From Aurantimonas endophytica (GTDB lineage: Bacteria > Pseudomonadota > Alphaproteobacteria > Rhizobiales > Rhizobiaceae): DNA of 64,000 nucleotides. Under the pieces are notes generated by a model. The model was given only the letters and a program-made list of their open reading frames with translations. It was not told where the DNA came from and ran no database searches. Position numbers and translations under genes: made by a program. Positions 1-64,000 of the stretch are shown one piece after another (the first letter of the stretch is position 1; every line of letters begins with the position of its first letter). The DNA is taken from assembly GCF_014196845.1 (NCBI RefSeq), contig NZ_JACIEM010000001.1, positions 744,001 through 808,000 of the forward strand. Reading direction: 5' to 3'.

Positions 1-550
1 CCGCCGTCGTTGGATCGAGATTGCCGGTCGGCTCGTCAGCGAGCAGGACATGCGGCGAATTGGCAACCGCCCGGGCGATCGCCACGCGCTGCTGCTCGCC
101 GCCGGAAAGTTCGGCGGGGCGGTGCAAGGCGCGCTTGCCGATCCGCATGTAGTCGAGGAGCTCCTGCGCCCGAAGCTGCGCGTCGCTGCGACCGAGGCCG
201 AGAATCATCTGCGGCAGCATGACGTTCTCGATGGCTGAGAACTCCGGCAACAGGTGGTGGAACTGGTAGACGAAGCCGATCGACCGGCGCCGCATCTGGG
301 TCCGACGATCATCGCCCAGACTGCCGCACGCCTCGCCACCGACATACACCTCGCCGGTGTCGGGCCGCTCGAGCAGGCCGGCAATGTGCAGGAGGGTCGA
401 CTTGCCGGCGCCGGACGGCGCGACGAGCGCGATCATCTCGCCAGCGCGGACCTCCACCTCGGCGCCGTCGAGGATGGTGAGCTTGCCCTCGCCCTCCTTG
501 AAATGCCGACCGACCGCTTCGAGCCGCAGCGCAACGTTGTCCGTCATCAT
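1..550 (-). CDS. lolD: LolD, lipoprotein-releasing ABC transporter ATPase (C-terminus cut by window edge)
   Basis: Cytoplasmic ATPase that powers the LolCDE complex, which extracts outer-membrane lipoproteins from the inner membrane. The visible part reads [19 protein letters not shown], then Walker A (APSGAGKST), a Q-loop ([11 protein letters not shown]), the ABC signature [14 protein letters not shown] and Walker B ([12 protein letters not shown]). That pattern is typical of the LolD/MacB group. The start ATG overlaps the stop of the upstream permease gene in an ATGATGA arrangement, so the two are translationally coupled. A second ATG lies one codon downstream. The H-loop and C-terminus lie beyond position 1. 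The assignment as LolD rests on the permease partner. Confidence 0.93.
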
Positions 551-1851
551 TCGTACCGTAATGCCTCGACCGGATCGAGCCGGGACGCCTGCCAGGACGG
601 CAGGATCGTCGCGACGAAGGAGAGGCCGACGGCCATCAGGACGACCAGCACGACCTCGGAGGCGTCGATCTCCGCCGGCAGCTGGCTGAGGAAATAGAAC
701 TCCGGGTTGAACAGCGTCGTCCCCGAAAGCCAGGAGAAGAACAGCCGGATGTTCTCGATGTTGAGGCAGAAGGCCGTGCCGAGGATCAGTCCGGCCAGCG
801 TGCCCGCCAGCCCGATCGAGGCGCCGGTGATCAGGAACACCCGCATCACCGCGCCCTTGGTGGCGCCCATCGTGCGCAGGATGGCGATGTCCCTGCCCTT
901 GTCCTTCACCAGCATGAAGAGACCGGAGATGATGTTCAGCGCCGCGACGAGGATGATCAGCGTCAGGATGATGAACATCACGTTCCGCTCGACCTGCAGC
1001 GCCGAGAAGAACGATTCGTTCTGGGTTTGCCAGGTGACCGTATAGGCCGGTCGTTGCGCCGCGGCCTCGATCTGCGGCTGCAACAGTCCCACCGCGTCGG
1101 GATCGTCGACAAAGAGCTCGATCGACTGGGCCTGCTCTTCCTGATTGAAGAACAGCTGGGCTTCGGTAAGCGGCATGTAGACATAGGCCGCGTCGTATTC
1201 CGACAGGCCGATCTCGAAGATCGCCTTGACCGGATAGGCCTTGACCCGCGGGGTCGTCCCGAGCGGCGTGACGTCGCCCTCCGGCGAGACGAGGGTGATG
1301 TTGTCGTCGAGGCGCAGTCCGAGCGCCTCCGCGAGACGTATGCCGATGGCGACGCCGCCGCCGGTATCGAAATCCGCCAGCGTTCCCTGGCGGATGTTCT
1401 CGGAGATCGGTGCCAGTTCGTCGAGATCGTCACCCCTCACACCCTTCACCAGGGCGCCCGTGCTGGTGGTGGCGGGACCGGACGCGAGCACCTGCCCCTG
1501 TACCAGCGGCATGGCGAAATCGACGCCCGGGACCGTCGCGACGCGCTGTGCGACGGCGTCGAAGTCGCGCAGCGGCTGGTCGATCGGATAGAGGATGACG
1601 TGGCCGTTGACGCCGAGGATGCGGGTCAGCAGCTCGCCGCGAAAACCGTTCATCACCGACATGACGATGATCAGCGCCGCAACGCCCAGCATGATGCCAA
1701 TGAAGGAGAAGCCGGCGATCACCGAGACGCCGGCGTCCCGCCGACGGGCGCGCAGATAACGCCCGGCGATCATCCACTCGAATCGCGAGAACGGCCGCGT
1801 CGAGCCGCGCTTTTGTGTCGAGCTCGCCGGTGCGAGGGTTGCTTCCGTCAA
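547..1851 (-). CDS. lolC: LolC/LolE-family lipoprotein-releasing permease
   Basis: Inner-membrane subunit of the lipoprotein sorting transporter, 434 residues. The layout is the FtsX/MacB fold. A first membrane helix lies near residues 45-70 ([20 protein letters not shown]), then a long periplasmic domain, then three helices in the C-terminal third ([50 protein letters not shown]). [14 protein letters not shown] near residue 24 is the usual N-terminal signature. The start appears to be TTG, sharing TTGA with the proS stop. An ATG at residue 27 would cut into the conserved N-terminus. Only one permease gene is seen, so I cannot say whether LolC or LolE is the better name. Confidence 0.92.
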
Positions 1852-3170
1852 GCCAGCACCCGGTCCAGGACCGAGGCAATCGGCAGGGTCTCTCGCTCGC
1901 CGGTCGCCCGGTTCTTGATCTCGGCCTCGCCCGCCTTGGCGCCGCGCGGTCCGACGATCAGCTGCAGCGGCAGGCCGATCAGGTCCATGGTCGCGAACTT
2001 CGCGCCGGCGCGCGTTTCCTGGTCGTCGTAGAGCACCTCGACGCCTGCCGCCTCGAGCTGCGCGTAGAGCTCGTCGCAGACGCGGTCGCAGTCGGCGTCG
2101 CCCGGCTTCATGTTGATCAGCCCGACATCGAAGGGCGCGACCGACTTTGGCCAGATGATGCCGTTCTCGTCATGCGAGGCCTCGATGATCGCCGCGAGCA
2201 GACGGCTCGGACCGATTCCGTAGGATCCCATGTGGACGGGAACGTCCTTCCCGTCCGGGCCGGTGACGACAGCATTCATCGGCTCGGAATATTTCGTGCC
2301 GAAGTGGAAAATATGGCCGACCTCGATGCCGCGGGCGGCCAGGCGCTCGTCCTCCGGCAAGGCATCCCAGGCGGTGGTGTCGTGCATCTCGTCCGTCGCC
2401 GCATACGGCGTCGTCCAGGTATCGACGATCGCCTTCAGGGCGGCCGGATCGGAAAAATCGACGTCGGCGCCGGGAACCGGCAGTTCGAGATAGTCCCGAT
2501 GGCAGAACACTTCGCTCTCGCCGGTGGCGGCGAGGATGATGAACTCGTGGCTGAGATCGCCGCCGATCGGGCCGGTGTCGGCACGCATCGGGATCGCCTT
2601 CAGGCCGCAGCGCTCGAAGGTCCGCAGATAGGCGACGAACATCCGGTCATAGGAAACGCGGGCGGACTCGAAGTCGAGGTCGAAGGAGTAGGCATCCTTC
2701 ATGAGGAATTCGCGGCTGCGCATCACCCCGAAGCGCGGCCGGACCTCGTCCCGGAACTTCCACTGGATGTGGTAGAGGTTGAGCGGCAGGTCCTTGTAGG
2801 AGCGCACGGACGAGCGGAAGATGTCGGTGACCATCTCCTCGTTGGTCGGCCCGAACAGGAGGTCGCGACCGTGGCGATCCTCGATGCGCAGCATCTCCTT
2901 GCCGTAATCCTCGTAGCGCCCGCTCTCGCGCCACAGGTCGGACGACTGGATGGTCGGCATCAGCAGTTCGATCGCGCCGGAGCGGTCCTGCTCTTCGCGG
3001 ACGATCTTGCACACCCGGTCGAGGACCCGCTTGCCGAGCGGCAGGAACGAATAGATCCCCGCCGCCTGCTGCCGGATCATGCCGGCCCGCAGCATCAGCC
3101 GATGCGATACGATCTCGGCTTCCTTCGGCGTTTCCTTGAGAATGGGCAGAAAATATCGCGACAGGCGCAT
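1848..3170 (-). CDS. proS: Prolyl-tRNA synthetase (short alphaproteobacterial type)
   Basis: Class II aminoacyl-tRNA synthetase charging tRNA-Pro, 440 residues. The start [19 protein letters not shown] is the family N-terminus. An in-frame GTG 33 bases upstream has no ribosome binding site. Motif 2 ([22 protein letters not shown]) and motif 3 ([16 protein letters not shown]) are visible, and the anticodon-binding domain fills the last 100 residues. Length and alignment show that the roughly 180-residue editing insertion of E. coli-type ProS is absent, as is normal for this alphaproteobacterial subgroup. The stop overlaps the start of the Lol permease gene by four bases. Confidence 0.96.
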
Positions 3171-3330
3171 GATGAGTCCGGTCAGAGTCGGTGTCGGCAG
3201 CACGAGGGGCCACGGAGCCGCCTCATAACCGTTAGACTGGAGAATGGGAAGGCGGGATGGCCCGGCACCGAGCGCGCGGAACGAAGACCGACGTCATGAC
3301 ATCAAAATTTCACAACGCCGCAAATTTCGC

Positions 3331-3359
3331 GTGACAAGACGCGGCGGTCTGGCTAACGT
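3331..3359 (+). promoter_or_regulatory. Candidate promoter for the small RNA downstream
   Basis: GTGACA and TAACGT are separated by 17 bases and would start RNA near position 3366. A CTATAA at 3366-3371 also resembles a rhizobial -10 box, but I see no good -35 at the right distance from it. The start site is therefore uncertain by about 12 bases. Confidence 0.4.
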
Positions 3360-3365
3360 TCGGCC

Positions 3366-3521
3366 CTATAAAGAAGGCGCCCGTGAGGCGCCGACTGCGG
3401 TCTAGTCTCGGGAGGACGCGGTTTCCGGCGCGACATATTGTTGCAGCCCCGAACAAAGTCTTCGGTGTGAAATCCAGGCACGCAACTTCATGATGCAAGG
3501 CGAAAGCCTTGCATTTTTTTT
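3366..3521 (+). ncRNA. Candidate trans-acting small RNA, possibly of the alpha-r9 (Smr9C) family
   Basis: The 410-base gap between proS and the DUF1467 gene contains no credible protein gene. On the plus strand, opposite to both neighbours, it ends in a clear intrinsic terminator. The RNA would be about 145-155 nt. It would carry a 5' hairpin (GGCGCC, loop CGTGA, GGCGCC at 3375-3391), a central unpaired stretch and the terminator hairpin. From memory, the Sinorhizobium meliloti sRNA Smr9C (alpha-r9 family, about 149 nt) lies between proS and a DUF1467-type gene on the strand opposite proS. Position, strand and length therefore agree. The family name is inferred from synteny and I have not aligned the sequences. 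Confidence 0.6.
3494..3521 (+). terminator. Intrinsic terminator of the small RNA
   Basis: Perfect stem GCAAGGC / GCCTTGC with a GAAA tetraloop, extended by T/A pairs and followed by eight T residues. The T-run is on the plus strand only, which sets the direction. Confidence 0.85.
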
Positions 3522-3580
3522 GCCCCCGGCTTTGCCAAGTCCGCCTCCTGGTCGGCCATCGGCCGATCAGCGCCTCGGGC

Positions 3581-3847
3581 TCAGCTATGCGGGATGAAGT
3601 TGGGGAAGTCGTCGGGGCTGAGTCCCCAGACCTGGGTGACCAGATAGAACACGACGAAGATCACGCTCGCCAGCAGCGTCGTCTGGACGAACTTGCGTCC
3701 CATGCGGGCCTCGGACGGCGCCCCGTGGTCGGTGCCGAGCGTCACCTGATCGTTTTCGATCTGCGAGCGGTGGCCGAGCGGCAGGATGACGAAAAGCGAC
3801 GTCCACCAGATGATGAAATAAACGGCGAGTGCCGAGATCCAGCCCAT
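3581..3847 (-). CDS. DUF1467 family small membrane protein
   Basis: An 88-residue protein with two predicted membrane helices: ISALAVYFIIWWTSLFVILP near residues 3-22 and TTLLASVIFVVFYLVTQVWG near residues 56-76. A short charged loop of about 30 residues lies between them. It matches the DUF1467 family, which is common in alphaproteobacteria and has no assigned function. I place the start at the ATG with AGGAGG seven bases upstream. A GTG six bases earlier is too close to that site. It follows mce with almost no gap, so it is cotranscribed with the complex I block. Confidence 0.85.
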   Translation of the reverse strand: MGWISALAVYFIIWWTSLFVILPLGHRSQIENDQVTLGTDHGAPSEARMGRKFVQTTLLASVIFVVFYLVTQVWGLSPDDFPNFIPHS

Positions 3848-3849
3848 CG

Positions 3850-4254
3850 TCACGCCTCCTCTAGTTCGGTGAGTGTCCCGAACAGGTCGCCCGGATGCAC
3901 GAAAAGCACCGGCTTGCCGTGGGCCCCGGTCCGGGGTTCCCCGTCTCCGACGACCCGGCCACCAGCGGCCAGGATCCGGTCGCGCGCCGCGCGAATGTCG
4001 TTCACTTCATAGCACACATGATGCATGCCGCCTTTTGGGCTCTTTGCCAGGAAAGCCGCAATCGGCGAATTGTCGCCGAGGGGTTCAAGCAGCTCGATCT
4101 TGGTGTTGCCGAGATCGACGAACACCACCGTCACGCCATGCTCCGGCAGCGCCACCGGTGCCGAAATCTCGGCACCGAGCATAGCCTGGTAGCGCTCGAC
4201 CGCCGCGGAAAGATCCGGGACGGCGAGCGCTACATGGTTCAGGCGACCGAGCAT
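3850..4254 (-). CDS. mce: Methylmalonyl-CoA epimerase
   Basis: Interconverts (2R)- and (2S)-methylmalonyl-CoA in propionyl-CoA metabolism; cytoplasmic. The 134 residues form two vicinal-oxygen-chelate modules. The metal ligands of the family are visible: H in GRLNHVALAV near residue 7, the E/H pair in KIELLEPLG and GGMHHVCYEV, and E in GTLTELEEA at the C-terminus. Length is typical. The gene sits nine bases after rnj and overlaps the next gene's ribosome binding site, consistent with an operon. No mutase gene is in the window. Confidence 0.93.
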   Translation of the reverse strand: MLGRLNHVALAVPDLSAAVERYQAMLGAEISAPVALPEHGVTVVFVDLGNTKIELLEPLGDNSPIAAFLAKSPKGGMHHVCYEVNDIRAARDRILAAGGRVVGDGEPRTGAHGKPVLFVHPGDLFGTLTELEEA

Positions 4255-4263
4255 GGCAGGTCC

Positions 4264-5946
4264 TCAGGAACGGGTGACGAACACCGTCACGATCGGCTTC
4301 TTGCCCCAGGCCTCGAAGGCTGCGCCGCGAACGGCACGCCGCACCGCTTCGGCAACGAGGTCGAGGTCCTTGCGCCGGTTGGGCGGGATACTCTCGACGG
4401 CGCCCGCGGCGGCGTCGATCATGATCTCCTCGATCTCCTCGCCGCCCGCGTCGTCCTTCGGCATGCCCAGCGCGACGAGATCGGGATCCTCGCGCATCTG
4501 CAGCTTGGCGGTCAATTCGACCAGCACCGAGACCTGGCCGACATTCGACAGCCGGCGGCGCTCGTTGATGCCCATCTCCTCGGCCGAGCCGATCAGGCGG
4601 CCGTCCTTGTAGAGGCGGCCGACCGGGACCTCGTCGATGATCGCGGCAGCCCCCGGCGACAGACGGACGACGCCGCCATTGCGCACCGGGATGACTTCAC
4701 GAACGCCGAGTTCGCTCGCCAGCAGCGCGTGCGCCGTCAGATGCGCCGCCTCGCCATGGGCGGGGATGGCGATCTTCGGACGCACCCATTCGTACATCTG
4801 GCGCATCTCGCTGCGGCGCGGATGGCCGGAGACGTGGACGAGCTTGGCGCCGTCCTCCAGCACCTCGATGCCGCGTTCGATCAGGGCGTTCTTGATCTCG
4901 ATGATGCCCTTCTCGTTGCCAGGGATCGATCGGGAGGAGAAGATCACCAGGTCGCCCTTGGAGAGCGATACCGAGGGATGTTCGTTGCGCGACAGGCGTG
5001 CCAATGCCGCGCGGGGCTCGCCCTGGCTGCCGGTGAGGATGATCACAGCCTTTTCCGGCGGTATGTAGCCGAAATCCTGCTCGCCGAGGAATGGCGGGAT
5101 CCCCTCCAGATAGCCGAGTTCGCCCGCGACGTCGCACACCCGCCGCATCGACCGGCCCATCAGCAGCACCTGACGGCCCGCATCGCGCGCGGCGGCCGCG
5201 ATCGACCGGATCCGGCCGACATTGGAGGAGAAGGTGGTCACCGCGACGCGGCCCTTGGCGCTGCGGATGATGTCGCCGAGCGAAGCGGAGACTTCCTTCT
5301 CGCTGGGGCTGATGCCTTCGCGCATGGCGTTGGTCGAATCGGCGACCATCGCCAGAACGCCCTCATCGCCGATCTCGCGCAGACGCTTCTCGTCGGTCGG
5401 CTTGCCGAGGACGGGCGTCGCGTCGATCTTCCAGTCGCCGGTGTGGACGACCGTGCCGGCGGGCGAGCGGATGGCCAGCGCGACCGGTTCGGGGATCGAG
5501 TGGGTGACGTTGATCGCCTCGATCTCGAATGGTCCGACCTTGAATCGGTCGCCCGCCGCGAAGATCTCGACCGGGATTTTTGGCGCCCCCGCCTCGCCTT
5601 CCCGCTTGGCCGCGAGCAGCGCTGCCGTGAAGGCCGTCGCATAGACCGGTACCTTGTTCAGCCGCGGCCAGAGGTCGAGCAGCGCGCCGTAATGGTCCTC
5701 ATGGGCATGGGTGATGACGATGCCCTTCAGCGCGTGCTTCTCTTCCTCGAGAAAACGCGTGTCGGGAAAGATCAGATCGGCGCCCGGGAAATCCGGCCCG
5801 GCGAAGGAGACGCCGCAATCCACCATGATCCACTCGCGGTCTTCTTCCGGACCATAGCCGTAGAGGGCGAGATTCATACCGATCTCGCCGATGCCGCCTA
5901 GCGGCACGAACAGTAGCTCACTCAAACTTTTCTTCTTTCGCGTCAT
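4264..5946 (-). CDS. rnj: Ribonuclease J
   Basis: Beta-CASP metallo-beta-lactamase ribonuclease with 5'-exo and endo activity, acting in mRNA decay and rRNA maturation; about 560 residues. The N-terminus reads FVPLGGIGEIGMNLALYGYG. The zinc-binding HAHEDH motif is in ITHAHEDHYGALL near residue 75, a second metal motif is in VVHTGDWKID, and the beta-CASP domain follows with VHVSGHPRRSEM near residue 385. I chose the ATG giving MTRKKKSLSELLF. A TTG five codons upstream is less likely. The gene belongs to the block downstream of nuoN and birA, an order conserved in rhizobia. Confidence 0.95.
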   Translation of the reverse strand: MTRKKKSLSELLFVPLGGIGEIGMNLALYGYGPEEDREWIMVDCGVSFAGPDFPGADLIFPDTRFLEEEKHALKGIVITHAHEDHYGALLDLWPRLNKVPVYATAFTAALLAAKREGEAGAPKIPVEIFAAGDRFKVGPFEIEAINVTHSIPEPVALAIRSPAGTVVHTGDWKIDATPVLGKPTDEKRLREIGDEGVLAMVADSTNAMREGISPSEKEVSASLGDIIRSAKGRVAVTTFSSNVGRIRSIAAAARDAGRQVLLMGRSMRRVCDVAGELGYLEGIPPFLGEQDFGYIPPEKAVIILTGSQGEPRAALARLSRNEHPSVSLSKGDLVIFSSRSIPGNEKGIIEIKNALIERGIEVLEDGAKLVHVSGHPRRSEMRQMYEWVRPKIAIPAHGEAAHLTAHALLASELGVREVIPVRNGGVVRLSPGAAAIIDEVPVGRLYKDGRLIGSAEEMGINERRRLSNVGQVSVLVELTAKLQMREDPDLVALGMPKDDAGGEEIEEIMIDAAAGAVESIPPNRRKDLDLVAEAVRRAVRGAAFEAWGKKPIVTVFVTRS

Positions 5947-5985
5947 GTCACGGCGCGGCAAGGCCGCGCGCGATGGGTTTCGTTC

Positions 5986-6795
5986 TCAGTCCAAATTCGT
6001 CGTGGCGGCAGGAGCCGCAAAATCGGAGGGCGCCTTTCGGGCGTCTGCCTCCAGAAAGAAAAGGTCGCCGGCGGAAATCGCCGTGCGGGTCGCATCATCG
6101 CGCAGGAGGATCAGCCGTCCGTCCTCGTCGAGCGCCTCGAACCGCCCAGTCAGCGTCCGGTCCGCCATGGCGACACGGCAATCGGCGCCCACGCCAACCG
6201 CGACACCCAGCCATTCCCGCCGAACGGCATCGAAGCCACGTCCGCGATCAAAGCGTGAAAGCGCGTCGGCGAGACCTCCGGCCACGGCGCCGAAGACGGT
6301 ATCGAGCGCAAGATCGGGAGCCCCTTCCCGCGCCAGGCTGGTGACCGGATAGGGAGCCTCACCGGGTATCAGTGAAACGTTGACCCCGCAACCAATCACC
6401 ACCGCCATTCGACCATCGGGCAGCCGTTCGCTCTCCAGCAGGATACCGACCGCCTTGGCGCCACCGATCAGCACGTCGTTCGGCCATTTCACCGCGACAG
6501 CCGACCGGTCCGGCAAAAGCCGCGCCAGCCCGTCGCGAATCCCGAGCGAGGCGACGAGCGGCAGCTTGGACAAATGCTCCAGTGGTGCCGGATCGATGGT
6601 CAGCAGGCTGGCGTAGAGGTTGCCTCTTTCGGAGGCCCAGCTACGTCCCCGCCTGCCCCGCCCGGCGGATTGCCGTTCCGCCGTCACCCAGAGCGGGCCG
6701 GGATCGCCTGATCGCGCCGCTTCGAGCGCGATGCTGTTGGTCGAGGTGACCTCGCCCAGCGCCAGCCGCCGCAGCCCTGAAGACGCCGCGGCCAC
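5986..6795 (-). CDS. birA: Biotin--[acetyl-CoA-carboxylase] ligase (single-domain BirA)
   Basis: Activates biotin to biotinyl-AMP and attaches it to the biotin carboxyl carrier protein. The catalytic core is complete: GEVTSTNSIAL near residue 13, the GRGRRGRSW biotinyl-AMP loop near residue 44, KWPNDVLIGGAKAVGILLE and VIGCGVNVS. There is no N-terminal winged-helix DNA-binding domain, so it is a ligase and not the biotin repressor. The only suitable start is a GTG two bases after the nuoN stop, giving 269 residues. The reading frame stays open far upstream through nuoN, but that part is antisense-like frame noise. Confidence 0.92.
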   Translation of the reverse strand: MAAASSGLRRLALGEVTSTNSIALEAARSGDPGPLWVTAERQSAGRGRRGRSWASERGNLYASLLTIDPAPLEHLSKLPLVASLGIRDGLARLLPDRSAVAVKWPNDVLIGGAKAVGILLESERLPDGRMAVVIGCGVNVSLIPGEAPYPVTSLAREGAPDLALDTVFGAVAGGLADALSRFDRGRGFDAVRREWLGVAVGVGADCRVAMADRTLTGRFEALDEDGRLILLRDDATRTAISAGDLFFLEADARKAPSDFAAPAATTNLD

Positions 6796-6797
6796 CC

Positions 6798-8240
6798 CTA
6801 GAAGAAGGTCCGGGCGGCGGCCTCGGCCGCCGCGAAGATCGGGCCGCCGACGAGCAGATAGACCGGGAAGATGAACAGCGCCGAGACACCGAGCACGACC
6901 CGCAGTTCCATCGCCATCGGGACGAAATCCTCCGAGGCGTCGTCGAACCACATCACCTTGACGATCCGCAGGTAGTAATAGAGGCCCACGACGCTCGCGA
7001 GGACACCGATCACGGCGAGCGCATAGAGCCCCGCCTCGACCGCCGCCATGAAGACGAAGTACTTGGCGAAGAATCCGGCCAGCGGCGGCAGGCCGGCGAG
7101 CGACAGCATCAGGATGGTCAGGAACAGCGCCATGGCGGGGTTGGTCTTCGACAGGCCAGCCAGGTCGTCGATGTCCTCGACCATGCCGTCCCTGCGGCGC
7201 ATGGCAAGGATGACCGCGAAGCTGCCGAGCGTCATGGCCAGGTAGATAGCCATGTAGAGCAGCACGCCGCGCACGCCCTCGGCCGTCGCGGCGGACAGGC
7301 CGACCAGCGCGTAGCCCATATGGCTGATCGACGAATAGGCCATCAGCCGCTTGATGTTGCGCTGACCAATCGCCGCGAACGCACCGAACGCCATCGAGGC
7401 GATCGAGATGAAAACCAGCACCTGCTGCCAGTCGACGGAAAGCGGCTGGAAGCCCTGCACCGTGAAGCGGGTGAGGATGGCCATCGCGGCGACCTTCGGC
7501 GCCCCGGCCATGAAGGCCGTGATCGGCGTCGGGGCACCCTCGTAGACGTCCGGGGTCCACATATGGAACGGCACGGCGGAGATCTTGAAGGCGAGGCCGG
7601 CGAGGACGAAGACCAGGCCGATGATGACGCCGAGCGAGCGTTCGCCGAGCGCGACCGACGCGGCGATCGCCTGGAATTCGATCTGGCCCGTAAAGCCGTA
7701 GATCAGCGATGCGCCGTAGAGCAGCATGCCCGAGGACAGTGCGCCGAGGACGAAATATTTGAGGCCCGCCTCCGTGGAACGGACGGAATCGCGGTTGATC
7801 GCGGCGAGCACGTAGATCGCCAGCGACTGCAGCTCGAGCCCGAGATAGAGGCCGATCATGTCCCCGGCCGAGACCATCATCATCATGCCGGTGGTCGACA
7901 GGACGATCAGCACCGGGAATTCGAAGCGGTTGAAGCGCTCGCTCTCGGCAAAGCCCACCGACATCACCACGGCCGCCGCCGCGCCGATTAGCACCAGCAC
8001 CTTCATGAACACGGCGAACGGATCGAGGATGAAGGATCCGCCGAACGCCGTGCCGAGTGGCGTGACCAGCACCAGCCACAGGCCGGCTATGATGATCAGT
8101 GCCACCGAAAGGCCGGTGACGGTCTGGGCACTGCGCTCTCCGGCGAAGACGCCGTACATCAGCAGCAGCATAGCGCCGACCGCCATGATCAGCTCGGGCG
8201 CGACGATCGGAAGGCTCGTGGCCAACATGTCCGAAAGCAT
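6798..8240 (-). CDS. nuoN: NADH-quinone oxidoreductase subunit N
   Basis: Proton-pumping membrane subunit of complex I, 480 residues with about 14 predicted helices. It is related to Mrp antiporters. Recognisable stretches are [14 protein letters not shown] (with the key glutamate), [44 protein letters not shown] (lysine and proline-broken helix) and [18 protein letters not shown]. Length fits bacterial NuoN. It is the last nuo gene; birA begins two bases after its stop. Confidence 0.97.
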
Positions 8241-8259
8241 AGGCGTTCCGTTCCCGCTG

Positions 8260-9771
8260 TTACTGTGCCCGAGCGACCGCCGAGGCGGCTTCGAGCGCTG
8301 CCGTGTAGCCGCTGACGAGGTTCTCGACGGAGACGGCTGTCACGTTGAAGACCGGCATCGGATAGACGCCGAAGAAGATGATCAGGATCACCAGCGGATA
8401 GAGGAGAAGCTTCTCGCGCCGCGACAGGTCGAGGATCGAGCGCAGGCTCTCCTTCTCGAGCACGCCGTAGATCACCCGGCGATAGAGCCAGAGCGCGTAG
8501 GCGGCCGACAGGATCACGCCAGTCGCCGCGAAGATCGCGACCCAGGAATTTACCTGGAACACGCCGATCAGCGTCAGGAACTCGCCGACGAAGCCGCTGG
8601 TGCCCGGCAGGCCGACATTGGCCATGGTGAAGATCAGCATCACCACCGCGTAGTTCGGCATGCGGCTGACCAGCCCGCCATAAGCGGCGATTTCCCGCGT
8701 GTGCATGCGGTCGTAGATGACGCCGACACACAGGAACAGCGCGCCCGAGACCAGGCCGTGCGACAGCATCTGGAAAATCGCGCCTTCGACGCCCTGCTGG
8801 TTGGCGGCGAAGATGCCCATCGTCACGAAGCCCATATGCGCGACGGACGAATAGGCGATGAGCTTCTTGATGTCCGTCTGCACCAACGCGACCAGCGAGG
8901 TGTAGATGATCGCGACGACCGACAGGGTGAACACCAGCGGCGCGAAGTCGGCGGACGCAAGCGGGAACATCGGCAGCGAGAAGCGCAGGAAGCCGTAACC
9001 GCCCAGCTTCAGAAGGATGCCCGCGAGGATGACCGAACCCGCCGTCGGCGCCTCCACGTGCGCGTCGGGAAGCCAGGTGTGCACCGGCCACATCGGCATC
9101 TTCACCGCGAAGGAGGCAAAGAAGGCGAACCACAGCCAGGGCTGCATCGACGCCGGGAAGTCATGCGCCAGGAGATCCGGGATCGAGGTTGTGCCGGCAT
9201 CCCAGTACATCGCCATGATGGCGACCAGCATCAGCACCGAGCCGAGGAAGGTGTAGAGGAAGAACTTGTAGCTGGCGTAGATCCGCCGCTTGCCGCCCCA
9301 CACGCCGATGATAAGGAACATCGGGATCAGGCCGCCCTCGAAGAAGACGTAGAACAGCACGAGATCGAGCGCGCAGAAGACGCCGATGACCAGCGTCTCC
9401 AGGACGAGGAACGCGATCATGTACTCCTTCACCCGGAACTGCACCGACTCGTAGCTGGCGAGAATGCAGATCGGCATCAGGAACGTCGTCAGAATGACGA
9501 ACAGCATCGAAATGCCGTCGACGCCCATGTGATAGGTGATGCCGCCGCCCAGCCAGTCGGCCTGCTCGACCATCTGGAAGCCGGCGACGGTCGGGTCGAA
9601 ATCCACCCAGATCCACAGCGACAGGATGAAGGTGAACGCGGTCGTCCACAGCGCCACCGCGCGGATGTTCCGCCGCGCCAGATCATTGTCGTCGCGGATG
9701 AACAGGATCAGCAGCGCCCCGACCAGCGGCAGGAACGTGACGGTCGAGAGGATCGGCCAGTCGGTCATCAA
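8260..9771 (-). CDS. nuoM: NADH-quinone oxidoreductase subunit M
   Basis: Proton-pumping membrane subunit of complex I, 503 residues. Signature regions include [19 protein letters not shown], the essential glutamate in [17 protein letters not shown] near residue 145, [23 protein letters not shown] and [18 protein letters not shown]. Its start overlaps the nuoL stop by four bases (ATGA), so translation is coupled. Nineteen bases separate it from nuoN. Confidence 0.97.
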
Positions 9772-11756
9772 TTGGCTCCCCCGAGCATCGTCCAGGTGAC
9801 CAGCGCTGCAACGCCGATCAGCATCGCGAAGGCATAGTGGTAGAGGTAGCCGGTCTGCAGCCGCACCACGCGATTGGTGACGTCGAGCACCCGTGCCGAA
9901 ACGCCGTCCGGCCCGAGCCCGTCGATGATCCGCCCGTCACCGACCCGCCAGAGGATACGGCCGAACGCGATCGCCGGTCGGACGAACAGGAAGTTGTAGA
10001 GCTCGTCGAAATACCACTTGTTGAGCAGGAACCGGTAGAGGCCGTGATGGCGTTCAGCGAGCTGCCGCGGCCGCTCCGGCGAGCGGATGTAGAACAGCCA
10101 CGCGAGGACGAAGCCGAGAGCCATCATCACGGTCGGCAGGAAGACGATCGCGAACGGGATCTCGTGCATGTCGTGGAGAACGTGGTTCTCCGGCCCGGTG
10201 AACAGGGCACTGCGCCAGAAGGCGTCGTAGCCACCATCGATGAAGAAGTCGGCAAAGACGATGCCGGCCAGGAGCGCCCCGACGGCGAGCACGTAGAGCG
10301 GCACAAGCATGACCGGCGGAGATTCATGAATGTGGTGCATGACGTCGGCCGATGCCCGCGGCTTGCCGTGGAACGTCATGAAGATAAGCCGCCAGGAATA
10401 GAAGCTGGTCAGAAGCGCGGCGAGCACGGTCAGGCCCCAGCCATACATGGCCATGCTGTTATGCCCGACGAAGGCCGCCTCGATCACGGCGTCCTTGGAG
10501 AAATAGCCCGCAGTGTACGGAAAGCCCGTCAGCGCCAGCGTCCCGATCACCATCATCCAGTAGGTCTTCGGGATGTGCTTCCGCAGCCCGCCCATGCGGC
10601 GCATGTCCTGTTCGTCGGAAACGGCATGGATGACCGAGCCCGCGCCGAGGAACAGCAGCGCCTTGAAGAAAGCGTGGGTGAAGAGATGGAAGATCGCGAC
10701 GCTGTAGGCGCCGACACCGAGGGCGACGAACATGTAGCCGAGCTGCGAACAGGTCGAATACGCAATGACGCGCTTGATGTCGTTCTGCACGAGCCCGACG
10801 GTGGCGGCGAAGATCGCCGTGGTGGCCCCCACGAAGGTGACGACGGTCAGCGCCGTGTGGCTGAGCTCGAACAGCGGCGACATGCGCGCGACGAGGAAGA
10901 CGCCGGCGGTGACCATCGTCGCCGCATGGATGAGCGCCGAGACCGGGGTCGGGCCTTCCATCGCGTCGGGCAGCCAGGTGTGGAGGCCGAGCTGCGCCGA
11001 CTTGCCCATGGCGCCCATGAACAGCAGCAGGCAGACGGTCGTCAGCGCCGCGCCCATGCCGAGCGCGTAGCCGGCAAAGCTGAGCACCGGCTCGCCGACC
11101 GCCGTGGCGGCTTCCGCACCCTCCCCGCCCATCTGGGCCATCAGGTCGGCCGCGCCCGCGAAGATCGTGTCGAGATTGACCGAGCCGAACAGGACGTAGA
11201 CGCCGAAAATGCCGAGGATGAAGCCGAAGTCACCGACCCGGTTGACGATGAAGGCCTTCATCGCGGCGGCATTGGCCGAGGGCTTCTTGTACCAGAAGCC
11301 GATCAGCAGATAGGACGCGAGGCCCACGCCTTCCCAGCCGAAGAACATCTGCACGAGGTTGTTCGACGTCACCAGCATCAGCATGGCGAAGGTGAACAGC
11401 GACAGATAGGCGAAAAAACGCGGCCGATGCGGGTCGTGGTGCATGTAGCCGATCGAGTAGACGTGCACCAAGGCCGAGACGGTGTTCACGACCACCAGCA
11501 TGACGAGCGTCAGCCGGTCGATACGGAGCGACCAGGCGATATCGAGACCCCCGGATTGCATCCAGGTCAGCAACGTGACGCGAAGCGTCTCGCCCTCGCC
11601 GAAACCGAAGGTGATGAAGGCGAACCAGGACAGCGCCGCCGCGACGATCAGGAACGCCGAGGTGATGTATTCGGCGGCCTTGGCCCCGATGGCGTTGCCG
11701 AACAGCCCGGCGACCAGGAAGCCGGCGAGCGGCAGCAGGACGATGATCTGATACAC
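9768..11756 (-). CDS. nuoL: NADH-quinone oxidoreductase subunit L
   Basis: Distal proton-pumping subunit of complex I, 662 residues. It carries the antiporter-like core with [40 protein letters not shown] (catalytic glutamate), [22 protein letters not shown] and [16 protein letters not shown]. The C-terminal extension includes the lateral amphipathic helix and a last membrane anchor near residues 640-660. Length is normal. A six-base gap separates it from nuoK. Confidence 0.97.
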
Positions 11757-11762
11757 GCTCGA

Positions 11763-12071
11763 TCAGCCTTTCATCGTGTTGACGTCGTCGACGGCGATCG
11801 AGCCGCGAATACGGAAGAAGACCACGAGGATGGCAAGCCCGATCGCCGCCTCAGCGGCTGCGACGGTCAGCACGAAGAGGGCGAAGACCTGTCCGACGAG
11901 ATCGTTGAGGAAGGCGGAGAACGCCACGAAATTGATGTTCACCGACAACAGGATCAGCTCGACCGACATCAGGATCGTGATGATGTTCTTGCGGTTCATG
12001 AAGATGCCGAAGACGCCCGTGACGAACAGGATCGCGCCGACTGTGAGATAGTGTCCGAGACCGACTTCCAT
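11763..12071 (-). CDS. nuoK: NADH-quinone oxidoreductase subunit K
   Basis: Small membrane subunit of complex I, 102 residues with three helices. It shows [28 protein letters not shown] with the following [15 protein letters not shown], which carries the conserved glutamate, then [21 protein letters not shown] with the second conserved glutamate. The length is that of the family. It is 19 bases downstream of nuoJ and six upstream of nuoL. Confidence 0.97.
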
Positions 12072-12090
12072 TGCCCTGATTCCTTCGCTC

Positions 12091-12708
12091 TCAGATACCC
12101 TCGCCGCTCTCGACCTTGCGGATCTCGATGGCGGTTGCCGGATTGCGCGCGACCTGCGTGGGGATCGACTGGCGCTTCAGCCCTTCCTTGTGGCGAAGCG
12201 TCAGGACGATAGCTCCGATCATCGCGACGAAGAGGATCAACCCGGCCAGCTGGAAAAACAGCACGTAGCGCGTGTAGAGCACGGTCCCGATCTGCTCGAT
12301 GTTCGACATCTCGGCCACCGGCAGCATCGGCATCGCCGTCGCCGCGGAGAGCGCGGGATCGTAGTAGCTGCCGGTTACCGCGATGATGAGCTGCGCCAGA
12401 AGCACCATGCCGATGATCGCCCCGATCGGCGCGTATTTCAGCGCACCCTGCTTCATCCGACCGAAATCGAGATCGAGCATCATCACCACGAACAGGAACA
12501 GGATCGCGACGGCGCCGACATAGACGACGATGAGGATCAGCGCCAGGAACTCCGCCCCGACGAGCAGGAACAGGCCGGCAGCTGCGACGAACGTGAGGAT
12601 CAGGAACAGCACCGAGTGCACCGGATTGCGCGCGAACACGACCATCAGCGCGGCACCGATCGCGATCAGCGCGAAGACGTAGAAGAACAGTGCCGGAAGG
12701 CCCAGCAT
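12091..12708 (-). CDS. nuoJ: NADH-quinone oxidoreductase subunit J
   Basis: Membrane subunit of complex I, 205 residues. Five helices can be read: [62 protein letters not shown] with the conserved [12 protein letters not shown] pi-bulge region, [17 protein letters not shown] and [16 protein letters not shown] hydrophilic tail follows. It lies 126 bases after nuoI, a small non-coding break inside the operon in which I see no gene or clear hairpin. Confidence 0.97.
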
Positions 12709-12834
12709 GATCGGGCTCCTTGTGGTGGTGCTGCCAGGCCGCCCTCGGGCCGCCTTCTCGGAAGTCGGTGCTAGCGGAAACGGGTTCCGCAGGCAGATTC
12801 GGGTGACCGGCCGGGGCGGAAACGCCCCCGCCGA

Positions 12835-13326
12835 TTAGCGGTAAGGCGCGTCGAGCGCAATGTTGCGGGCGAGTTCCCGCTCCCAGCGATCGCCGTTGGC
12901 GAGCAGCCGTTCCTTGTCGTAGTAGAGCTCCTCCCGGGTCTCGGTGGCGAACTCGAAATTCGGCCCCTCGACGATCGCGTCGACCGGGCACGCCTCCTGG
13001 CAGAAGCCGCAATAGATGCACTTCACCATGTCGATGTCGTAGCGCACCGTCCGGCGCGTTCCGTCGTTGCGGCGGGGCCCGGCCTCGATGGTGATCGCCT
13101 GGGCGGGGCATATCGCCTCGCAGAGCTTGCAGGCGATGCAGCGCTCCTGACCGTTCGGATAGCGCCGCAGCGCGTGCTCGCCGCGAAAGCGCGGGCTGAC
13201 CGGGTTCTTCTCGAACGGGTAGTTCACGGTCGCCTTGGGCGCGAAGAAATACCGCATCGACAGGCCGAAGGCCTTCACGAACTCGACGAGGAACAACGAC
13301 CGGACGGTCTGGGCGATGGCGTTCAT
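12835..13326 (-). CDS. nuoI: NADH-quinone oxidoreductase subunit I (two 4Fe-4S clusters)
   Basis: Peripheral-arm subunit carrying clusters N6a and N6b, 163 residues. Two ferredoxin motifs are present, [12 protein letters not shown] near residue 62 and [12 protein letters not shown] near residue 101, each CxxCxxCxxxCP. The start [20 protein letters not shown] is the family N-terminus. An upstream in-frame start would add nine residues running into the preceding gene. The gene follows a 73-residue membrane protein gene by four bases. Confidence 0.97.
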
Positions 13327-13330
13327 GAAC

Positions 13331-13552
13331 CTAGCCTCCCAAGCTCGAGGCAACGACCGGTCCGACGAACCAGCCGACGATGGGAAAAAGTAACAGCTGC
13401 GAATATCGCGCCACGTTCAGCGCCAGGCTGGGGCCGACCGGCTCCGACGAGCGCCGACGCGCCATCATGTCCCGCATGTAGCCGAGGACGAAGAAGTCCG
13501 CGACGCCGATCACAAGACCCACCAATGCGCCGATGACAGCCGGATCGCTCAT
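13331..13552 (-). CDS. Small two-helix membrane protein inside the nuo operon, function unknown
   Basis: I do not recognise a named family. The 73 residues carry a first hydrophobic segment ([21 protein letters not shown], residues 5-25), a basic loop ([13 protein letters not shown]) and a second segment ([20 protein letters not shown], near residues 52-71). Its ATG overlaps the nuoH stop as ATGA and nuoI begins four bases after its stop. It is therefore firmly embedded between two complex I genes and must be translated with them. Position and coupling suggest an accessory or assembly role in complex I, but that is inference only. Confidence 0.8.
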
Positions 13553-14604
13553 GCGCCCACCGGGCCCCAGCCCATGAACTGCAGCACGAAGGCGACGATC
13601 ACCACCATCGCCAGCGAGATGGGCAGGAACACCTTCCAGCCGAGCCGCATCAGCTGGTCATAGCGGTAGCGCGGCACGAAGGCCTTCACCATCGCGAACA
13701 TGAAGAAGCACAGCGCGACCTTGGCGAGGAACCAGATGACGCCCGGCACCCAGGTGAACGGTGCGAAGTTGAAGGGTGGAAGCCAGCCGCCCATGAACAG
13801 GATGGTCATCAGGCAGCACATCAGGGTGATGGCCGCGTACTCGCCGAGCATGAACATCATGTACGGGGTCGAGCCATACTCGACCATGAAGCCGGCAACG
13901 AGCTCGGATTCGGCCTCCGGCAGGTCGAAGGGCGGCCGGTTCGTCTCGGCCAGCGCCGAGATGAAGAACACGATGAACATCGGGAACAGGCCGAGCCAGT
14001 GCCAGTCGAGGAACGTGCCCGGCAGGCCGACCATGGTGCCGATGCCGGTCTGCTGCGCCAGCACGATGTCGGTCAGGTTGAGCGACCCGACGCAGAGCAG
14101 CACGGTGACGATGACGAAGCCGATCGAGACCTCGTAGGACACCATCTGCGCCGCCGAGCGCAGCGCGCCGAGAAAGGCGTATTTCGAGTTCGACGCCCAG
14201 CCGCCCATGATCACGCCATAGACCTCGAGCGAGGAGATGGCGAAGACGTAAAGGATGCCGAGATTGATGTCGGCGATCACCCAGCCGTCGGCGACCGGCA
14301 CCACCGCGAAGGTCGCCAGCGCCAGCGTCACCGCCACCAGCGGGGCCAGCAGGAAGACGATCTTGTCGGCGCTCGCCGGGATCACCGGCTCCTTCAGCAC
14401 GAACTTCAGAAGGTCGGCGAAGGACTGGAAGAGGCCCCAGGGCCCGACGACATTGGGACCCCGGCGTAGCTGAACCGCCGCCCAGATCTTGCGATCGGCG
14501 AGCAGGATATAGGCGATCAGGACGAGGAGGACGACCAGGAACAGGACGCTCTGCGCCAGGATGATCAGGCCCGGGATGACGTAGAGGGAAAACATGTCTG
14601 CCAC
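13549..14604 (-). CDS. nuoH: NADH-quinone oxidoreductase subunit H
   Basis: Membrane subunit at the junction with the peripheral arm; it forms the quinone tunnel with NuoB and NuoD. It has 351 residues and about eight helices. Conserved regions are [75 protein letters not shown] and [18 protein letters not shown]. Length is typical. Twelve bases separate it from nuoG. Confidence 0.97.
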
Positions 14605-14616
14605 GGTCGCCGTCCC

Positions 14617-16692
14617 TTACTCTGCGGCTTCGAGCTGCGCGTCATGCGCGAGCTGCGAACATTCGGCCATCACCTTCGAGGCGCGAGCGATCGGATTGGT
14701 CAGGTAGAAATCGCCGATGGGCGAGGAGAAGGAGAGACCCGAGAGCGTGGTTGCCCGATCGGCGAGCGCCAGGATGCCCGAAGGGTCCGACGGCTCGATG
14801 AAATCGGACTGCATCCACGGGTGCGACTGATACAAGTCCCGCCGCAGCGCCGCAAGGGAATCGAAGGGCAGCGTGCGTCCCAGCACCGCCGACAGGGCCC
14901 GCAGGATCGCCCAGTCCTCCCGCGCATCTCCCGGGGGGAAGGACGCCCGGCTGCCGATCTGCGCCCTGCCCTCGACGTTGATCCAGGTACCGGATTTCTC
15001 CGTGTAGGCCGCGCCCGGCAGGATTACGTCGGCGCGGTGTGCGCCGCGGTCGCCATGTGTGCCGATATAGACGACGAACGGTCCCGCCGAGACGTCGACC
15101 TCGTCGGCGCCCAGATTGAACAGCACATCGACGCCACCGGACGCCATGGCGGCGAAATCCTGCCCGGCCCCGCCCGGCACGAAGCCGATATCGAGCCCGC
15201 CGACGCGCGAAGCCGCAGTGTGCAGGACGTTGAAGCCGTTCCAGCCCTCACTGACCGCGCCGACCTGGCGGGCGAGCGCAGCGACCGCGGCGAGGACGCC
15301 GGCACCGTCACGCCCGGCGAGCGGGCCCTGGCCGAGGATGATCATCGGCCGTTCGGCGGCCATCAGCGCGTCGAAGAAGCCCTTGCTGGCTCCTTCGATG
15401 TCTAAGAGCGTGTCACTGCCAGCGCCGAGATAGGTGGTGTCGTAGCGAAGGTCGATCGCCTCGCCGATCACCCCGATCGGGAAGCCGCCCAGCCGCCAGC
15501 GCTTGCGGATCCGGGCGTTGAGCACCGAGGCTTCGAAGCGTGGATTCGCGCCGATGATCAGCAGCGCATCGGCATCCTCGATGCCGGCGATGGTGGTGTT
15601 GAAGAGATACGAAGCGCGGCCGTTGGCGGGATCGAGCTGCGCGCCGTCCTGCCGGCAGTCGAGGCTGGTCGAGCCGAGTTCGGCCATCAGCCGCTTCAGC
15701 GCCCACATTTCCTCGACGGCGGCGAGGTCGCCGGCGATGGCACCGATCCGGCTGCCGTCGACACCCTCGACCCGCGCCTTGATGGCGGCAAACGCTTCCG
15801 CCCAGCTGGCCGGACGCAGCCGCCCGTCCTGGCGGACGTAGGGCTGGTCGAGGCGCTGGGTGCGCAGGCCGTCCCAAACGAAGCGTGTCTTGTCGGAGAT
15901 CCACTCCTCGTTGATCTCGTCATTGGTCCGCGGCAGGATCCGCATCACCTCGCGGCCGCGCGTGTCCACCCGAATCGCCGAGCCGACCGCATCCATCACG
16001 TCGACGGTCTCGGTCTTCGACAGCTCCCACGGCCGCGCCTGGAAGGCGTAGGGCCGCGAGGTCAGCGCGCCGACCGGGCAGAGGTCGATGACGTTGCCCT
16101 GCAGCTCGGAGGTCATCGCCTGCTCGAGGAAGGTGGTGATCTCCGCGTCCTCGCCGCGGCCGACGAGGCCGAGCTCGGAAATGCCGGCGACTTCGGTAGT
16201 GAAGCGCACGCAGCGGGTGCAGTGGATGCACCGGGTCATGATCGTCTTGACCAGCGGACCGATGTATTTGTCCTCGACCGCGCGCTTGTTCTCCTGGTAG
16301 CGCGAGCGATCGACGCCGAACGCCATCGCCTGGTCCTGCAGGTCGCACTCGCCGCCCTGGTCGCAGATCGGACAATCCAGCGGATGGTTGATCAGCAGGA
16401 ACTCGAGCACGCCCTCGCGGGCCTTCTTGACCATCGGCGTGGTGGTGAAGACTTCCGGCAGCTCGCCGTTCGGCCCCGGCCGCAGGTCGCGCACACCCAT
16501 GGCGCAGGACGCCGCCGGCTTCGGCGGTCCACCCTTCACCTCGACGAGGCACATCCGGCAATTGCCGGCGATCGACAGCCGCTCGTGGAAGCAGAAGCGC
16601 GGGATCTCGGCGCCGGCAGCCTCGCAAGCCTGCAGCAGCGTGAAATGATCGGGTACCTCGACCTCGATATTGTCGACTCTCAGCTTCGTCAT
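14617..16692 (-). CDS. nuoG: NADH-quinone oxidoreductase subunit G
   Basis: Large iron-sulfur subunit of the NADH module, 691 residues. The N-terminal 2Fe-2S domain has [15 protein letters not shown] followed by a fourth cysteine at PAASC (cluster N1b). The HxxxCxxC 4Fe-4S site is [18 protein letters not shown] near residue 100 (N5). The second 4Fe-4S domain is [12 protein letters not shown] with DLCPVGAL (N4). The remaining two thirds is the degenerate molybdopterin-type domain. The start is the ATG of [14 protein letters not shown]. The frame extends upstream into nuoF without meaning. Confidence 0.97.
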
Positions 16693-16706
16693 CTGCCAGA
16701 TCCTGC

Positions 16707-18017
<1,311 letters not shown>

Positions 18018-18037
18018 CTATCGTCTCCTCGCCCGCG

Positions 18038-19528
18038 TCATGCGCGGCCCGCGACGTCGCCCTGCAGCGCGCGCGCCTGGTCGATCCAGCGGTCGCGCAG
18101 GACGCGGCCCCGGAAGTTCAGGTAGTTGTCGACCCATACCAGCTCGGCCTCGCGCCACTCGGCGATCTGCCAGTAGTGGAACACGCCGAGCGCGTTGAGC
18201 TTGTTCTCGATCACCGGGCCGATGCCCTTGATCCGCTTCAGATCGTCTTTGTCGCCGCGCGGTTCGGGCAGGAGGTCGGCGGGCCGTTCCCCGGCCTCCT
18301 TCGCCGCGTCACCGCCCTCGCCCCGGCTGGCGAAGTGATCCTTCGCGACAGGTCCCGGCGAGGTGTCGGACGTATCCGTGCGGTCGCCCTCGATCTCGGA
18401 AGGATCGAGCGACACGCCGTCGACCATCCCCGGCTCGCCGCGGCCACGATCGCGCGACGGGCTTGCCTTCTCGGGCCGATACTTGCCGGCGATCGTCGCG
18501 TCCTCGGCATCCGCTTCCTGGGCACGCAGATTGCCACCCTTTGGGGCATCGGCCGCCGGCGTGTCGCCTGAAACCTGGTCCGCCTCGGCGGCGTCGCGAC
18601 CCGCCTGGTCGCTGGGGCGCGCATCGACCGTGCCGCCCTCCTGGCCGGAACCCGGTCGCCCGGCCTCGTCCACCAGTTCGTCCGTCACGTCCTGCTCGAC
18701 AGCCTGCGAGTCGTTCGCTGCATCGGCCTTGCCAGGTGCGGATATGCTCGGATCGGTCTCTTCGGCATAGCTGTCGGGACGGCCCGCCTTGGAGTCGTCC
18801 TCCGTCACAGCCGAACCGGCACCGCTCCCCTGCGGCGCGGCGCCCGAGGCCGGTCCGCGCGTGATGGCTTCCGAACCGCCCGCACCCGCCGTCGCCCCAT
18901 CGGCGATGAGGTCGTCATAGTCGCCGGTGAGGCTGGTCAGGCCGCCGAGCGGTGCCGAAAGATGGCGGCCGTTCTGCGGGCCGGGCGCAACCTCTGCACC
19001 GCGCCCCGCCTCGAACAGATCGATGATCTCCTCGAGCCGCTCGGGTGTCAGGTCTTCGTAGGTGTCATGGAAGACCATGACCATCGGCGCGTTGACGCAG
19101 GCGCCGAGGCACTCGACCTCTTCCCAGGAAAGCGTCCCGTCGGCGTTGGTGTGGAACGGCTCGGGATGGATCTTGCTGCGGCAGACATCCTTCAGGTCGT
19201 TGGCGCCGCGCAGCATGCACGGCGTGGTGCCACAAACCTGGATGTGCGCCCGCCTCCCGACCGGCTTGAGCTGGAACTGCGTGTAGAAGGTCGCGACCTC
19301 GAGAACGCGGATCAGCGGCATCCCCAGCATGTCGGCGACGTACTCGATCGCTGCCTTGGTGACCCAGCCATCCTGATCCTGCGCGCGCATCAGGAGCGGG
19401 ATCACTGCCGACTGCTGACGACCCTCGGGATATTTACGGAGCGTCGCCTCGGCCCAGCGCGCGTTCGCTTCGGAGAAGGCGAACCCGGCCGGCTGGACGG
19501 TATCTTCCGCGAGACGTCTGACAGACAT
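18038..19528 (-). CDS. nuoE: NADH-quinone oxidoreductase subunit E with long acidic tail and C-terminal HhH-like domain
   Basis: The first 175 residues are a normal NuoE thioredoxin-like domain. The four cluster N1a cysteines are in [11 protein letters not shown] and [12 protein letters not shown]. At 496 residues the protein is more than twice the length of E. coli NuoE. Residues of about 190-415 form a low-complexity, Asp/Glu/Gly/Ala-rich, probably disordered linker. The last 70 residues hold a compact module, [20 protein letters not shown] then [11 protein letters not shown]. It resembles helix-hairpin-helix domains found at the ends of some alphaproteobacterial proteins. Long NuoE tails are known in rhizobia and their role is unknown. 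It lies 232 bases after nuoD. Confidence 0.95.
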
Positions 19529-19760
19529 CGGACCTCGACTTTAGAACCGGTTCAACATTGCGATGTTGCGGCGCGTTCTATCACATGAATGACAAAAGGC
19601 CAGTGGCCGAAAGCCGCGCGAACAGGCCTCATGGCCTGCCGCCTCGGCGTTCGGATGATGGCAGCAGGTTGCAGTCCGATCTCCCCCCGAAACGCAGGGA
19701 AAGACCTTCAAACGGCGCCGGCTTCAGCGCCGCAAAAGCTCGAGTTGGTCTCCCGGTCTC

Positions 19761-20951
19761 CTAGCGGTCGACCTCGCCGAAGACGATGTCGAGCGTGCCG
19801 AGAATCGCCGACACGTCCGCCAGCATGTGCCCCTTGCAGAGGAAGTCCATGGCCTGGAGATGGGCGAAACCCGGCGCCTTGATCTTGCAGCGATGCGGCT
19901 TGTTGGTACCGTCGGCGACGAGATAGACGCCGAATTCACCTTTCGGCGCCTCGACGGCCGCATAGACCTCGCCCGCCGGCACGTGGAAGCCTTCGGTATA
20001 GAGCTTGAAGTGGTGGATCAGCGCTTCCATCGAGCGCTTCATGTGGGCGCGGCTCGGCGGCACGACCTTGCCCTCGGAAGCCGAGACCGGCCCGACGCGG
20101 TGCGCCCCCTGAAGCTGCTCGACGCACTGCTTCATGATCTTCACCGACTCGCGCATCTCGACCATGCGGATGAGGTAGCGATCGTAGCAGTCGCCGTTCT
20201 TGCCGATCGGGATGTCGAAATCCATCTCGTCGTAGCACTCGTAGGGCTGCGACTTGCGCAAGTCCCAGGCTGCGCCCGAGCCGCGCACCATGACGCCGGA
20301 GAATCCCATCGCCCAGGCGTCCTCCAGCGTAACGACGCCGATGTCGACATTGCGCTGCTTGAAGATGCGGTTCTCGGTCAGCAGCCCCTCAATGTCGTCG
20401 CAGGTCTTGAGGAACGGGTCGCACCAGGCGCCGATGTCGTCGACCAGCTGCGGCGGCAGGTCGAGATGGACGCCGCCCGGACGGAAATAGGCGGCGTGGA
20501 GCCGCGAACCCGAGGCCCGCTCGTAAAAGCCCATCAGCTTCTCGCGCTCCTCGAAGCCCCAGAGCGGCGGCGTCAGGGCGCCGACGTCCATGGCCTGGGT
20601 CGTCACGTTCAGCAGATGCGACAGGATCCGCCCGATCTCGCTGTAGAGGACACGGATCAGCTGGCCGCGCTTCGGCACGTCGACCCCGACCAGCCGCTCG
20701 ATGGCGAGGCAGAAGGCGTGCTCCTGGTTCATCGGCGCGACATAGTCGAGCCGGTCGAAATACGGCAGCGCCTGCAGATAGGTCTTGTGCTCGATCAGCT
20801 TCTCGGTGCCGCGATGCAGGAGGCCGATATGCGGGTCCACCCGCTCCACCACTTCGCCATCGAGTTCCAGCACAAGGCGCAGCACGCCGTGCGCGGCCGG
20901 ATGCTGCGGGCCGAAATTGATGTTGAAGTTGCGGACGTCGATCTCAGCCAT
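19761..20951 (-). CDS. nuoD: NADH-quinone oxidoreductase subunit D
   Basis: Quinone-site subunit of the peripheral arm, related to the large subunit of [NiFe] hydrogenases; 396 residues. [20 protein letters not shown] near residue 13 contains the quinone-binding histidine loop. [27 protein letters not shown] and the C-terminus [16 protein letters not shown] are family hallmarks. Its ATG lies inside the end of the GFA-family gene (eight-base overlap), so it is translated together with that non-nuo gene. Downstream, a 232-base gap precedes nuoE. Confidence 0.97.
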
Positions 20952-21381
20952 GCGGCTCTTCCTGCGTGGGCGCCACCTTTGCGAAGAATTCGGCGCCGGT
21001 CATCATCTCGGTCTGGTTGGCGAAGGCGTACCAGTGCGGCTTGGAGTCGACGAAGATCTGGCGGACGAAAGGCGGCTCGCCGAGGTTATCGATGGCAGTC
21101 GCCGACAGCGCGTAATGCTCGCCGTCAACGCTCCGCCAGAACAGCGGCGTGCCGCAATTGCGGCAGAAGCCGCGCTCGCCCCAATCCGACGATCGATAGA
21201 TGCCGAGCGCGTCGACGCCTGCCGGGACCACGTTCTTGGCTCCGTCGACGGTCAGGAACGGCCCTGCCGTCCACCGCCGGCATGAGTCGCAATGGCATGC
21301 TCCGATCTCGACCTCGTCGAAATCCGCATCGATCCTGACGCCGCCGCAGAGGCATCTGGCCTGCAAGCGCTTCCGGGTCAT
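20944..21381 (-). CDS. GFA/CENP-V family zinc protein inserted between nuoC and nuoD
   Basis: The 145 residues match the glutathione-dependent formaldehyde-activating (GFA) fold. They show [28 protein letters not shown], with the Cys-x-Cys and Cys-His-Cys-xx-Cys pattern, and later [11 protein letters not shown] with CxxC. Both zinc sites appear intact. Members of this family are often annotated as formaldehyde-related, but few have proven activity. I would not assign one here. The gene starts 17 bases after nuoC and its end overlaps nuoD by eight bases, so it is a true member of the operon. It is not a standard complex I gene. Confidence 0.9.
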
Positions 21382-21398
21382 CTCGCCCACCTCCGGTC

Positions 21399-22004
21399 CT
21401 ACTGCTTGGCCTTCTCGTCGCCCGGAAGGACGTATTCCGTCCCCTCCCAGGGTGAAAGGAAGTCGAAGCTGCGGAATTCCTGCCGCAGATCGACCGGTTC
21501 GTAGACCACCTGCTTCTTCTCGTCGTCGTAATGAACCTCGACGAAGCCGGTCAGCGGGAAGTCCTTGCGCAGCGGATAGCCCTCGAATCCGTAGTCGGTC
21601 AGGATCCGCCGCAGGTCCGGATGGCCGGTGAAGAGGATGCCGTAGAAATCGTAGGCCTCGCGCTCGTACCAGTCGGCGGCGGGATAGACGTCGCAGATCG
21701 ACGGCACCGGCTCGTCCTCGCCGGCGGAGATCTTGACGCGGACCCGCTGGTTCTGGCGCGGCGACAGGAGATGGTAGACCACCTCGAACCGCTTCTCCCG
21801 CGCCGGATAGTCGACGCCGCACAGATCGACGAGGTTGACGAACTGCGTCTGCGGATCGTCGCGCAGGAAGCTCAGCACCCGCACGATGGCCTCCGGCGCG
21901 ACCGTCAGCGTCAGTTCGCCGAAGGCGAAGCGGCGGTCGATCAGGTGCTCGCCGAGCGTTTCGGCCACGTAGTCGGCCAGATCGGTGGTCGCAAATTCAC
22001 GCAT
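21399..22004 (-). CDS. nuoC: NADH-quinone oxidoreductase subunit C
   Basis: Peripheral-arm subunit of complex I, 201 residues and separate from NuoD. The signature is [20 protein letters not shown] near residue 117, followed by [20 protein letters not shown]. An unconserved C-terminal tail ends in GDEKAKQ. Nine bases separate it from nuoB. Confidence 0.97.
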
Positions 22005-22013
22005 GGGTCCCGC

Positions 22014-22601
22014 TCAGCGTTCGATCGTTCCGGTGCGCCTGATCTTGCGCTGCAGCAGCAGCACGCCATACAGCAGCGCCTCCGCGGTCGGCGGGCAGCC
22101 CGGAACATAGATGTCCACCGGCACGATCCGGTCGCAGCCGCGCACCACCGAATAGGAATAGTGGTAGTAGCCGCCGCCATTGGCGCAGGAGCCCATGGAG
22201 ATGACGTAGCGTGGCTCGGGCATCTGGTCGTAGACCTTGCGCAGCGCCGGGGCCATCTTGTTGGTCAGCGTGCCGGCGACGATCATCACGTCGGACTGGC
22301 GCGGCGAGGCGCGCGGCGCGAAGCCGAAGCGCTCGGCGTCGTAGCGCGGCATCGACATCTGCATCATCTCGACGGCGCAGCAGGCGAGACCGAACGTCAT
22401 CCACATCAGCGACCCAGTCCGGGCCCAGTGGATCAGCTCGTCGGTCGAGGTGACGAGGAAGCCCTTGTCGGCCAGCTCGTCATTGATGTCGGTGACGAAG
22501 GGGTCGGCAGGAGCCGGCGCCAGCGGCCGCGCCGGCGCGGCCCCGGCATCGACGGCCGGCGAACGCAGCAGCAGCGGCTCGGAACCCTTGATCAATCCCA
22601 T
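22014..22601 (-). CDS. nuoB: NADH-quinone oxidoreductase subunit B (cluster N2)
   Basis: Carries the terminal 4Fe-4S cluster N2 that reduces quinone; 195 residues. Ligand cysteines are in [12 protein letters not shown] near residue 72, GSCANGGG and [13 protein letters not shown] proline/alanine-rich N-terminal extension of about 30 residues precedes the core, as in other rhizobia. The start [12 protein letters not shown] overlaps the nuoA end by ten bases. Longer in-frame starts upstream would run through nuoA and are not credible. Confidence 0.97.
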
Positions 22602-22957
22602 TCCAACGCGCCTTTCTTCCATTCGTAGATGAAGCCGATGGTCAGCACGCCGAGGAATACCATCATCGACCAGAAGCCGAACCAGCCCAGCGTCCCGAAG
22701 GTCGCCGCCCAGGGAAACAGGAACGCCACTTCGAGATCGAAGATGATGAACAGGATCGACACCAGGTAGAACCGGACGTCGAACTTCATCCGCGAATCGT
22801 CGAACGCGTCGAACCCGCATTCGTAGGCGGAGAGCTTCTCGTCGTCCGGCGCCCTGAACGCCACCAGGAACGGCGAGACCAGCAGCGCCAGACCGATGAA
22901 CAGGGCGACCCCAACGAAGATCACGATCGGCAGGTAGGATGCGAGAAGCTCGTTCAT
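22592..22957 (-). CDS. nuoA: NADH-quinone oxidoreductase subunit A
   Basis: First gene of the complex I operon; a 121-residue membrane subunit with three helices. Conserved loop 1 is [24 protein letters not shown] (with the CGF motif), and the following helix is [20 protein letters not shown] with the conserved Asp/Glu pair. A GAGG ribosome binding site lies a few bases before the ATG. Upstream on this strand, TTGCGG and AATATG 17 bases apart are a weak promoter possibility that would give a very short leader. Confidence 0.97.
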
Positions 22958-23274
22958 CGCCTCGGGACCTCATATTGGGTTGCCGCTGAACACCCGCAAC
23001 GGGCGGATCGTCGCGGTTCACTTGCATGTCTACTGATCACTACCAGTGCTCGGATCGTCCACGACCAGCATGTCGGCGGCACTTGCCGCAATGCGGCGAG
23101 GACTATCCCCTTCCTCGCAGCGAAGCAAGAAGCCGCGGGAGACCGAAACGGTGCCGGGAACGCGTCATCCGAATGCCCGGGCGTCGCGCTCCGCCGCCGC
23201 CTCGGGTAGGCTCGCGATGGACGCCCGCCAGCGGCGCGGGCATGCGACCGATGTCGCGCAGAGGAGAGAGCATC
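22958..23274. other. Intergenic region between divergent nuoA and a small orphan gene
   Basis: These 317 bases separate the complex I operon (leftward) from the 108-residue gene (rightward), so they must hold the nuo promoter. I see no strong sigma-70 boxes on the minus strand beyond the weak pair mentioned under nuoA. No protein frame here has a ribosome binding site or sensible composition. On the plus strand a GAGGAG site lies just before 23275. Confidence 0.6.
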
Positions 23275-23601
23275 ATGGTTGAACATGAACCCGGCCCCTG
23301 GCAGCCCATGTCGAGTGTCCAGCGCGACGGCGCGCGGATCCTCGTGACGGTGCGCGCCGGCGAACAAGGCCCCGCCGAGGTCGACACGGTGCGCTGGACC
23401 AGCGTGCGGGGCGCGCCCGAGAAGGCATGGGTGGCGACGGACACCGACGCCGATTCGCCGGTCGCCTATCAGGATGACGAGCTGCTGGCATGGATGCCCT
23501 TCCCCGAGCCGCCGGCCGGTCGCGGGACCGCCGCCGCGCCGCTGTGGCCGGATCCGGCGCTGGAAAGCGACTTCGAGGAGGAGCAGGGCTCGGGCATCTG
23601 A
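23275..23601 (+). CDS. Conserved-looking small protein, function unknown
   Basis: A 108-residue acidic soluble protein with no signal peptide, no membrane helix and no cysteines. It reads HEPGPWQPMSSVQRDGARILVTVRAGEQGPAEVDTVRW, broken here by its first ten residues for clarity, and ends in a Glu-rich tail (LESDFEEEQGSGI). The pattern of short beta strands (ARILVTVRA, KAWVATDTD) suggests a small beta domain. The start is set by GAGGAG eight to ten bases before the ATG; the frame is open upstream but has skewed composition there. It is divergent from nuoA. I do not recognise the family. Confidence 0.75.
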   Translation: MVEHEPGPWQPMSSVQRDGARILVTVRAGEQGPAEVDTVRWTSVRGAPEKAWVATDTDADSPVAYQDDELLAWMPFPEPPAGRGTAAAPLWPDPALESDFEEEQGSGI

Positions 23602-23695
23602 ACCCGGGCCACGGGGCCTCGCAGGCAACGACTGCGCCACGATCCGCTTCTGCGATGATGATGTTTGGGAAAATGACCGATCGGCCAAGTAGAAA

Positions 23696-23772
23696 TGGCG
23701 CGAGTGACGGGGCTCGAACCCGCGACCTCCGGCGTGACAGGCCGGCACTCTAACCGACTGAGCTACACCCGC
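23696..23772 (-). tRNA. tRNA-Asp (GTC)
   Basis: Cloverleaf read on the minus strand. Acceptor GCGGGTG pairs with CACTCGC, the D-arm starts TAGCTCAG, and the anticodon arm is CGGCCTGTCACGCCG with anticodon GTC. The T-arm is GTTCGAGCC, then discriminator G and an encoded CCA. A strong promoter lies 32 bases upstream. Confidence 0.97.
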
Positions 23773-23803
23773 GCTCGACCGCTTGCGGCGGCTTGTGAGC
23801 GGT

Positions 23804-23832
23804 CGTTTACGGGCATCCCCGGGGGCTGTCAA
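23804..23832 (-). promoter_or_regulatory. Sigma-70-type promoter of tRNA-Asp
   Basis: On the minus strand, a perfect TTGACA is followed 17 bases later by TAAACG. The RNA would start near 23797, about 25 bases before the tRNA. The preceding C gives the rhizobial CTTGAC form. Confidence 0.75.
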
Positions 23833-24022
23833 GCGAAAGCCGGCGAGAATGCCGGCACAATTGGAAGACCGTCGCCAACCCGTCACAAACGGCCGAAAAG
23901 CGCCGATTTTTGCGAGCGAGCTTGAGACGGCTTAACCGCCCGAGCGCGAATCACGATGCCGAACGAAGGGCAGATCCGAGAGCGGAGGCGTTTCCGCCGC
24001 CCTGCGCCGCTACCACCGACTC

Positions 24023-24051
24023 TTGCCAGCCGGCTGGCAAAGTCCTAGACG
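24023..24051 (+). promoter_or_regulatory. Promoter of tRNA-Val overlapping a perfect palindrome
   Basis: TTGCCA and TAGACG lie 17 bases apart and would start RNA just before the tRNA at 24061. The -35 box is the left edge of an 18-base perfect palindrome, TTGCCAGCCGGCTGGCAA (24023-24040), which covers the spacer. That geometry would suit a repressor or activator site, though a hairpin is also possible. Confidence 0.55.
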
Positions 24052-24060
24052 AAAGCCGGC

Positions 24061-24136
24061 GGGCGATTAGCTCAGTTGGTAGAGCGCCTCGTTTACACCG
24101 AGGATGTCGGCAGTTCGAGCCTGTCATCGCCCACCA
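24061..24136 (+). tRNA. tRNA-Val (TAC)
   Basis: Acceptor GGGCGAT pairs with ATCGCCC. The D-arm is TAGCTCAGTTGGTAGAGC. The anticodon stem CCTCG/CGAGG encloses loop TTTACAC with anticodon TAC. The T-arm is GTTCGAGCC, followed by discriminator A and encoded CCA. Confidence 0.97.
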
Positions 24137-24237
24137 TTCCCACCGCAGAAGCCATCAGAACGCATCCCGCGGCGCACGCTCGCGAACGCACGTCCTCATG
24201 GCCTGCGCGCCTCCAGACATTTCCACCCCCAGAAACG

Positions 24238-24266
24238 CGAACGGCCGGGACAAGCCCGGCCGTTCG
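24238..24266 (-). terminator. Hairpin downstream of hupB
   Basis: A perfect 12-base stem CGAACGGCCGGG / CCCGGCCGTTCG with loop ACAAG lies 20 bases after the hupB stop. The tail on the minus strand is CGTTTCT, a weak T-run, so termination is likely but not textbook. Confidence 0.55.
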
Positions 24267-24285
24267 ACGCTGCAGGCGGTGACGC

Positions 24286-24564
24286 CTACTTGTTGTTGAC
24301 GGCGTCCTTCAGACCCTTGCCGGCGGCGAATTTCGGCACGTTGCGTGCCGGAATGTCGACTTCGGCGCCGGTCGAAGGATTGCGGCCCTTGGAGGCTGCG
24401 CGGTGCGAGACGGAAAACGTTCCGAAGCCGACGAGACGGATGTCGTCGCCCTTGGCCATCGCACCCTGGATGATCTCGAAGATCGCATCCACGGCCGTTC
24501 CTGCCTGCTGCTTGGACAGCTCGGCCTTGTCTGCCACGGCAGACACGAGTTCGTTCTTGTTCAT
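24286..24564 (-). CDS. hupB: DNA-binding protein HU (beta type)
   Basis: Nucleoid protein that bends and compacts DNA as a dimer; 92 residues. The N-terminus MNKNELVSAVADKAELSK and the family signature GFGTFSVSHRAASKGRNPSTG at residues 45-65 are present, as is RNPxTGxxxxIPA with the DNA-intercalating proline. An AGGAGGG site precedes the ATG by six bases, fitting high expression. Upstream on this strand TTGACG is a good -35 box, but no convincing -10 box follows. The order hupB-lon-clpX-clpP is conserved in rhizobia. Confidence 0.97.
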   Translation of the reverse strand: MNKNELVSAVADKAELSKQQAGTAVDAIFEIIQGAMAKGDDIRLVGFGTFSVSHRAASKGRNPSTGAEVDIPARNVPKFAAGKGLKDAVNNK

Positions 24565-24675
24565 TGGATACCCTCCTGATTCGAAAGTCGTAACGACTCC
24601 GTGAGCACGGTGGTCGACTTTCGCGGATCGTCAACGCTTCGGCAACGGCAAAGTGCCGGATTCCGGGGACTTTGC

Positions 24676-24707
24676 AAAAAAAATGCCGCCCCGGAGGGCG
24701 GCATTTT
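24676..24707 (-). terminator. Intrinsic terminator of lon
   Basis: Stem ATGCCGCCC / GGGCGGCAT with a four-base loop, flanked by eight A residues on the left and four T residues on the right. On the minus strand this is a hairpin followed by T8, 22 bases after the lon stop. The T4 on the plus side may give some two-way function. Confidence 0.88.
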
Positions 24708-24728
24708 CGATAAAAGCGCCAGATGCGC

Positions 24729-27149
24729 TCAGTGGGCAACAGCCGTCGCGCCGTCGTCGACCAGCGGAGTGCCCGTCATCGGCTCCTCCTTCTCGGACCA
24801 CTCGACCGGCACGAGCGGCTCCGTGAGGGCATGCTTGAGCACCTCGCCCATGCGCGAGACCGGGATGATTTCCATCCGGTTCTTCACGGTGTCCGGGATC
24901 TCGGCGAGATCCTTGGCGTTCTCCTCGGGGATCAGCACCGTCTTGATGCCGCCCCTCAGCGCCGCCAGCAGCTTCTCCTTCAAGCCGCCGATCGGCAGGA
25001 CTCGACCGCGCAGCGTGATCTCGCCGGTCATCGCGATGTCCCGGCGAACCGGAATGCCGGTCAGTACCGACACGATGGCGGTCGCCATCGCGACGCCCGC
25101 GGACGGACCGTCCTTCGGCGTCGCGCCCTCCGGCACGTGGACGTGGATGTCCCGCTTCTCGAACAGCGGCGGCTTGATGCCGTAGTCGAGCGCGCGCGAG
25201 CGGACGTAGGACGCCGCCGCGGAGATCGACTCCTTCATCACCTCCTTGAGGTTGCCGGTAACGGTCATCTTGCCCTTGCCCGGCATCATCACGCCTTCGA
25301 TCGTCAGCAGCTCGCCGCCGACCTCGGTCCAGGCAAGACCGGTGACGACACCGACCTGGTCCTCGGATTCCGCCTCGCCATAGCGGTAGCGGGTGACCCC
25401 GAGATAGTCCGACAGGTTCGCCGCCGTGACCTCGACCTTCGTCGCCTCGCCCTTGAGGATCTGCGTCACCGCCTTGCGGGCAAGCTTCGTCAGTTCCCGC
25501 TCGAAGCTGCGCACCCCCGCCTCGCGGGTGTACCGCTGGGCGATCTCGCGCAGGGCGTCCTCGCTGACCGAGAACTCCTCCGGCTTCAGGGCGTGGTCCT
25601 TGATAGCCTTGGGCAGCAGATGCCGTCGCGCGATCTCGACCTTCTCGTCCTCGGTGTAGCCGGCGATCCGGATGATCTCCATCCGGTCCATCAGCGGCGC
25701 CGGGATGTTCAGCGTGTTCGCGGTAGTCACGAACATCGTCGCCGACAGATCGTATTCGACCTCCAGATAGTGGTCCATGAAGGTGGCGTTCTGTTCCGGA
25801 TCGAGCACCTCGAGCAGGGCCGACGACGGATCGCCGCGGAAGTCCTGGCCCATCTTGTCGATCTCGTCGAGCAGGAAGAGCGGATTGGTCTTCTTGGCCT
25901 TCTTCATCGACTGGATGACCTTGCCGGGCATCGAGCCGATATAGGTCCGCCGGTGACCGCGGATCTCCGCTTCGTCGCGTACGCCGCCAAGCGCCATGCG
26001 GACATATTCGCGCCCCGTCGCCTTGGCGATCGACTTCGCCAGCGAGGTCTTGCCGACGCCGGGAGGTCCGACGAGGCACAGGATCGGACCCTTGAGCTTC
26101 GACTGCCGGCTCTGCACCGCCAGATACTCGATGATCCGCTCCTTGACCTTCTCCAGACCGTAATGCTCGGTGTCGAGGATCTCCTCGGCCTTCTTCAGGT
26201 CGATCTTGACGCGCGAGCGGTTGCCCCACGGCAGGCCGAGCAGCCAGTCGAGATAGTTGCGAACCACCGTCGCCTCGGCCGACATCGGCGACATCTGCCG
26301 CAGCTTTTTCATCTCGGCGTTGGCCTTTTCGCGGCCTTCCTTCGAGAGCTTGGTCTTCTTGATGCGGTCTTCCAGCTCGGCCATCTCGTCGCGACCGTCC
26401 TCGCCGTCGCCGAGCTCCTTCTGGATCGCCTTCATCTGCTCGTTGAGGTAGTACTCGCGCTGCGTCTTCTCCATCTGGCGCTTGACGCGCGAGCGGATGC
26501 GCTTCTCCACCTGAAGAACCGAAATCTCGGACTCCATGAAGCCGAGTGCGCGCTCCAGCCGCTCGCGCACGCTGACGAGACTCAGCATTTCCTGCTTCTC
26601 GGGCAGCTTGATCGCCAGATGCGACGCGACCGTGTCGGCAAGCTTGGAATAGTCGTCGATCTGCCCTGCGGCACCAACGACTTCCGGCGAGATCTTCTTG
26701 TTCAGCTTGACGTAGTTCTCGAACTCGGAGACCACCGAGCGCGCCAGCGCCTCGATCTCGACCGGATCCTCGTCGGCTTCCTCGATGATGTCGGCATAGG
26801 CCTCGTGCCACTCGGTGCGAGCGGTGAAGCTCTCGATCCGCGCGCGGTCGATGCCCTCGACAAGCACCTTGACGGTCCCGTCGGGCAGCTTGAGCAGCTG
26901 CAGGACGTTTGCCACCGTGCCGACCTCGTAGATCGCATCGGCGGCCGGATCCTCGTCGCCGGCGTTCTTCTGGGTGGCAAGCAGGATCTGCTTGTCCGCG
27001 CCCATCACTTCCTCGAGCGCCTTGATCGACTTTTCGCGGCCGACGAAGAGCGGGACGATCATGTGCGGGAACACGACGATGTCGCGAAGAGGCAGGACCG
27101 GGTAGAGACTGGCCTCGCCCCCGCCGGAACGTTCGGATGTATGGGACAT
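24729..27149 (-). CDS. lon: ATP-dependent protease Lon
   Basis: Soluble AAA+ serine protease that degrades misfolded and regulatory proteins; 806 residues. The N-terminal LON domain opens [20 protein letters not shown]. Walker A is [15 protein letters not shown] and Walker B is [10 protein letters not shown]. The proteolytic domain carries the Ser in [13 protein letters not shown] and the Lys in [11 protein letters not shown]. The start is [11 protein letters not shown] with an AAGGAA site; a start 19 codons upstream lacks one. A heat-shock-like promoter lies about 90 bases upstream. Confidence 0.97.
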
Positions 27150-27236
27150 GGTGTTCCTTTCTACGGCATCACGCCGTGCAGGCCGTCCGCGGCAGACCTT
27201 CATCAAGCATCCGCGGCGAACGCCTCAATGATCACT

Positions 27237-27265
27237 ATCTGGGCAGGGACCCCCTGCCATTCAAG
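27237..27265 (-). promoter_or_regulatory. Heat-shock (RpoH-type) promoter candidate for lon
   Basis: On the minus strand CTTGAA is followed, 16 bases later, by CCCAGAT, close to the sigma-32 pattern CTTGAA / CCCCATNT. Lon is a classic RpoH target. The spacer contains an inverted repeat, GGCAGGG and CCCTGCC separated by three bases (27242-27258). Transcription would start near 27230. Confidence 0.45.
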
Positions 27266-27305
27266 CGGTTGCAGGCTACGCACCGGTCATCAAACCGTCA
27301 CCAAA

Positions 27306-27338
27306 GAGCCCGCCCCGGCGGGAAGCCGGGACGGGCTC
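27306..27338 (-). terminator. Hairpin downstream of clpX
   Basis: Stem GAGCCCG / CGGGCTC continues, after a C/A mismatch, as CCCGGC / GCCGGG around loop GGGAA. It lies 36 bases beyond the clpX stop. The minus-strand tail is TTTGGT, so the T-run is short. Confidence 0.55.
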
Positions 27339-27374
27339 CGGTCCGTCCTCAGAGAATCCCGAAATGGAGGAACG

Positions 27375-28643
27375 TCAGGCGCTGACGTTCTCCTTCTCGG
27401 TGCTGCGATCCGCGTAGATATAGAGCGGCCGCGCATTCCCCTCGATCACGTCCTCGGAGATAACGACCTCCTGCACGCCTTCCAGCGTCGGCAGGTCGAA
27501 CATCGTATCGAGTAGCATCGCCTCCATGATCGACCGCAGGCCACGCGCCCCGGTCTTGCGCTCGATCGCCTTGCGGGCGATCGCCGTCAGCGCGTCCGAA
27601 TGGAAGGTTAGCTCGACATTCTCCATCTCGAACAGCCGCTGGTACTGCTTGACCAGCGCGTTCTTCGGCTGCTCCAGAATCTGCACCAGCGCCGGCTCGT
27701 CGAGATCCTCGAGCGTCGCCAGGACCGGCAAACGGCCGACGAACTCGGGGATCAGGCCAAACTTCAGGAGATCCTCGGGCTCGACCTGGCGGAAAACGTC
27801 GCCGGTGCGCCGCTCGTCCGGCGAGGCGACGTTCGCCGCGAAGCCGATCGAGGTCTTGCGGCCGCGATCCGAGATGATCTTGTCGAGACCGGCAAAGGCG
27901 CCACCGCAGATGAACAGGATGTTGGCCGTATCCACCTGCAGGAACTCCTGCTGCGGATGCTTGCGGCCACCCTGCGGCGGCACGGAAGCGACCGTGCCTT
28001 CCATGATCTTCAAGAGCGCCTGCTGCACGCCCTCGCCCGACACGTCGCGGGTGATCGACGGGTTGTCGGACTTGCGGCTGATCTTGTCGATCTCGTCGAT
28101 ATAGACGATGCCGCGCTGCGCCCGCTCGACGTTGTAGTCGGCCGACTGCAGCAGCTTCAGGATGATGTTCTCGACGTCCTCGCCAACATAGCCGGCTTCG
28201 GTGAGCGTCGTTGCGTCCGCCATCGTGAAGGGCACGTCGAGGATCCGCGCCAGCGTCTGGGCCAGCAGCGTCTTGCCGCAGCCGGTCGGACCGATCAGCA
28301 GGATGTTGGACTTCGCAAGCTCGACGTCGTTGTTCTTCGCCGCGTGCGCGAGACGCTTGTAGTGGTTGTGCACGGCGACCGACAGGACCTTCTTGGCGAA
28401 GGACTGGCCGATAACGTAGTCGTCGAGAACCGCGATGATCTCCTGCGGCGTCGGCACGCCCTCGCGCGACTTCACCATCGAGGATTTGTTTTCCTCGCGG
28501 ATGATGTCCATGCAGAGTTCGACGCATTCGTCGCAGATGAAAACCGTCGGCCCGGCGATCAGCTTACGGACTTCGTGCTGGCTCTTTCCGCAGAAAGAGC
28601 AATAGAGCGTGTTCTTGGAATCGCCGCCGCTCGTTTTGCTCAT
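27375..28643 (-). CDS. clpX: ClpX, ATP-binding subunit of the ClpXP protease
   Basis: AAA+ unfoldase feeding ClpP, 422 residues. The N-terminal C4 zinc domain is [14 protein letters not shown] with CDECVELC. Walker A is [15 protein letters not shown], the pore loop region is [19 protein letters not shown], Walker B is [10 protein letters not shown], and sensor 2 is [10 protein letters not shown]. Length is typical. It lies 219 bases after clpP with no obvious terminator between, so it may be read both from clpP and from its own promoter. Confidence 0.97.
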
Positions 28644-28862
28644 TCGTCTTTCCTTCCGATCCGGTCCCCTCCAGGGAATCCGTTTATCGCTTCCGCGTCG
28701 AGCCTACTGCCACTTCACCGGCTCGCATAGGACCTGCCGGGGCAGGACTGCGATTTCGCACCGCACATTGTCGCACATTACAGCGTAGTGGCGAATGCTT
28801 GAGTGGCGCTTAACACCCTGGCCGGCATTATCCGCCCGCAAGTGTGGCCGTGACGTGGCGTC

Positions 28863-29495
28863 CTAGCTCTTGACCTCGGTCTCGAGGGCCACCCGCGAGG
28901 AGTAGACCTTGTCGACGATGCCGAACTCCCGCGCTTCTTCCGCCGTCATGAAGTGGTCGCGATCGAGCGTCCGTTCAATGGTCTCGTAATCCTGGCCGGT
29001 GTGCTCGACATAGACCTCGTTCAACCGGCGCTTCAGCTTGATGATGTCCTGGGCATGGCGCTCGATGTCCGACGCCTGTCCGGAGAAGCCGCCCGACGGC
29101 TGATGCACCATGATGCGGGCGTTCGGGGTGGCGAAGCGCATGTCCTTGTGGCCGGCGCAGAGCAGCAGCGAACCCATCGAGGCGGCCTGGCCGATGCACA
29201 GCGTCGACACGGCGGGCCGGATGAACTGCATCGTGTCGTAGATCGCCATGCCGCTGGTCACGATGCCGCCCGGCGAGTTGATGTAGAGGGCGATTTCCTT
29301 CTTCGGATTCTCGGCCTCGAGGAACAGGAGCTGGGCGCAGACCAGCGTCGCCATCGAATCCTCGATGGGACCGGTGATGAAGATCACCCGCTCCTTGAGC
29401 AGCCGGGAGAAGATGTCGTAGGCGCGCTCGCCGCGGTTGGTCTGCTCGACCACCATCGGGACGAGGTTCATCGCGGTTTCGACGGGATGTGTCAT
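28863..29495 (-). CDS. clpP: ClpP, proteolytic subunit
   Basis: Serine protease chamber of ClpXP/ClpAP, 210 residues. The catalytic triad can be read: Ser in [11 protein letters not shown], His in [12 protein letters not shown] and Asp in [26 protein letters not shown] is the oxyanion region. The start [15 protein letters not shown] agrees with family N-termini; an in-frame start 17 codons upstream is not conserved. A promoter with good spacing lies about 80 bases upstream. Confidence 0.97.
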
Positions 29496-29573
29496 GGAAG
29501 CGTCTCGCTGCTTGGTCGGATGGCGATCACCGGACGGTGGCACCACAGAATCGGGTTGGGCCTGTGACCCCGT

Positions 29574-29602
29574 AGATAGGGCTTTGCAATCGGCCAGTGC
29601 AA
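29574..29602 (-). promoter_or_regulatory. Promoter of clpP
   Basis: On the minus strand TTGCAC and CTATCT are exactly 17 bases apart, matching the rhizobial CTTGAC/CTATAT form. The same DNA also reads CTTG, 19 bases, CCTATCT, close to the alphaproteobacterial RpoH pattern CTTG-N17/18-CYTATNT. It could serve both housekeeping and heat-shock sigma factors. Confidence 0.55.
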
Positions 29603-29666
29603 GGCGGCTTGGAAGCAGCCGCTTTTAGCCTCTGCCGTGTCGCCGGTCCGTCCATGCCGCCGGGGA

Positions 29667-32033
29667 TCAGCCGCGCCCATCGCCCGAGCTGTCGATATCG
29701 CTTTCGCCGGGCGGAATTGGCTTACCGGCGGCGTCCACCGAACCATGCTGCGAGCCGCCGCCGCGCTCCGCCGGCTCGCCCGGTTCGAACACCGGCGGCA
29801 GGCTCTCGACCGGCCGGGCACCCTCCGGAGCGTCCTGCGCCTCGACCCGCACCGGCGGCGCCCTGCCCTTGCGGTCCTCGCCGAACCAGACCGTCGTCTG
29901 CGGGAACGGGATCTCGATGCCGCGCTCGTCCGCCATGCGCTTGACGATCTCGCGGTAGGCGCGACCGATACCCCACTGGGTACCCGGCTTGGTCATCACC
30001 CGACCACGAATAACCACGGCCGAATTGCCGAGCTCCTGGACGCCCCACATGTCGAACTCGCTGATCAGGTTCTCGCCCACCGCGCCCTGCTTCAGCTCGT
30101 CGAAGGCGTCGTGCATCATCTGCTTCACGTCGTCGATGTTCTCGCGATAGGCGACGCCGACGTCGGCGACGTAATAGGCGAAGTCCTTGGAGAAATTGGC
30201 CACCTGGTCGACCGACGAGAACGGGATCAGGTACCACGTTCCCTCGACGGTCCTGAGGCCGACCGAGCGCACCGTCAGGTGCTCCACCGTTCCTGAAATG
30301 CCGTTCACCTCGACGATATCGCCCTCGTTCATCGCGTTCTGAACCTGGATGAATGCCCCGGTGATGATGTCCTGGACGAATTTCTGCGCGCCGAAACCCA
30401 CGGCGAGACCGACGACGCCGGCACCCGCGAGCAGCGGGGCGATGTTGATGCCGAGCTGCGAAAGCACCAGCATGGTCACCACCACCACCATGGTGATGGT
30501 GAAGGCGTTGCGGAACAGCGACAGGAGCGTGCGCTCCCGCGCGGTGGGGACGGTGCCGTAATGCGGGTTGAGCCGGTACTCGACCCAAGAGGAGACGGCG
30601 ATGTAGACCCCGACGCCGAGCACCAGCACGATCCCGGCTCCGATGATACTGCCGACGAAGAGCTGGCCGAGCGACGTCGCCAGCCAGCCGCTGACGCTGA
30701 GCAGGCTCCACGCCTCGAGAATATACGCAACGACGATCAGGATCACGATCACCCGGATCACCGTCAGGGCGTTCGGAATGAAAGAGTTGACCCGCTTCTC
30801 GAGCAGCGGCAACCGATCCTTGGCGGTCTGCGGGATAGGAATGCCGCTGGCGATCACCCGCGACAGCACCGAGACGATCAGCCCGCCGACAGCCATCGCC
30901 GCCACGGACTTGAGCGACGCCGTCGCCAGGAAGGCGAGGCCCGTTTCCGGGCTGCGCAGCCAGACAATGAACACGGTCAGCGCGAAGCCGATGGCGAGCA
31001 GCCACCAGATCTGCCCGAGAAAGGCGTTGACGCGTGCACCGAAGCTCTTGTCGCCGCGGTGCTTCGCCCGCTTCAGCCGCTCGCGGACGACGCCGCGATT
31101 GCGCAGGATGAGCCCGATCGTCAGACCGAGCGTCACGAACACGACGACGAAGCGCACCGCGTCGGCGGCGGCGTCGCTGGAGGCCTGCTGGACGATCGGG
31201 GCCACGAATAGGAACGTATAGCCGAGGATCGAGATCAGCCGGGATATCCAGAAATACCAATATCGCGCCTGCCGGTCGGAGAACGGCGTCAGACGCAGCT
31301 GCGGGTAGCCCGGGGACACGAAGGCGGCGACGCCGACCTTGATCATCTCGATCAGCAGGAACGCGTTGAGGAACAGCGCCTGGTTGATGCCGGGGCGGCC
31401 GTCGTTGAAGATCGTCGCCACGAGATAGCCGCCGGCCCAGCAGAGAAAGATCGACAGCGCGTCTGCCAGCGCCGAGACGACGAGCAACGCCAGCTTCCGC
31501 AGCGGCCCGGCATGCTCGGCGCCGCGCGCCAGCCGTCGGAACATCGGCGTTTTGGCAAGCCGCCCGAGCGCCAGGATCAGGAAGACCATGACGGCCACCA
31601 GCCCGACCGGCGCCACCGCCTCGAAAATCCGCGGAATGTTGATGCGCCCTGCGCCCGAGAGCATGGCGAGCGATGCCGAGCCGCTGTCGCGCAGATGCGT
31701 CCATGTCTCCCCGAGACTGCCGACGACGGCGCGGGTGTAGACGGCGATCCGGCCGGGCAACGTCAACGCCGCGGCCTCGGCGACAGGATCCCCCGCCCCG
31801 GCCTCAGCCGGCGCGCGATAGGCAGCCGCCCTGAGCGATTCGATCAGGCGGGCTCTCGTGTCGTCGCTCTCGAGGATCCGGATCAGCTCGTCGAGCGATG
31901 GCTCGTCGGCGCCAGCCGCCTCCTCCGTACCGGTGCCGAGCGACAGGCTCGGCATCTGCGCCTGTACCGCGCCCGTCCAGAGGAGCAGCGCGATGAGACC
32001 GGCGAGAAGAGCGACAGGGCGAAGATGCGTCAT
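29667..32033 (-). CDS. Large MscS-family mechanosensitive channel
   Basis: Inner-membrane channel that opens under hypo-osmotic stress, 788 residues, with a signal peptide (MTHLRPVALLAGLIALLLW, cut after AVQAQ). An N-terminal periplasmic region of about 130 residues and roughly eight added helices precede the MscS core. The core contains the pore helix region GAGVVGLAVGFGAQKFVQDI and the beta domain GDIVEVNGISGTVEHLTVRS. The tail is Pro/Glu-rich. The build resembles YbdG/MscK-type enlarged channels. It stands between clpP and tig but on its own, with intergenic gaps of 171 and 190 bases. Confidence 0.92.
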   Translation of the reverse strand: MTHLRPVALLAGLIALLLWTGAVQAQMPSLSLGTGTEEAAGADEPSLDELIRILESDDTRARLIESLRAAAYRAPAEAGAGDPVAEAAALTLPGRIAVYTRAVVGSLGETWTHLRDSGSASLAMLSGAGRINIPRIFEAVAPVGLVAVMVFLILALGRLAKTPMFRRLARGAEHAGPLRKLALLVVSALADALSIFLCWAGGYLVATIFNDGRPGINQALFLNAFLLIEMIKVGVAAFVSPGYPQLRLTPFSDRQARYWYFWISRLISILGYTFLFVAPIVQQASSDAAADAVRFVVVFVTLGLTIGLILRNRGVVRERLKRAKHRGDKSFGARVNAFLGQIWWLLAIGFALTVFIVWLRSPETGLAFLATASLKSVAAMAVGGLIVSVLSRVIASGIPIPQTAKDRLPLLEKRVNSFIPNALTVIRVIVILIVVAYILEAWSLLSVSGWLATSLGQLFVGSIIGAGIVLVLGVGVYIAVSSWVEYRLNPHYGTVPTARERTLLSLFRNAFTITMVVVVTMLVLSQLGINIAPLLAGAGVVGLAVGFGAQKFVQDIITGAFIQVQNAMNEGDIVEVNGISGTVEHLTVRSVGLRTVEGTWYLIPFSSVDQVANFSKDFAYYVADVGVAYRENIDDVKQMMHDAFDELKQGAVGENLISEFDMWGVQELGNSAVVIRGRVMTKPGTQWGIGRAYREIVKRMADERGIEIPFPQTTVWFGEDRKGRAPPVRVEAQDAPEGARPVESLPPVFEPGEPAERGGGSQHGSVDAAGKPIPPGESDIDSSGDGRG

Positions 32034-32171
32034 GCAGGAAGAACCGTATTTGCCTCGGTGCCAGAGAGGTGCGGGGAGCGGCAGATTCCGTTCCGACCGC
32101 CGCCGGCATGGTCTCGCCGGAAGCCACATTCCTATTTCGGGGCGCTTTGACGAGACTGAGGCGCCTAACGA

Positions 32172-32197
32172 AAAGGGCCGACTTGCGCCGGCCCTTT
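32172..32197 (-). terminator. Intrinsic terminator of tig
   Basis: Stem AAAGGGCCG / CGGCCCTTT with an eight-base loop, 26 bases beyond the tig stop. On the minus strand it is followed by T4. Confidence 0.7.
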
Positions 32198-32223
32198 CAA
32201 GCTCATTTCTTGAGTGGCAGGGA

Positions 32224-33588
32224 TCAGGACGCGGCGGTCAGCGCCTTGTCGTCCTCGTCCTCGGCCATCAGCTCTTCCTTGGTGACCGTCTTGTCGGTGA
32301 CGTCGGCTTCCGCCAGGAGGTGGTCGACGACCTTCTCCTCGTAGATCGGCGCACGCAGGCTGGCGAGCGCGTCGGGGTTCTTCTGGAAATATTCGTAGAG
32401 CTGCTGCTCCTGCCCCGGATAGCGACGAAGCTGCTCGAACATCGCCCGCTGCAGTTCCTCGTCGGTGATCTGGACGTTGGCCTTCTCGCCGATCTGCGAG
32501 AGCACCAGCCCGAGACGGACCCGGCGCTCGGCGAGGCGGCGATATTCGGCGCGCGCCTCGTCCTCGGTCGTGTCCTCGTCCTCGAACGACTTGCCGGCCT
32601 GCGTCAGCTCGTTCTGGACCTGCGTCCAGATGTTGCCGAACTCGGCCTCGACCAGCTTCTCCGGCAGCTCGAAATCGTAGGTCTCGTCCAGCGCGTCGAG
32701 CAGCTGCCGCTTGACCTTCTGGCGGGTCGCGACGCCGTACTGGCTCTCGATCTGCTCGCGCACCACTTCCTTGAGGCGCGCGACGGATTCGATGCCGAGC
32801 TTCTTGGCCAGCTCGTCGTCGATCTCGGTCTCGAGCGGAGCTGCCACCGACTTGATGGTGACGTCGAAGGTCGCAGCCTTGCCGGCGAGATGCGCGGCGC
32901 CGTAATCCTCGGGGAAGGTCAGCTCGACGACCTTCTCGTCGCCGGCGGCAAGACCGATCAGCTGGTCCTCGAAGCCTGGGATGAACTGGCCGGAGCCGAG
33001 CACGAGATTGGAGTCGCTCGCCGTCCCGCCGTCGAAGGGCTCGCCGTCGACCTTGCCGACGAAGTCCATCGTCACGCGGTCGCCGGTCTCGGCCTTGCCG
33101 TCCTTCGGCTCGTAGGTCTTGGCGCTGTCGGCGATGCGCTTGACCTGCTCGTCGACTTCCTCGTCGGCGATCTCGACGATCGGCCGCTCGATCTTGATGC
33201 CGCTCGTATCCTTCAGCTCGAAGGTCGGCAGCGTCTCGTAGGAGAGCGTGAAGCTGAAGTCGGACTTGCCGTCGAGAACCTTCTCGGCCTCGCCCTCGTC
33301 CTCGGTCATCACGATTTCCGGCTGCATCGCGGAGCGCTCGTTGCGCTCGGCGATAACGTTGCGCGGCGTCTCGTTGATGATCTGGTTGACGATCTCCGCC
33401 ATCATCGACTTGCCGTACATCTTGCGCATGTGCGAGATCGGCACCTTGCCCGGCCGGAAACCCTTCAGCTGCACCCGGTCCTTGGCTTCGTAGAGCCGTG
33501 TCTGGAGGCGCGCTTCAAGGTCCGAAGCCGGCACGACGATCTGGATCTCGCGCTTCAGGCCCTCGGCCTTGGTTTCCGTTACCTGCAT
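32224..33588 (-). CDS. tig: Trigger factor
   Basis: Ribosome-bound chaperone and peptidyl-prolyl isomerase, 454 residues. The N-terminal ribosome-binding signature is [18 protein letters not shown] near residue 44 (GFRxGKxP). The FKBP-type PPIase domain lies near residues 160-245 ([20 protein letters not shown]). The long helical C-terminal arms end in an acidic tail ([12 protein letters not shown]). Length is normal. tRNA-Leu lies 77 bases upstream on the same strand and may share a transcript. Confidence 0.97.
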
Positions 33589-33665
33589 TCTCGATACCTT
33601 CTTGATCTTGATAAGAGCCGATCCGTCACGCGGTCGGGCTTGTCACGAATTCGTCAGCAGCAGAC

Positions 33666-33750
33666 TGGTGCGGGTGGAGGGACTTGAACCCCCATGCCTC
33701 TCGGCGCTTGGACCTAAACCAAGTGCGTCTGCCAATTCCGCCACACCCGC
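33666..33750 (-). tRNA. tRNA-Leu (TAG)
   Basis: Class II cloverleaf on the minus strand. Acceptor GCGGGTG pairs with CACCCGC. The anticodon stem CTTGG/CCAAG encloses TTTAGGT with anticodon TAG. The long variable arm is typical of Leu, the T-arm is GTTCAAGTC, and discriminator A is followed by encoded CCA. It reads CUA codons. Confidence 0.97.
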
Positions 33751-33820
33751 AGGAGCGCCGACAAAGGGCGACGCGAGGCGCCGGCCTCTATATCACCCGT
33801 GTCCGGGGCACGAAAGGGCA

Positions 33821-33844
33821 ATCTCCCGGGAAATTCCGGGAGAT
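33821..33844. repeat. Inverted repeat between tRNA-Leu and the DUF1127 gene
   Basis: Perfect arms ATCTCCCGG and CCGGGAGAT with a six-base AT-rich centre (GAAATT). There is no T-run on either side, so it is not an ordinary terminator. It lies about 70 bases upstream of tRNA-Leu on the minus strand and 150 bases upstream of the candidate DUF1127 promoter. Operator or hairpin; I cannot decide. Confidence 0.6.
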
Positions 33845-33890
33845 ATCGCCGAAAAAGACCGGTTTGCGGATCAGGCGGCGCCGAATAATA

Positions 33891-33910
33891 CCCGCCGCCG
33901 CGGCGGCGGG
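33891..33910. repeat. GC palindrome upstream of the DUF1127 gene
   Basis: A 20-base perfect palindrome built from CCCGCCGCCG and its complement, inside a CGG-rich stretch. It would form a very stable hairpin in single-stranded form. It lies about 85 bases before the candidate promoter. Confidence 0.55.
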
Positions 33911-33995
33911 GGCGGCCGGCGAGGGATGCCGCCGACGGCAGCTTCCTGCGACATTCGCGCAAGCTGCTGATTCGCTTATGCGAACCAAGGCTATG

Positions 33996-34024
33996 TTGCA
34001 TTGCACCAAGCGCAAGGCTGTTAT
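33996..34024 (+). promoter_or_regulatory. Candidate promoter for the DUF1127 gene and RNA array
   Basis: TTGCAT and TGTTAT are 17 bases apart and would start RNA near 34031, leaving a 110-base leader. In Rhodobacter the comparable cluster is driven by RpoH-type stress sigma factors. I do not see a clear RpoH box here, so the regulation may differ or the real promoter may be elsewhere in the leader. Confidence 0.4.
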
Positions 34025-34140
34025 GCGCATTCGTGTCTAGCGACGGCGGCGCCGGCCACCTAACTTCCAAACACCGAAGCGGCGCAGCCAAATCAGCGAA
34101 ACCGCTTCAATCGATTGAAATCGCATACAGGCGATACGAC

Positions 34141-34284
34141 ATGAACATCATGCGCTCTTACAGCAACTGGCGGCGCTACCGCGAGACGGTCAATGAGTTG
34201 AACCGACTGTCCCAGCGCGAGTTGTCCGACCTCGGCATCTCGCGTGCCGACATCCCTTCCCTGGCTCGCCGCGCAATCGGCTGA
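34141..34284 (+). CDS. DUF1127 small Arg-rich protein (CcaF1-like)
   Basis: A 47-residue basic protein matching DUF1127: NWRRYRETVNELNRLSQREL then SDLGISRADIPSLARRA. The R-x-L-x-x-L-s-x-x-x-L-x-D-I/L-G-i-x-R core is complete. A longer in-frame start upstream gives an unconserved leader, so I use the ATG at 34141. In Rhodobacter sphaeroides the DUF1127 protein CcaF1 is encoded just upstream of the CcsR sRNA cluster. It is an RNA-binding protein that takes part in sRNA maturation. The same arrangement is seen here, with the RNA array beginning 18 bases after the stop codon. Confidence 0.93.
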   Translation: MNIMRSYSNWRRYRETVNELNRLSQRELSDLGISRADIPSLARRAIG

Positions 34285-34301
34285 CGCCTGACGACATCGA
34301 G

Positions 34302-34426
34302 TTTCGCGACGGCCCACCTCCTCCCGGGTCCTAGCGGATACGGGGCTGCCACTCCTCCTCCCAATCGGCAGTCTCACCTAAGTCGCCCGCCGGGTCCTCC
34401 CCCCGGCGGGCGCACAGAATTGCAGA
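34302..34426 (+). ncRNA. Cuckoo/CcsR-type sRNA unit 1
   Basis: Hairpin 1a is GGCCC / GGGTC at 34311-34330. Hairpin 1b is GGCTGCC / GGCAGTC at 34344-34373 with one G-U pair. Hairpin 1c is GCCCGCCGGG / CCCGGCGGGC at 34385-34411 with loop TCCTCCC. CCTCCTCCC lies at 34317-34325 and 34354-34362. Likely processed from the DUF1127 transcript. Known family: alphaproteobacterial cuckoo RNAs with CCUCCUCCC motifs. The exact ends are unknown. Confidence 0.85.
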
Positions 34427-34554
34427 TTTCGCCGAGAGCCCTCTCCTCCCTGGGCTTAAGGCGAATGTCGACCCGCGCATCCTCCTCCCAAGCGCGCGGG
34501 TTTTTCTTGGTCGCTCGCCGGGTCCTCCCCCCGGCGAGCGTGCCGGGAAATTGG
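34427..34554 (+). ncRNA. Cuckoo/CcsR-type sRNA unit 2
   Basis: Hairpin 2a is AGCCC / GGGCT at 34437-34456, enclosed by an outer TTCGCC / GGCGAA helix (34428-34433 with 34460-34465). Hairpin 2b is ACCCGCGC / GCGCGGGT at 34471-34501 and is directly followed by TTTTTCTT. Hairpin 2c is CGCTCGCCGGG / CCCGGCGAGCG at 34512-34540 with loop TCCTCCC. The T-run after 2b looks like an internal, possibly partial terminator. Confidence 0.85.
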
Positions 34555-34667
34555 TTTCGCGACGGCCCACCTCCTCCCGGGCCCGAGCGGATAGTGGCCT
34601 GCGCATCCTCCTCCCAGCGCAGGTACAGTAGCGACGCCCGTCAGGTCCTCCCCCTGACGGGCGTTTT
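34555..34667 (+). ncRNA. Cuckoo/CcsR-type sRNA unit 3
   Basis: Hairpin 3a is GGCCC / GGGCC at 34564-34583. Hairpin 3b is CCTGCGC / GCGCAGG at 34598-34623. Hairpin 3c is ACGCCCGTCAGG / CCTGACGGGCGT at 34634-34664 with loop TCCTCCC and a T-rich tail. CCTCCTCCC lies at 34570-34578 and 34607-34615. The first 25 bases nearly repeat unit 1. Confidence 0.85.
34634..34667 (+). terminator. Intrinsic terminator closing the RNA array
   Basis: A 12-base perfect stem, a seven-base loop TCCTCCC and T4 followed by CGTTT. It is both hairpin 3c and the end of the DUF1127/sRNA transcript, 68 bases before trmFO. Confidence 0.8.
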
Positions 34668-34735
34668 CGTTTGTGGTGTCCTGGTGCGACCCGTCGGCCC
34701 TTCCGGCAAGCGCGCCGCGCTGCTAGACTCTGCCG

Positions 34736-36157
34736 ATGTCAAACAAGCCCATTCACATCGTCGGCGGCGGCCTCGCCGGCTCGGAAGCCGCATGGCAGAT
34801 CGCCGAACAGGGCGTGCCCGTGGTGCTGCACGAGATGCGCCCCACCCGCGGCACCGAGGCGCACAAGACCGAGCATCTCGCCGAACTCGTCTGCTCCAAC
34901 TCGTTTCGTTCGGACGACGCCGAGTCGAATGCCGTCGGCGTGCTGCACGCCGAGATGCGACTGGCCGGCTCGCTGATCATGCGGGCCGCCGATTCCCATC
35001 AGGTGCCCGCCGGCGGCGCGCTGGCAGTGGACCGCGACGGGTTCGCCGCTTCCGTCACCGCGGCGATCGAGTCGCATCCGCTGATCCGGATCGAGCGCGG
35101 TGAGGTCGACGGCCTGCCTCCGGCCGAATGGGGCTCGTCCATCGTCGCGACCGGGCCGCTGACTGCTCCGGCGCTCGCGGAATCCATCCGCGCTGCTACA
35201 GGTGCCGACGCGCTGGCGTTCTTCGACGCCATAGCGCCGATCGTGCATTTCGATTCGATCGACCTCGACAAGGCCTGGTTCCAGTCGCGCTACGACAAGG
35301 TCGGGCCGGGCGGGACCGGCAAGGACTACATCAACTGTCCGCTCGACAAGGAAACCTACGAGCGCTTCGTCGCGGCGCTGGTCGAGGGCGACCGCACAGA
35401 ATTCAAGGAATGGGAAGGCACGCCCTATTTCGACGGCTGCCTGCCGATCGAGGTGATGGCGGAGCGCGGGCCGGAGACGCTGCGTCACGGGCCGATGAAG
35501 CCGATGGGCCTCACCAACGCGCATCAGCCGGACATCAAGCCCTATGCCGTGGTGCAGCTGCGCCAGGACAATGCGCTGGGCACGCTCTACAATATCGTCG
35601 GCTTCCAGACGAAGCTGAAACACGGCGCCCAGGCCGGGATCTTCCGGATGATCCCCGGGCTCGAAAACGCCGAGTTCGCCCGGCTGGGCGGCCTGCACCG
35701 CAACACCTATCTCAACTCGCCGGTGCATCTCGATGCGCGCCTGCGGCTCAAGGCGATGCCGCACGTACGCTTCGCCGGCCAGATCACCGGCTGCGAGGGC
35801 TACGTCGAATCGGCGTCGATCGGCCTTATCGCGGGACGCTTCGCTGCTGCCGAGGCGCTGGGTACGGAGATCGCGCCGCCCCCGCAGACCACGGCGACCG
35901 GCGCGCTGCTCGCCCACATCACCGGTGGTCACCTCGCCCACGAGGAGGAAGGCGGCAAGCGCTCCTTCCAGCCGATGAACGTCAATTTCGGTCTGTTTCC
36001 GCCGCTCGAGCCGGGTGCGGTCCAGAAGCCGGAAGGGATGAAACGCTTCCGCGGCAAGGAGAAATCTGCCGCTCGCAAGAAAGCGATGTCGGCACGGGCA
36101 CTGGCGGACTTCGCCGCATGGCTTTCGCCCCGGGCGCTCGCCGACGCGGCGGAGTGA
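34736..36157 (+). CDS. trmFO: TrmFO, folate/FAD-dependent tRNA m5U54 methyltransferase
   Basis: Makes 5-methyluridine at position 54 of tRNA using methylenetetrahydrofolate and FADH2; 473 residues. The N-terminal Rossmann motif is [18 protein letters not shown]. The two cysteines implicated in catalysis are seen in [18 protein letters not shown] and [35 protein letters not shown] and [20 protein letters not shown] are family signatures near the C-terminus. Its length is close to the usual 440-480. The start follows the RNA array by 68 bases. CTAGAC just before the ATG could be a -10 box, but no -35 box is clear. Confidence 0.96.
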
Positions 36158-36182
36158 TCCTGCCGACGATGCGAGGATCAGG

Positions 36183-37991
36183 TTAGGCCGGATCCCATTC
36201 GCTGGCGCGGAAGTGAAGGCTCATCGTCGCGGCGCTGATGGCGCCGCCGTCGCCCTCCTGGATGACCTGCCGCAACACCAGTCGCAGTCGACGCCCGCCC
36301 ACGCCCTGCAGATCCAGCACAGGGGGCGCGAGCCGCTCCGGCGGAGTGGCGAAAACTGCTTCGGGAAGATCCGCGATGGCCGCCGTGAGATCGAATTGGT
36401 CCTCCGCCGTACCGACACGCACGACGAGTTGATTGCCCTCGATCCGGGCGGCCACGGGAATCGGCGATCGGGCGTCGGGCGCGTTTTCGTCGACCTCGCC
36501 GGCAGCAACGGACAGTTCGGTCGTGGCGCGGTCGTAGCCATCGGTGTCGACGACGAGGGTAGAACCCGCGGTGAAGCTGCGGACCGCCTGCAAGGTGGAG
36601 GGCCGAGACAGGCCGAGCCCCGCCATCAGTATGTCGAATGCCGAATTGTCTCTGCCCTGCGCTTCTGCCACTCGTTCGCGCAGCGCCGGATCGAGATAGG
36701 GCAGGACACGATGGATCTGCCCGGCATCCTCGAGCGCGTACAGCCGCGATCGCAGGCGGCGATCGGCATTGCCGCCGCGATCCGCCGCAACGAGCGTTGC
36801 ATCCCCCTCGGCGCCGGTCGCATCCGCCTCCGCGACGATGAGCGCCGTCTGGCTTCGGCCGACGGTGCTGGCGGCGCCCCACGGCCCGAACGACGAGAGC
36901 GCGAGCAGCAGCAGCGGGACGGATGCCATGACGCGGATGTCGCCGCGCAACCGCTTCACCGCCTGCATCAGGACGACGACGCCGGCAGCCAGGACGCCGA
37001 GCGCCAGATAATAGCGCGGCAGCGTTACTCCCTCCGCCGCTATGCGGATCGTCGCGGCAATGGCCAACAGCACCAGCGGTACGACGAGTATTGCGACGAA
37101 GCTCCGCCTGAACAGCCGTATCGGCAGGGTCTCCTCTGCCAGGAAGGGCGCGATCGCGATCCGGAGCGCGAGCACGAGCAGCGCGAAGAAGGTGACGATC
37201 CAGCCGATCTCGTTGGCCGGCAGGCTGGCGGTCGCCAGGATCTTCACGGCGTAGAGGTGAAGCACCAGCGCTGTGACGAGCGCGAGCGGCGCCGCGATCC
37301 AGCCGACCATGATCCTGACGCCGGCCACCAGGCGATCCTCCGGCCCGGGCATCGCTTCCTCGAATCCCGCCGGCACGCGTCCTAGGGCGAAGAGTGGACC
37401 GATCAGGGTGAAGGCCGTGACGAAGATGTGCTCGTAGGCGGTGTTCGACAGTCCGACGGCGAAGAGGAAGCGGATCATCTCGAGGATTGCCGAAAGCCCG
37501 AGCGTGAACAGCAGCACCGACAGGAAGGCCAGGACGACGCCGACATTGGTCCAGAGCGTGTAGGTCCAGAAGCGCATGCCGTCGCCGCGCCGGATGAAGG
37601 GCGCCAGCGGCACGGCGAGGGTTACCGCTGCGATCAAGGCCGGCGGATAGACGCCGAAGCGCGGTCCGAACCAGATCGCCAGGCCGACAGCCAGCGCCGC
37701 GGCCAGCGCGCTGCCGTGTCTGATGAGCGAGGCCAGACCGCGCGCCTCCGAAGCGAGGGTGACCACGACGGCGCTGGCCGCTCCGCCGTAGAGCGAGGCG
37801 AGCAGCCAGGGAAGATCCGCTTCGTTCGGGAGGAAATAATCGCGGACGGCGAGATTGGACAGGAGCGAGATGGCGACGATCAGCAGCGTCGTCACAGGGA
37901 AACGCGCAGCGGCGGTTCCGGCGCCGCGGGCCAGCCCGGCCGTCACGCGCCGGAATCTTACCGACCCCGCCTCGAAGATCCTGCTCGCCAT
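36183..37991 (-). CDS. DUF4153 multi-pass membrane protein
   Basis: A 602-residue protein with about 12 predicted helices in the first 390 residues (VTTLLIVAISLLSNLAV, GVVLAFLSVLLFTLGLSAIL, IGWIVTFFALLVLALRIAI, FVAILVVPLVLLAIAATI) and a soluble C-terminal domain of about 200 residues. LWTNVGVV, FTLGLSAILEMI and the HIFVTAFTLIGP region match DUF4153, whose function is not established. I start it at MASRIFEAGSVRFRR; an upstream start is inside a low-quality leader. It converges with trmFO and lies 56 bases after the squalene/phytoene-synthase-like gene. Confidence 0.85.
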   Translation of the reverse strand: MASRIFEAGSVRFRRVTAGLARGAGTAAARFPVTTLLIVAISLLSNLAVRDYFLPNEADLPWLLASLYGGAASAVVVTLASEARGLASLIRHGSALAAALAVGLAIWFGPRFGVYPPALIAAVTLAVPLAPFIRRGDGMRFWTYTLWTNVGVVLAFLSVLLFTLGLSAILEMIRFLFAVGLSNTAYEHIFVTAFTLIGPLFALGRVPAGFEEAMPGPEDRLVAGVRIMVGWIAAPLALVTALVLHLYAVKILATASLPANEIGWIVTFFALLVLALRIAIAPFLAEETLPIRLFRRSFVAILVVPLVLLAIAATIRIAAEGVTLPRYYLALGVLAAGVVVLMQAVKRLRGDIRVMASVPLLLLALSSFGPWGAASTVGRSQTALIVAEADATGAEGDATLVAADRGGNADRRLRSRLYALEDAGQIHRVLPYLDPALRERVAEAQGRDNSAFDILMAGLGLSRPSTLQAVRSFTAGSTLVVDTDGYDRATTELSVAAGEVDENAPDARSPIPVAARIEGNQLVVRVGTAEDQFDLTAAIADLPEAVFATPPERLAPPVLDLQGVGGRRLRLVLRQVIQEGDGGAISAATMSLHFRASEWDPA

Positions 37992-38047
37992 CCTGATATG
38001 CCTGTTCCCTCGAGCCGAGGAACCTGATGATCCCGGCCTGTCCGGTT

Positions 38048-38881
38048 CTAGTGACGCATCCAGCGCCAATAGTCGAAGCTCTTGCGTGGCGCCGCGATTG
38101 TGACCGGGCGGTCGAGCACCGACGACCCAGCCGCCTCCACCCGGTCGAGGTACCGGCCGGCGAGCGTGGCCGGCAGAAAGGCCGGTCGGATGGCGCGGGG
38201 CATGTCCGCGGCATGGCGATGAAACGCCACAAGATGCTCCCGGCCAAGCGCCACCATCGCAGAAACCGCACGAGTCGCCGGTCCGGCATCGCCCCGCAAC
38301 AGCTCTTCCGGCGTGCAGCCCGCCGCCTGCAGCATGTCGGCCGGCAGGAACACCTGTTGCCGCGCGCGGTGGAGCGGCAGAAGCAGCAATGTCCCGGCCA
38401 CCAATTGCGCGACACCCGCATGCCCGGCGGCATCCGCCACTTCGCCGGCCTCGCCACGCGACAGCACCAGACCCGCCAGCATGATCAACGTCGACGCCGT
38501 CTCGCCGGCATAGGCCTCGAAGGCATCGCGCGACGGCATCGGGTCGTCGTAGAGATCGAAGATCCGCGCCTCCAACATCCGATCGAAGGCATCACGCGGC
38601 AGCTGATGCCGCTCAATCGTCTCCAGCAGCGCCGCGGCGACCGGATTCGCCGCCGCCTCCCCCGGCGACGCGCCTTCTATCGTATCCCGCCACCATTGCA
38701 GCCGGATCTCGCCGGGTAGCGGCTGGCTGACCTGCTCGCGCACCCGCGCCACTTCGTAATTGAACGCGTAGAGAGCGGCGAGATCATCCTTTGCCGCCGC
38801 TGGCGCGAAAGCCAGCGAGAGCGCTCGGTCGCGGTCGTGCAACTCCACGAGGCGCAGGCACTCGGCGGCGTTCGCGCTCAT
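38048..38881 (-). CDS. Squalene/phytoene synthase-fold protein, NDUFAF6-like
   Basis: A 277-residue trans-isoprenyl diphosphate synthase-like protein. It shows DLAALYAFNYEVARVREQVSQP and GEIRLQWWRDTIEGA near residues 30-70, and VFLPADMLQAAGCTPEELL further on. The Asp-rich DxxxD substrate motifs of true phytoene synthases are degraded (LYAFNYEVARV in place of YxFcRxxDDxxD). It is therefore closer to NDUFAF6, the mitochondrial complex I assembly factor of the same fold, than to a carotenoid enzyme. It lies 36 bases downstream of the NDUFAF3-like gene on the same strand, which supports that reading. Confidence 0.82.
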   Translation of the reverse strand: MSANAAECLRLVELHDRDRALSLAFAPAAAKDDLAALYAFNYEVARVREQVSQPLPGEIRLQWWRDTIEGASPGEAAANPVAAALLETIERHQLPRDAFDRMLEARIFDLYDDPMPSRDAFEAYAGETASTLIMLAGLVLSRGEAGEVADAAGHAGVAQLVAGTLLLLPLHRARQQVFLPADMLQAAGCTPEELLRGDAGPATRAVSAMVALGREHLVAFHRHAADMPRAIRPAFLPATLAGRYLDRVEAAGSSVLDRPVTIAAPRKSFDYWRWMRH

Positions 38882-38917
38882 GCCGCGTCGCCGTCGGCGG
38901 TTACCGCCGGGCGAGTC

Positions 38918-39307
38918 TCAGTCGACCGCCACGAGCGCAGCCGCCACCGGTCGGCCCTCGGAGAGCATGACGTTGAACGTCCGCACGGCCGCTCCCGTCG
39001 ACATCGGATTGCAGGAAATGCCTGCCTGGCGCAGCCGGTCGGCGAGCGCCGGCGGCAACCGCCTGATGTCGCGTCCCGTCCCGAACAACAGAAACCGGAT
39101 GTCATCGGCCTCTTCGAACACCTTGAGCAGCCGCTCGCCGTGGAAGGGCTGCTCGGCCGTCGCGTCCCAACCATAGATCCCGGATGGGAGGCAGAGGATC
39201 GAGCCGCGGTGCGACATGTCGGCAAAGCGAAATCCCCCATTGCCATAGGCTTCGATGGGCGCCCGCCCCGGAAAGTGGGCGGCACGGATCTCGGTTCCGC
39301 TGACCAT
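38918..39307 (-). CDS. Mth938-like (DUF498) protein, NDUFAF3 homologue
   Basis: A 129-residue soluble protein: IRAAHFPGRAPIEAYGNGGF, then SILCLPSGIYGWDA, RFLLFGTGRDIRRLPPAL and STGAAVRTFNVMLSEGRPVA. This is the Mth938-like fold shared with human NDUFAF3, a complex I assembly factor. Bacterial members often lie beside secD/secF, as here, where the gene starts four bases after the secDF stop. I infer a role in complex I or membrane protein assembly. No catalytic residues are evident. The ATG at 39307 removes a poor leader that would overlap secDF. Confidence 0.88.
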   Translation of the reverse strand: MVSGTEIRAAHFPGRAPIEAYGNGGFRFADMSHRGSILCLPSGIYGWDATAEQPFHGERLLKVFEEADDIRFLLFGTGRDIRRLPPALADRLRQAGISCNPMSTGAAVRTFNVMLSEGRPVAAALVAVD

Positions 39308-39311
39308 GCGG

Positions 39312-41876
39312 TCAGGCCTTGCCCGCCGCAGAACCCGCGCGCTCGGCTTCCTCATCTTCCTTCTTCGCTGCGAAGTCGGCGGGACGCAGCTTGAAGAAGA
39401 TCAGGACGGGCGCGGCCACGAAGATCGTCGACAACGCGCCGACACCGACGCCGAACAGCATCGACGCGACGAAGGAACGGATCACCTCGCCACCGAAGAT
39501 GAACAGCGCGAACAGTGCCAGGAGCGTGGTCATCGTCGTCATGACGGTACGCGCCAGCATCTCGTTGTCGGAGAGGTCGAGCAGGTCGCCGATCGGCATC
39601 TTCTTGAAACGCCGGAGATTCTCGCGAATCCGGTCGTAGATGACCACCGTGTCGTTCAGCGAATAGCCGACGATGGTCAGGATCGCCGCGACGGTGGACA
39701 GGTTGAACTCCAGCTGGGTCACCGCAAGGAAGCCCAGCGTCAGGATCACATCGTTGACCGTCGCGATGATGGCGCCGACGGCGAACTGCCACTCGAACCG
39801 GATCCAGACATAGATCAGGATGGCCAGCAGAGAGGCGAGGACGCCGATGACGGCGGCCCAGGCGAGTTCGCCCGATACTGTCGGCCCGACGACCTCGGTT
39901 CGCCGGAAGTCGTAGTCGGCGGCAAGCGCCTGCTGTGCCGACTGAACGATCGCGGTCTGGGCGGTGTCACCGCCCTCTGCCGTGCCGACCCGGATCAGCG
40001 CTTCGCTCTCGGAGCCGAACTCCTGGACCTGGCTTTCCTGAATCCCGACAGCATTGAGTCGCTCGCGGATGTCCCCGACATCGGCAGCACCCGATTTCGC
40101 CTGGACCTCGATGACCGTGCCGCCGGTAAAGTCGATGCCGAAATTGAGCCCGGCCGTGAACAGCATCGCGATGGATGCAAGGCACAGGAAGATCGACAGG
40201 GCGAAGACCTGCAGGCGGATCTTCATGAAGCGGATCGCGGTCACGTCCGGCACGAGCTTGATGAAGCCGCGCGGCAGCTCCTTCGGCCGCCGGCGCCGAA
40301 CCCATTCCGAGGCGAGCAGTCGGGTCAGAGTGAAGGCGGTGAAGACCGTGGTGACGATACCGATGGCCAGCGTCACCGCGAAGCCGCGGACGGGGCCGGA
40401 GCCCAGGAAGAACAGCACGACGGCCGCTATCAGCGTTGTGATGTTGGCGTCGACGATCGTGCCGAGCGCCTTTTGGAAACCGGTGTCGATCGACTGGATG
40501 ACCGACCTGCCCTGGCGTCGTTCGTCGCGGATGCGCTCGAAGATGAGGACGTTCGAGTCGACCGCCATGCCGACGGTCAGCACGATGCCCGCGATGCCGG
40601 GCAACGTCAGCGTCGCGCCGATGGCTGTAAGGATGGCGAAGAGGATCAGGACGTTGGCGACAAGAGCGATATTGGCCAGGACGCCGAGGAAGCCGTAGGC
40701 CGCCAGCATAAAGAGGACGACGAAGATCGAACCGATGACGCCGGCCGTCTCGCCAGCTGCGATCGAGTCGGCGCCAAGGCCGGGCCCGACGGTCCGCTCC
40801 TCGATGATGTTGAGCGTGGCAGGCAGAGCGCCGGCGCGCAGCAGTACCGACAGGTCGTTGGCGCTCTGGACGGTGAAATTGCCGCTGATCTGCGCCTGGC
40901 CGCCGAGGATGGGCTCGCGGATGTTCGGCGCGGACAGAACCTCCTCGTCGAGGACGATGGCGAAGGGACTGCCGACATTCTGCTGGGTGACCGCGCCGAA
41001 ACGCTGCGCGCCCTGGCTGTCGAAGCGGATATTGACGACAGGCTGGTTGGTCTGGCTGTCGAAACCCGCCTGCGCGTCGGTCAGGTTCTCGCCGGAGACC
41101 ATGATCTGGCGCTGGACCAGGATCGGCAGAGGCGGGTTGTCGTTGGTGTAGAGAAGCTCGGAGCCTGCCGGCGGCCGGGTGCCGCGTGCCACCTCGTCGG
41201 CGGACGCCGTCTGGTCGACGAGACGGAAGCTCAGCTTGGCGGTCTGGTTCAGAAGCGACTTCAGGCGCTGCGGATCCTCCAGACCCGGCACCTGGACCAT
41301 GATCCGGTCGTCACCCTGGCGCTGGATGAGCGGCTCGGTGGTCCCGAGCTCGTCGACGCGTCGCCGCACTACCTCGATCGACTGGGCGACGGCATTAGTC
41401 AGCCGGTAATTCACGCCGGCTTCGGTGAGCGTCAGCGTGATCACGCCCGGCTGAGGCTGTGCAATCGCGACCTCGGCGACGGAGCCGCTGCCGAGCATTC
41501 CTGCCGACAAGGGAGTTGCCAGAGGCTGGAGCGCTTCGAGTACTGCGTCGGCCTGGGCCGGGTCGCGCAACCTGACAGTGACGGTGGTTCCCGAGTCGGA
41601 GAGGCCCGCATAGCCGATACGCGCGGTGCGGAGCGTCTGGCGCGCGTCGTCGCTGAGCGTCTGGACGCGTTCCCCCTGCAGGGACTGGCGGTCGATCTCG
41701 AGCAGAATGTAGGAGCCGCCCTGCAGGTCGAGACCGAGGGTCACCTGCTGCTTGGGCACGAACGATGGCAGCTGATCGAGCATCTGCCGCGGAAAGAAGT
41801 TGGGGGCCGCATACAGGATGCCGACGGCCACCGTCAGCAGGACGAGAAACTTCTTCCAGGGCGAGAAATACAGCAT
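39312..41876 (-). CDS. secDF: SecDF, fused protein-export membrane protein
   Basis: Uses the proton gradient to help SecYEG finish translocation; 854 residues because SecD and SecF are fused. The N-terminal helix (KFLVLLTVAVGILYAAPNFF) is followed by GLDLQGGSYILLEI, a large periplasmic domain and the SecD helices (TLPGIAGIVLTVGMAVDSNVLIFERIRDE). The SecF half begins near residue 540 with LNFGIDFTGGTVIEVQ and ends GYSLNDTVVIYDRIREN. The cytoplasmic tail is Lys/Glu-rich. It lies 132 bases after yajC on the same strand. Confidence 0.97.
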   Translation of the reverse strand: MLYFSPWKKFLVLLTVAVGILYAAPNFFPRQMLDQLPSFVPKQQVTLGLDLQGGSYILLEIDRQSLQGERVQTLSDDARQTLRTARIGYAGLSDSGTTVTVRLRDPAQADAVLEALQPLATPLSAGMLGSGSVAEVAIAQPQPGVITLTLTEAGVNYRLTNAVAQSIEVVRRRVDELGTTEPLIQRQGDDRIMVQVPGLEDPQRLKSLLNQTAKLSFRLVDQTASADEVARGTRPPAGSELLYTNDNPPLPILVQRQIMVSGENLTDAQAGFDSQTNQPVVNIRFDSQGAQRFGAVTQQNVGSPFAIVLDEEVLSAPNIREPILGGQAQISGNFTVQSANDLSVLLRAGALPATLNIIEERTVGPGLGADSIAAGETAGVIGSIFVVLFMLAAYGFLGVLANIALVANVLILFAILTAIGATLTLPGIAGIVLTVGMAVDSNVLIFERIRDERRQGRSVIQSIDTGFQKALGTIVDANITTLIAAVVLFFLGSGPVRGFAVTLAIGIVTTVFTAFTLTRLLASEWVRRRRPKELPRGFIKLVPDVTAIRFMKIRLQVFALSIFLCLASIAMLFTAGLNFGIDFTGGTVIEVQAKSGAADVGDIRERLNAVGIQESQVQEFGSESEALIRVGTAEGGDTAQTAIVQSAQQALAADYDFRRTEVVGPTVSGELAWAAVIGVLASLLAILIYVWIRFEWQFAVGAIIATVNDVILTLGFLAVTQLEFNLSTVAAILTIVGYSLNDTVVIYDRIRENLRRFKKMPIGDLLDLSDNEMLARTVMTTMTTLLALFALFIFGGEVIRSFVASMLFGVGVGALSTIFVAAPVLIFFKLRPADFAAKKEDEEAERAGSAAGKA

Positions 41877-42008
41877 TGGGTTCCCAGGCGGGTCGACGAA
41901 CGCGCTTCGGCGGCGTTCGTCAGTGGCATTCCGTCCACACGGTCGGCACAGGCCGGAGGCGAAACACGGTCGTATCTACGGCAGTTGCCGTATCCTCAAC
42001 AATCGCGG

Positions 42009-42350
42009 CTATTTGGTGTTGGCAGCCGCCGGCTCGCCCTTGACGCGCACGTCCGTCACCATGCTCTGCAGCACACGGACCCGGACCTGTTCCGAAATCT
42101 GCACCTCGAGTTCGCCGTTCTCCAAGACCTTCGTCACCTTGGCGATGATGCCTCCCCCGGTGACCACCGTGTCGCCGCGGCGGATGTTGCTGAGCATCGC
42201 CTCGCGTTTCTTCATCGCCGTGCGCTGCGGCCGGATGATGAGGAAATACATGATGGCGAAGACCGCGACGAAGGGCAGCACGCTGATCAGGAGATCGCTT
42301 CCACCGGCGGCAGGAACGCCGCTCTGCGCGAAAGCCTCGGACACGAACAT
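42009..42350 (-). CDS. yajC: YajC, preprotein translocase auxiliary subunit
   Basis: A 113-residue single-pass membrane protein associated with SecDF. The helix is LISVLPFVAVFAIMYFLIIRPQ, followed by the family stretch QRTAMKKREAMLSNIRRGD and TVVTGGGIIAKVTKVLENGE. The start is MFVSEAFAQ with AGAGG upstream; an earlier start adds a leader that is not conserved. It is divergent from the DUF815 ATPase gene, with 131 bases between the two start codons. Confidence 0.95.
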   Translation of the reverse strand: MFVSEAFAQSGVPAAGGSDLLISVLPFVAVFAIMYFLIIRPQRTAMKKREAMLSNIRRGDTVVTGGGIIAKVTKVLENGELEVQISEQVRVRVLQSMVTDVRVKGEPAAANTK

Positions 42351-42481
42351 CGGGAACCTCTTCGGAATCGAGGGCGGGAAGCCCTTTACGGAGTGCGCGG
42401 AATATACGAACGGTCGCCTCGAATGCAACAAGGCGTCTGTTCCGCGACATGAACGCCGCCCAGGGACACAGCAGAAACGTC

Positions 42482-43366
42482 ATGGAAGTCGAAGATTTTG
42501 CCCGGCTGCGGGAGACCATGGATCGCATTGCCGCGAGCCTGGAGCGTCTGGCGCCTCCGCCTGCGTCCGTACCGGACTTTGCCGCTGCCGACTGCTTCGT
42601 GTTCGAGCCGCCGGCAGGGCTGGTTCCCGTCAAGACGGTCAACCGCGTTCCGATCGAGCTGCTGAAGGGCGTCGATCGCTCGCGCGACACGCTCCTCGAC
42701 AACACGGCGCGCTTCGCGCGCGGCCTGCCCGCCAACAATGCGCTGCTCTGGGGCGCGAGGGGCATGGGCAAGTCATCGTTGGTGAAGGCCGCCCACGCCG
42801 CGGTCAACGCCTCCCTGCCCAACGGCACGAACCCGCTCAAGCTGATCGAGATCCATCGCGAGGACATCGACGACCTGCCTCGCCTGATGGGCTTCGTACG
42901 CGCGGCGCCTTACGCGTTTCTACTGTTCTGCGACGACCTGTCCTTCGACATGGGCGATTCCTCCTACAAGTCGCTGAAGGCCGCCCTGGAAGGCGGCGTG
43001 GAAGGCCGCCCCGCGAACGTCCTGTTCTATGCGACGTCCAACCGCCGGCACCTTCTGCCGCGAGACATGATCGAGAACGAGCGCTCGACGGCGATCAACC
43101 CTGCCGAGGCCGTCGAGGAAAAGGTGTCGCTGTCGGACCGGTTCGGCCTGTGGCTTGGCTTCCACCGCTGCAGCCAGGAGGATTATCTGGCGATGATCGA
43201 CGCCTACCTGTCGGCTTACGGGATCGATGCCGACCCGGAAGCCACCCGGCATGAAGCGCTGGAATGGGCGACGACCCGCGGCAGCCGGTCCGGCCGGGTC
43301 GCCTTCCAGTTCGTCCAGGACCTTGCCGGGCGCCTGGGGCGCACCCTCGCCGCGCCGGCAGCCTGA
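42482..43366 (+). CDS. DUF815 AAA-like ATPase
   Basis: A 294-residue cytoplasmic P-loop ATPase of family DUF815. Walker A is WGARGMGKSSLVKAA near residue 91, Walker B is FLLFCDDLSFD near residue 146, and sensor-like ATSNRRHLLPRDM is followed by SDRFGLWLGFHRCSQEDYL, a family hallmark. Function is unestablished. Two in-frame starts exist; MEVEDFARLRETM is preferred and the one 11 codons upstream is possible. In rhizobia this gene commonly stands between yajC and the LysM/M23 lipoprotein gene, as here. It converges with the latter over a shared terminator. Confidence 0.9.
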   Translation: MEVEDFARLRETMDRIAASLERLAPPPASVPDFAAADCFVFEPPAGLVPVKTVNRVPIELLKGVDRSRDTLLDNTARFARGLPANNALLWGARGMGKSSLVKAAHAAVNASLPNGTNPLKLIEIHREDIDDLPRLMGFVRAAPYAFLLFCDDLSFDMGDSSYKSLKAALEGGVEGRPANVLFYATSNRRHLLPRDMIENERSTAINPAEAVEEKVSLSDRFGLWLGFHRCSQEDYLAMIDAYLSAYGIDADPEATRHEALEWATTRGSRSGRVAFQFVQDLAGRLGRTLAAPAA

Positions 43367-43369
43367 AGC

Positions 43370-43409
43370 AAAAAGGCCCGGTTCGCTCCTGACGGAACGG
43401 AACCGGGCC
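43370..43409 (-). terminator. Intrinsic terminator of the nlpD-like gene, shared convergent region
   Basis: Stem GGCCCGGTTC / GAACCGGGCC (43375-43384 with 43400-43409), preceded on the plus strand by A5. On the minus strand it is a hairpin with T5, 20 bases beyond the nlpD-like stop. It begins four bases after the DUF815 gene stop. Confidence 0.82.
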
Positions 43410-43429
43410 GAACGCCTGGAGGTCGGCGT

Positions 43430-44659
43430 CTACTGGAGGAACTTCGTCGGGTCGACCGGCGTGGAGTCCTTGCGGACCTCGAAATGCAGGACCGGGACGT
43501 CCGTGTCTCCGCTCATGCCGGACTTGGCGACTTCCTGGCCCCGGGTCACGGTGGCACCGCGTTTGACGGACAGGGAGTCGGCGTGTCCGTACACGGTGAC
43601 CATGCCGTTGTCGTGCTTGACCAGAACCGTGTTGCCGAATTCCTTCAACCCGTCGCCGGCATAGATGACCACGCCGTTCTCGGCTGCCTTCACCGAAGTG
43701 CCGCGCGGCACCGAGATGTTCAGGCCGTCATTGCGGCGCGAGCCCACCTTTTCTCCGAAGCGATTGACCACCCGCCCCTGGACCGGCCAGCGCAGCTGGC
43801 TGATGCCTGTGGAGGTCGGGGCGATGGCCGCAACCTGTGTCTCGGCCTGCTCCGACACCGTGCTGCTGGGAGCGGCAGCGGGCGCTGCAGGCGCCTCGGC
43901 CTGCTCGGTCGACGGACGGCTGGATTTCTCGGCGGTCGCAGGCGCCGTGTAGGCGACGGGCGTCGTGATGGGCTTGGCTTCCGGCGGCGTCTGGACCGTG
44001 GAGGCCGCCGGCTGGGCGCTGGCCACCTGGGTCGGCGTCGCGCCGGCACCCGGCACGGTCAGTGACTGGCCGATGCGAATCGAATCGCCGCTGAGGCCGT
44101 TGGCCTGCTTGAGCGCTGCAACCGACGTCCCGGTGCGGCGTGCGATCGCCGCCAGCGTATCGCCCGAGCTGACAGTGACCGATCCGCCCGAGGAAGCGGG
44201 GCGCTGGTCGCCGGACGGACGGCGCTGCGGTGTCGAGATCTGCGCTGCCTGCGCCTGCAGGGTCGAGGGCGGAGCGCCGCGGGTCGGTACATCGTTGGCG
44301 CTGGCCGGTGCCGCTGCCATCGAGGAGCTAGGTGGCGTGCCGTAGTTCGGCGCGGGCGGCGGCGGCAGGGTCTGGCTCTGCACCGACGGGGTCGCGGCGC
44401 TGGCGCCATAGGTCGGGTTCTGCTGGTAGGCTGGCGTACCGTTGCCGATCGCGCCCGTGTTCAGCTGGTCGACGCCGCCCGGATAGGGCTGCGCGGCAGC
44501 GGTCTGGGTCATCCCCGCACGCGGCACCGCGCCGGTGTAGAAGCCGTCATCGAACCGCGCCACGTCGGAGCTGCACCCGGCCGCGAGGCCCGCCAGAGCA
44601 ACCATCGCAGCGGAACGCACCATACGGAGCCGTAGAGGTTTCAGCACATCGATACGCAT
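43430..44659 (-). CDS. nlpD: NlpD/LppB-like LysM + degenerate LytM lipoprotein
   Basis: A 409-residue envelope lipoprotein. The signal ends in the lipobox LAGLAAGC (Cys near residue 29). A Pro/Ala/Gln/Thr-rich linker follows, then one LysM domain (VSSGDTLAAIARRTGTSVAALKQ near residues 160-205), another linker and a C-terminal LytM/M23 domain from about residue 290. In that domain the first zinc ligands are lost: the usual HxGxD stretch reads RRNDGLNISVPRG. VYGHADSL and LHFEVRK keep their histidines. It should therefore act as an amidase activator and not as a hydrolase, like NlpD/EnvC. It is the last gene of the argS-to-nlpD block. Confidence 0.92.
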   Translation of the reverse strand: MRIDVLKPLRLRMVRSAAMVALAGLAAGCSSDVARFDDGFYTGAVPRAGMTQTAAAQPYPGGVDQLNTGAIGNGTPAYQQNPTYGASAATPSVQSQTLPPPPAPNYGTPPSSSMAAAPASANDVPTRGAPPSTLQAQAAQISTPQRRPSGDQRPASSGGSVTVSSGDTLAAIARRTGTSVAALKQANGLSGDSIRIGQSLTVPGAGATPTQVASAQPAASTVQTPPEAKPITTPVAYTAPATAEKSSRPSTEQAEAPAAPAAAPSSTVSEQAETQVAAIAPTSTGISQLRWPVQGRVVNRFGEKVGSRRNDGLNISVPRGTSVKAAENGVVIYAGDGLKEFGNTVLVKHDNGMVTVYGHADSLSVKRGATVTRGQEVAKSGMSGDTDVPVLHFEVRKDSTPVDPTKFLQ

Positions 44660-44839
44660 CGCCGTCCCTTGCACGCAGAAATTCGCTTTCGGGAGCATTG
44701 AAGCGCGTTAATGTTACTGCCGGGTTAAGTCTCTGGCGACGGAAGACGATTCTCGACGATCGATGCGGGGAATCGCCAGCAGTCCGGCCGAAGCGCGAGC
44801 CGAGCGAGACAGCGCTGCCGACGCCTGCCACCCGCAGGC

Positions 44840-45490
44840 TCAGAGAACCTCTGCCGTTCCGAAGGCCAGCGGCTGGTACCGCACCGGCCAGAGGTCCTCG
44901 CGCTCGAATCGGCTGCCGACCTTTCGCAGCCGCACCAGCATCTGCTCGCCGTCGCCCGGGCCGATCGCGCAGATCAGCACCGCCTGCATGCCGAGCTGTT
45001 CCAGGAACTGGCGAGGCACGGCGGGAAACGCGGCATGGATGATCGCGCGGTCGAACGGCGCGCCGCCGGGAAAGCCATCGCGTCCGTCCTCCAGGAAGAG
45101 CGAGACATTGGTGACGCCGACCTGCTTCAGGCGCGTTCCGGCTGGCTCGACCAGCCGGCGGAAGCGGTCGAAGGAGGAGACGTGGGCGCTCATGCGGGCC
45201 AGAAGCGCCGTCGCGTAACCGCTGCCGGTGCCGATCTCCAGGACCCGGTGCTCAGGCTCGAGCTCGAGCGCCGCCACGAGACGAGCTGCCGCGAGCGCGC
45301 CGGGCATCGTCTCGCCGCAGGCAAGCGGTGCCGACCGGTCCTCGTAGGCGTCCTCGACGCCCTCGGGGACGAACAGCCGACGCGGCACCGATGCCACAGC
45401 CTGGTGCAGGGTGGGTCCGCCGATACGCTGAAAGCGCAATGCCAGCAGGAAGGCCGCGAGATCCTCGCGGTCACGGCCTTCGGGGTTCAT
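44840..45490 (-). CDS. pcm: Protein-L-isoaspartate O-methyltransferase
   Basis: Repairs isoaspartyl residues with S-adenosylmethionine; 216 residues. [17 protein letters not shown] near residue 40, the SAM-binding motif [18 protein letters not shown] near residue 84, and post-I region [21 protein letters not shown] are clear. Its ATG overlaps the surE stop by four bases, the usual surE-pcm pairing. A start further upstream would lie inside surE. Confidence 0.94.
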
Positions 45491-46242
45491 GCGAAGAGTG
45501 CGCCGAGATCGTCGCGCAGTTCGTGCGCGGTCAGGTCCAGCTGCAGCGGCGTGATCGAGATGCGGCCGGCCTGGAGCGCCGCAATGTCGGAATTCTCCAC
45601 CTCCGGTCCTGCCTGGCGGCCGAAGGTCAGCCAGAAATACGGAAAGCCCCTGCCGTCGCGGCGCTCTTCCATGCCGAGCGAATAGTCGAGCTTGCCCTGC
45701 CGGGTCACCGAGACGCCGGACACCTCGTCCGCCGGTACCGCCGGGAAGTTGACGTTGATCAGGTGGCCGGGCGGCAGAGGGAAGCCCGCCAGCCGATCGA
45801 GCACGGCGGGTGCGTGGCGTTCCGCCGTCTCCCACAGCGCCTCGCGATCCCGCCCCGGGGTGAAGGCCTGGCTGAGCGCGATCGAACGCAGGCCGAGCAT
45901 CGTCCCCTCAATGGCGCCGGCCACGGTGCCGGAATAGGTGACGTCGTCGCAGATGTTCTGGCCGGCATTGACGCCGGACAGAACGAGATCCGGCGGCGAA
46001 TCCATCAACCGCTTCACCGCCATGATGACGCAGTCCGTTGGCGTTCCGGAAAGAGCGTAGCGCTTCTCCGATACCTCGCGCAGCCGCAGCGGCGCGGACA
46101 GCGTCAGCGAGTGCGACAGGCCGCTCTGGTCGGTCTCAGGCGCGACCACCCAGACATCGTCGGTCAGCGTCCGGGCGATCCGCTCCAGCACTGCCAGCCC
46201 CTCGGCGTGTATGCCGTCGTCATTGGTCAGGAGAAGCCGCAT
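45487..46242 (-). CDS. surE: SurE, 5'/3'-nucleotidase
   Basis: Metal-dependent nucleoside monophosphate phosphatase linked to stationary survival; 251 residues. The N-terminal metal site is [19 protein letters not shown], followed by [15 protein letters not shown] and [22 protein letters not shown] (second metal ligands). Length is typical. Its ATG shares one base with the serS stop (TGATG), and its own end overlaps pcm. Confidence 0.96.
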
Positions 46243-47525
46243 CAGGCGGGCCCGCCGATCCGCTCGACCCCGGCCATGTAAGGCCGGAGCACCGGCGGGA
46301 TGGTGATGCTGCCATCCTCGTTCTGATAGTTCTCCATCACCGCGATCAGCGCCCGCCCGACGGCGACGCCGGACCCGTTCAGCGTGTGGACGAACTGTGT
46401 CGCCTTTTCGCCCTCGGCGCGGTAGCGGGCGCTCATCCGCCGGGCCTGAAAATCACCGCAGACCGAACAGCTGGAGATTTCGCGATAGGCGCCCTGCCCC
46501 GGCAGCCACACCTCGATGTCGTAGGTCTTGCGGGCGCCGAAGCCCATGTCGCCGGTGCACAGCGTCACGACGCGATACGCCAGCCCGAGGCGCTTGAGCA
46601 CCTCCTCGGCAGCCTTCGTCATGCGCTCGTGCTCGTCGAGCGAGGCATCGCTCGCCGTGATCGAGACCATCTCGACCTTGTAGAACTGGTGCTGGCGCAG
46701 CATGCCGCGCGTGTCCCGCCCCGCCGATCCGGCTTCCGAGCGGAAGCACGGCGTCAGCGCCGTCACCCGCATTGGCAGGTCGGCGGCATCGATGATCCGC
46801 TCGCGCGCAAGATTGGTCAGCGGCACTTCGGCGGTCGGGATCAGCCAGCGCCCTTCCGTCGTGTGGAACAGGTCCTCGGCGAATTTCGGCAACTGGTTGG
46901 TACCGAAGAGCGCCTCGTCGCGCACCAGCAGCGGGGCCGCGACCTCCTGATAACCGTGTTCGGTGGTGTGGAGGTCCAGCATGAACTGGCCGAGCGCCCG
47001 TTCCAGCCGCGCCAGCGCACCCTTCAGGATGGTGAAGCGCGAACCGGAGATCTTGGCGGCCTGGTCGAAATCCATGAGGCCCATGGCCTCGCCGAGCTCG
47101 TAATGCTCCCGTGGCTTGAAGGCGAAGTCGGGCCGCTCGCCGACCCGGCGCATCTCGACATTGTCGGCCTCGTCCTTGCCGACCGGAACGTCGTCGAGCG
47201 GCAAGTTCGGTATGCGCGCCAGCGCGTCCTCAAGCGAGCCATCGAGCCGTCGCTCGGTCTCCTCGCCGTCCTGGATCTCGGCCTTGATCTCGGCGATCTC
47301 GGCGATCAGCCGTTCGGCCAGCGTCTCGTCTTTGGTGGCCTTGGCCTTGCCGATCTCCCGGGATGCCTCGTTGCGCCGGTTCTGGAGCTCCTGCAAACGT
47401 TTTAGATGCTCGCGACGCGCCTCATCGAGCCTGATCAGATCGGCGGCGGCGGGCGCCGCGCCGCGACGCGCCAAGGCCTCGTCCAGCTTTTCCGGATTTT
47501 CCCGTATCCACTTGATGTCGAGCAT
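46242..47525 (-). CDS. serS: Seryl-tRNA synthetase
   Basis: Class II synthetase charging tRNA-Ser, 427 residues. The N-terminal coiled-coil arm spans about residues 35-100 ([21 protein letters not shown]). Motif 2 is [24 protein letters not shown] and motif 3 is [18 protein letters not shown]. Length is standard. It lies 47 bases after tatC. Confidence 0.97.
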
Positions 47526-47572
47526 GAAATTCCCGTTCCGTCGAAATGCGACGGGACACGGGCCAACCGGTC

Positions 47573-48391
47573 TCAGCTCTCGGCTTGAGCTCCGTCGCCA
47601 CCGAGCGCCTCGGCCGCCCGCTTCTTCTCGATCATCCGCGCCACAATGATCGACACCTCGTAGAGAAGGATCGTGGGCAGGGCAAGACCGATCTGGGAGA
47701 CCGGATCGGGTGGCGTCAGGATCGCCGCCGCCACGAAGGCGATGACGATGGCGTATTTCCGCTTCGATGCCAGGCCGTCCGCGCTGGTGAGGCCGGCCCG
47801 CACCAGCAGCGTCGCCACGACGGGAAGCTGGAAGACCAGGCCGAACGCGAAGATCAGCGTCATGATCAGCGACAGATATTCAGAAACCCGCGGCAAGAGC
47901 TGGATCGCCGCCTGGCCACCGGTACCGGTCTGCTCCATCGACAGGAAGAACCACATCACCATCGGGGTGAAGAAATAATAGACCAGCATCGCTCCCATCA
48001 GGAACAGCACCGGTGTCGCGATCAGGAACGGCAGGAAGGCATGGCGTTCGTTGCGGTAGAGCCCGGGCGCCACGAACTTGTAGATCTGGCTGGCGATGAC
48101 GGGAAACGCCAGGAACAGACCGCCGAAGGCGGCGATCTTCACCTGGGTGAAGAAGAATTCCTGGGGCGCCGTGTAGATCAGCTCGACCTGCCGGTCGTCG
48201 ATGCCGGCCCAGACGGTCGCCGTCTGATAGGGCACGACGAGGAAATTGAAGATTTCCTTGGCGAAGAAGAAGCAGCAGATGAAAGCGATCATGAAGCCGC
48301 CGATGCTCCAGATCAGCCGGCGCCGCAACTCCAGCAGATGCTCCATCAACGGCGCTGAGGAGGCCTCGATATCGTCCTTGGGTGCACTCAC
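47573..48391 (-). CDS. tatC: TatC, twin-arginine translocase receptor subunit
   Basis: Six-helix membrane protein that recognises twin-arginine signal peptides; 272 residues. [19 protein letters not shown] near residue 17 carries the conserved N-terminal EL-RxRL motif. [28 protein letters not shown] and [20 protein letters not shown] are family signatures. The C-terminal tail is charged. Its start overlaps the tatB stop by four bases. Confidence 0.96.
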
Positions 48392-48843
48392 GCGGCGTCC
48401 TCGGTCTTGCGGGCCTTGGCCTCGCTCGTCGACGCCGCGCCGGCATCGGTGGTTGCTTCTGACGGCGCGGTAGTTCCGGGGCTTTGCGCTTCGGCCGGTT
48501 CCGCCGGTGCCGTCGATGACGGAACCTTCGGCTCAGGCGCCTTCGTGGCGGCCGTCAGCGAGGAGCGGATCTCGTCGCCGATCGCCTTCATCGGGTTCAT
48601 CGCGGCGCGGACGTCCTTGGTGGGGTCGAACTTCTTGGCGTCCGCCATCGTCTGGCGAACCTCATCGAGTTCGGCCTCACGAAGCGCATCGTCGAACTGC
48701 CGGCGGAAATCCGACGCCATCGAGCGCACCTGCTTCGTGGTGCGCCCAAATGTCCGCAGCATCCGCGGCAGGTCCTTGGGGCCAACGACGACCACAAGGA
48801 CGACCGCGATCACCAGTAGCTCGGTCCAGCCGATATCGAACAT
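48388..48843 (-). CDS. tatB: TatB, twin-arginine translocase subunit
   Basis: A 151-residue protein with an N-terminal helix and the TatB signature MFDIGWTELLVIAVVLVVVVGPKDLPR. An amphipathic region (RTFGRTTKQVRSMASDFRRQ) and a Pro/Ala/Thr-rich tail follow. It forms the receptor with TatC. Seventy-six bases separate it from tatA. Confidence 0.95.
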   Translation of the reverse strand: MFDIGWTELLVIAVVLVVVVGPKDLPRMLRTFGRTTKQVRSMASDFRRQFDDALREAELDEVRQTMADAKKFDPTKDVRAAMNPMKAIGDEIRSSLTAATKAPEPKVPSSTAPAEPAEAQSPGTTAPSEATTDAGAASTSEAKARKTEDAA

Positions 48844-48919
48844 GTCTCTTACTCGAAGGCGACCACGGAGGACGGCTGCGGAGCGGCACGCCCCGCGCCC
48901 TCCGCCGCCGATCGACCAA

Positions 48920-49153
48920 TCAGCTGACTGACTTCTCGGTCTTCACGTCGCGCGCCACGACATCGCCCTCGCGATGGTCGAGGGCCCGGCGTTCCTGGGC
49001 AGCCGCTTCGGTCTCTTCCTCGGACATGCCCTTCTTGAAGCTCTTGATCCCCTTGGCGACGTCGCCCATCAATTCGGGAATCTTGCCCCGGCCGAAGAGA
49101 AGCAGCACGACGGCGAGGACGATGAGCCAGTGCCAGATGCTGAAGCTACCCAT
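48920..49153 (-). CDS. tatA: TatA, twin-arginine translocase pore subunit
   Basis: A 77-residue protein. The short helix [20 protein letters not shown] is followed by the [24 protein letters not shown] amphipathic signature and a charged tail. The start is the ATG of MGSFSIWHW; a TTG two codons earlier is less likely. It begins 45 bases after the ABC ATPase gene. Confidence 0.95.
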
Positions 49154-49198
49154 AACCAATTCTCCTATGAGCGCGTGAGCGCGCTCGCTTTCGCCATG

Positions 49199-50323
49199 CT
49201 AACGATCGTCGGCCGACTTTTCAAACACGATAACGTCCTGCGGATCAACGGAAACAACGACATCCCGCTTGTGCGAAGCAACGATACCGGCCCGCATCCT
49301 CGATCGAAGCGGCTTGTCCAGCCCTTCGACCGCTACCGTCATCAGATCGACCCCACCGAGAAAGCGTCTCGCTGTGATACGCCCGAAAACGCCGCTCGGT
49401 CGTTCGTCGAGGCGCAGGCCAGAAAGACGAAGGGCAACCGTCACCCGCGTACCGTCGGATGATGACGAATCTGCGACGGGCCCGAGTGCCGTCACCACCC
49501 GCCCGCCCCGGACCTCGCCCTCGATGACGTTGAGTTCCGAGAAGAAGCCGGCAGCGAAGAGGTTGGTGGGCCGGCTGTAGAGTTCGGCCGCGGTCCCGGT
49601 CTGGACAAGCCGTCCATCCCTGAGCAGCGCGATGCGGTCGCCGAGCCGCATCGCCTCCTCCGCGTCATGGGTGACGATGATCGCCGTCGCACGGCTCTCG
49701 CGCAGGATCTGCAGCGTGTCGGTGCGCACCACGTCCTTGAGCCGGCTGTCGAGCCCGGAGAACGGCTCGTCCATCAACAGGACGGAGGGCCGCGGCGTCA
49801 GCGCCCGCGCGAGCGCCACGCGCTGCTGCTCGCCACCGGAAAGCGTGTGCGGGTATTGGCCCGCGACGCTCGCCAGCCCGACCCGCTCCAGCGCGACCAG
49901 CGCCTCCCTCTTGGCGGCGGCGCCCGGCATGGCGGTCAGCCCGAATCGCACATTGTCGAGGATCGTCATGTGCGGAAACAGCGCGAAATCCTGGAACATC
50001 AGGCCGATGCCGCGTCGCTCCGGGGGCACGAAGACGCTGTCGCCGGCAATCTCTTGGCCGTTGAGCACGAGCCGCCCGGCACTCTGGCGCTCTATTCCCG
50101 CTGCGACGCGCAGCATGGTCGTCTTGCCGGAGCCGGAAGGGCCGAGAAGGCAGAGGACCTCGCCCGGCTCGGCCGTCAGGTCGATGCCGTCGAGGATACG
50201 GACGGAACCGGCGGAGTGAGAGACGTTCTCGAAGCTCAGCCGCGCGGCGAAGCTGACGCCGGCACTGGTGCGCCCGCCGGCGTTCTGGCCGGCCTGGTAT
50301 GAGACGGTGTCGTGGTCCTGCAA
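49199..50323 (-). CDS. ABC transporter ATPase, FbpC/PotA-like, without partner genes here
   Basis: A 374-residue import-type ABC ATPase. Walker A is LLGPSGSGKTTMLRV near residue 56, the Q-loop is GLMFQDFALFPHM, the signature is [15 protein letters not shown], Walker B is VLLMDEPFSGLDSRL, and the H-loop is IIVTHDAEEAMRLGD. The last 120 residues form a TOBE-type regulatory domain. It resembles ferric iron, sulfate or polyamine importer ATPases. No permease or binding protein lies nearby, so the substrate is unknown. It stands between nagZ and tatA, where many rhizobia carry scpA and scpB. Confidence 0.88.
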   Translation of the reverse strand: MQDHDTVSYQAGQNAGGRTSAGVSFAARLSFENVSHSAGSVRILDGIDLTAEPGEVLCLLGPSGSGKTTMLRVAAGIERQSAGRLVLNGQEIAGDSVFVPPERRGIGLMFQDFALFPHMTILDNVRFGLTAMPGAAAKREALVALERVGLASVAGQYPHTLSGGEQQRVALARALTPRPSVLLMDEPFSGLDSRLKDVVRTDTLQILRESRATAIIVTHDAEEAMRLGDRIALLRDGRLVQTGTAAELYSRPTNLFAAGFFSELNVIEGEVRGGRVVTALGPVADSSSSDGTRVTVALRLSGLRLDERPSGVFGRITARRFLGGVDLMTVAVEGLDKPLRSRMRAGIVASHKRDVVVSVDPQDVIVFEKSADDR

Positions 50324-50407
50324 GTCCTGGCCTGCTCGCTAGCTTTCATCAGCGCGCGCGACGCCAACGAGCCTTCGCTATCGCTTCGGGAGCCCGGCGG
50401 CAACATG

Positions 50408-51433
50408 TCAGGCGATGCGGCTCATCAAAGCCTGGTATTCGGCGCGCAGTGCCGCGTCGTCGCTCGCGTCCGTGATGCCACCGGAGATCACGGCCTCGGC
50501 GTCGCGCGCCCGCCGTTGGGCGTCGCCGCTAAGGGGGCCTGCCGCCGCGGCGACGCGGCGCATCTCGTCCATCTCGCCATTGCAATGGAGCAGCACGTCG
50601 CAACCGGCCTCCAGCGCCCTGCGCCCGAGATCGCCAAGGTCGCCGGCCAGCGCTTTCATCGACATGTCGTCCGTCATCAACAATCCGTCAAAACCGATCT
50701 CGCCGCGGATCACCTCCCCGATGACGATGGGAGACAGCGTCGCTGGGGCGCGTGGATCGATGTCGCTGTAGAGGATATGCGCCGTCATGGCCGCCGGCAG
50801 GGAGCGCAGCGCGCGAAACGGCGCGAAGTCCGTGCGTGCGAGCTCGTCCCGCTTGGTGGCAACCACAGGCAGCGCGTGATGGCTGTCGGCGTTGCCGCGA
50901 CCGTGTCCAGGGATGTGCTTCATCACCGGCAGCACGCCGCCGGCCATCAACCCGGCCGCCACGGCCTCGCCCAGGACCGCGACATCCGCCGGCGTTTCCG
51001 CATAGGCGCGGTCGCCGATGACGGAGTTCGCGCCGGGAACCGGCACATCGACGCAGGGTATGCAGTCGGCGTTGATCCCGAACGGCATCAGGTCGCCTGC
51101 TAGTAGCCGACCCTGCAGCCAGGCGGCCCGCTCCCCGGCTTCCGCATCGGTCGCGTAAAGACGGCCGATGTCAGCCGGGGTCGGATAGCTCGGCGCCAGA
51201 GGCGGCTTGAGGCGATTGATGCGCCCGCCCTCCTGGTCGACGAAGATCGGCGTTGAGGCGCGGCCTCCCGCTTCGCGCAGTTCCTCGACGAGGTCCGACA
51301 ACTGGCTGCCGCTGGCGATGTTGCGCCCGAACAGGATGAAGCCGTATGGTCGCTCTCCGGCGAAGAAGGCGCGCTCCTCCGCCGACAGCCGCTGCCCCAG
51401 GGGCGCGGCGATCCACGCCTTCGATCCGCTCAT
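50408..51433 (-). CDS. nagZ: NagZ, beta-N-acetylhexosaminidase (GH3)
   Basis: Removes N-acetylglucosamine from muropeptides in cell-wall recycling; 341 residues from MSGSKAWIAAPLGQRL. FVDQEGGRINRLKPP near residue 76 and the catalytic loop VMKHIPGHGRGNADSHHALP near residue 155 are clear, and LLMTDDMSMKAL carries the nucleophile aspartate. The frame is open for another 56 codons upstream and encodes a signal-like segment with three arginines (VRRRQLLRLALGAATLGLLG) from an ATG inside the preceding gene. I prefer the shorter, cytoplasmic form because family members start there. Confidence 0.94.
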   Translation of the reverse strand: MSGSKAWIAAPLGQRLSAEERAFFAGERPYGFILFGRNIASGSQLSDLVEELREAGGRASTPIFVDQEGGRINRLKPPLAPSYPTPADIGRLYATDAEAGERAAWLQGRLLAGDLMPFGINADCIPCVDVPVPGANSVIGDRAYAETPADVAVLGEAVAAGLMAGGVLPVMKHIPGHGRGNADSHHALPVVATKRDELARTDFAPFRALRSLPAAMTAHILYSDIDPRAPATLSPIVIGEVIRGEIGFDGLLMTDDMSMKALAGDLGDLGRRALEAGCDVLLHCNGEMDEMRRVAAAAGPLSGDAQRRARDAEAVISGGITDASDDAALRAEYQALMSRIA

Positions 51434-51552
51434 GCTGCACTCCGGTGACGTGGCCGGCCCGCCGCAATAACGGCTGGTCGGCCCGCCCGATGATGATGTG
51501 GGAGAATAGGCCGGCCCCGAGGACCGGCCGAGAAGGCCGAGCGTCGCCGCGC

Positions 51553-53448
51553 CTAGCGCGAGACGAAGCAGCTGCCGCCGGCGGACTTCAACCGTTGGCA
51601 TAGATCGTTGGCCTCGCTCTTCGAGCCGGTGGCGACGCGGACGCGGTGGTAGGTGCCCTTGCCCGGAATATCGGCGGACTGGATCACCAGGCTGCGACCG
51701 CCGATCACCTCCGAGAAGCGCTGGCCAAGCGTTCGCGACGAGTCCTCGGCGGCTTCGCGCGAAGGCTGCGAGGAGATCTGCACGTAGTAGCCACCCTCGA
51801 CAGCGGGAGGAGTCGCCGCCGGAAGAGCTGCGACTTCCGTCGCCGCCGGCTCCGGCTCGGGTGCTACGGCAACAGGCGGCGTGGCCGGAGCCTCCTGCGT
51901 CAGGACGGGGTCCGGCTGCGGCTCCGCGGGTGTCACGGCGGCAACGCGCATTGCTGCGGCCGCCTCGGTGCCCGGCTTCATGGACGGCATCGGAACGCCG
52001 GACGCGGAATCGCTCTCGGCCGACGCGCTCTGCTCCTGCGACGGTGTCGTTCCGGTCGCGAGCGAATCCAGCGGCCGTGAGGCCGCATCGATCAGCGCCG
52101 GGTTTTGAGCGCGCAATTCCTGCAGCGACGTGGACGGCACCTGCTCGGATGCGACAAGCGTACCGTCCGGGTTGACCGTCAACGTGCGGACGCGGCGCGG
52201 CGTGAGGACGGCGATCGGTGAATCGTCGCCGCCGGCATCGGCCACGCGGACCGGCTCAGCCGCCAGGGCGGTGCCGATCGGATTGAGATCGACACCGGGC
52301 AGATCCGAGAAGGCCGGCTCGGGTTCGGGCTGCGGCAGCTCCGCCGGCTCCTCGGCGGCCGTCAGCAGCGTCTGCTGCGACGGCTCGATGGCGGCGCTGG
52401 CGCTCTGGACGCGCTCGTAGACGGCCTTGTTCTGATTGGGGATGGCGCGCCCGCCCGGATCCTTCGGTGCCACCTTCACCGGCTCGGAATCGGCCTGAAC
52501 GATCAGCGGAGCGTCGTAGACCTTTCCACCGTTTCCGGTGAGCATGTATGCGCCGGCCCCGCCGATCAGCGCGATGACGAGCAGGCTGGCGCCGACGCTC
52601 ATCATCCGTCGTGAAATCGGCAGCTGCCGTGTCGACGCCGACGCTACCGTGCTCGCGGCAGCGAGACCGGCCCGCCTGCCGGACACTGCCTGCCGGCGCG
52701 CGGCATGCGCGGTCTGGCGCGCTTCCGGCGCCGACGGCGAGAGATCATCATGTTCGGGTGCCGGCTCATTCCGTGCAGCCGTATCATCCCCGGCGAAGGC
52801 GTGGTTGCGTCCCTCGGACGGAGCTGCCTGCAACGGCTTCTGCATCGCAGCGAGCTCGCTGGCGATCAGCGCATCGAAATCGTCGAAGAGCTGCGCCGTC
52901 GGCTCGGCGACGCTGGCGTCCTGCGTCCTCGCCGGCGCAAAGGCTTCGCTCACCTGGAATTTGGCGTCGCGCGGGTTGGCCGGCGCCGAAAGCCCACGGA
53001 AAGCGGCCTCGAGAACCGGATCTGAAACGGAATCGTCAGCTGTTGCCGGCGAGGCCGACGATACCGGCGCAGACTTCGAAGCCGTCGGAGCGGGCGCACG
53101 CGGCGCCGGCGAAATCCAGTTGGAATAGGAAGCGGCAGCCTTCGGGAGCGGGCTCGCTATAGCGGCCACAGGCACGGCGCCCATCACCGTGTCGGACGTT
53201 TCCCGCGCGAGTTCTTCGTCGAGGGCGCCGGCGAAAGCGTCCATGTCGAGATCGAAATCGGCATCCGCGCCGGTATCAGAAGGAAGATCGAACTGCCAGG
53301 TCTCGACGGGCTCGGGCTTCATGGCTGAGGAGCGCTGTGCCTCAGGCGCATCGATCAGTCTGGCGAGTTCTGCGAAAGGATCGTCATCGAACGGATCGGC
53401 CTGCCTGCCGACTCCGCGATCGCCGTCCGTCAAGTCCCCCATCGACAT
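51553..53448 (-). CDS. Large SPOR-domain cell envelope protein
   Basis: A 631-residue single-pass membrane protein. Residues 1-280 are a long cytoplasmic, mostly disordered region with acidic patches (DPFDDDPFAELARLID). A transmembrane helix lies near 282-304 (MMSVGASLLVIALIGGAGAY). A Pro/Ala/Glu-rich periplasmic linker follows, and a SPOR domain fills the last 80 residues (GGYYVQISSQPSREAAEDSS, GKGTYHRVRVATGSKSEAND). SPOR domains bind denuded peptidoglycan at the septum. The order argS, SPOR protein, nagZ is conserved in rhizobia. The start is MSMGDLTDGDRG after a GGGGA site. Confidence 0.93.
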   Translation of the reverse strand: MSMGDLTDGDRGVGRQADPFDDDPFAELARLIDAPEAQRSSAMKPEPVETWQFDLPSDTGADADFDLDMDAFAGALDEELARETSDTVMGAVPVAAIASPLPKAAASYSNWISPAPRAPAPTASKSAPVSSASPATADDSVSDPVLEAAFRGLSAPANPRDAKFQVSEAFAPARTQDASVAEPTAQLFDDFDALIASELAAMQKPLQAAPSEGRNHAFAGDDTAARNEPAPEHDDLSPSAPEARQTAHAARRQAVSGRRAGLAAASTVASASTRQLPISRRMMSVGASLLVIALIGGAGAYMLTGNGGKVYDAPLIVQADSEPVKVAPKDPGGRAIPNQNKAVYERVQSASAAIEPSQQTLLTAAEEPAELPQPEPEPAFSDLPGVDLNPIGTALAAEPVRVADAGGDDSPIAVLTPRRVRTLTVNPDGTLVASEQVPSTSLQELRAQNPALIDAASRPLDSLATGTTPSQEQSASAESDSASGVPMPSMKPGTEAAAAMRVAAVTPAEPQPDPVLTQEAPATPPVAVAPEPEPAATEVAALPAATPPAVEGGYYVQISSQPSREAAEDSSRTLGQRFSEVIGGRSLVIQSADIPGKGTYHRVRVATGSKSEANDLCQRLKSAGGSCFVSR

Positions 53449-53533
53449 CGTCCCCGCCTGTTCCCCTCGCGCCGGAGGCCTAAGGCCACCGTCTTCCAGC
53501 GCTATGAGAGGAAGTTGACCAAAGCGTGATGGC

Positions 53534-55279
53534 TCATCGCATTTCTTCCGGAGCGTCGGCGCCGACGAGGCCGAGTCCTGATTTGATGACGATGGCAACT
53601 GCCCGAACCAGGGCCAGTCTAGCCTCAGTCACTTTGGGCTCATCAGGGTTAACAAACCGTAAGTGCGGCAAGTCCTTGCCGCGATTGTACTGGGCGTGGA
53701 ACGTCGCTGCGACGTCGTAGAGGTAGAAGGCCAGCCGATGCGGCTCCTTGGCCTCGGCGGCCGACGCGATCAACCGCGGGAACTCGGCGAGCTTGCGGAT
53801 CAGCCCGAGTTCGCCCTCGTCCGTCAGGCAGGCGAGATCCATGTCGCCGGGCCGGGTGAAGTCGGGCGCGGCAATGCCGGTCTCGGCCGCCTGGCGGAAG
53901 ATCGCGGCGGCGCGGGCATGGGCGTACTGCACGTAGAAGACCGGATTGTCCTTCGACTGCTCGGTTACCTTCTCGAAATCGAAGTCGAGCGGCGCGTCGC
54001 TCTTGCGATAGAGCATCATGAAGCGGACGGGGTCGCGGCCGACTTCCTCGACCACGTCGGCGAGCGTCACGAAGCTGCCCGAGCGCTTCGACATGGTGAC
54101 GGGCTCGCCGTTGCGGAACAGCTTCACCAGCTGGCAGAGCACCACGTCGACATGCGCCGTCTCACCGGCCACGGCACGCGCCACGGCTTCCAGCCGCTTG
54201 ACGTAGCCGCCGTGGTCGGCGCCGAGCACATAGACCATCTCCTCGAAGCCGCGCCGGTACTTGTCACGGAAGTAAGCGACGTCGGCGGCAAAATAGGTGT
54301 AGGCGCCGTCCGACTTCACCAGCGGCCGGTCCTGGTCGTCGCCGACCTCGGTCGAGCGCAGCAGCGTCTGCTCGCGATCCTCCCATTCCTCCGGAACCTG
54401 GCCCTTCGGCGGCGGCAGCGCGCCTTGGTAGATGAAGCCCTTGGCGCGCAGATCCTCGATCGCGGCGGCGATCAGGCCGTCGTCGTGCAGCTTGCGCTCG
54501 GAGAAGAAGACGGCGTGCTCGACGCCGAGCAGCTTCAGGTCGGCGCGGATCATCGCCATCATGGCCGTGATCGCCCGCTCGCGAACCAGCGGCAGCCATT
54601 CGGCCTCGTCCATCGCGGCCAGCCGGTCGCCGTATTCGGCCGCCAGCGCCTCGCCCACCGGCTTGAGATAGTCGCCGGGATAGAGCCCGGCCGGAATGTC
54701 GCCGATCGTCTCGCCCCGCGCCTCGCGGTAGCGCAGGAAGACGGAGCGGGCGAGGACGTTCACCTGCTCGCCTGCGTCGTTGATGTAGTACTCGCTGGTG
54801 ACGTCGGCGCCGTCGAAGGCGAGGATGTTGGCGATGGCGTCGCCGACCACGGCGCCCCGCGTATGGCCGACATGCATAGGGCCGGTCGGATTGGCCGAGA
54901 CATATTCGACGTTCACCTTGCGGCCGGTCGGCCTGCCGCGCCCGTAATCGGTGCCCGCCGTCAGGATGTCGGCGAGATGGCTTGTCCAGAAGGCGGGCTT
55001 CAGCCGCAGATTGATGAAGCCGGGACCGGCGACCTCGGCCGTCTCGACGTCCGGGTCGCGGGCGAGGCGCGCGGCAATCTTGGTCGCGAGTTCGCGCGGC
55101 TTCGCCCCGAGCGGCTTGGCGAGCACCATCGCGGCGTTGGTCGCCAGGTCCCCATGGGTCGCGTCCCGCGGCGGCTCCACGGTCACGCGGGAGAGGTCCT
55201 GCGCGGGCATTTCGCCTTGCGTCAGAACGGCTTCCACCGCGACTCTCACCCGGTTTTCGAAATCGGCGAAGATGTTCAT
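53534..55279 (-). CDS. argS: Arginyl-tRNA synthetase
   Basis: Class I synthetase for tRNA-Arg, 581 residues. The HIGH motif reads HVGH in [20 protein letters not shown] near residue 120. The KMSKS-type loop reads [11 protein letters not shown]. The ArgS N-terminal add-on domain and the C-terminal DALR anticodon domain (ending PEEMR) are present. The start is [14 protein letters not shown]; upstream in-frame starts give unconserved sequence. The gap to dgt is 106 bases. Confidence 0.97.
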
Positions 55280-55385
55280 CTGCGTGCCTTGCATCTTTCC
55301 GGGAGCGTCCGGGTTGGCCCGCTCACATAGGAACGATCGCGAGATCGCCTGCCTGTGCCGACCGGGCTGAAGGAAGACTGGCCGG

Positions 55386-56600
55386 CTAGCGCAAACGCGG
55401 CGTTGCGTCAAACAGCCTTGCATGCTCGGCCAGGGCGTAGGTGTCGGTCATCCCCGCCAGATAGTCTGCCACCCGTCGCGCCAGACGATCGTCGCCCAGC
55501 CGGTCGGAGGCGACGCTCCAGGCCCCGGGCATCAGGTCCGGGCGCTCGATCAGCCGGTCGAAGAGGTTCTCGACGATCCCCTCGGCGGTTCGCATGACGC
55601 GCATCACGTCGTCGTGGCGGTAGACCCGTTCGAAAAGGAAGCTGCGCGTCTGGTCGACCGCCGCACGCATCGGCGCCGAGAAGGCGACGAGCGTCAGGTC
55701 CGCCCCGCGCACCGCCGCCGCGTCGACGGGCGCCAGCGCACCAATCCCGGCGACAGTCGTCTCGATGACATCCTCGACCATCCGGGTGATGTGCCGCCGC
55801 ATGATCTCGTGCGCCGTGCGCGCAGGGTCGAGGTTCGGATAGGCCGCGCGGACCTCCGTCAGAATCGCCCCCGCCAGGTCGAGCCCGGCAAGGTCGTCGA
55901 GACCGATCATCCCTGCCCGCAGGCCGTCGTCGAGATCGTGGGTGTTGTAGGCGATGTCGTCGGAGATGGCCGCGGCCTGCGCCTCGAGACTGGCGAAACT
56001 GCCTAAGTCGAGCGGGAACAGCTGGTCAAAATCCGCGATGGGCCGTGGCACCGGGCACCCGCTTGTCGAATATGGCCCGATCAGCGGGCCGTTGTGCTTG
56101 ACGAGGCCCTCCAGCGTTTCCCATGCGAGGTTCAGGCCGTCGAACTCGGCATAGTGGCGCTCCAGTGCAGTAACGATCCGCAGCGACTGGGCATTGTGGT
56201 CGAAGCCGCCATACGGGCGCATCCGACGATCAAGCGCACGCTCCCCGGCGTGTCCGAACGGCGTGTGGCCGAAATCGTGGACGAGCGCGATGGCCTCGGT
56301 GAGGTCCTCGTCGAGGCGCAGCGCCCGGGCAAACGCACGGGCAATCTGCGAGACCTCGATCGTATGGGTGAGCCGCGTGCGGAAATGGTCGCCTTCCGTC
56401 GCCACGAAAACCTGCGTCTTGTGCTTCAACCGGCGGAAGGCGGTGGCGTGGACGATGCGGTCGCGGTCGCGCTGGAAGGGCGTGCGCGTCGGGCTCGCCG
56501 TTTCGGCGAACAGCCGGCCCCGCGACTCCTCCGGCTGTACGGCATAGGCGGCGCGCGCCAGCCCGCCCATTCCGATCTGTGCGATCGTGTTCACTTGCAT
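55386..56600 (-). CDS. dgt: Deoxyguanosinetriphosphate triphosphohydrolase-like protein (HD domain)
   Basis: Hydrolyses dNTPs to nucleoside and triphosphate; 404 residues. The HD metal site can be followed: [15 protein letters not shown] near residue 51, [15 protein letters not shown] (first His), [16 protein letters not shown] (His-Asp pair) and [12 protein letters not shown]. The start [20 protein letters not shown] agrees with rhizobial homologues. It is divergent from erpA, with 106 bases between. Confidence 0.95.
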
Positions 56601-56706
56601 GGGAAACGATGTGTCCCGATTGACCGGCCTCTCCCCGGTCCATACTTAGGGAAGAGCCCGCGAACAAGGAGCGGCGCCGGCGCAGGCCGACGCGCCGATT
56701 TACCAG

Positions 56707-57048
56707 ATGAGCGACACCGCTACCCTGCCCGTCACGATTTCCGACAACGCCGCCCGGCGCATCGCCACGATTCTCGCACGCAGTCAGGATGCCGACTCGC
56801 TGCGGATATCGGTCGAGGGAGGCGGATGTTCCGGCTTCTCGTACAAATACGACCTGACGCACGAGCGCGAGGAGGACGATCTCGTGCTGGAGCGCGACGG
56901 CGCGCGGGTACTGATCGATCAGGTCTCGCTGGCCTATCTCGAAGGCTCGGTGGTCGATTTCGTCGACGACCTGATGGGGCAGTCCTTCCAGATCCGCAAC
57001 CCCAACGCGGTCGCTGCCTGCGGCTGCGGCACCAGTTTCTCGGTCTGA
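56707..57048 (+). CDS. erpA: A-type iron-sulfur carrier, ErpA-like
   Basis: Carries and inserts Fe-S clusters into apoproteins; 113 residues. The three ligand cysteines are present in GGGCSGFSYKYDL near residue 42 and ACGCGTSFSV at the C-terminus. The divergent dgt and the adjacent xth gene reproduce an order seen in rhizobia. Complex I needs many Fe-S clusters, but no special link is shown by position. It could equally be named IscA. Confidence 0.92.
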   Translation: MSDTATLPVTISDNAARRIATILARSQDADSLRISVEGGGCSGFSYKYDLTHEREEDDLVLERDGARVLIDQVSLAYLEGSVVDFVDDLMGQSFQIRNPNAVAACGCGTSFSV

Positions 57049-57055
57049 CCCACAC

Positions 57056-57835
57056 GTGATCATCGCTACCTGGAACATCAACGGCGTCAAGGCGCGCATC
57101 GAGGGCCTGACCGCCTGGCTCTCTGCGCGCTCGCCCGACATCGCGTGCCTGCAGGAGATCAAGAGCGTCGACGAGACTTTCCCGCGCGAGCCGATCGAGG
57201 CCCTCGGCTATCATGTCGAGACGCACGGCCAGAAGGGCTTCAACGGCGTCGCGCTGCTTTCGAAGCAAAAGCCGCTGTCGATCGAGCCGCGCCTGCCCGG
57301 CGACACGGCGGACGAGCATTCGCGGTTCATCGAAGGGGTCTGGGACTTCAACGGACAGCCACTGCGCGTCGCGTCGCTGTATCTGCCGAACGGCAATCCG
57401 ATCGGCACGGAGAAGTTCACCTACAAGCTCGCCTGGATGGACCGCCTCGTCGCCCACGCGAAAGAGACGATGGCGCGCGAGGAGATGCTCGTCCTCGCTG
57501 GCGACTACAACGTCATCCCCGAGCCGGCGGACGCCGCAAATCCGGCGGTCTGGCGCGACGACGCGCTGTTCCAGCCGGAGACCCGCGCCGCCTATCGGCG
57601 GCTGCTCAATCTCGGCCTTGCGGACGGGTTGCGGGCGACAACCGACGCGGCCGGGACTTATACGTTCTGGGATTACCAGGCCGGTGCCTGGCAGAAGAAC
57701 AACGGCATCCGCATCGACCATCTGCTGCTGTCGCCGGAAGCGCAGGGACGGCTCGTATCCGCTGGGATCGACAGCCATGTGCGCGGCTGGGAAAAGCCGT
57801 CCGACCATGTGCCGGTGCTGATCGAACTTGCCTGA
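57056..57835 (+). CDS. xthA: Exodeoxyribonuclease III
   Basis: AP endonuclease and 3' exonuclease of base excision repair, 259 residues. IATWNINGVKARIEGL at the N-terminus, CLQEIKSVDETFP with the metal glutamate, LAGDYNVIPEPADA and the C-terminal GIRIDHLLLSPEA and SDHVPVLIEL catalytic motifs are complete. The start is a GTG seven bases after the erpA stop. There is no ATG nearby in frame that would keep the first strand. Confidence 0.95.
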   Translation: MIIATWNINGVKARIEGLTAWLSARSPDIACLQEIKSVDETFPREPIEALGYHVETHGQKGFNGVALLSKQKPLSIEPRLPGDTADEHSRFIEGVWDFNGQPLRVASLYLPNGNPIGTEKFTYKLAWMDRLVAHAKETMAREEMLVLAGDYNVIPEPADAANPAVWRDDALFQPETRAAYRRLLNLGLADGLRATTDAAGTYTFWDYQAGAWQKNNGIRIDHLLLSPEAQGRLVSAGIDSHVRGWEKPSDHVPVLIELA

Positions 57836-57859
57836 TCGCCGAACGCCGGGCGGCTGCGG

Positions 57860-58693
57860 TCAATTCCTGGCGACGGATGCGCCCCCGGCCGCTGCCATCT
57901 GTTGCTCGGCATAGGCGAGTGCGGTCCGGCGATCGGCCTCCGAAGCCATCGAGAAGACCTCCTCCTGCAGCGGACGTATCCACTGTGCATCGGCCGGCGA
58001 TGCCCGCTTGAGCGCCAGGGTCAGCATGCCGAGCCCCTGCACGGGCTGTGCCGGCAGCGATATCTTCTGGCCGTCGAACAACAGATAGCCGAGCAGCGCC
58101 CGGGCGCCGACATGCTCCTTTTCCGCGGCCAGTTTCAGCCAGCGCGCCGCCTGGCGTGGATCGGCCTTGCCGCCCTCGCCTTGCAGGATCATCCGGCCCA
58201 GCTCGAACTGCGCCTTGGGATCGCCGAAGAACGAGGCGGCATGGAAATAGAACTGCCGGGCACGCGGCAGGTCCGCGCCAACCGGCGTGCTCGGGATGCC
58301 GCGGCGCAGGTAGTCGCCGAGCGCGACGACGGCGCTCGAGACGTAGGCGGCATTGGCATACCCGCCGCCATCCTCGTCTTGATCGCGGACGATCTGCTCG
58401 AAGATCTTGAACGCCTCGTAGTCGTTCTCGGGAACGCCATCTCCGTCGGCATACATCTTGCCGAGCTTCCAGCGGGCGCCGGGGTGTCCCTTGTCGGCGG
58501 CGTAACGCAAAGCCTCGAAAGCCTCGAGCTTCTCGCCGCGCTGATAGGCCTTGAAGCCGAAGGAGAACAGCTCCAGCGTTCCCGCCTCCGGATTCACCCG
58601 CGCGGCGGGGTCGAGGGCCGACGCGGCGCCTGCCGAAAACAGCACCGCGCCGACGAACGACGCCGAAAGGGCTATTCTCCTAGAGATCCGCAT
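57860..58693 (-). CDS. exoR: ExoR-like Sel1-repeat periplasmic regulator
   Basis: A 277-residue secreted protein with signal peptide [19 protein letters not shown], cut near AASA. The mature part is built from Sel1-like helical repeats: [20 protein letters not shown], then [39 protein letters not shown] and [16 protein letters not shown]. Length and repeats match ExoR of Sinorhizobium and Agrobacterium, the periplasmic inhibitor of the ExoS/ChvI two-component system controlling exopolysaccharide and host association. Its start overlaps the ilvD stop by 14 bases, so it is translated with ilvD. The sensor and regulator genes are not in the window. Confidence 0.78.
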
Positions 58694-60404
58694 AGCAATG
58701 CTTCTCTGCGGCAGCGCCCGGATGCGTCACCGCGCCCTTGCGGGCCGTTCCGACCTGCTGGGCATATTTCCAGATGGCGCCCGACTGATAGTCCGTCTCG
58801 CGCGGCTGCCAGGCATCGGCGCGCAGCTTCAGCTCGTCATCCGAGAGCGCCACGTCAAGCGTGCCCTCGACCGCATCGATGGTGATGATATCGCCGTCGC
58901 GCAGCAGGCCGATCGGGCCGCCGACAGCGGCCTCGGGGCCGACATGGCCGATGCAGAAGCCGCGCGTGGCGCCGGAAAAGCGCCCGTCGGTGATCAGCGC
59001 GACCTTGTCGCCCATGCCCTGACCGTAGAGCGCTGCCGTGGTCGACAGCATCTCGCGCATGCCGGGACCGCCCTTCGGCCCTTCGTAGCGGATGACGAGC
59101 ACTTCGCCTTCCTTGTAGTCGCGCTTGGAAACCGCCTCGTAGCAGGCCTCTTCCGAGTCGAAGCAGCGGGCGGGGCCGGAGAAGCGCAGGTTCTTCATGC
59201 CCGCGACCTTCACGATCGCGCCGTCGCTGGCGAGGTTGCCCTTGAGGCCGACCACGCCACCGGTCACGGTGATCGGGTTGTTGGCTTCGCGCACGACGTC
59301 CTGGTGCGGGTTCCAGGCGACCTTCTCCATGTTCTCGGCGATGGTGCGGCCGGTCACGGTCATGCAGTCGCCGTGCAGATAGCCGTGCTCCAGCATGGTC
59401 TTCATCAGCAGCGGGATGCCGCCTGCCTCGAACATGTCCTTGGCGACGTACTTGCCGCCCGGCTTGAGGTCCGCGATGTACGGGGTCTTCTTGAAGATCT
59501 CGGCGACGTCGAACAGGTCGAACTCGATACCGCATTCATGCGCGATGGCCGGCAGGTGCAGCGCGCCGTTGGTCGAACCGCCGGTTGCCGCGACCACGGC
59601 GGCGGCGTTCTCCAGCGCCTTGCGGGTCACGATGTCGCGCGGCCGGATGTTGCGCGCCAGCAGTTCCATGACGATCTCGCCGGAGGCGTAACAGAACTTG
59701 TCGCGGATCTCGTAAGGGGCCGGCGCACCGCAGGAATAGGGCAGCGCCAGGCCGATCGCTTCGGCGACGGTCGCCATCGTGTTGGCGGTGAACTGCGCGC
59801 CGCAGGATCCGGCCGACGGGCACGCGACCTGCTCGATCTCGTCGAGATCGGCGTCGTTCATGTCACCGACCGAATGCTTGCCGACCGCCTCGAAGATGTC
59901 CTGGACGGTGACCTGCTGGCCACGGAAATTGCCGGGCAGGATCGACCCGCCATAGATGAACACTGACGGGACGTTGAGCCGGACCATCGCCATCATCATG
60001 CCGGGCAGCGACTTGTCGCAGCCCGCCAGCCCGACCAGCGCATCATAGGCATGGCCGCGCATCGTCAGCTCGACCGAATCGGCGATAAGGTCGCGGGACA
60101 CCAGCGACGCCTTCATGCCCTGGTGGCCCATCGCGATGCCGTCGGTGACGGTGATCGTGCAGAATTCGCGCGGCGTGCCACGTGCGGCGGCGACGCCTTT
60201 CTTGACCACCTGGGCCTGGCGCATAAGCGAGATATTGCAGGGCGCGGCCTCGTTCCAGCAGGACGCGACACCCACCAGCGGCTGGTGAATCTCTTCCTTG
60301 GTCAGGCCCATTGCATAGAGGTACGAGCGATGCGGCGCGCGCGACGGCCCTTCCGTCACATGGCGGCTGGGCAGGTTCTTCTTATCGAAAACGTGCGAAT
60401 CCAT
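58680..60404 (-). CDS. ilvD: Dihydroxy-acid dehydratase
   Basis: Fe-S dehydratase of branched-chain amino acid and pantothenate synthesis, 574 residues. [13 protein letters not shown] near residue 48, [15 protein letters not shown] near residue 122 and [16 protein letters not shown] near residue 190 contain the cluster and metal ligands. [22 protein letters not shown] near residue 470 is the second family signature. The start [16 protein letters not shown] has a GGGAGAG site; longer starts lack conservation. Confidence 0.96.
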
Positions 60405-60586
60405 CGTCTCTCCCAACTCTTGACAAAGCACCGAGCCGCACCTCCGCGCTCCGTCCGGGGTGACGGCGTTTTGTGGCGGCAACGCGGCGAATTTCCCGTC
60501 CCCGACTATAAGGGGTGCACGCTTGCAATAGTGTTGCGTCAATCACACATCGGCTCTTTCTAGGAACGAAGGTGGAACTTTTCACG

Positions 60587-60617
60587 CGAAGGGCGCGCCC
60601 ATAGGACGCGCCCTTCG
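60587..60617. repeat. Inverted repeat after the FadL-like gene
   Basis: An 11-base perfect stem CGAAGGGCGCG / CGCGCCCTTCG around a nine-base loop, 33 bases beyond the porin gene stop. It may end that transcript, but the minus-strand tail is CGTGAAAAG and lacks a T-run. Confidence 0.45.
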
Positions 60618-60649
60618 TCGATGTCGCAGATCGGTTTTTGGTCGATGCC

Positions 60650-62062
60650 TCAGAAGGTGAATTTGAGCGAAGCGGTCCCGCCCAGCACGACGTCATCGCC
60701 GACCGTGCCGTCATAGTAGCCGCCGTCCGCGACCGACTGATCACCGTCGGTCCAGTAGCCGACCAGGCCACCAAAGCGGATTTCGCTCCACTGGTTGGCC
60801 TTGAACGAGACGCCGGCGGATACCGTGTAGAGGTCGGTATAGGTGGTCTCCGAACCGGTCGACACGCCCCGGTCGTAACCCAGGGACACGGCGCCCGAAA
60901 TCTGCTCGTTGAACGCCTTGCCGATGCCGATCGAGGCGGTGTAGCCATCGCGCCAGTTATAGGGCGAGTAGCTGGAGGAAGTGCCGGTCTCGGCGCTGGT
61001 GATGGTGCTGACGACCGAGCCGTTGGTGCTCCAGTCCGTCCAGCGGAACGACCCGAGCAGCAGCGTTCCCTCGGCAATGCCGGTCTGGGCATTGATGTAG
61101 AGGCTTTGCGGGCTGATCGCCTCGTTGAGGCTCGAATCGACATCGATGACCCGGTTGGGAATGGCGCCCGCGCCACGCCCGGCGGCAGCAATCAGCCCGT
61201 CGAGCTGCGGGATCGAGACGCGCTGGCCGTTGAGCGAGGCGTAGGCCGTGTCGAGAATGGTGACGGTGCCGGTGCCGGTGACGTCGTCATGCTTGACCTC
61301 CGAGCGGTAGAGCACCTGCGCGCGGAGCGCGATCTCCGGCTTCTCGTAGGCTAGACCGATGCGATAGCCGCCTTTGTAGCCGCCGCGCGAATCGACCTCG
61401 ACGAGGCTCGGAAGCGTGACCTGCGCGCCGGGGACCAAGGTGGTGAGGCCGCCGACCAGCGCCCTGCCCTGGGGACCAGATGCCACGAAGGCCCCGTTCA
61501 GATTGCGGAAGCCGTAGCTGGAACCATCGAAATTGAAATCTTCCGCGAAGACGCCGCCTAGAAGGCTGAAGCGACCGACGTCGGCGGTGTAGCTGACCCG
61601 GCAGGTCAGACCGAATTCGTTGGATTCGAAGCCGATCGTGCGGGTGCGGGACGTCGAGGTCGCGCCGGCGAAGTTGAGGCGATCGGCGTTCGACGTGCTC
61701 TGTGTCGAGCTCACCTGCCGCGGCAGGGCGCCGTCCAGCGTATCGCTATAGTCGGCGGTGGCGGCAAAGGATTCCGTGTAGGTGCCGGCGCAACCGAACA
61801 GGTCGCCGCCGAAGCCGACCGAGAAGGAGGGGATCGAGTAGTGGCCGGTGTAGTCGCCGTAGTCGCCGCTGACGCCGTTGACCGAGTCGAAGCCGCGCTG
61901 CGGCGCCACGTATGTCAGGCCGGTCCGCATGCTGAACGTGCCGGGCTCATAAAGAATGTCCGTGTCGGCTGTGCCGCGCTGAAAGCCCCCGGCCAGCGCC
62001 GTCGATGACAGCGCCATGGTCGCGATCGCCGTGCCGGCCATGATCTTGCGGAAATGTGACAT
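60650..62062 (-). CDS. FadL/OmpP1-family outer membrane transport protein
   Basis: A 470-residue outer membrane beta-barrel with signal peptide MSHFRKIMAGTAIATMALSS, cut near ALAGG. The mature N-terminus GFQRGTADTDILYEPGTFSM and the C-terminal FTF with aromatic last residue are typical of this porin group, as are alternating amphipathic strands (LRAQVLYRSEV, AISPQSLYINAQTG). FadL proteins bring long-chain fatty acids or other hydrophobic compounds across the outer membrane; the substrate here cannot be told. The start follows GAGGGGG. It stands alone between ilvD and valS. Confidence 0.88.
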   Translation of the reverse strand: MSHFRKIMAGTAIATMALSSTALAGGFQRGTADTDILYEPGTFSMRTGLTYVAPQRGFDSVNGVSGDYGDYTGHYSIPSFSVGFGGDLFGCAGTYTESFAATADYSDTLDGALPRQVSSTQSTSNADRLNFAGATSTSRTRTIGFESNEFGLTCRVSYTADVGRFSLLGGVFAEDFNFDGSSYGFRNLNGAFVASGPQGRALVGGLTTLVPGAQVTLPSLVEVDSRGGYKGGYRIGLAYEKPEIALRAQVLYRSEVKHDDVTGTGTVTILDTAYASLNGQRVSIPQLDGLIAAAGRGAGAIPNRVIDVDSSLNEAISPQSLYINAQTGIAEGTLLLGSFRWTDWSTNGSVVSTITSAETGTSSSYSPYNWRDGYTASIGIGKAFNEQISGAVSLGYDRGVSTGSETTYTDLYTVSAGVSFKANQWSEIRFGGLVGYWTDGDQSVADGGYYDGTVGDDVVLGGTASLKFTF

Positions 62063-62384
62063 AGTTTCCCCCTCACACATTTTCTCTGCTGTGCGCCTCC
62101 GCCCCTCAGCAGTTGACGCAAACGTAAACGAGAAAGTCTCGGGCGGAAATACGGTTTGTAACGCGAGCGCCACAATTGCGGCGAAAGGGCAACAGGTTCT
62201 GCCCGCCGCGAAAGCGGCCCGACCCTGTTGCCTAACCCGTTGAATGTAATGGCAGGAGACGCCTTTGGCGGAATCGGATCGGAAGGTCACCTTCCTGATC
62301 AGCGTTCAGAAGAGCGAAAACGCCGCCCAGTGATCCTGCCCCGACCGTGTCAGAACTGTGACACTGTCGAGGCAGCGGCTTGTT
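62063..62384. other. Intergenic region between valS and the FadL-like gene, with hairpins
   Basis: No protein gene is seen. An imperfect hairpin with a GAAA loop spans 62190-62230, with outer arms CAACAGG / CCTGTTG. A near-perfect repeat GGAAGGT-C-ACCTTCC lies at 62281-62295, and GTGTCA / TGACAC at 62347-62364. The first may stop valS transcription, though its minus-strand tail has only T3. The others could be protein sites controlling the porin gene. No promoter is clear enough to call. Confidence 0.5.
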
Positions 62385-64000
62385 TCAGCGAAGCCGGTCC
62401 AGGGCTGCGGCGAGTTTCTCTTCCTCGGCCCGGTAGGCCGCCTGCTTCTCCCGCTCCTGCGCAACCACCTCCTCCGGCGCGTTGGCCACGAAGCGCTCGT
62501 TCGAGAGCTTGCCGTCGATGCGCTTGATCTCGGTGCGGGCCTTCTCCCGGGCCTTCTCGAGGCGGGCGCGCTCGGCGGCGATGTCGATCATCCCGGCCAG
62601 CGGCAGGGCGAAGGTCAGTCCACCGACGACGATCTGCGCGGCCTGCTCCGGCGCCTGCTCTGCCGTGGTCACCGCGGTGACCCGCGCCAGCCGCTTCAGC
62701 GCGGGGCCATGCCGTTCGAGGCGCTCCATGGCCAGCGCATCGGCGCCGATGGCGACCAGCGCCGCTTCCGCCGCGGCCGGAACGTTCATCTCGGAGCGGA
62801 CGGAGCGTATCTCGCTGACGAGGTCCACCAGCCAGTTGATGTCGTCAGCCGCCTCGACATCGGCGAAGTCGATCGCCGGCCACTCGGTGTGGCACAGCAG
62901 CCGCGGGCGGTTGCCCTCGACTGTTGCCGCCCAGAGCTCTTCCGTGACGAACGGCATGAACGGGTGGAGGAGCGCGAAAATGCGGTCGAGCACCATGCCG
63001 GTGACCGCGCGGACCTCGTTGGCCGCAGCCTCGTCGCCGCCCGCCAGTGCCGGCTTGGCGAGCTCGACGTACCAGTCGCAGAACGTATTCCAAACGAATC
63101 GGTACAGTGCAGCGGCGGCGTCGTTGAAGCGGTAGGCTTCCAGCGCAGCCCGCGTCTCGCTGGAGGCCTTGCCGAGTTCCGTGACGATCCAGCGGTTGAG
63201 CGGCAGCTTCAGTCCGTCCGGGTCGACCGCCGTGCCGTGAACCGCGCCGTTCATCTCGGCGAAGCGGGTCGCGTTCCAGAGCTTGGTGCCGAAGTTCCGG
63301 TACCCGGCGATGCGCTGGGTGTCGAGCTTAACGTCCCTGCCCTGGGCCGCCATGATCGCCAGCGTGAAGCGCAACGCGTCGGCACCGTATTCGTCGATCA
63401 GTTCCACTGGATCGACGACGTTACCCTTCGACTTCGACATCTTGTCGCCGTTCTTGTCGCGAACCAGCGCATGGATGTAGATCGTGTGGAATGGCGCAAT
63501 GCCATTTCCCTCGGCATCCTTCATGAAATGCAGGCCCATCTGCATCATCCGGACGACCCAGAACGGGATGATGTCGAAGCCGGTGACGAGAACGCTCGTC
63601 GGATAGTAGCGCTCCAGTTCCGGTGTCTTGTCGGGCCAGCCCAGCGTCGAGAAAGGCCAGAGCGCCGACGAGAACCAGGTGTCGAGGACGTCCTCGTCAC
63701 GGATCAGGATCTCGCCCGGCTGCAGTTTCTCGATCCTGTCCTGAACCCAGGATTTCCACGGACCTTCATGCGCCAGATAGTGCTGTATGGCGGCATCCAG
63801 CGCTTCTTCTTCGCTCTTCTCGACGAAGCATTGCCCATCCGGGCCGTACCAGGCCGGGATCTGATGGCCCCACCAGAGCTGGCGCGATATGCACCAGGGC
63901 TCGATGTTCTCCAGCCAGTTGAAATAGGTCTTTTCCCAGTTCTTCGGCACGAAGTTCGCACGGCCGTCGCGCACGGCATCAAGCGGCGGACCCGCCAGCG
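62385..64000 (-). CDS. valS: Valyl-tRNA synthetase (N-terminal part beyond window)
   Basis: The visible C-terminal 530 or more residues of the class I synthetase for tRNA-Val. It opens within the catalytic domain ([20 protein letters not shown] then [15 protein letters not shown]). The KMSKS motif is in [21 protein letters not shown]. The anticodon-binding helices and the C-terminal coiled coil ([20 protein letters not shown]) follow, to a normal stop. The frame remains open to the window edge, so the gene continues outside. Confidence 0.96.

Follow-up and report, generated by a model that had tools for sequence, protein, structure and literature searches.

On the plus strand of the Aurantimonas endophytica window (the whole 64,000 nt stretch analysed here), nine hairpins lie at 34301-34665 in three units of three, with the anti-Shine-Dalgarno (aSD) motif TCCTCCC unpaired in all nine loops, and by covariance model these units fit αr14 small RNAs better than CcsR RNAs. 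It is likely, with a probability of about three in four, that they are the 3′ part of an LsrB/VtlR-activated DUF1127 mRNA, which would be cut into translation-blocking αr14 sRNAs. This reading draws on the anatomy, homology and conservation of the array, on covariation in most of its stems, on internal hairpins without U-tracts, on the motif upstream, and on an LsrB/VtlR relative encoded in the genome, all computed here; that the locus is transcribed and cleaved, which mRNAs it acts on, and what its protein does are deduced.

The preliminary description of the locus had reported nine aSD-loop hairpins in three tandem units with a period of 125-128 nt, six loops of the CTCCTCCC type and three of TCCTCCC, downstream of a DUF1127 gene. 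Loop positions, loop counts, folding and a Pfam match bear all of this out (Table 1). The unit-to-unit periods are 125 and 128 nt and the units abut, the distance from a c loop to the next a loop being 49 nt both times. All a and b loops carry CTCCTCCC, five of the nine loops have the full 9-mer CCUCCUCCC, loop a of unit 2 has CTCCTCCC, and the c loops have TCCTCCC only. There are nine copies of CTCCTCCC in the window against 3.3 expected, six of them inside the array, and none of 100 shuffles reaches nine. Tandem Repeats Finder (TRF) detects the array with a period of 128, 2.5 copies, and a score of 273. The stop codon of the DUF1127 gene is 35 nt from the first loop core, trmFO (34736-36157) lies behind the array, and trigger factor and tRNA-Leu are upstream of the DUF1127 gene on the minus strand.

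Table 1. Features of the DUF1127-αr14 locus, in window positions.
Feature	Position	Strand	First base of TCCTCCC	Remarks
LsrB/VtlR-type activator box	34002..34024	+		TGCA-N6-GCAA then TG-N3-T; 10/11 motif positions
Core-promoter-like pair	34036..34064	+		-35 TCTAGC, 17-nt spacer, -10 CCTAAC; assigned by eye
DUF1127 gene	34141..34284	+		47 aa; PF06568, 58.6 bits, E 5.1e-16
Unit 1 hairpin a	34301..34341	+	34319	Loop ACCTCCTCCC
Unit 1 hairpin b	34342..34375	+	34356	Loop ACTCCTCCTCCCAATC
Unit 1 hairpin c	34382..34415	+	34395	Loop TCCTCCC, without U-tract
Linker 1, to TTC of unit 2	34413..34430	+		A/U 0.61; candidate RNase E site, cleavage inferred
Unit 2 hairpin a	34425..34469	+	34444	Loop TCTCCTCCCT
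Unit 2 hairpin b	34470..34502	+	34483	Loop ATCCTCCTCCCAAGC; GC stem, then TTTTTCTT from 34501
Unit 2 hairpin c	34509..34544	+	34523	Loop TCCTCCC, without U-tract directly behind
Linker 2, to TTC of unit 3	34541..34558	+		A/U 0.50; candidate RNase E site, cleavage inferred
Unit 3 hairpin a	34556..34591	+	34572	Loop ACCTCCTCCC
Unit 3 hairpin b	34592..34630	+	34609	Loop ATCCTCCTCCCA
Unit 3 hairpin c	34633..34672	+	34646	Loop TCCTCCC, T-rich tail; likely array terminator (terminator scan)

Folding of each unit, which the preliminary description had proposed as a check, gives three hairpins per unit, with z-scores of -4.3 for unit 1 (1 of 200 shuffles as good) and -7.2 and -5.3 for units 2 and 3 (0 of 200 each). 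The whole array folds at -194.2 kcal/mol (z = -7.0), as none of 100 shuffles does. Since the stems are palindromic, the opposite strand also folds, less well (z -0.7, -4.4, and -2.8 for the three units).

Assignment to αr14 is based on the Rfam model (RF02344, gathering cut-off 58.8 bits), which covers all three units from first to last position and scores 62.6 bits in unit 3, above the cut-off, 58.7 in unit 1, just under it, and 48.6 in unit 2, under it. The preliminary description had placed the array in the CcsR/cuckoo system and suggested a covariance-model search with that family. The hairpins behind the DUF1127 gene do look like aSD hairpins of that kind; the CcsR1 model (RF02791) gives 36.0, 33.3, and 30.2 bits, under its cut-off of 65.3 in every unit. 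As the family of the units CcsR was rejected, for its worse fit to the covariance model, although αr14 itself exceeds its cut-off in unit 3 only. Published descriptions give αr14 RNA three hairpins whose stems vary greatly and which all carry the CCUCCUCCC motif (PMC10746234, PMC7143759), and all three units have three hairpins. The third hairpin class, thought at first to be new, is accordingly not novel: αr14 already has three motif hairpins, both in these descriptions and in the Rfam model, and hairpin c corresponds to its third, terminator-like hairpin. Elsewhere in the window, at 3368-3520 (+), there is a match to another alphaproteobacterial sRNA family, ar9 (RF02343; 62.4 bits, cut-off 45).

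With αr14/NfeR1 of Sinorhizobium meliloti the array shares three hairpins per unit and the aSD motif in all loops, and also variable stems and an LsrB-type box upstream (PMC10746234). It differs in that its units are fused head to tail without promoters of their own, lack internal U-tracts, have a c loop of 7 nt instead of 10, and sit in the 3′ portion of a DUF1127 gene. The cuckoo motif has been described as two to four hairpins (PMC4504443), and cuckoo RNAs are reported to be frequently paired with short DUF1127 proteins, in what is called the CIN1 locus: a DUF1127 gene, then tandem aSD sRNAs and a single terminator at the end (PMC10253847). This organization is shared between the array and CcsR1-4 of Rhodobacter sphaeroides (PMC10253847). 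The CcsR1 model, however, has two hairpins where the array has three per unit, and R. sphaeroides CcsR has an RpoHI/RpoHII promoter, whereas an LsrB/VtlR-type box is found at the array locus. AbcR1/2 (αr15, RF02345) are likewise tandem LsrB/VtlR-activated aSD sRNAs (PMC7143759, PMC7486931), but they are a different RNA family.

The αr14 family is widespread. Matches at E <= 1e-4 were found in 339 of 346 sampled family genomes, 325 of them over the cut-off; of 60 genomes, some nearer and some farther, 45 have a match at E <= 0.01 (own genome included in both samples). All eight genomes of the genus that were searched (this one and seven others) have three units with nine TCCTCCC loops, flanked in each of the seven relatives by DUF1127 before and TrmFO behind. 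More units are present in other relatives: four (12 loops) in two of them, L132 and L133, the latter with the same array as L046, and six (18 loops) in Aurantimonas sp. 22II-16-19i (L045). In one genome (G030) the array breaks the assembly and is split between the ends of two contigs (L136, L137). The first end has DUF1127, a unit with c loop TCCTTTC and further units; the other has six units, then TrmFO, and among the six are two whose c hairpins are damaged and one beside an N. The number of units in this genome is uncertain because the assembly is unreliable there. Among the 80 loci kept after searching through TrmFO, where the best identities to the TrmFO of this genome are the 84-85 % of two Aurantimonas strains, 49 contain one or more three-hairpin units, and in 23 a regular expression placed a DUF1127 gene no more than 400 nt ahead of two or more clustered loops. 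The expression misses variants such as L128, recovered by tblastn, in which the DUF1127 protein (~1766-1906) is 72 % identical and has an altered form of the otherwise constant DLG motif.

Selection acts on most of the stems. Arrays of the three sub-lineages of the genus are 74-79 % identical, yet TCCTCCC is kept in 72 of 72 loops, and invariant alignment columns make up 57/63 of the loop cores, 142/232 of the paired and 33/88 of the other unpaired positions; slippage of the alignment where loops are of unequal length probably accounts for the six loop columns that vary. When stem arms were exchanged between units of relatives (500 permutations per class), own arms paired at -19.06 kcal/mol against -15.01 exchanged for the a hairpins (28 distinct), -18.65 against -10.71 for the b hairpins (24 distinct), and -25.64 against -19.83 for the c hairpins (19 distinct). 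No permutation reached the own-arm mean in any class, an outcome that is not usable as a probability because the sequences are related. Among orthologous hairpins inside the genus the own-arm advantage is clear for 1a, 1b, 2a, 2b, 2c, and 3c, slight for 1c and 3a, and absent for 3b (-17.9 own, -18.1 exchanged). The earlier claim that stems vary and stay paired thus stands for all three classes and hardly, within the genus, for 1c, 3a, and 3b. In the relative L133 a mismatch interrupts the c stem of unit 1. Chance or low complexity as the origin of the array is ruled out by the fold z-scores together with the arm-exchange tests.

Hairpin c and the sequence behind it set the array apart from other αr14 loci. 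Units were compared in hand-chosen sets of 11, 16, 5, and 19 loci, a subset of all, a T-tract being scored where at least five of eight nucleotides behind hairpin c were T. In Aurantimonas-like arrays T-tracts follow 9 of 11 last units against 2 of 27 internal units (25 of 27 are without); in the array studied here, the T-rich tail stands directly behind the c hairpin of unit 3 only. In the Rhizobium/Sinorhizobium-type set (18 distinct loci and 33 distinct units, 35 before removal of a double, L060 having the same array as L142), every distinct unit has its T-tract, and units are single, or two with 192-461 nt between the c loop of the first and the a loop of the second. Loci of the Mesorhizobium/Aminobacter type are intermediate in spacing and T-tracts, which occur in 4 of the 13 units that have another 77-101 nt behind them and in all 18 units that are last or farther away. 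Four of the five units in the Phyllobacterium/Brucella set have one, the fifth (L049) being a wrongly grouped unit. Loop length differs likewise: all 38 Aurantimonas-like units have the 7-mer TCCTCCC as their c loop, which is 10-11 nt long in 32/33 Rhizobium/Sinorhizobium-type and 29/31 Mesorhizobium/Aminobacter-type units, 7-nt c loops occurring there singly (1/33 and 2/31, respectively). That internal units have retained hairpin c but not the tail speaks for a possible use of the hairpin in binding or in shielding the 3′ end of each processed unit; the 7-nt loops may be less accessible.

Two further places in unit 2 resemble terminators. A weaker terminator-like hairpin from the terminator scan (34530-34547, +) falls in linker 2 and overlaps the 3′ arm of hairpin c, and at hairpin b (34470-34510) the GC stem is followed by TTTTTCTT, a T-run kept wholly or partly in the two nearest relatives (TTTTTCTT in L126, TTCTTCTT in L127) and not in the other genomes of the genus. 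Part of the transcripts could end early at either place.

Upstream of the DUF1127 gene, the activator box was scored with an 11-position motif that is the author's combination of the published LsrB box TGCA-N6-GCAT (PMC10746234) and VtlR box GCAT-N3-TG-N3-T (PMC7486931). The box at 34002 is the sole place on either strand of the window with a score of at least 10, and in all 12 loci compared, 10-11 of the 11 positions recur at the corresponding place. An alignment of 11 upstream regions has its main conserved block some 115-140 nt ahead of the start codon. A stricter box pattern, within 500 nt of the first loop, was found in 12 of the 49 loci with units, which is a lower bound. A generic sigma-70 scan found no core promoter. 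The -35/-10-like pair follows the box at about the spacing published for NfeR1 (PMC10746234), and its -10-like block partly recurs in relatives. With a predicted transcription start near 34071 the box match at 34002 would lie at about -69, the published position being -72 to -57 (PMC10746234).

LsrB is reported to activate NfeR1 (PMC10746234), and Brucella VtlR to activate three DUF1127 genes and AbcR2 (PMC12595884). In S. meliloti lsrB adjoins abcR (PMC7143759), and in one relative a LysR-type gene (L178) stands beside the abcR pair; the present genome encodes a protein 64 % identical to this LysR type, the next best being 31 %. AbcR itself was over the αr15 cut-off in 9 of 40 genomes searched, all nine among 16 other family genomes, and in none of the eight genomes of this genus, two of which have weak 26.5-bit matches; a search of G034 gave no match. 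The genus possibly retains a diverged AbcR. A candidate in the present genome (window 24677-24784; 32.3 bits, cut-off 40) was not counted; it falls on the 3′ end of a long frame on the minus strand (24729-27206), and αr15 is not listed there in the regional Rfam scan.

Taken together, the locus is proposed to be a single transcription unit of an LsrB/VtlR-activated promoter, the 47-aa DUF1127 gene, three fused αr14 units, and one intrinsic terminator. RNase E would probably cut the transcript in the linkers, which are richer in A/U, and release three three-hairpin sRNAs from it. Across 16 linkers the A/U fraction is 0.55, against 0.32 for whole arrays; the linkers were taken up to the next TTC, which slightly favours A/U, and the excess is only compatible with RNase E cleavage of a precursor. 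CcsR is reported to be processed by RNase E with CcaF1 (PMC8625941, PMC10253847), and the DUF1127 protein here may aid maturation in the way that CcaF1 does in Rhodobacter. Whether DUF1127 proteins act on RNA is disputed, those of Agrobacterium being described as acting via protein contacts and YjiS as showing no RNA binding (PMC12501420). The genome has six DUF1127 matches, five over the cut-off, and none of the other five is near an αr14 match.

Through their loops the sRNAs would base-pair to mRNAs at the Shine-Dalgarno region and keep translation from initiating, as NfeR1 does in S. meliloti, where it represses a target reporter by pairing at the initiation region and a mutant in all three motifs does not (PMC10746234). 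A scan for GGGAGGAG-N3-9-ATG returned 23 rows (two overlap, 22 places) against six with the reversed pattern. Ten of the 23 downstream frames were taken through Pfam and nine had a family, with a DctP solute-binding protein and an antiporter subunit among them; the 23 rows and these ten frames showed no clear functional theme. A pattern search for the 16S tail in the draft genome gave no match. Fusion of the units would multiply the sRNA molecules made per transcript and couple them to the DUF1127 protein.

The linkers also bear on whether the nine-loop RNA is itself the active form, an unprocessed, multivalent decoy of Shine-Dalgarno sequences serving as translational brake or sponge. The motif common to all loops, the lack of room for promoters in the linkers, and the expansion to six units in one relative, perhaps more in another, would all suit such a decoy. 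It is nevertheless unlikely, as the linkers are A/U-richer than the rest of the array, the precursor is reported to be cleaved in the closest studied DUF1127-linked system (PMC8625941), and Sinorhizobium αr14 functions as a single sRNA (PMC10746234).

Strong GC hairpins and a terminator just ahead of trmFO would also be expected of a 3′ UTR device, with little action in trans, that protects the DUF1127 mRNA or times its decay and insulates trmFO. Stability alone would not require the loop cores to be the best-kept part of the alignment, as they are, and αr14 acts in trans in Sinorhizobium (PMC10746234); such a device is thus very improbable. Least credible of all are three separate αr14 genes that each have a promoter and a terminator: the Rhizobium/Sinorhizobium-type loci examined are arranged in this way, with their T-tract per unit and wide spacing, but here the c-to-a loop distance is the same short one twice and the internal units are without T-tracts.

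The RNA family and the likely mechanism are already known, and the link to DUF1127 has been published as the CIN1 locus (PMC10253847). What is distinctive is that the units are fused, that their internal U-tracts are missing, that the c loop is fixed at 7 nt, and that there is an activator box; the head-to-tail fusion seems to be a lineage-specific expansion of the known family. The open-licence literature yielded no paper on fused αr14 arrays of the Aurantimonas lineage, a weak negative, as the 2015 paper on cuckoo RNAs may list some. A speculative scenario, rather doubtful at present, is that in this lineage the terminator hairpin became an internal, non-terminating binding module with a 7-nt loop, and that αr14 units then multiplied (three to six, perhaps more) on one LsrB/VtlR-driven DUF1127 transcript, replacing the undetected AbcR sRNAs, with unit number setting the strength of a lineage-wide translational control. 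Two published branches of the LsrB/VtlR regulon, the DUF1127 genes and the αr14 sRNA NfeR1, meet here in one presumed transcript, and the natural series of arrays of one to six units is suited to testing the effects of sRNA copy number and of the 7-nt aSD loop.
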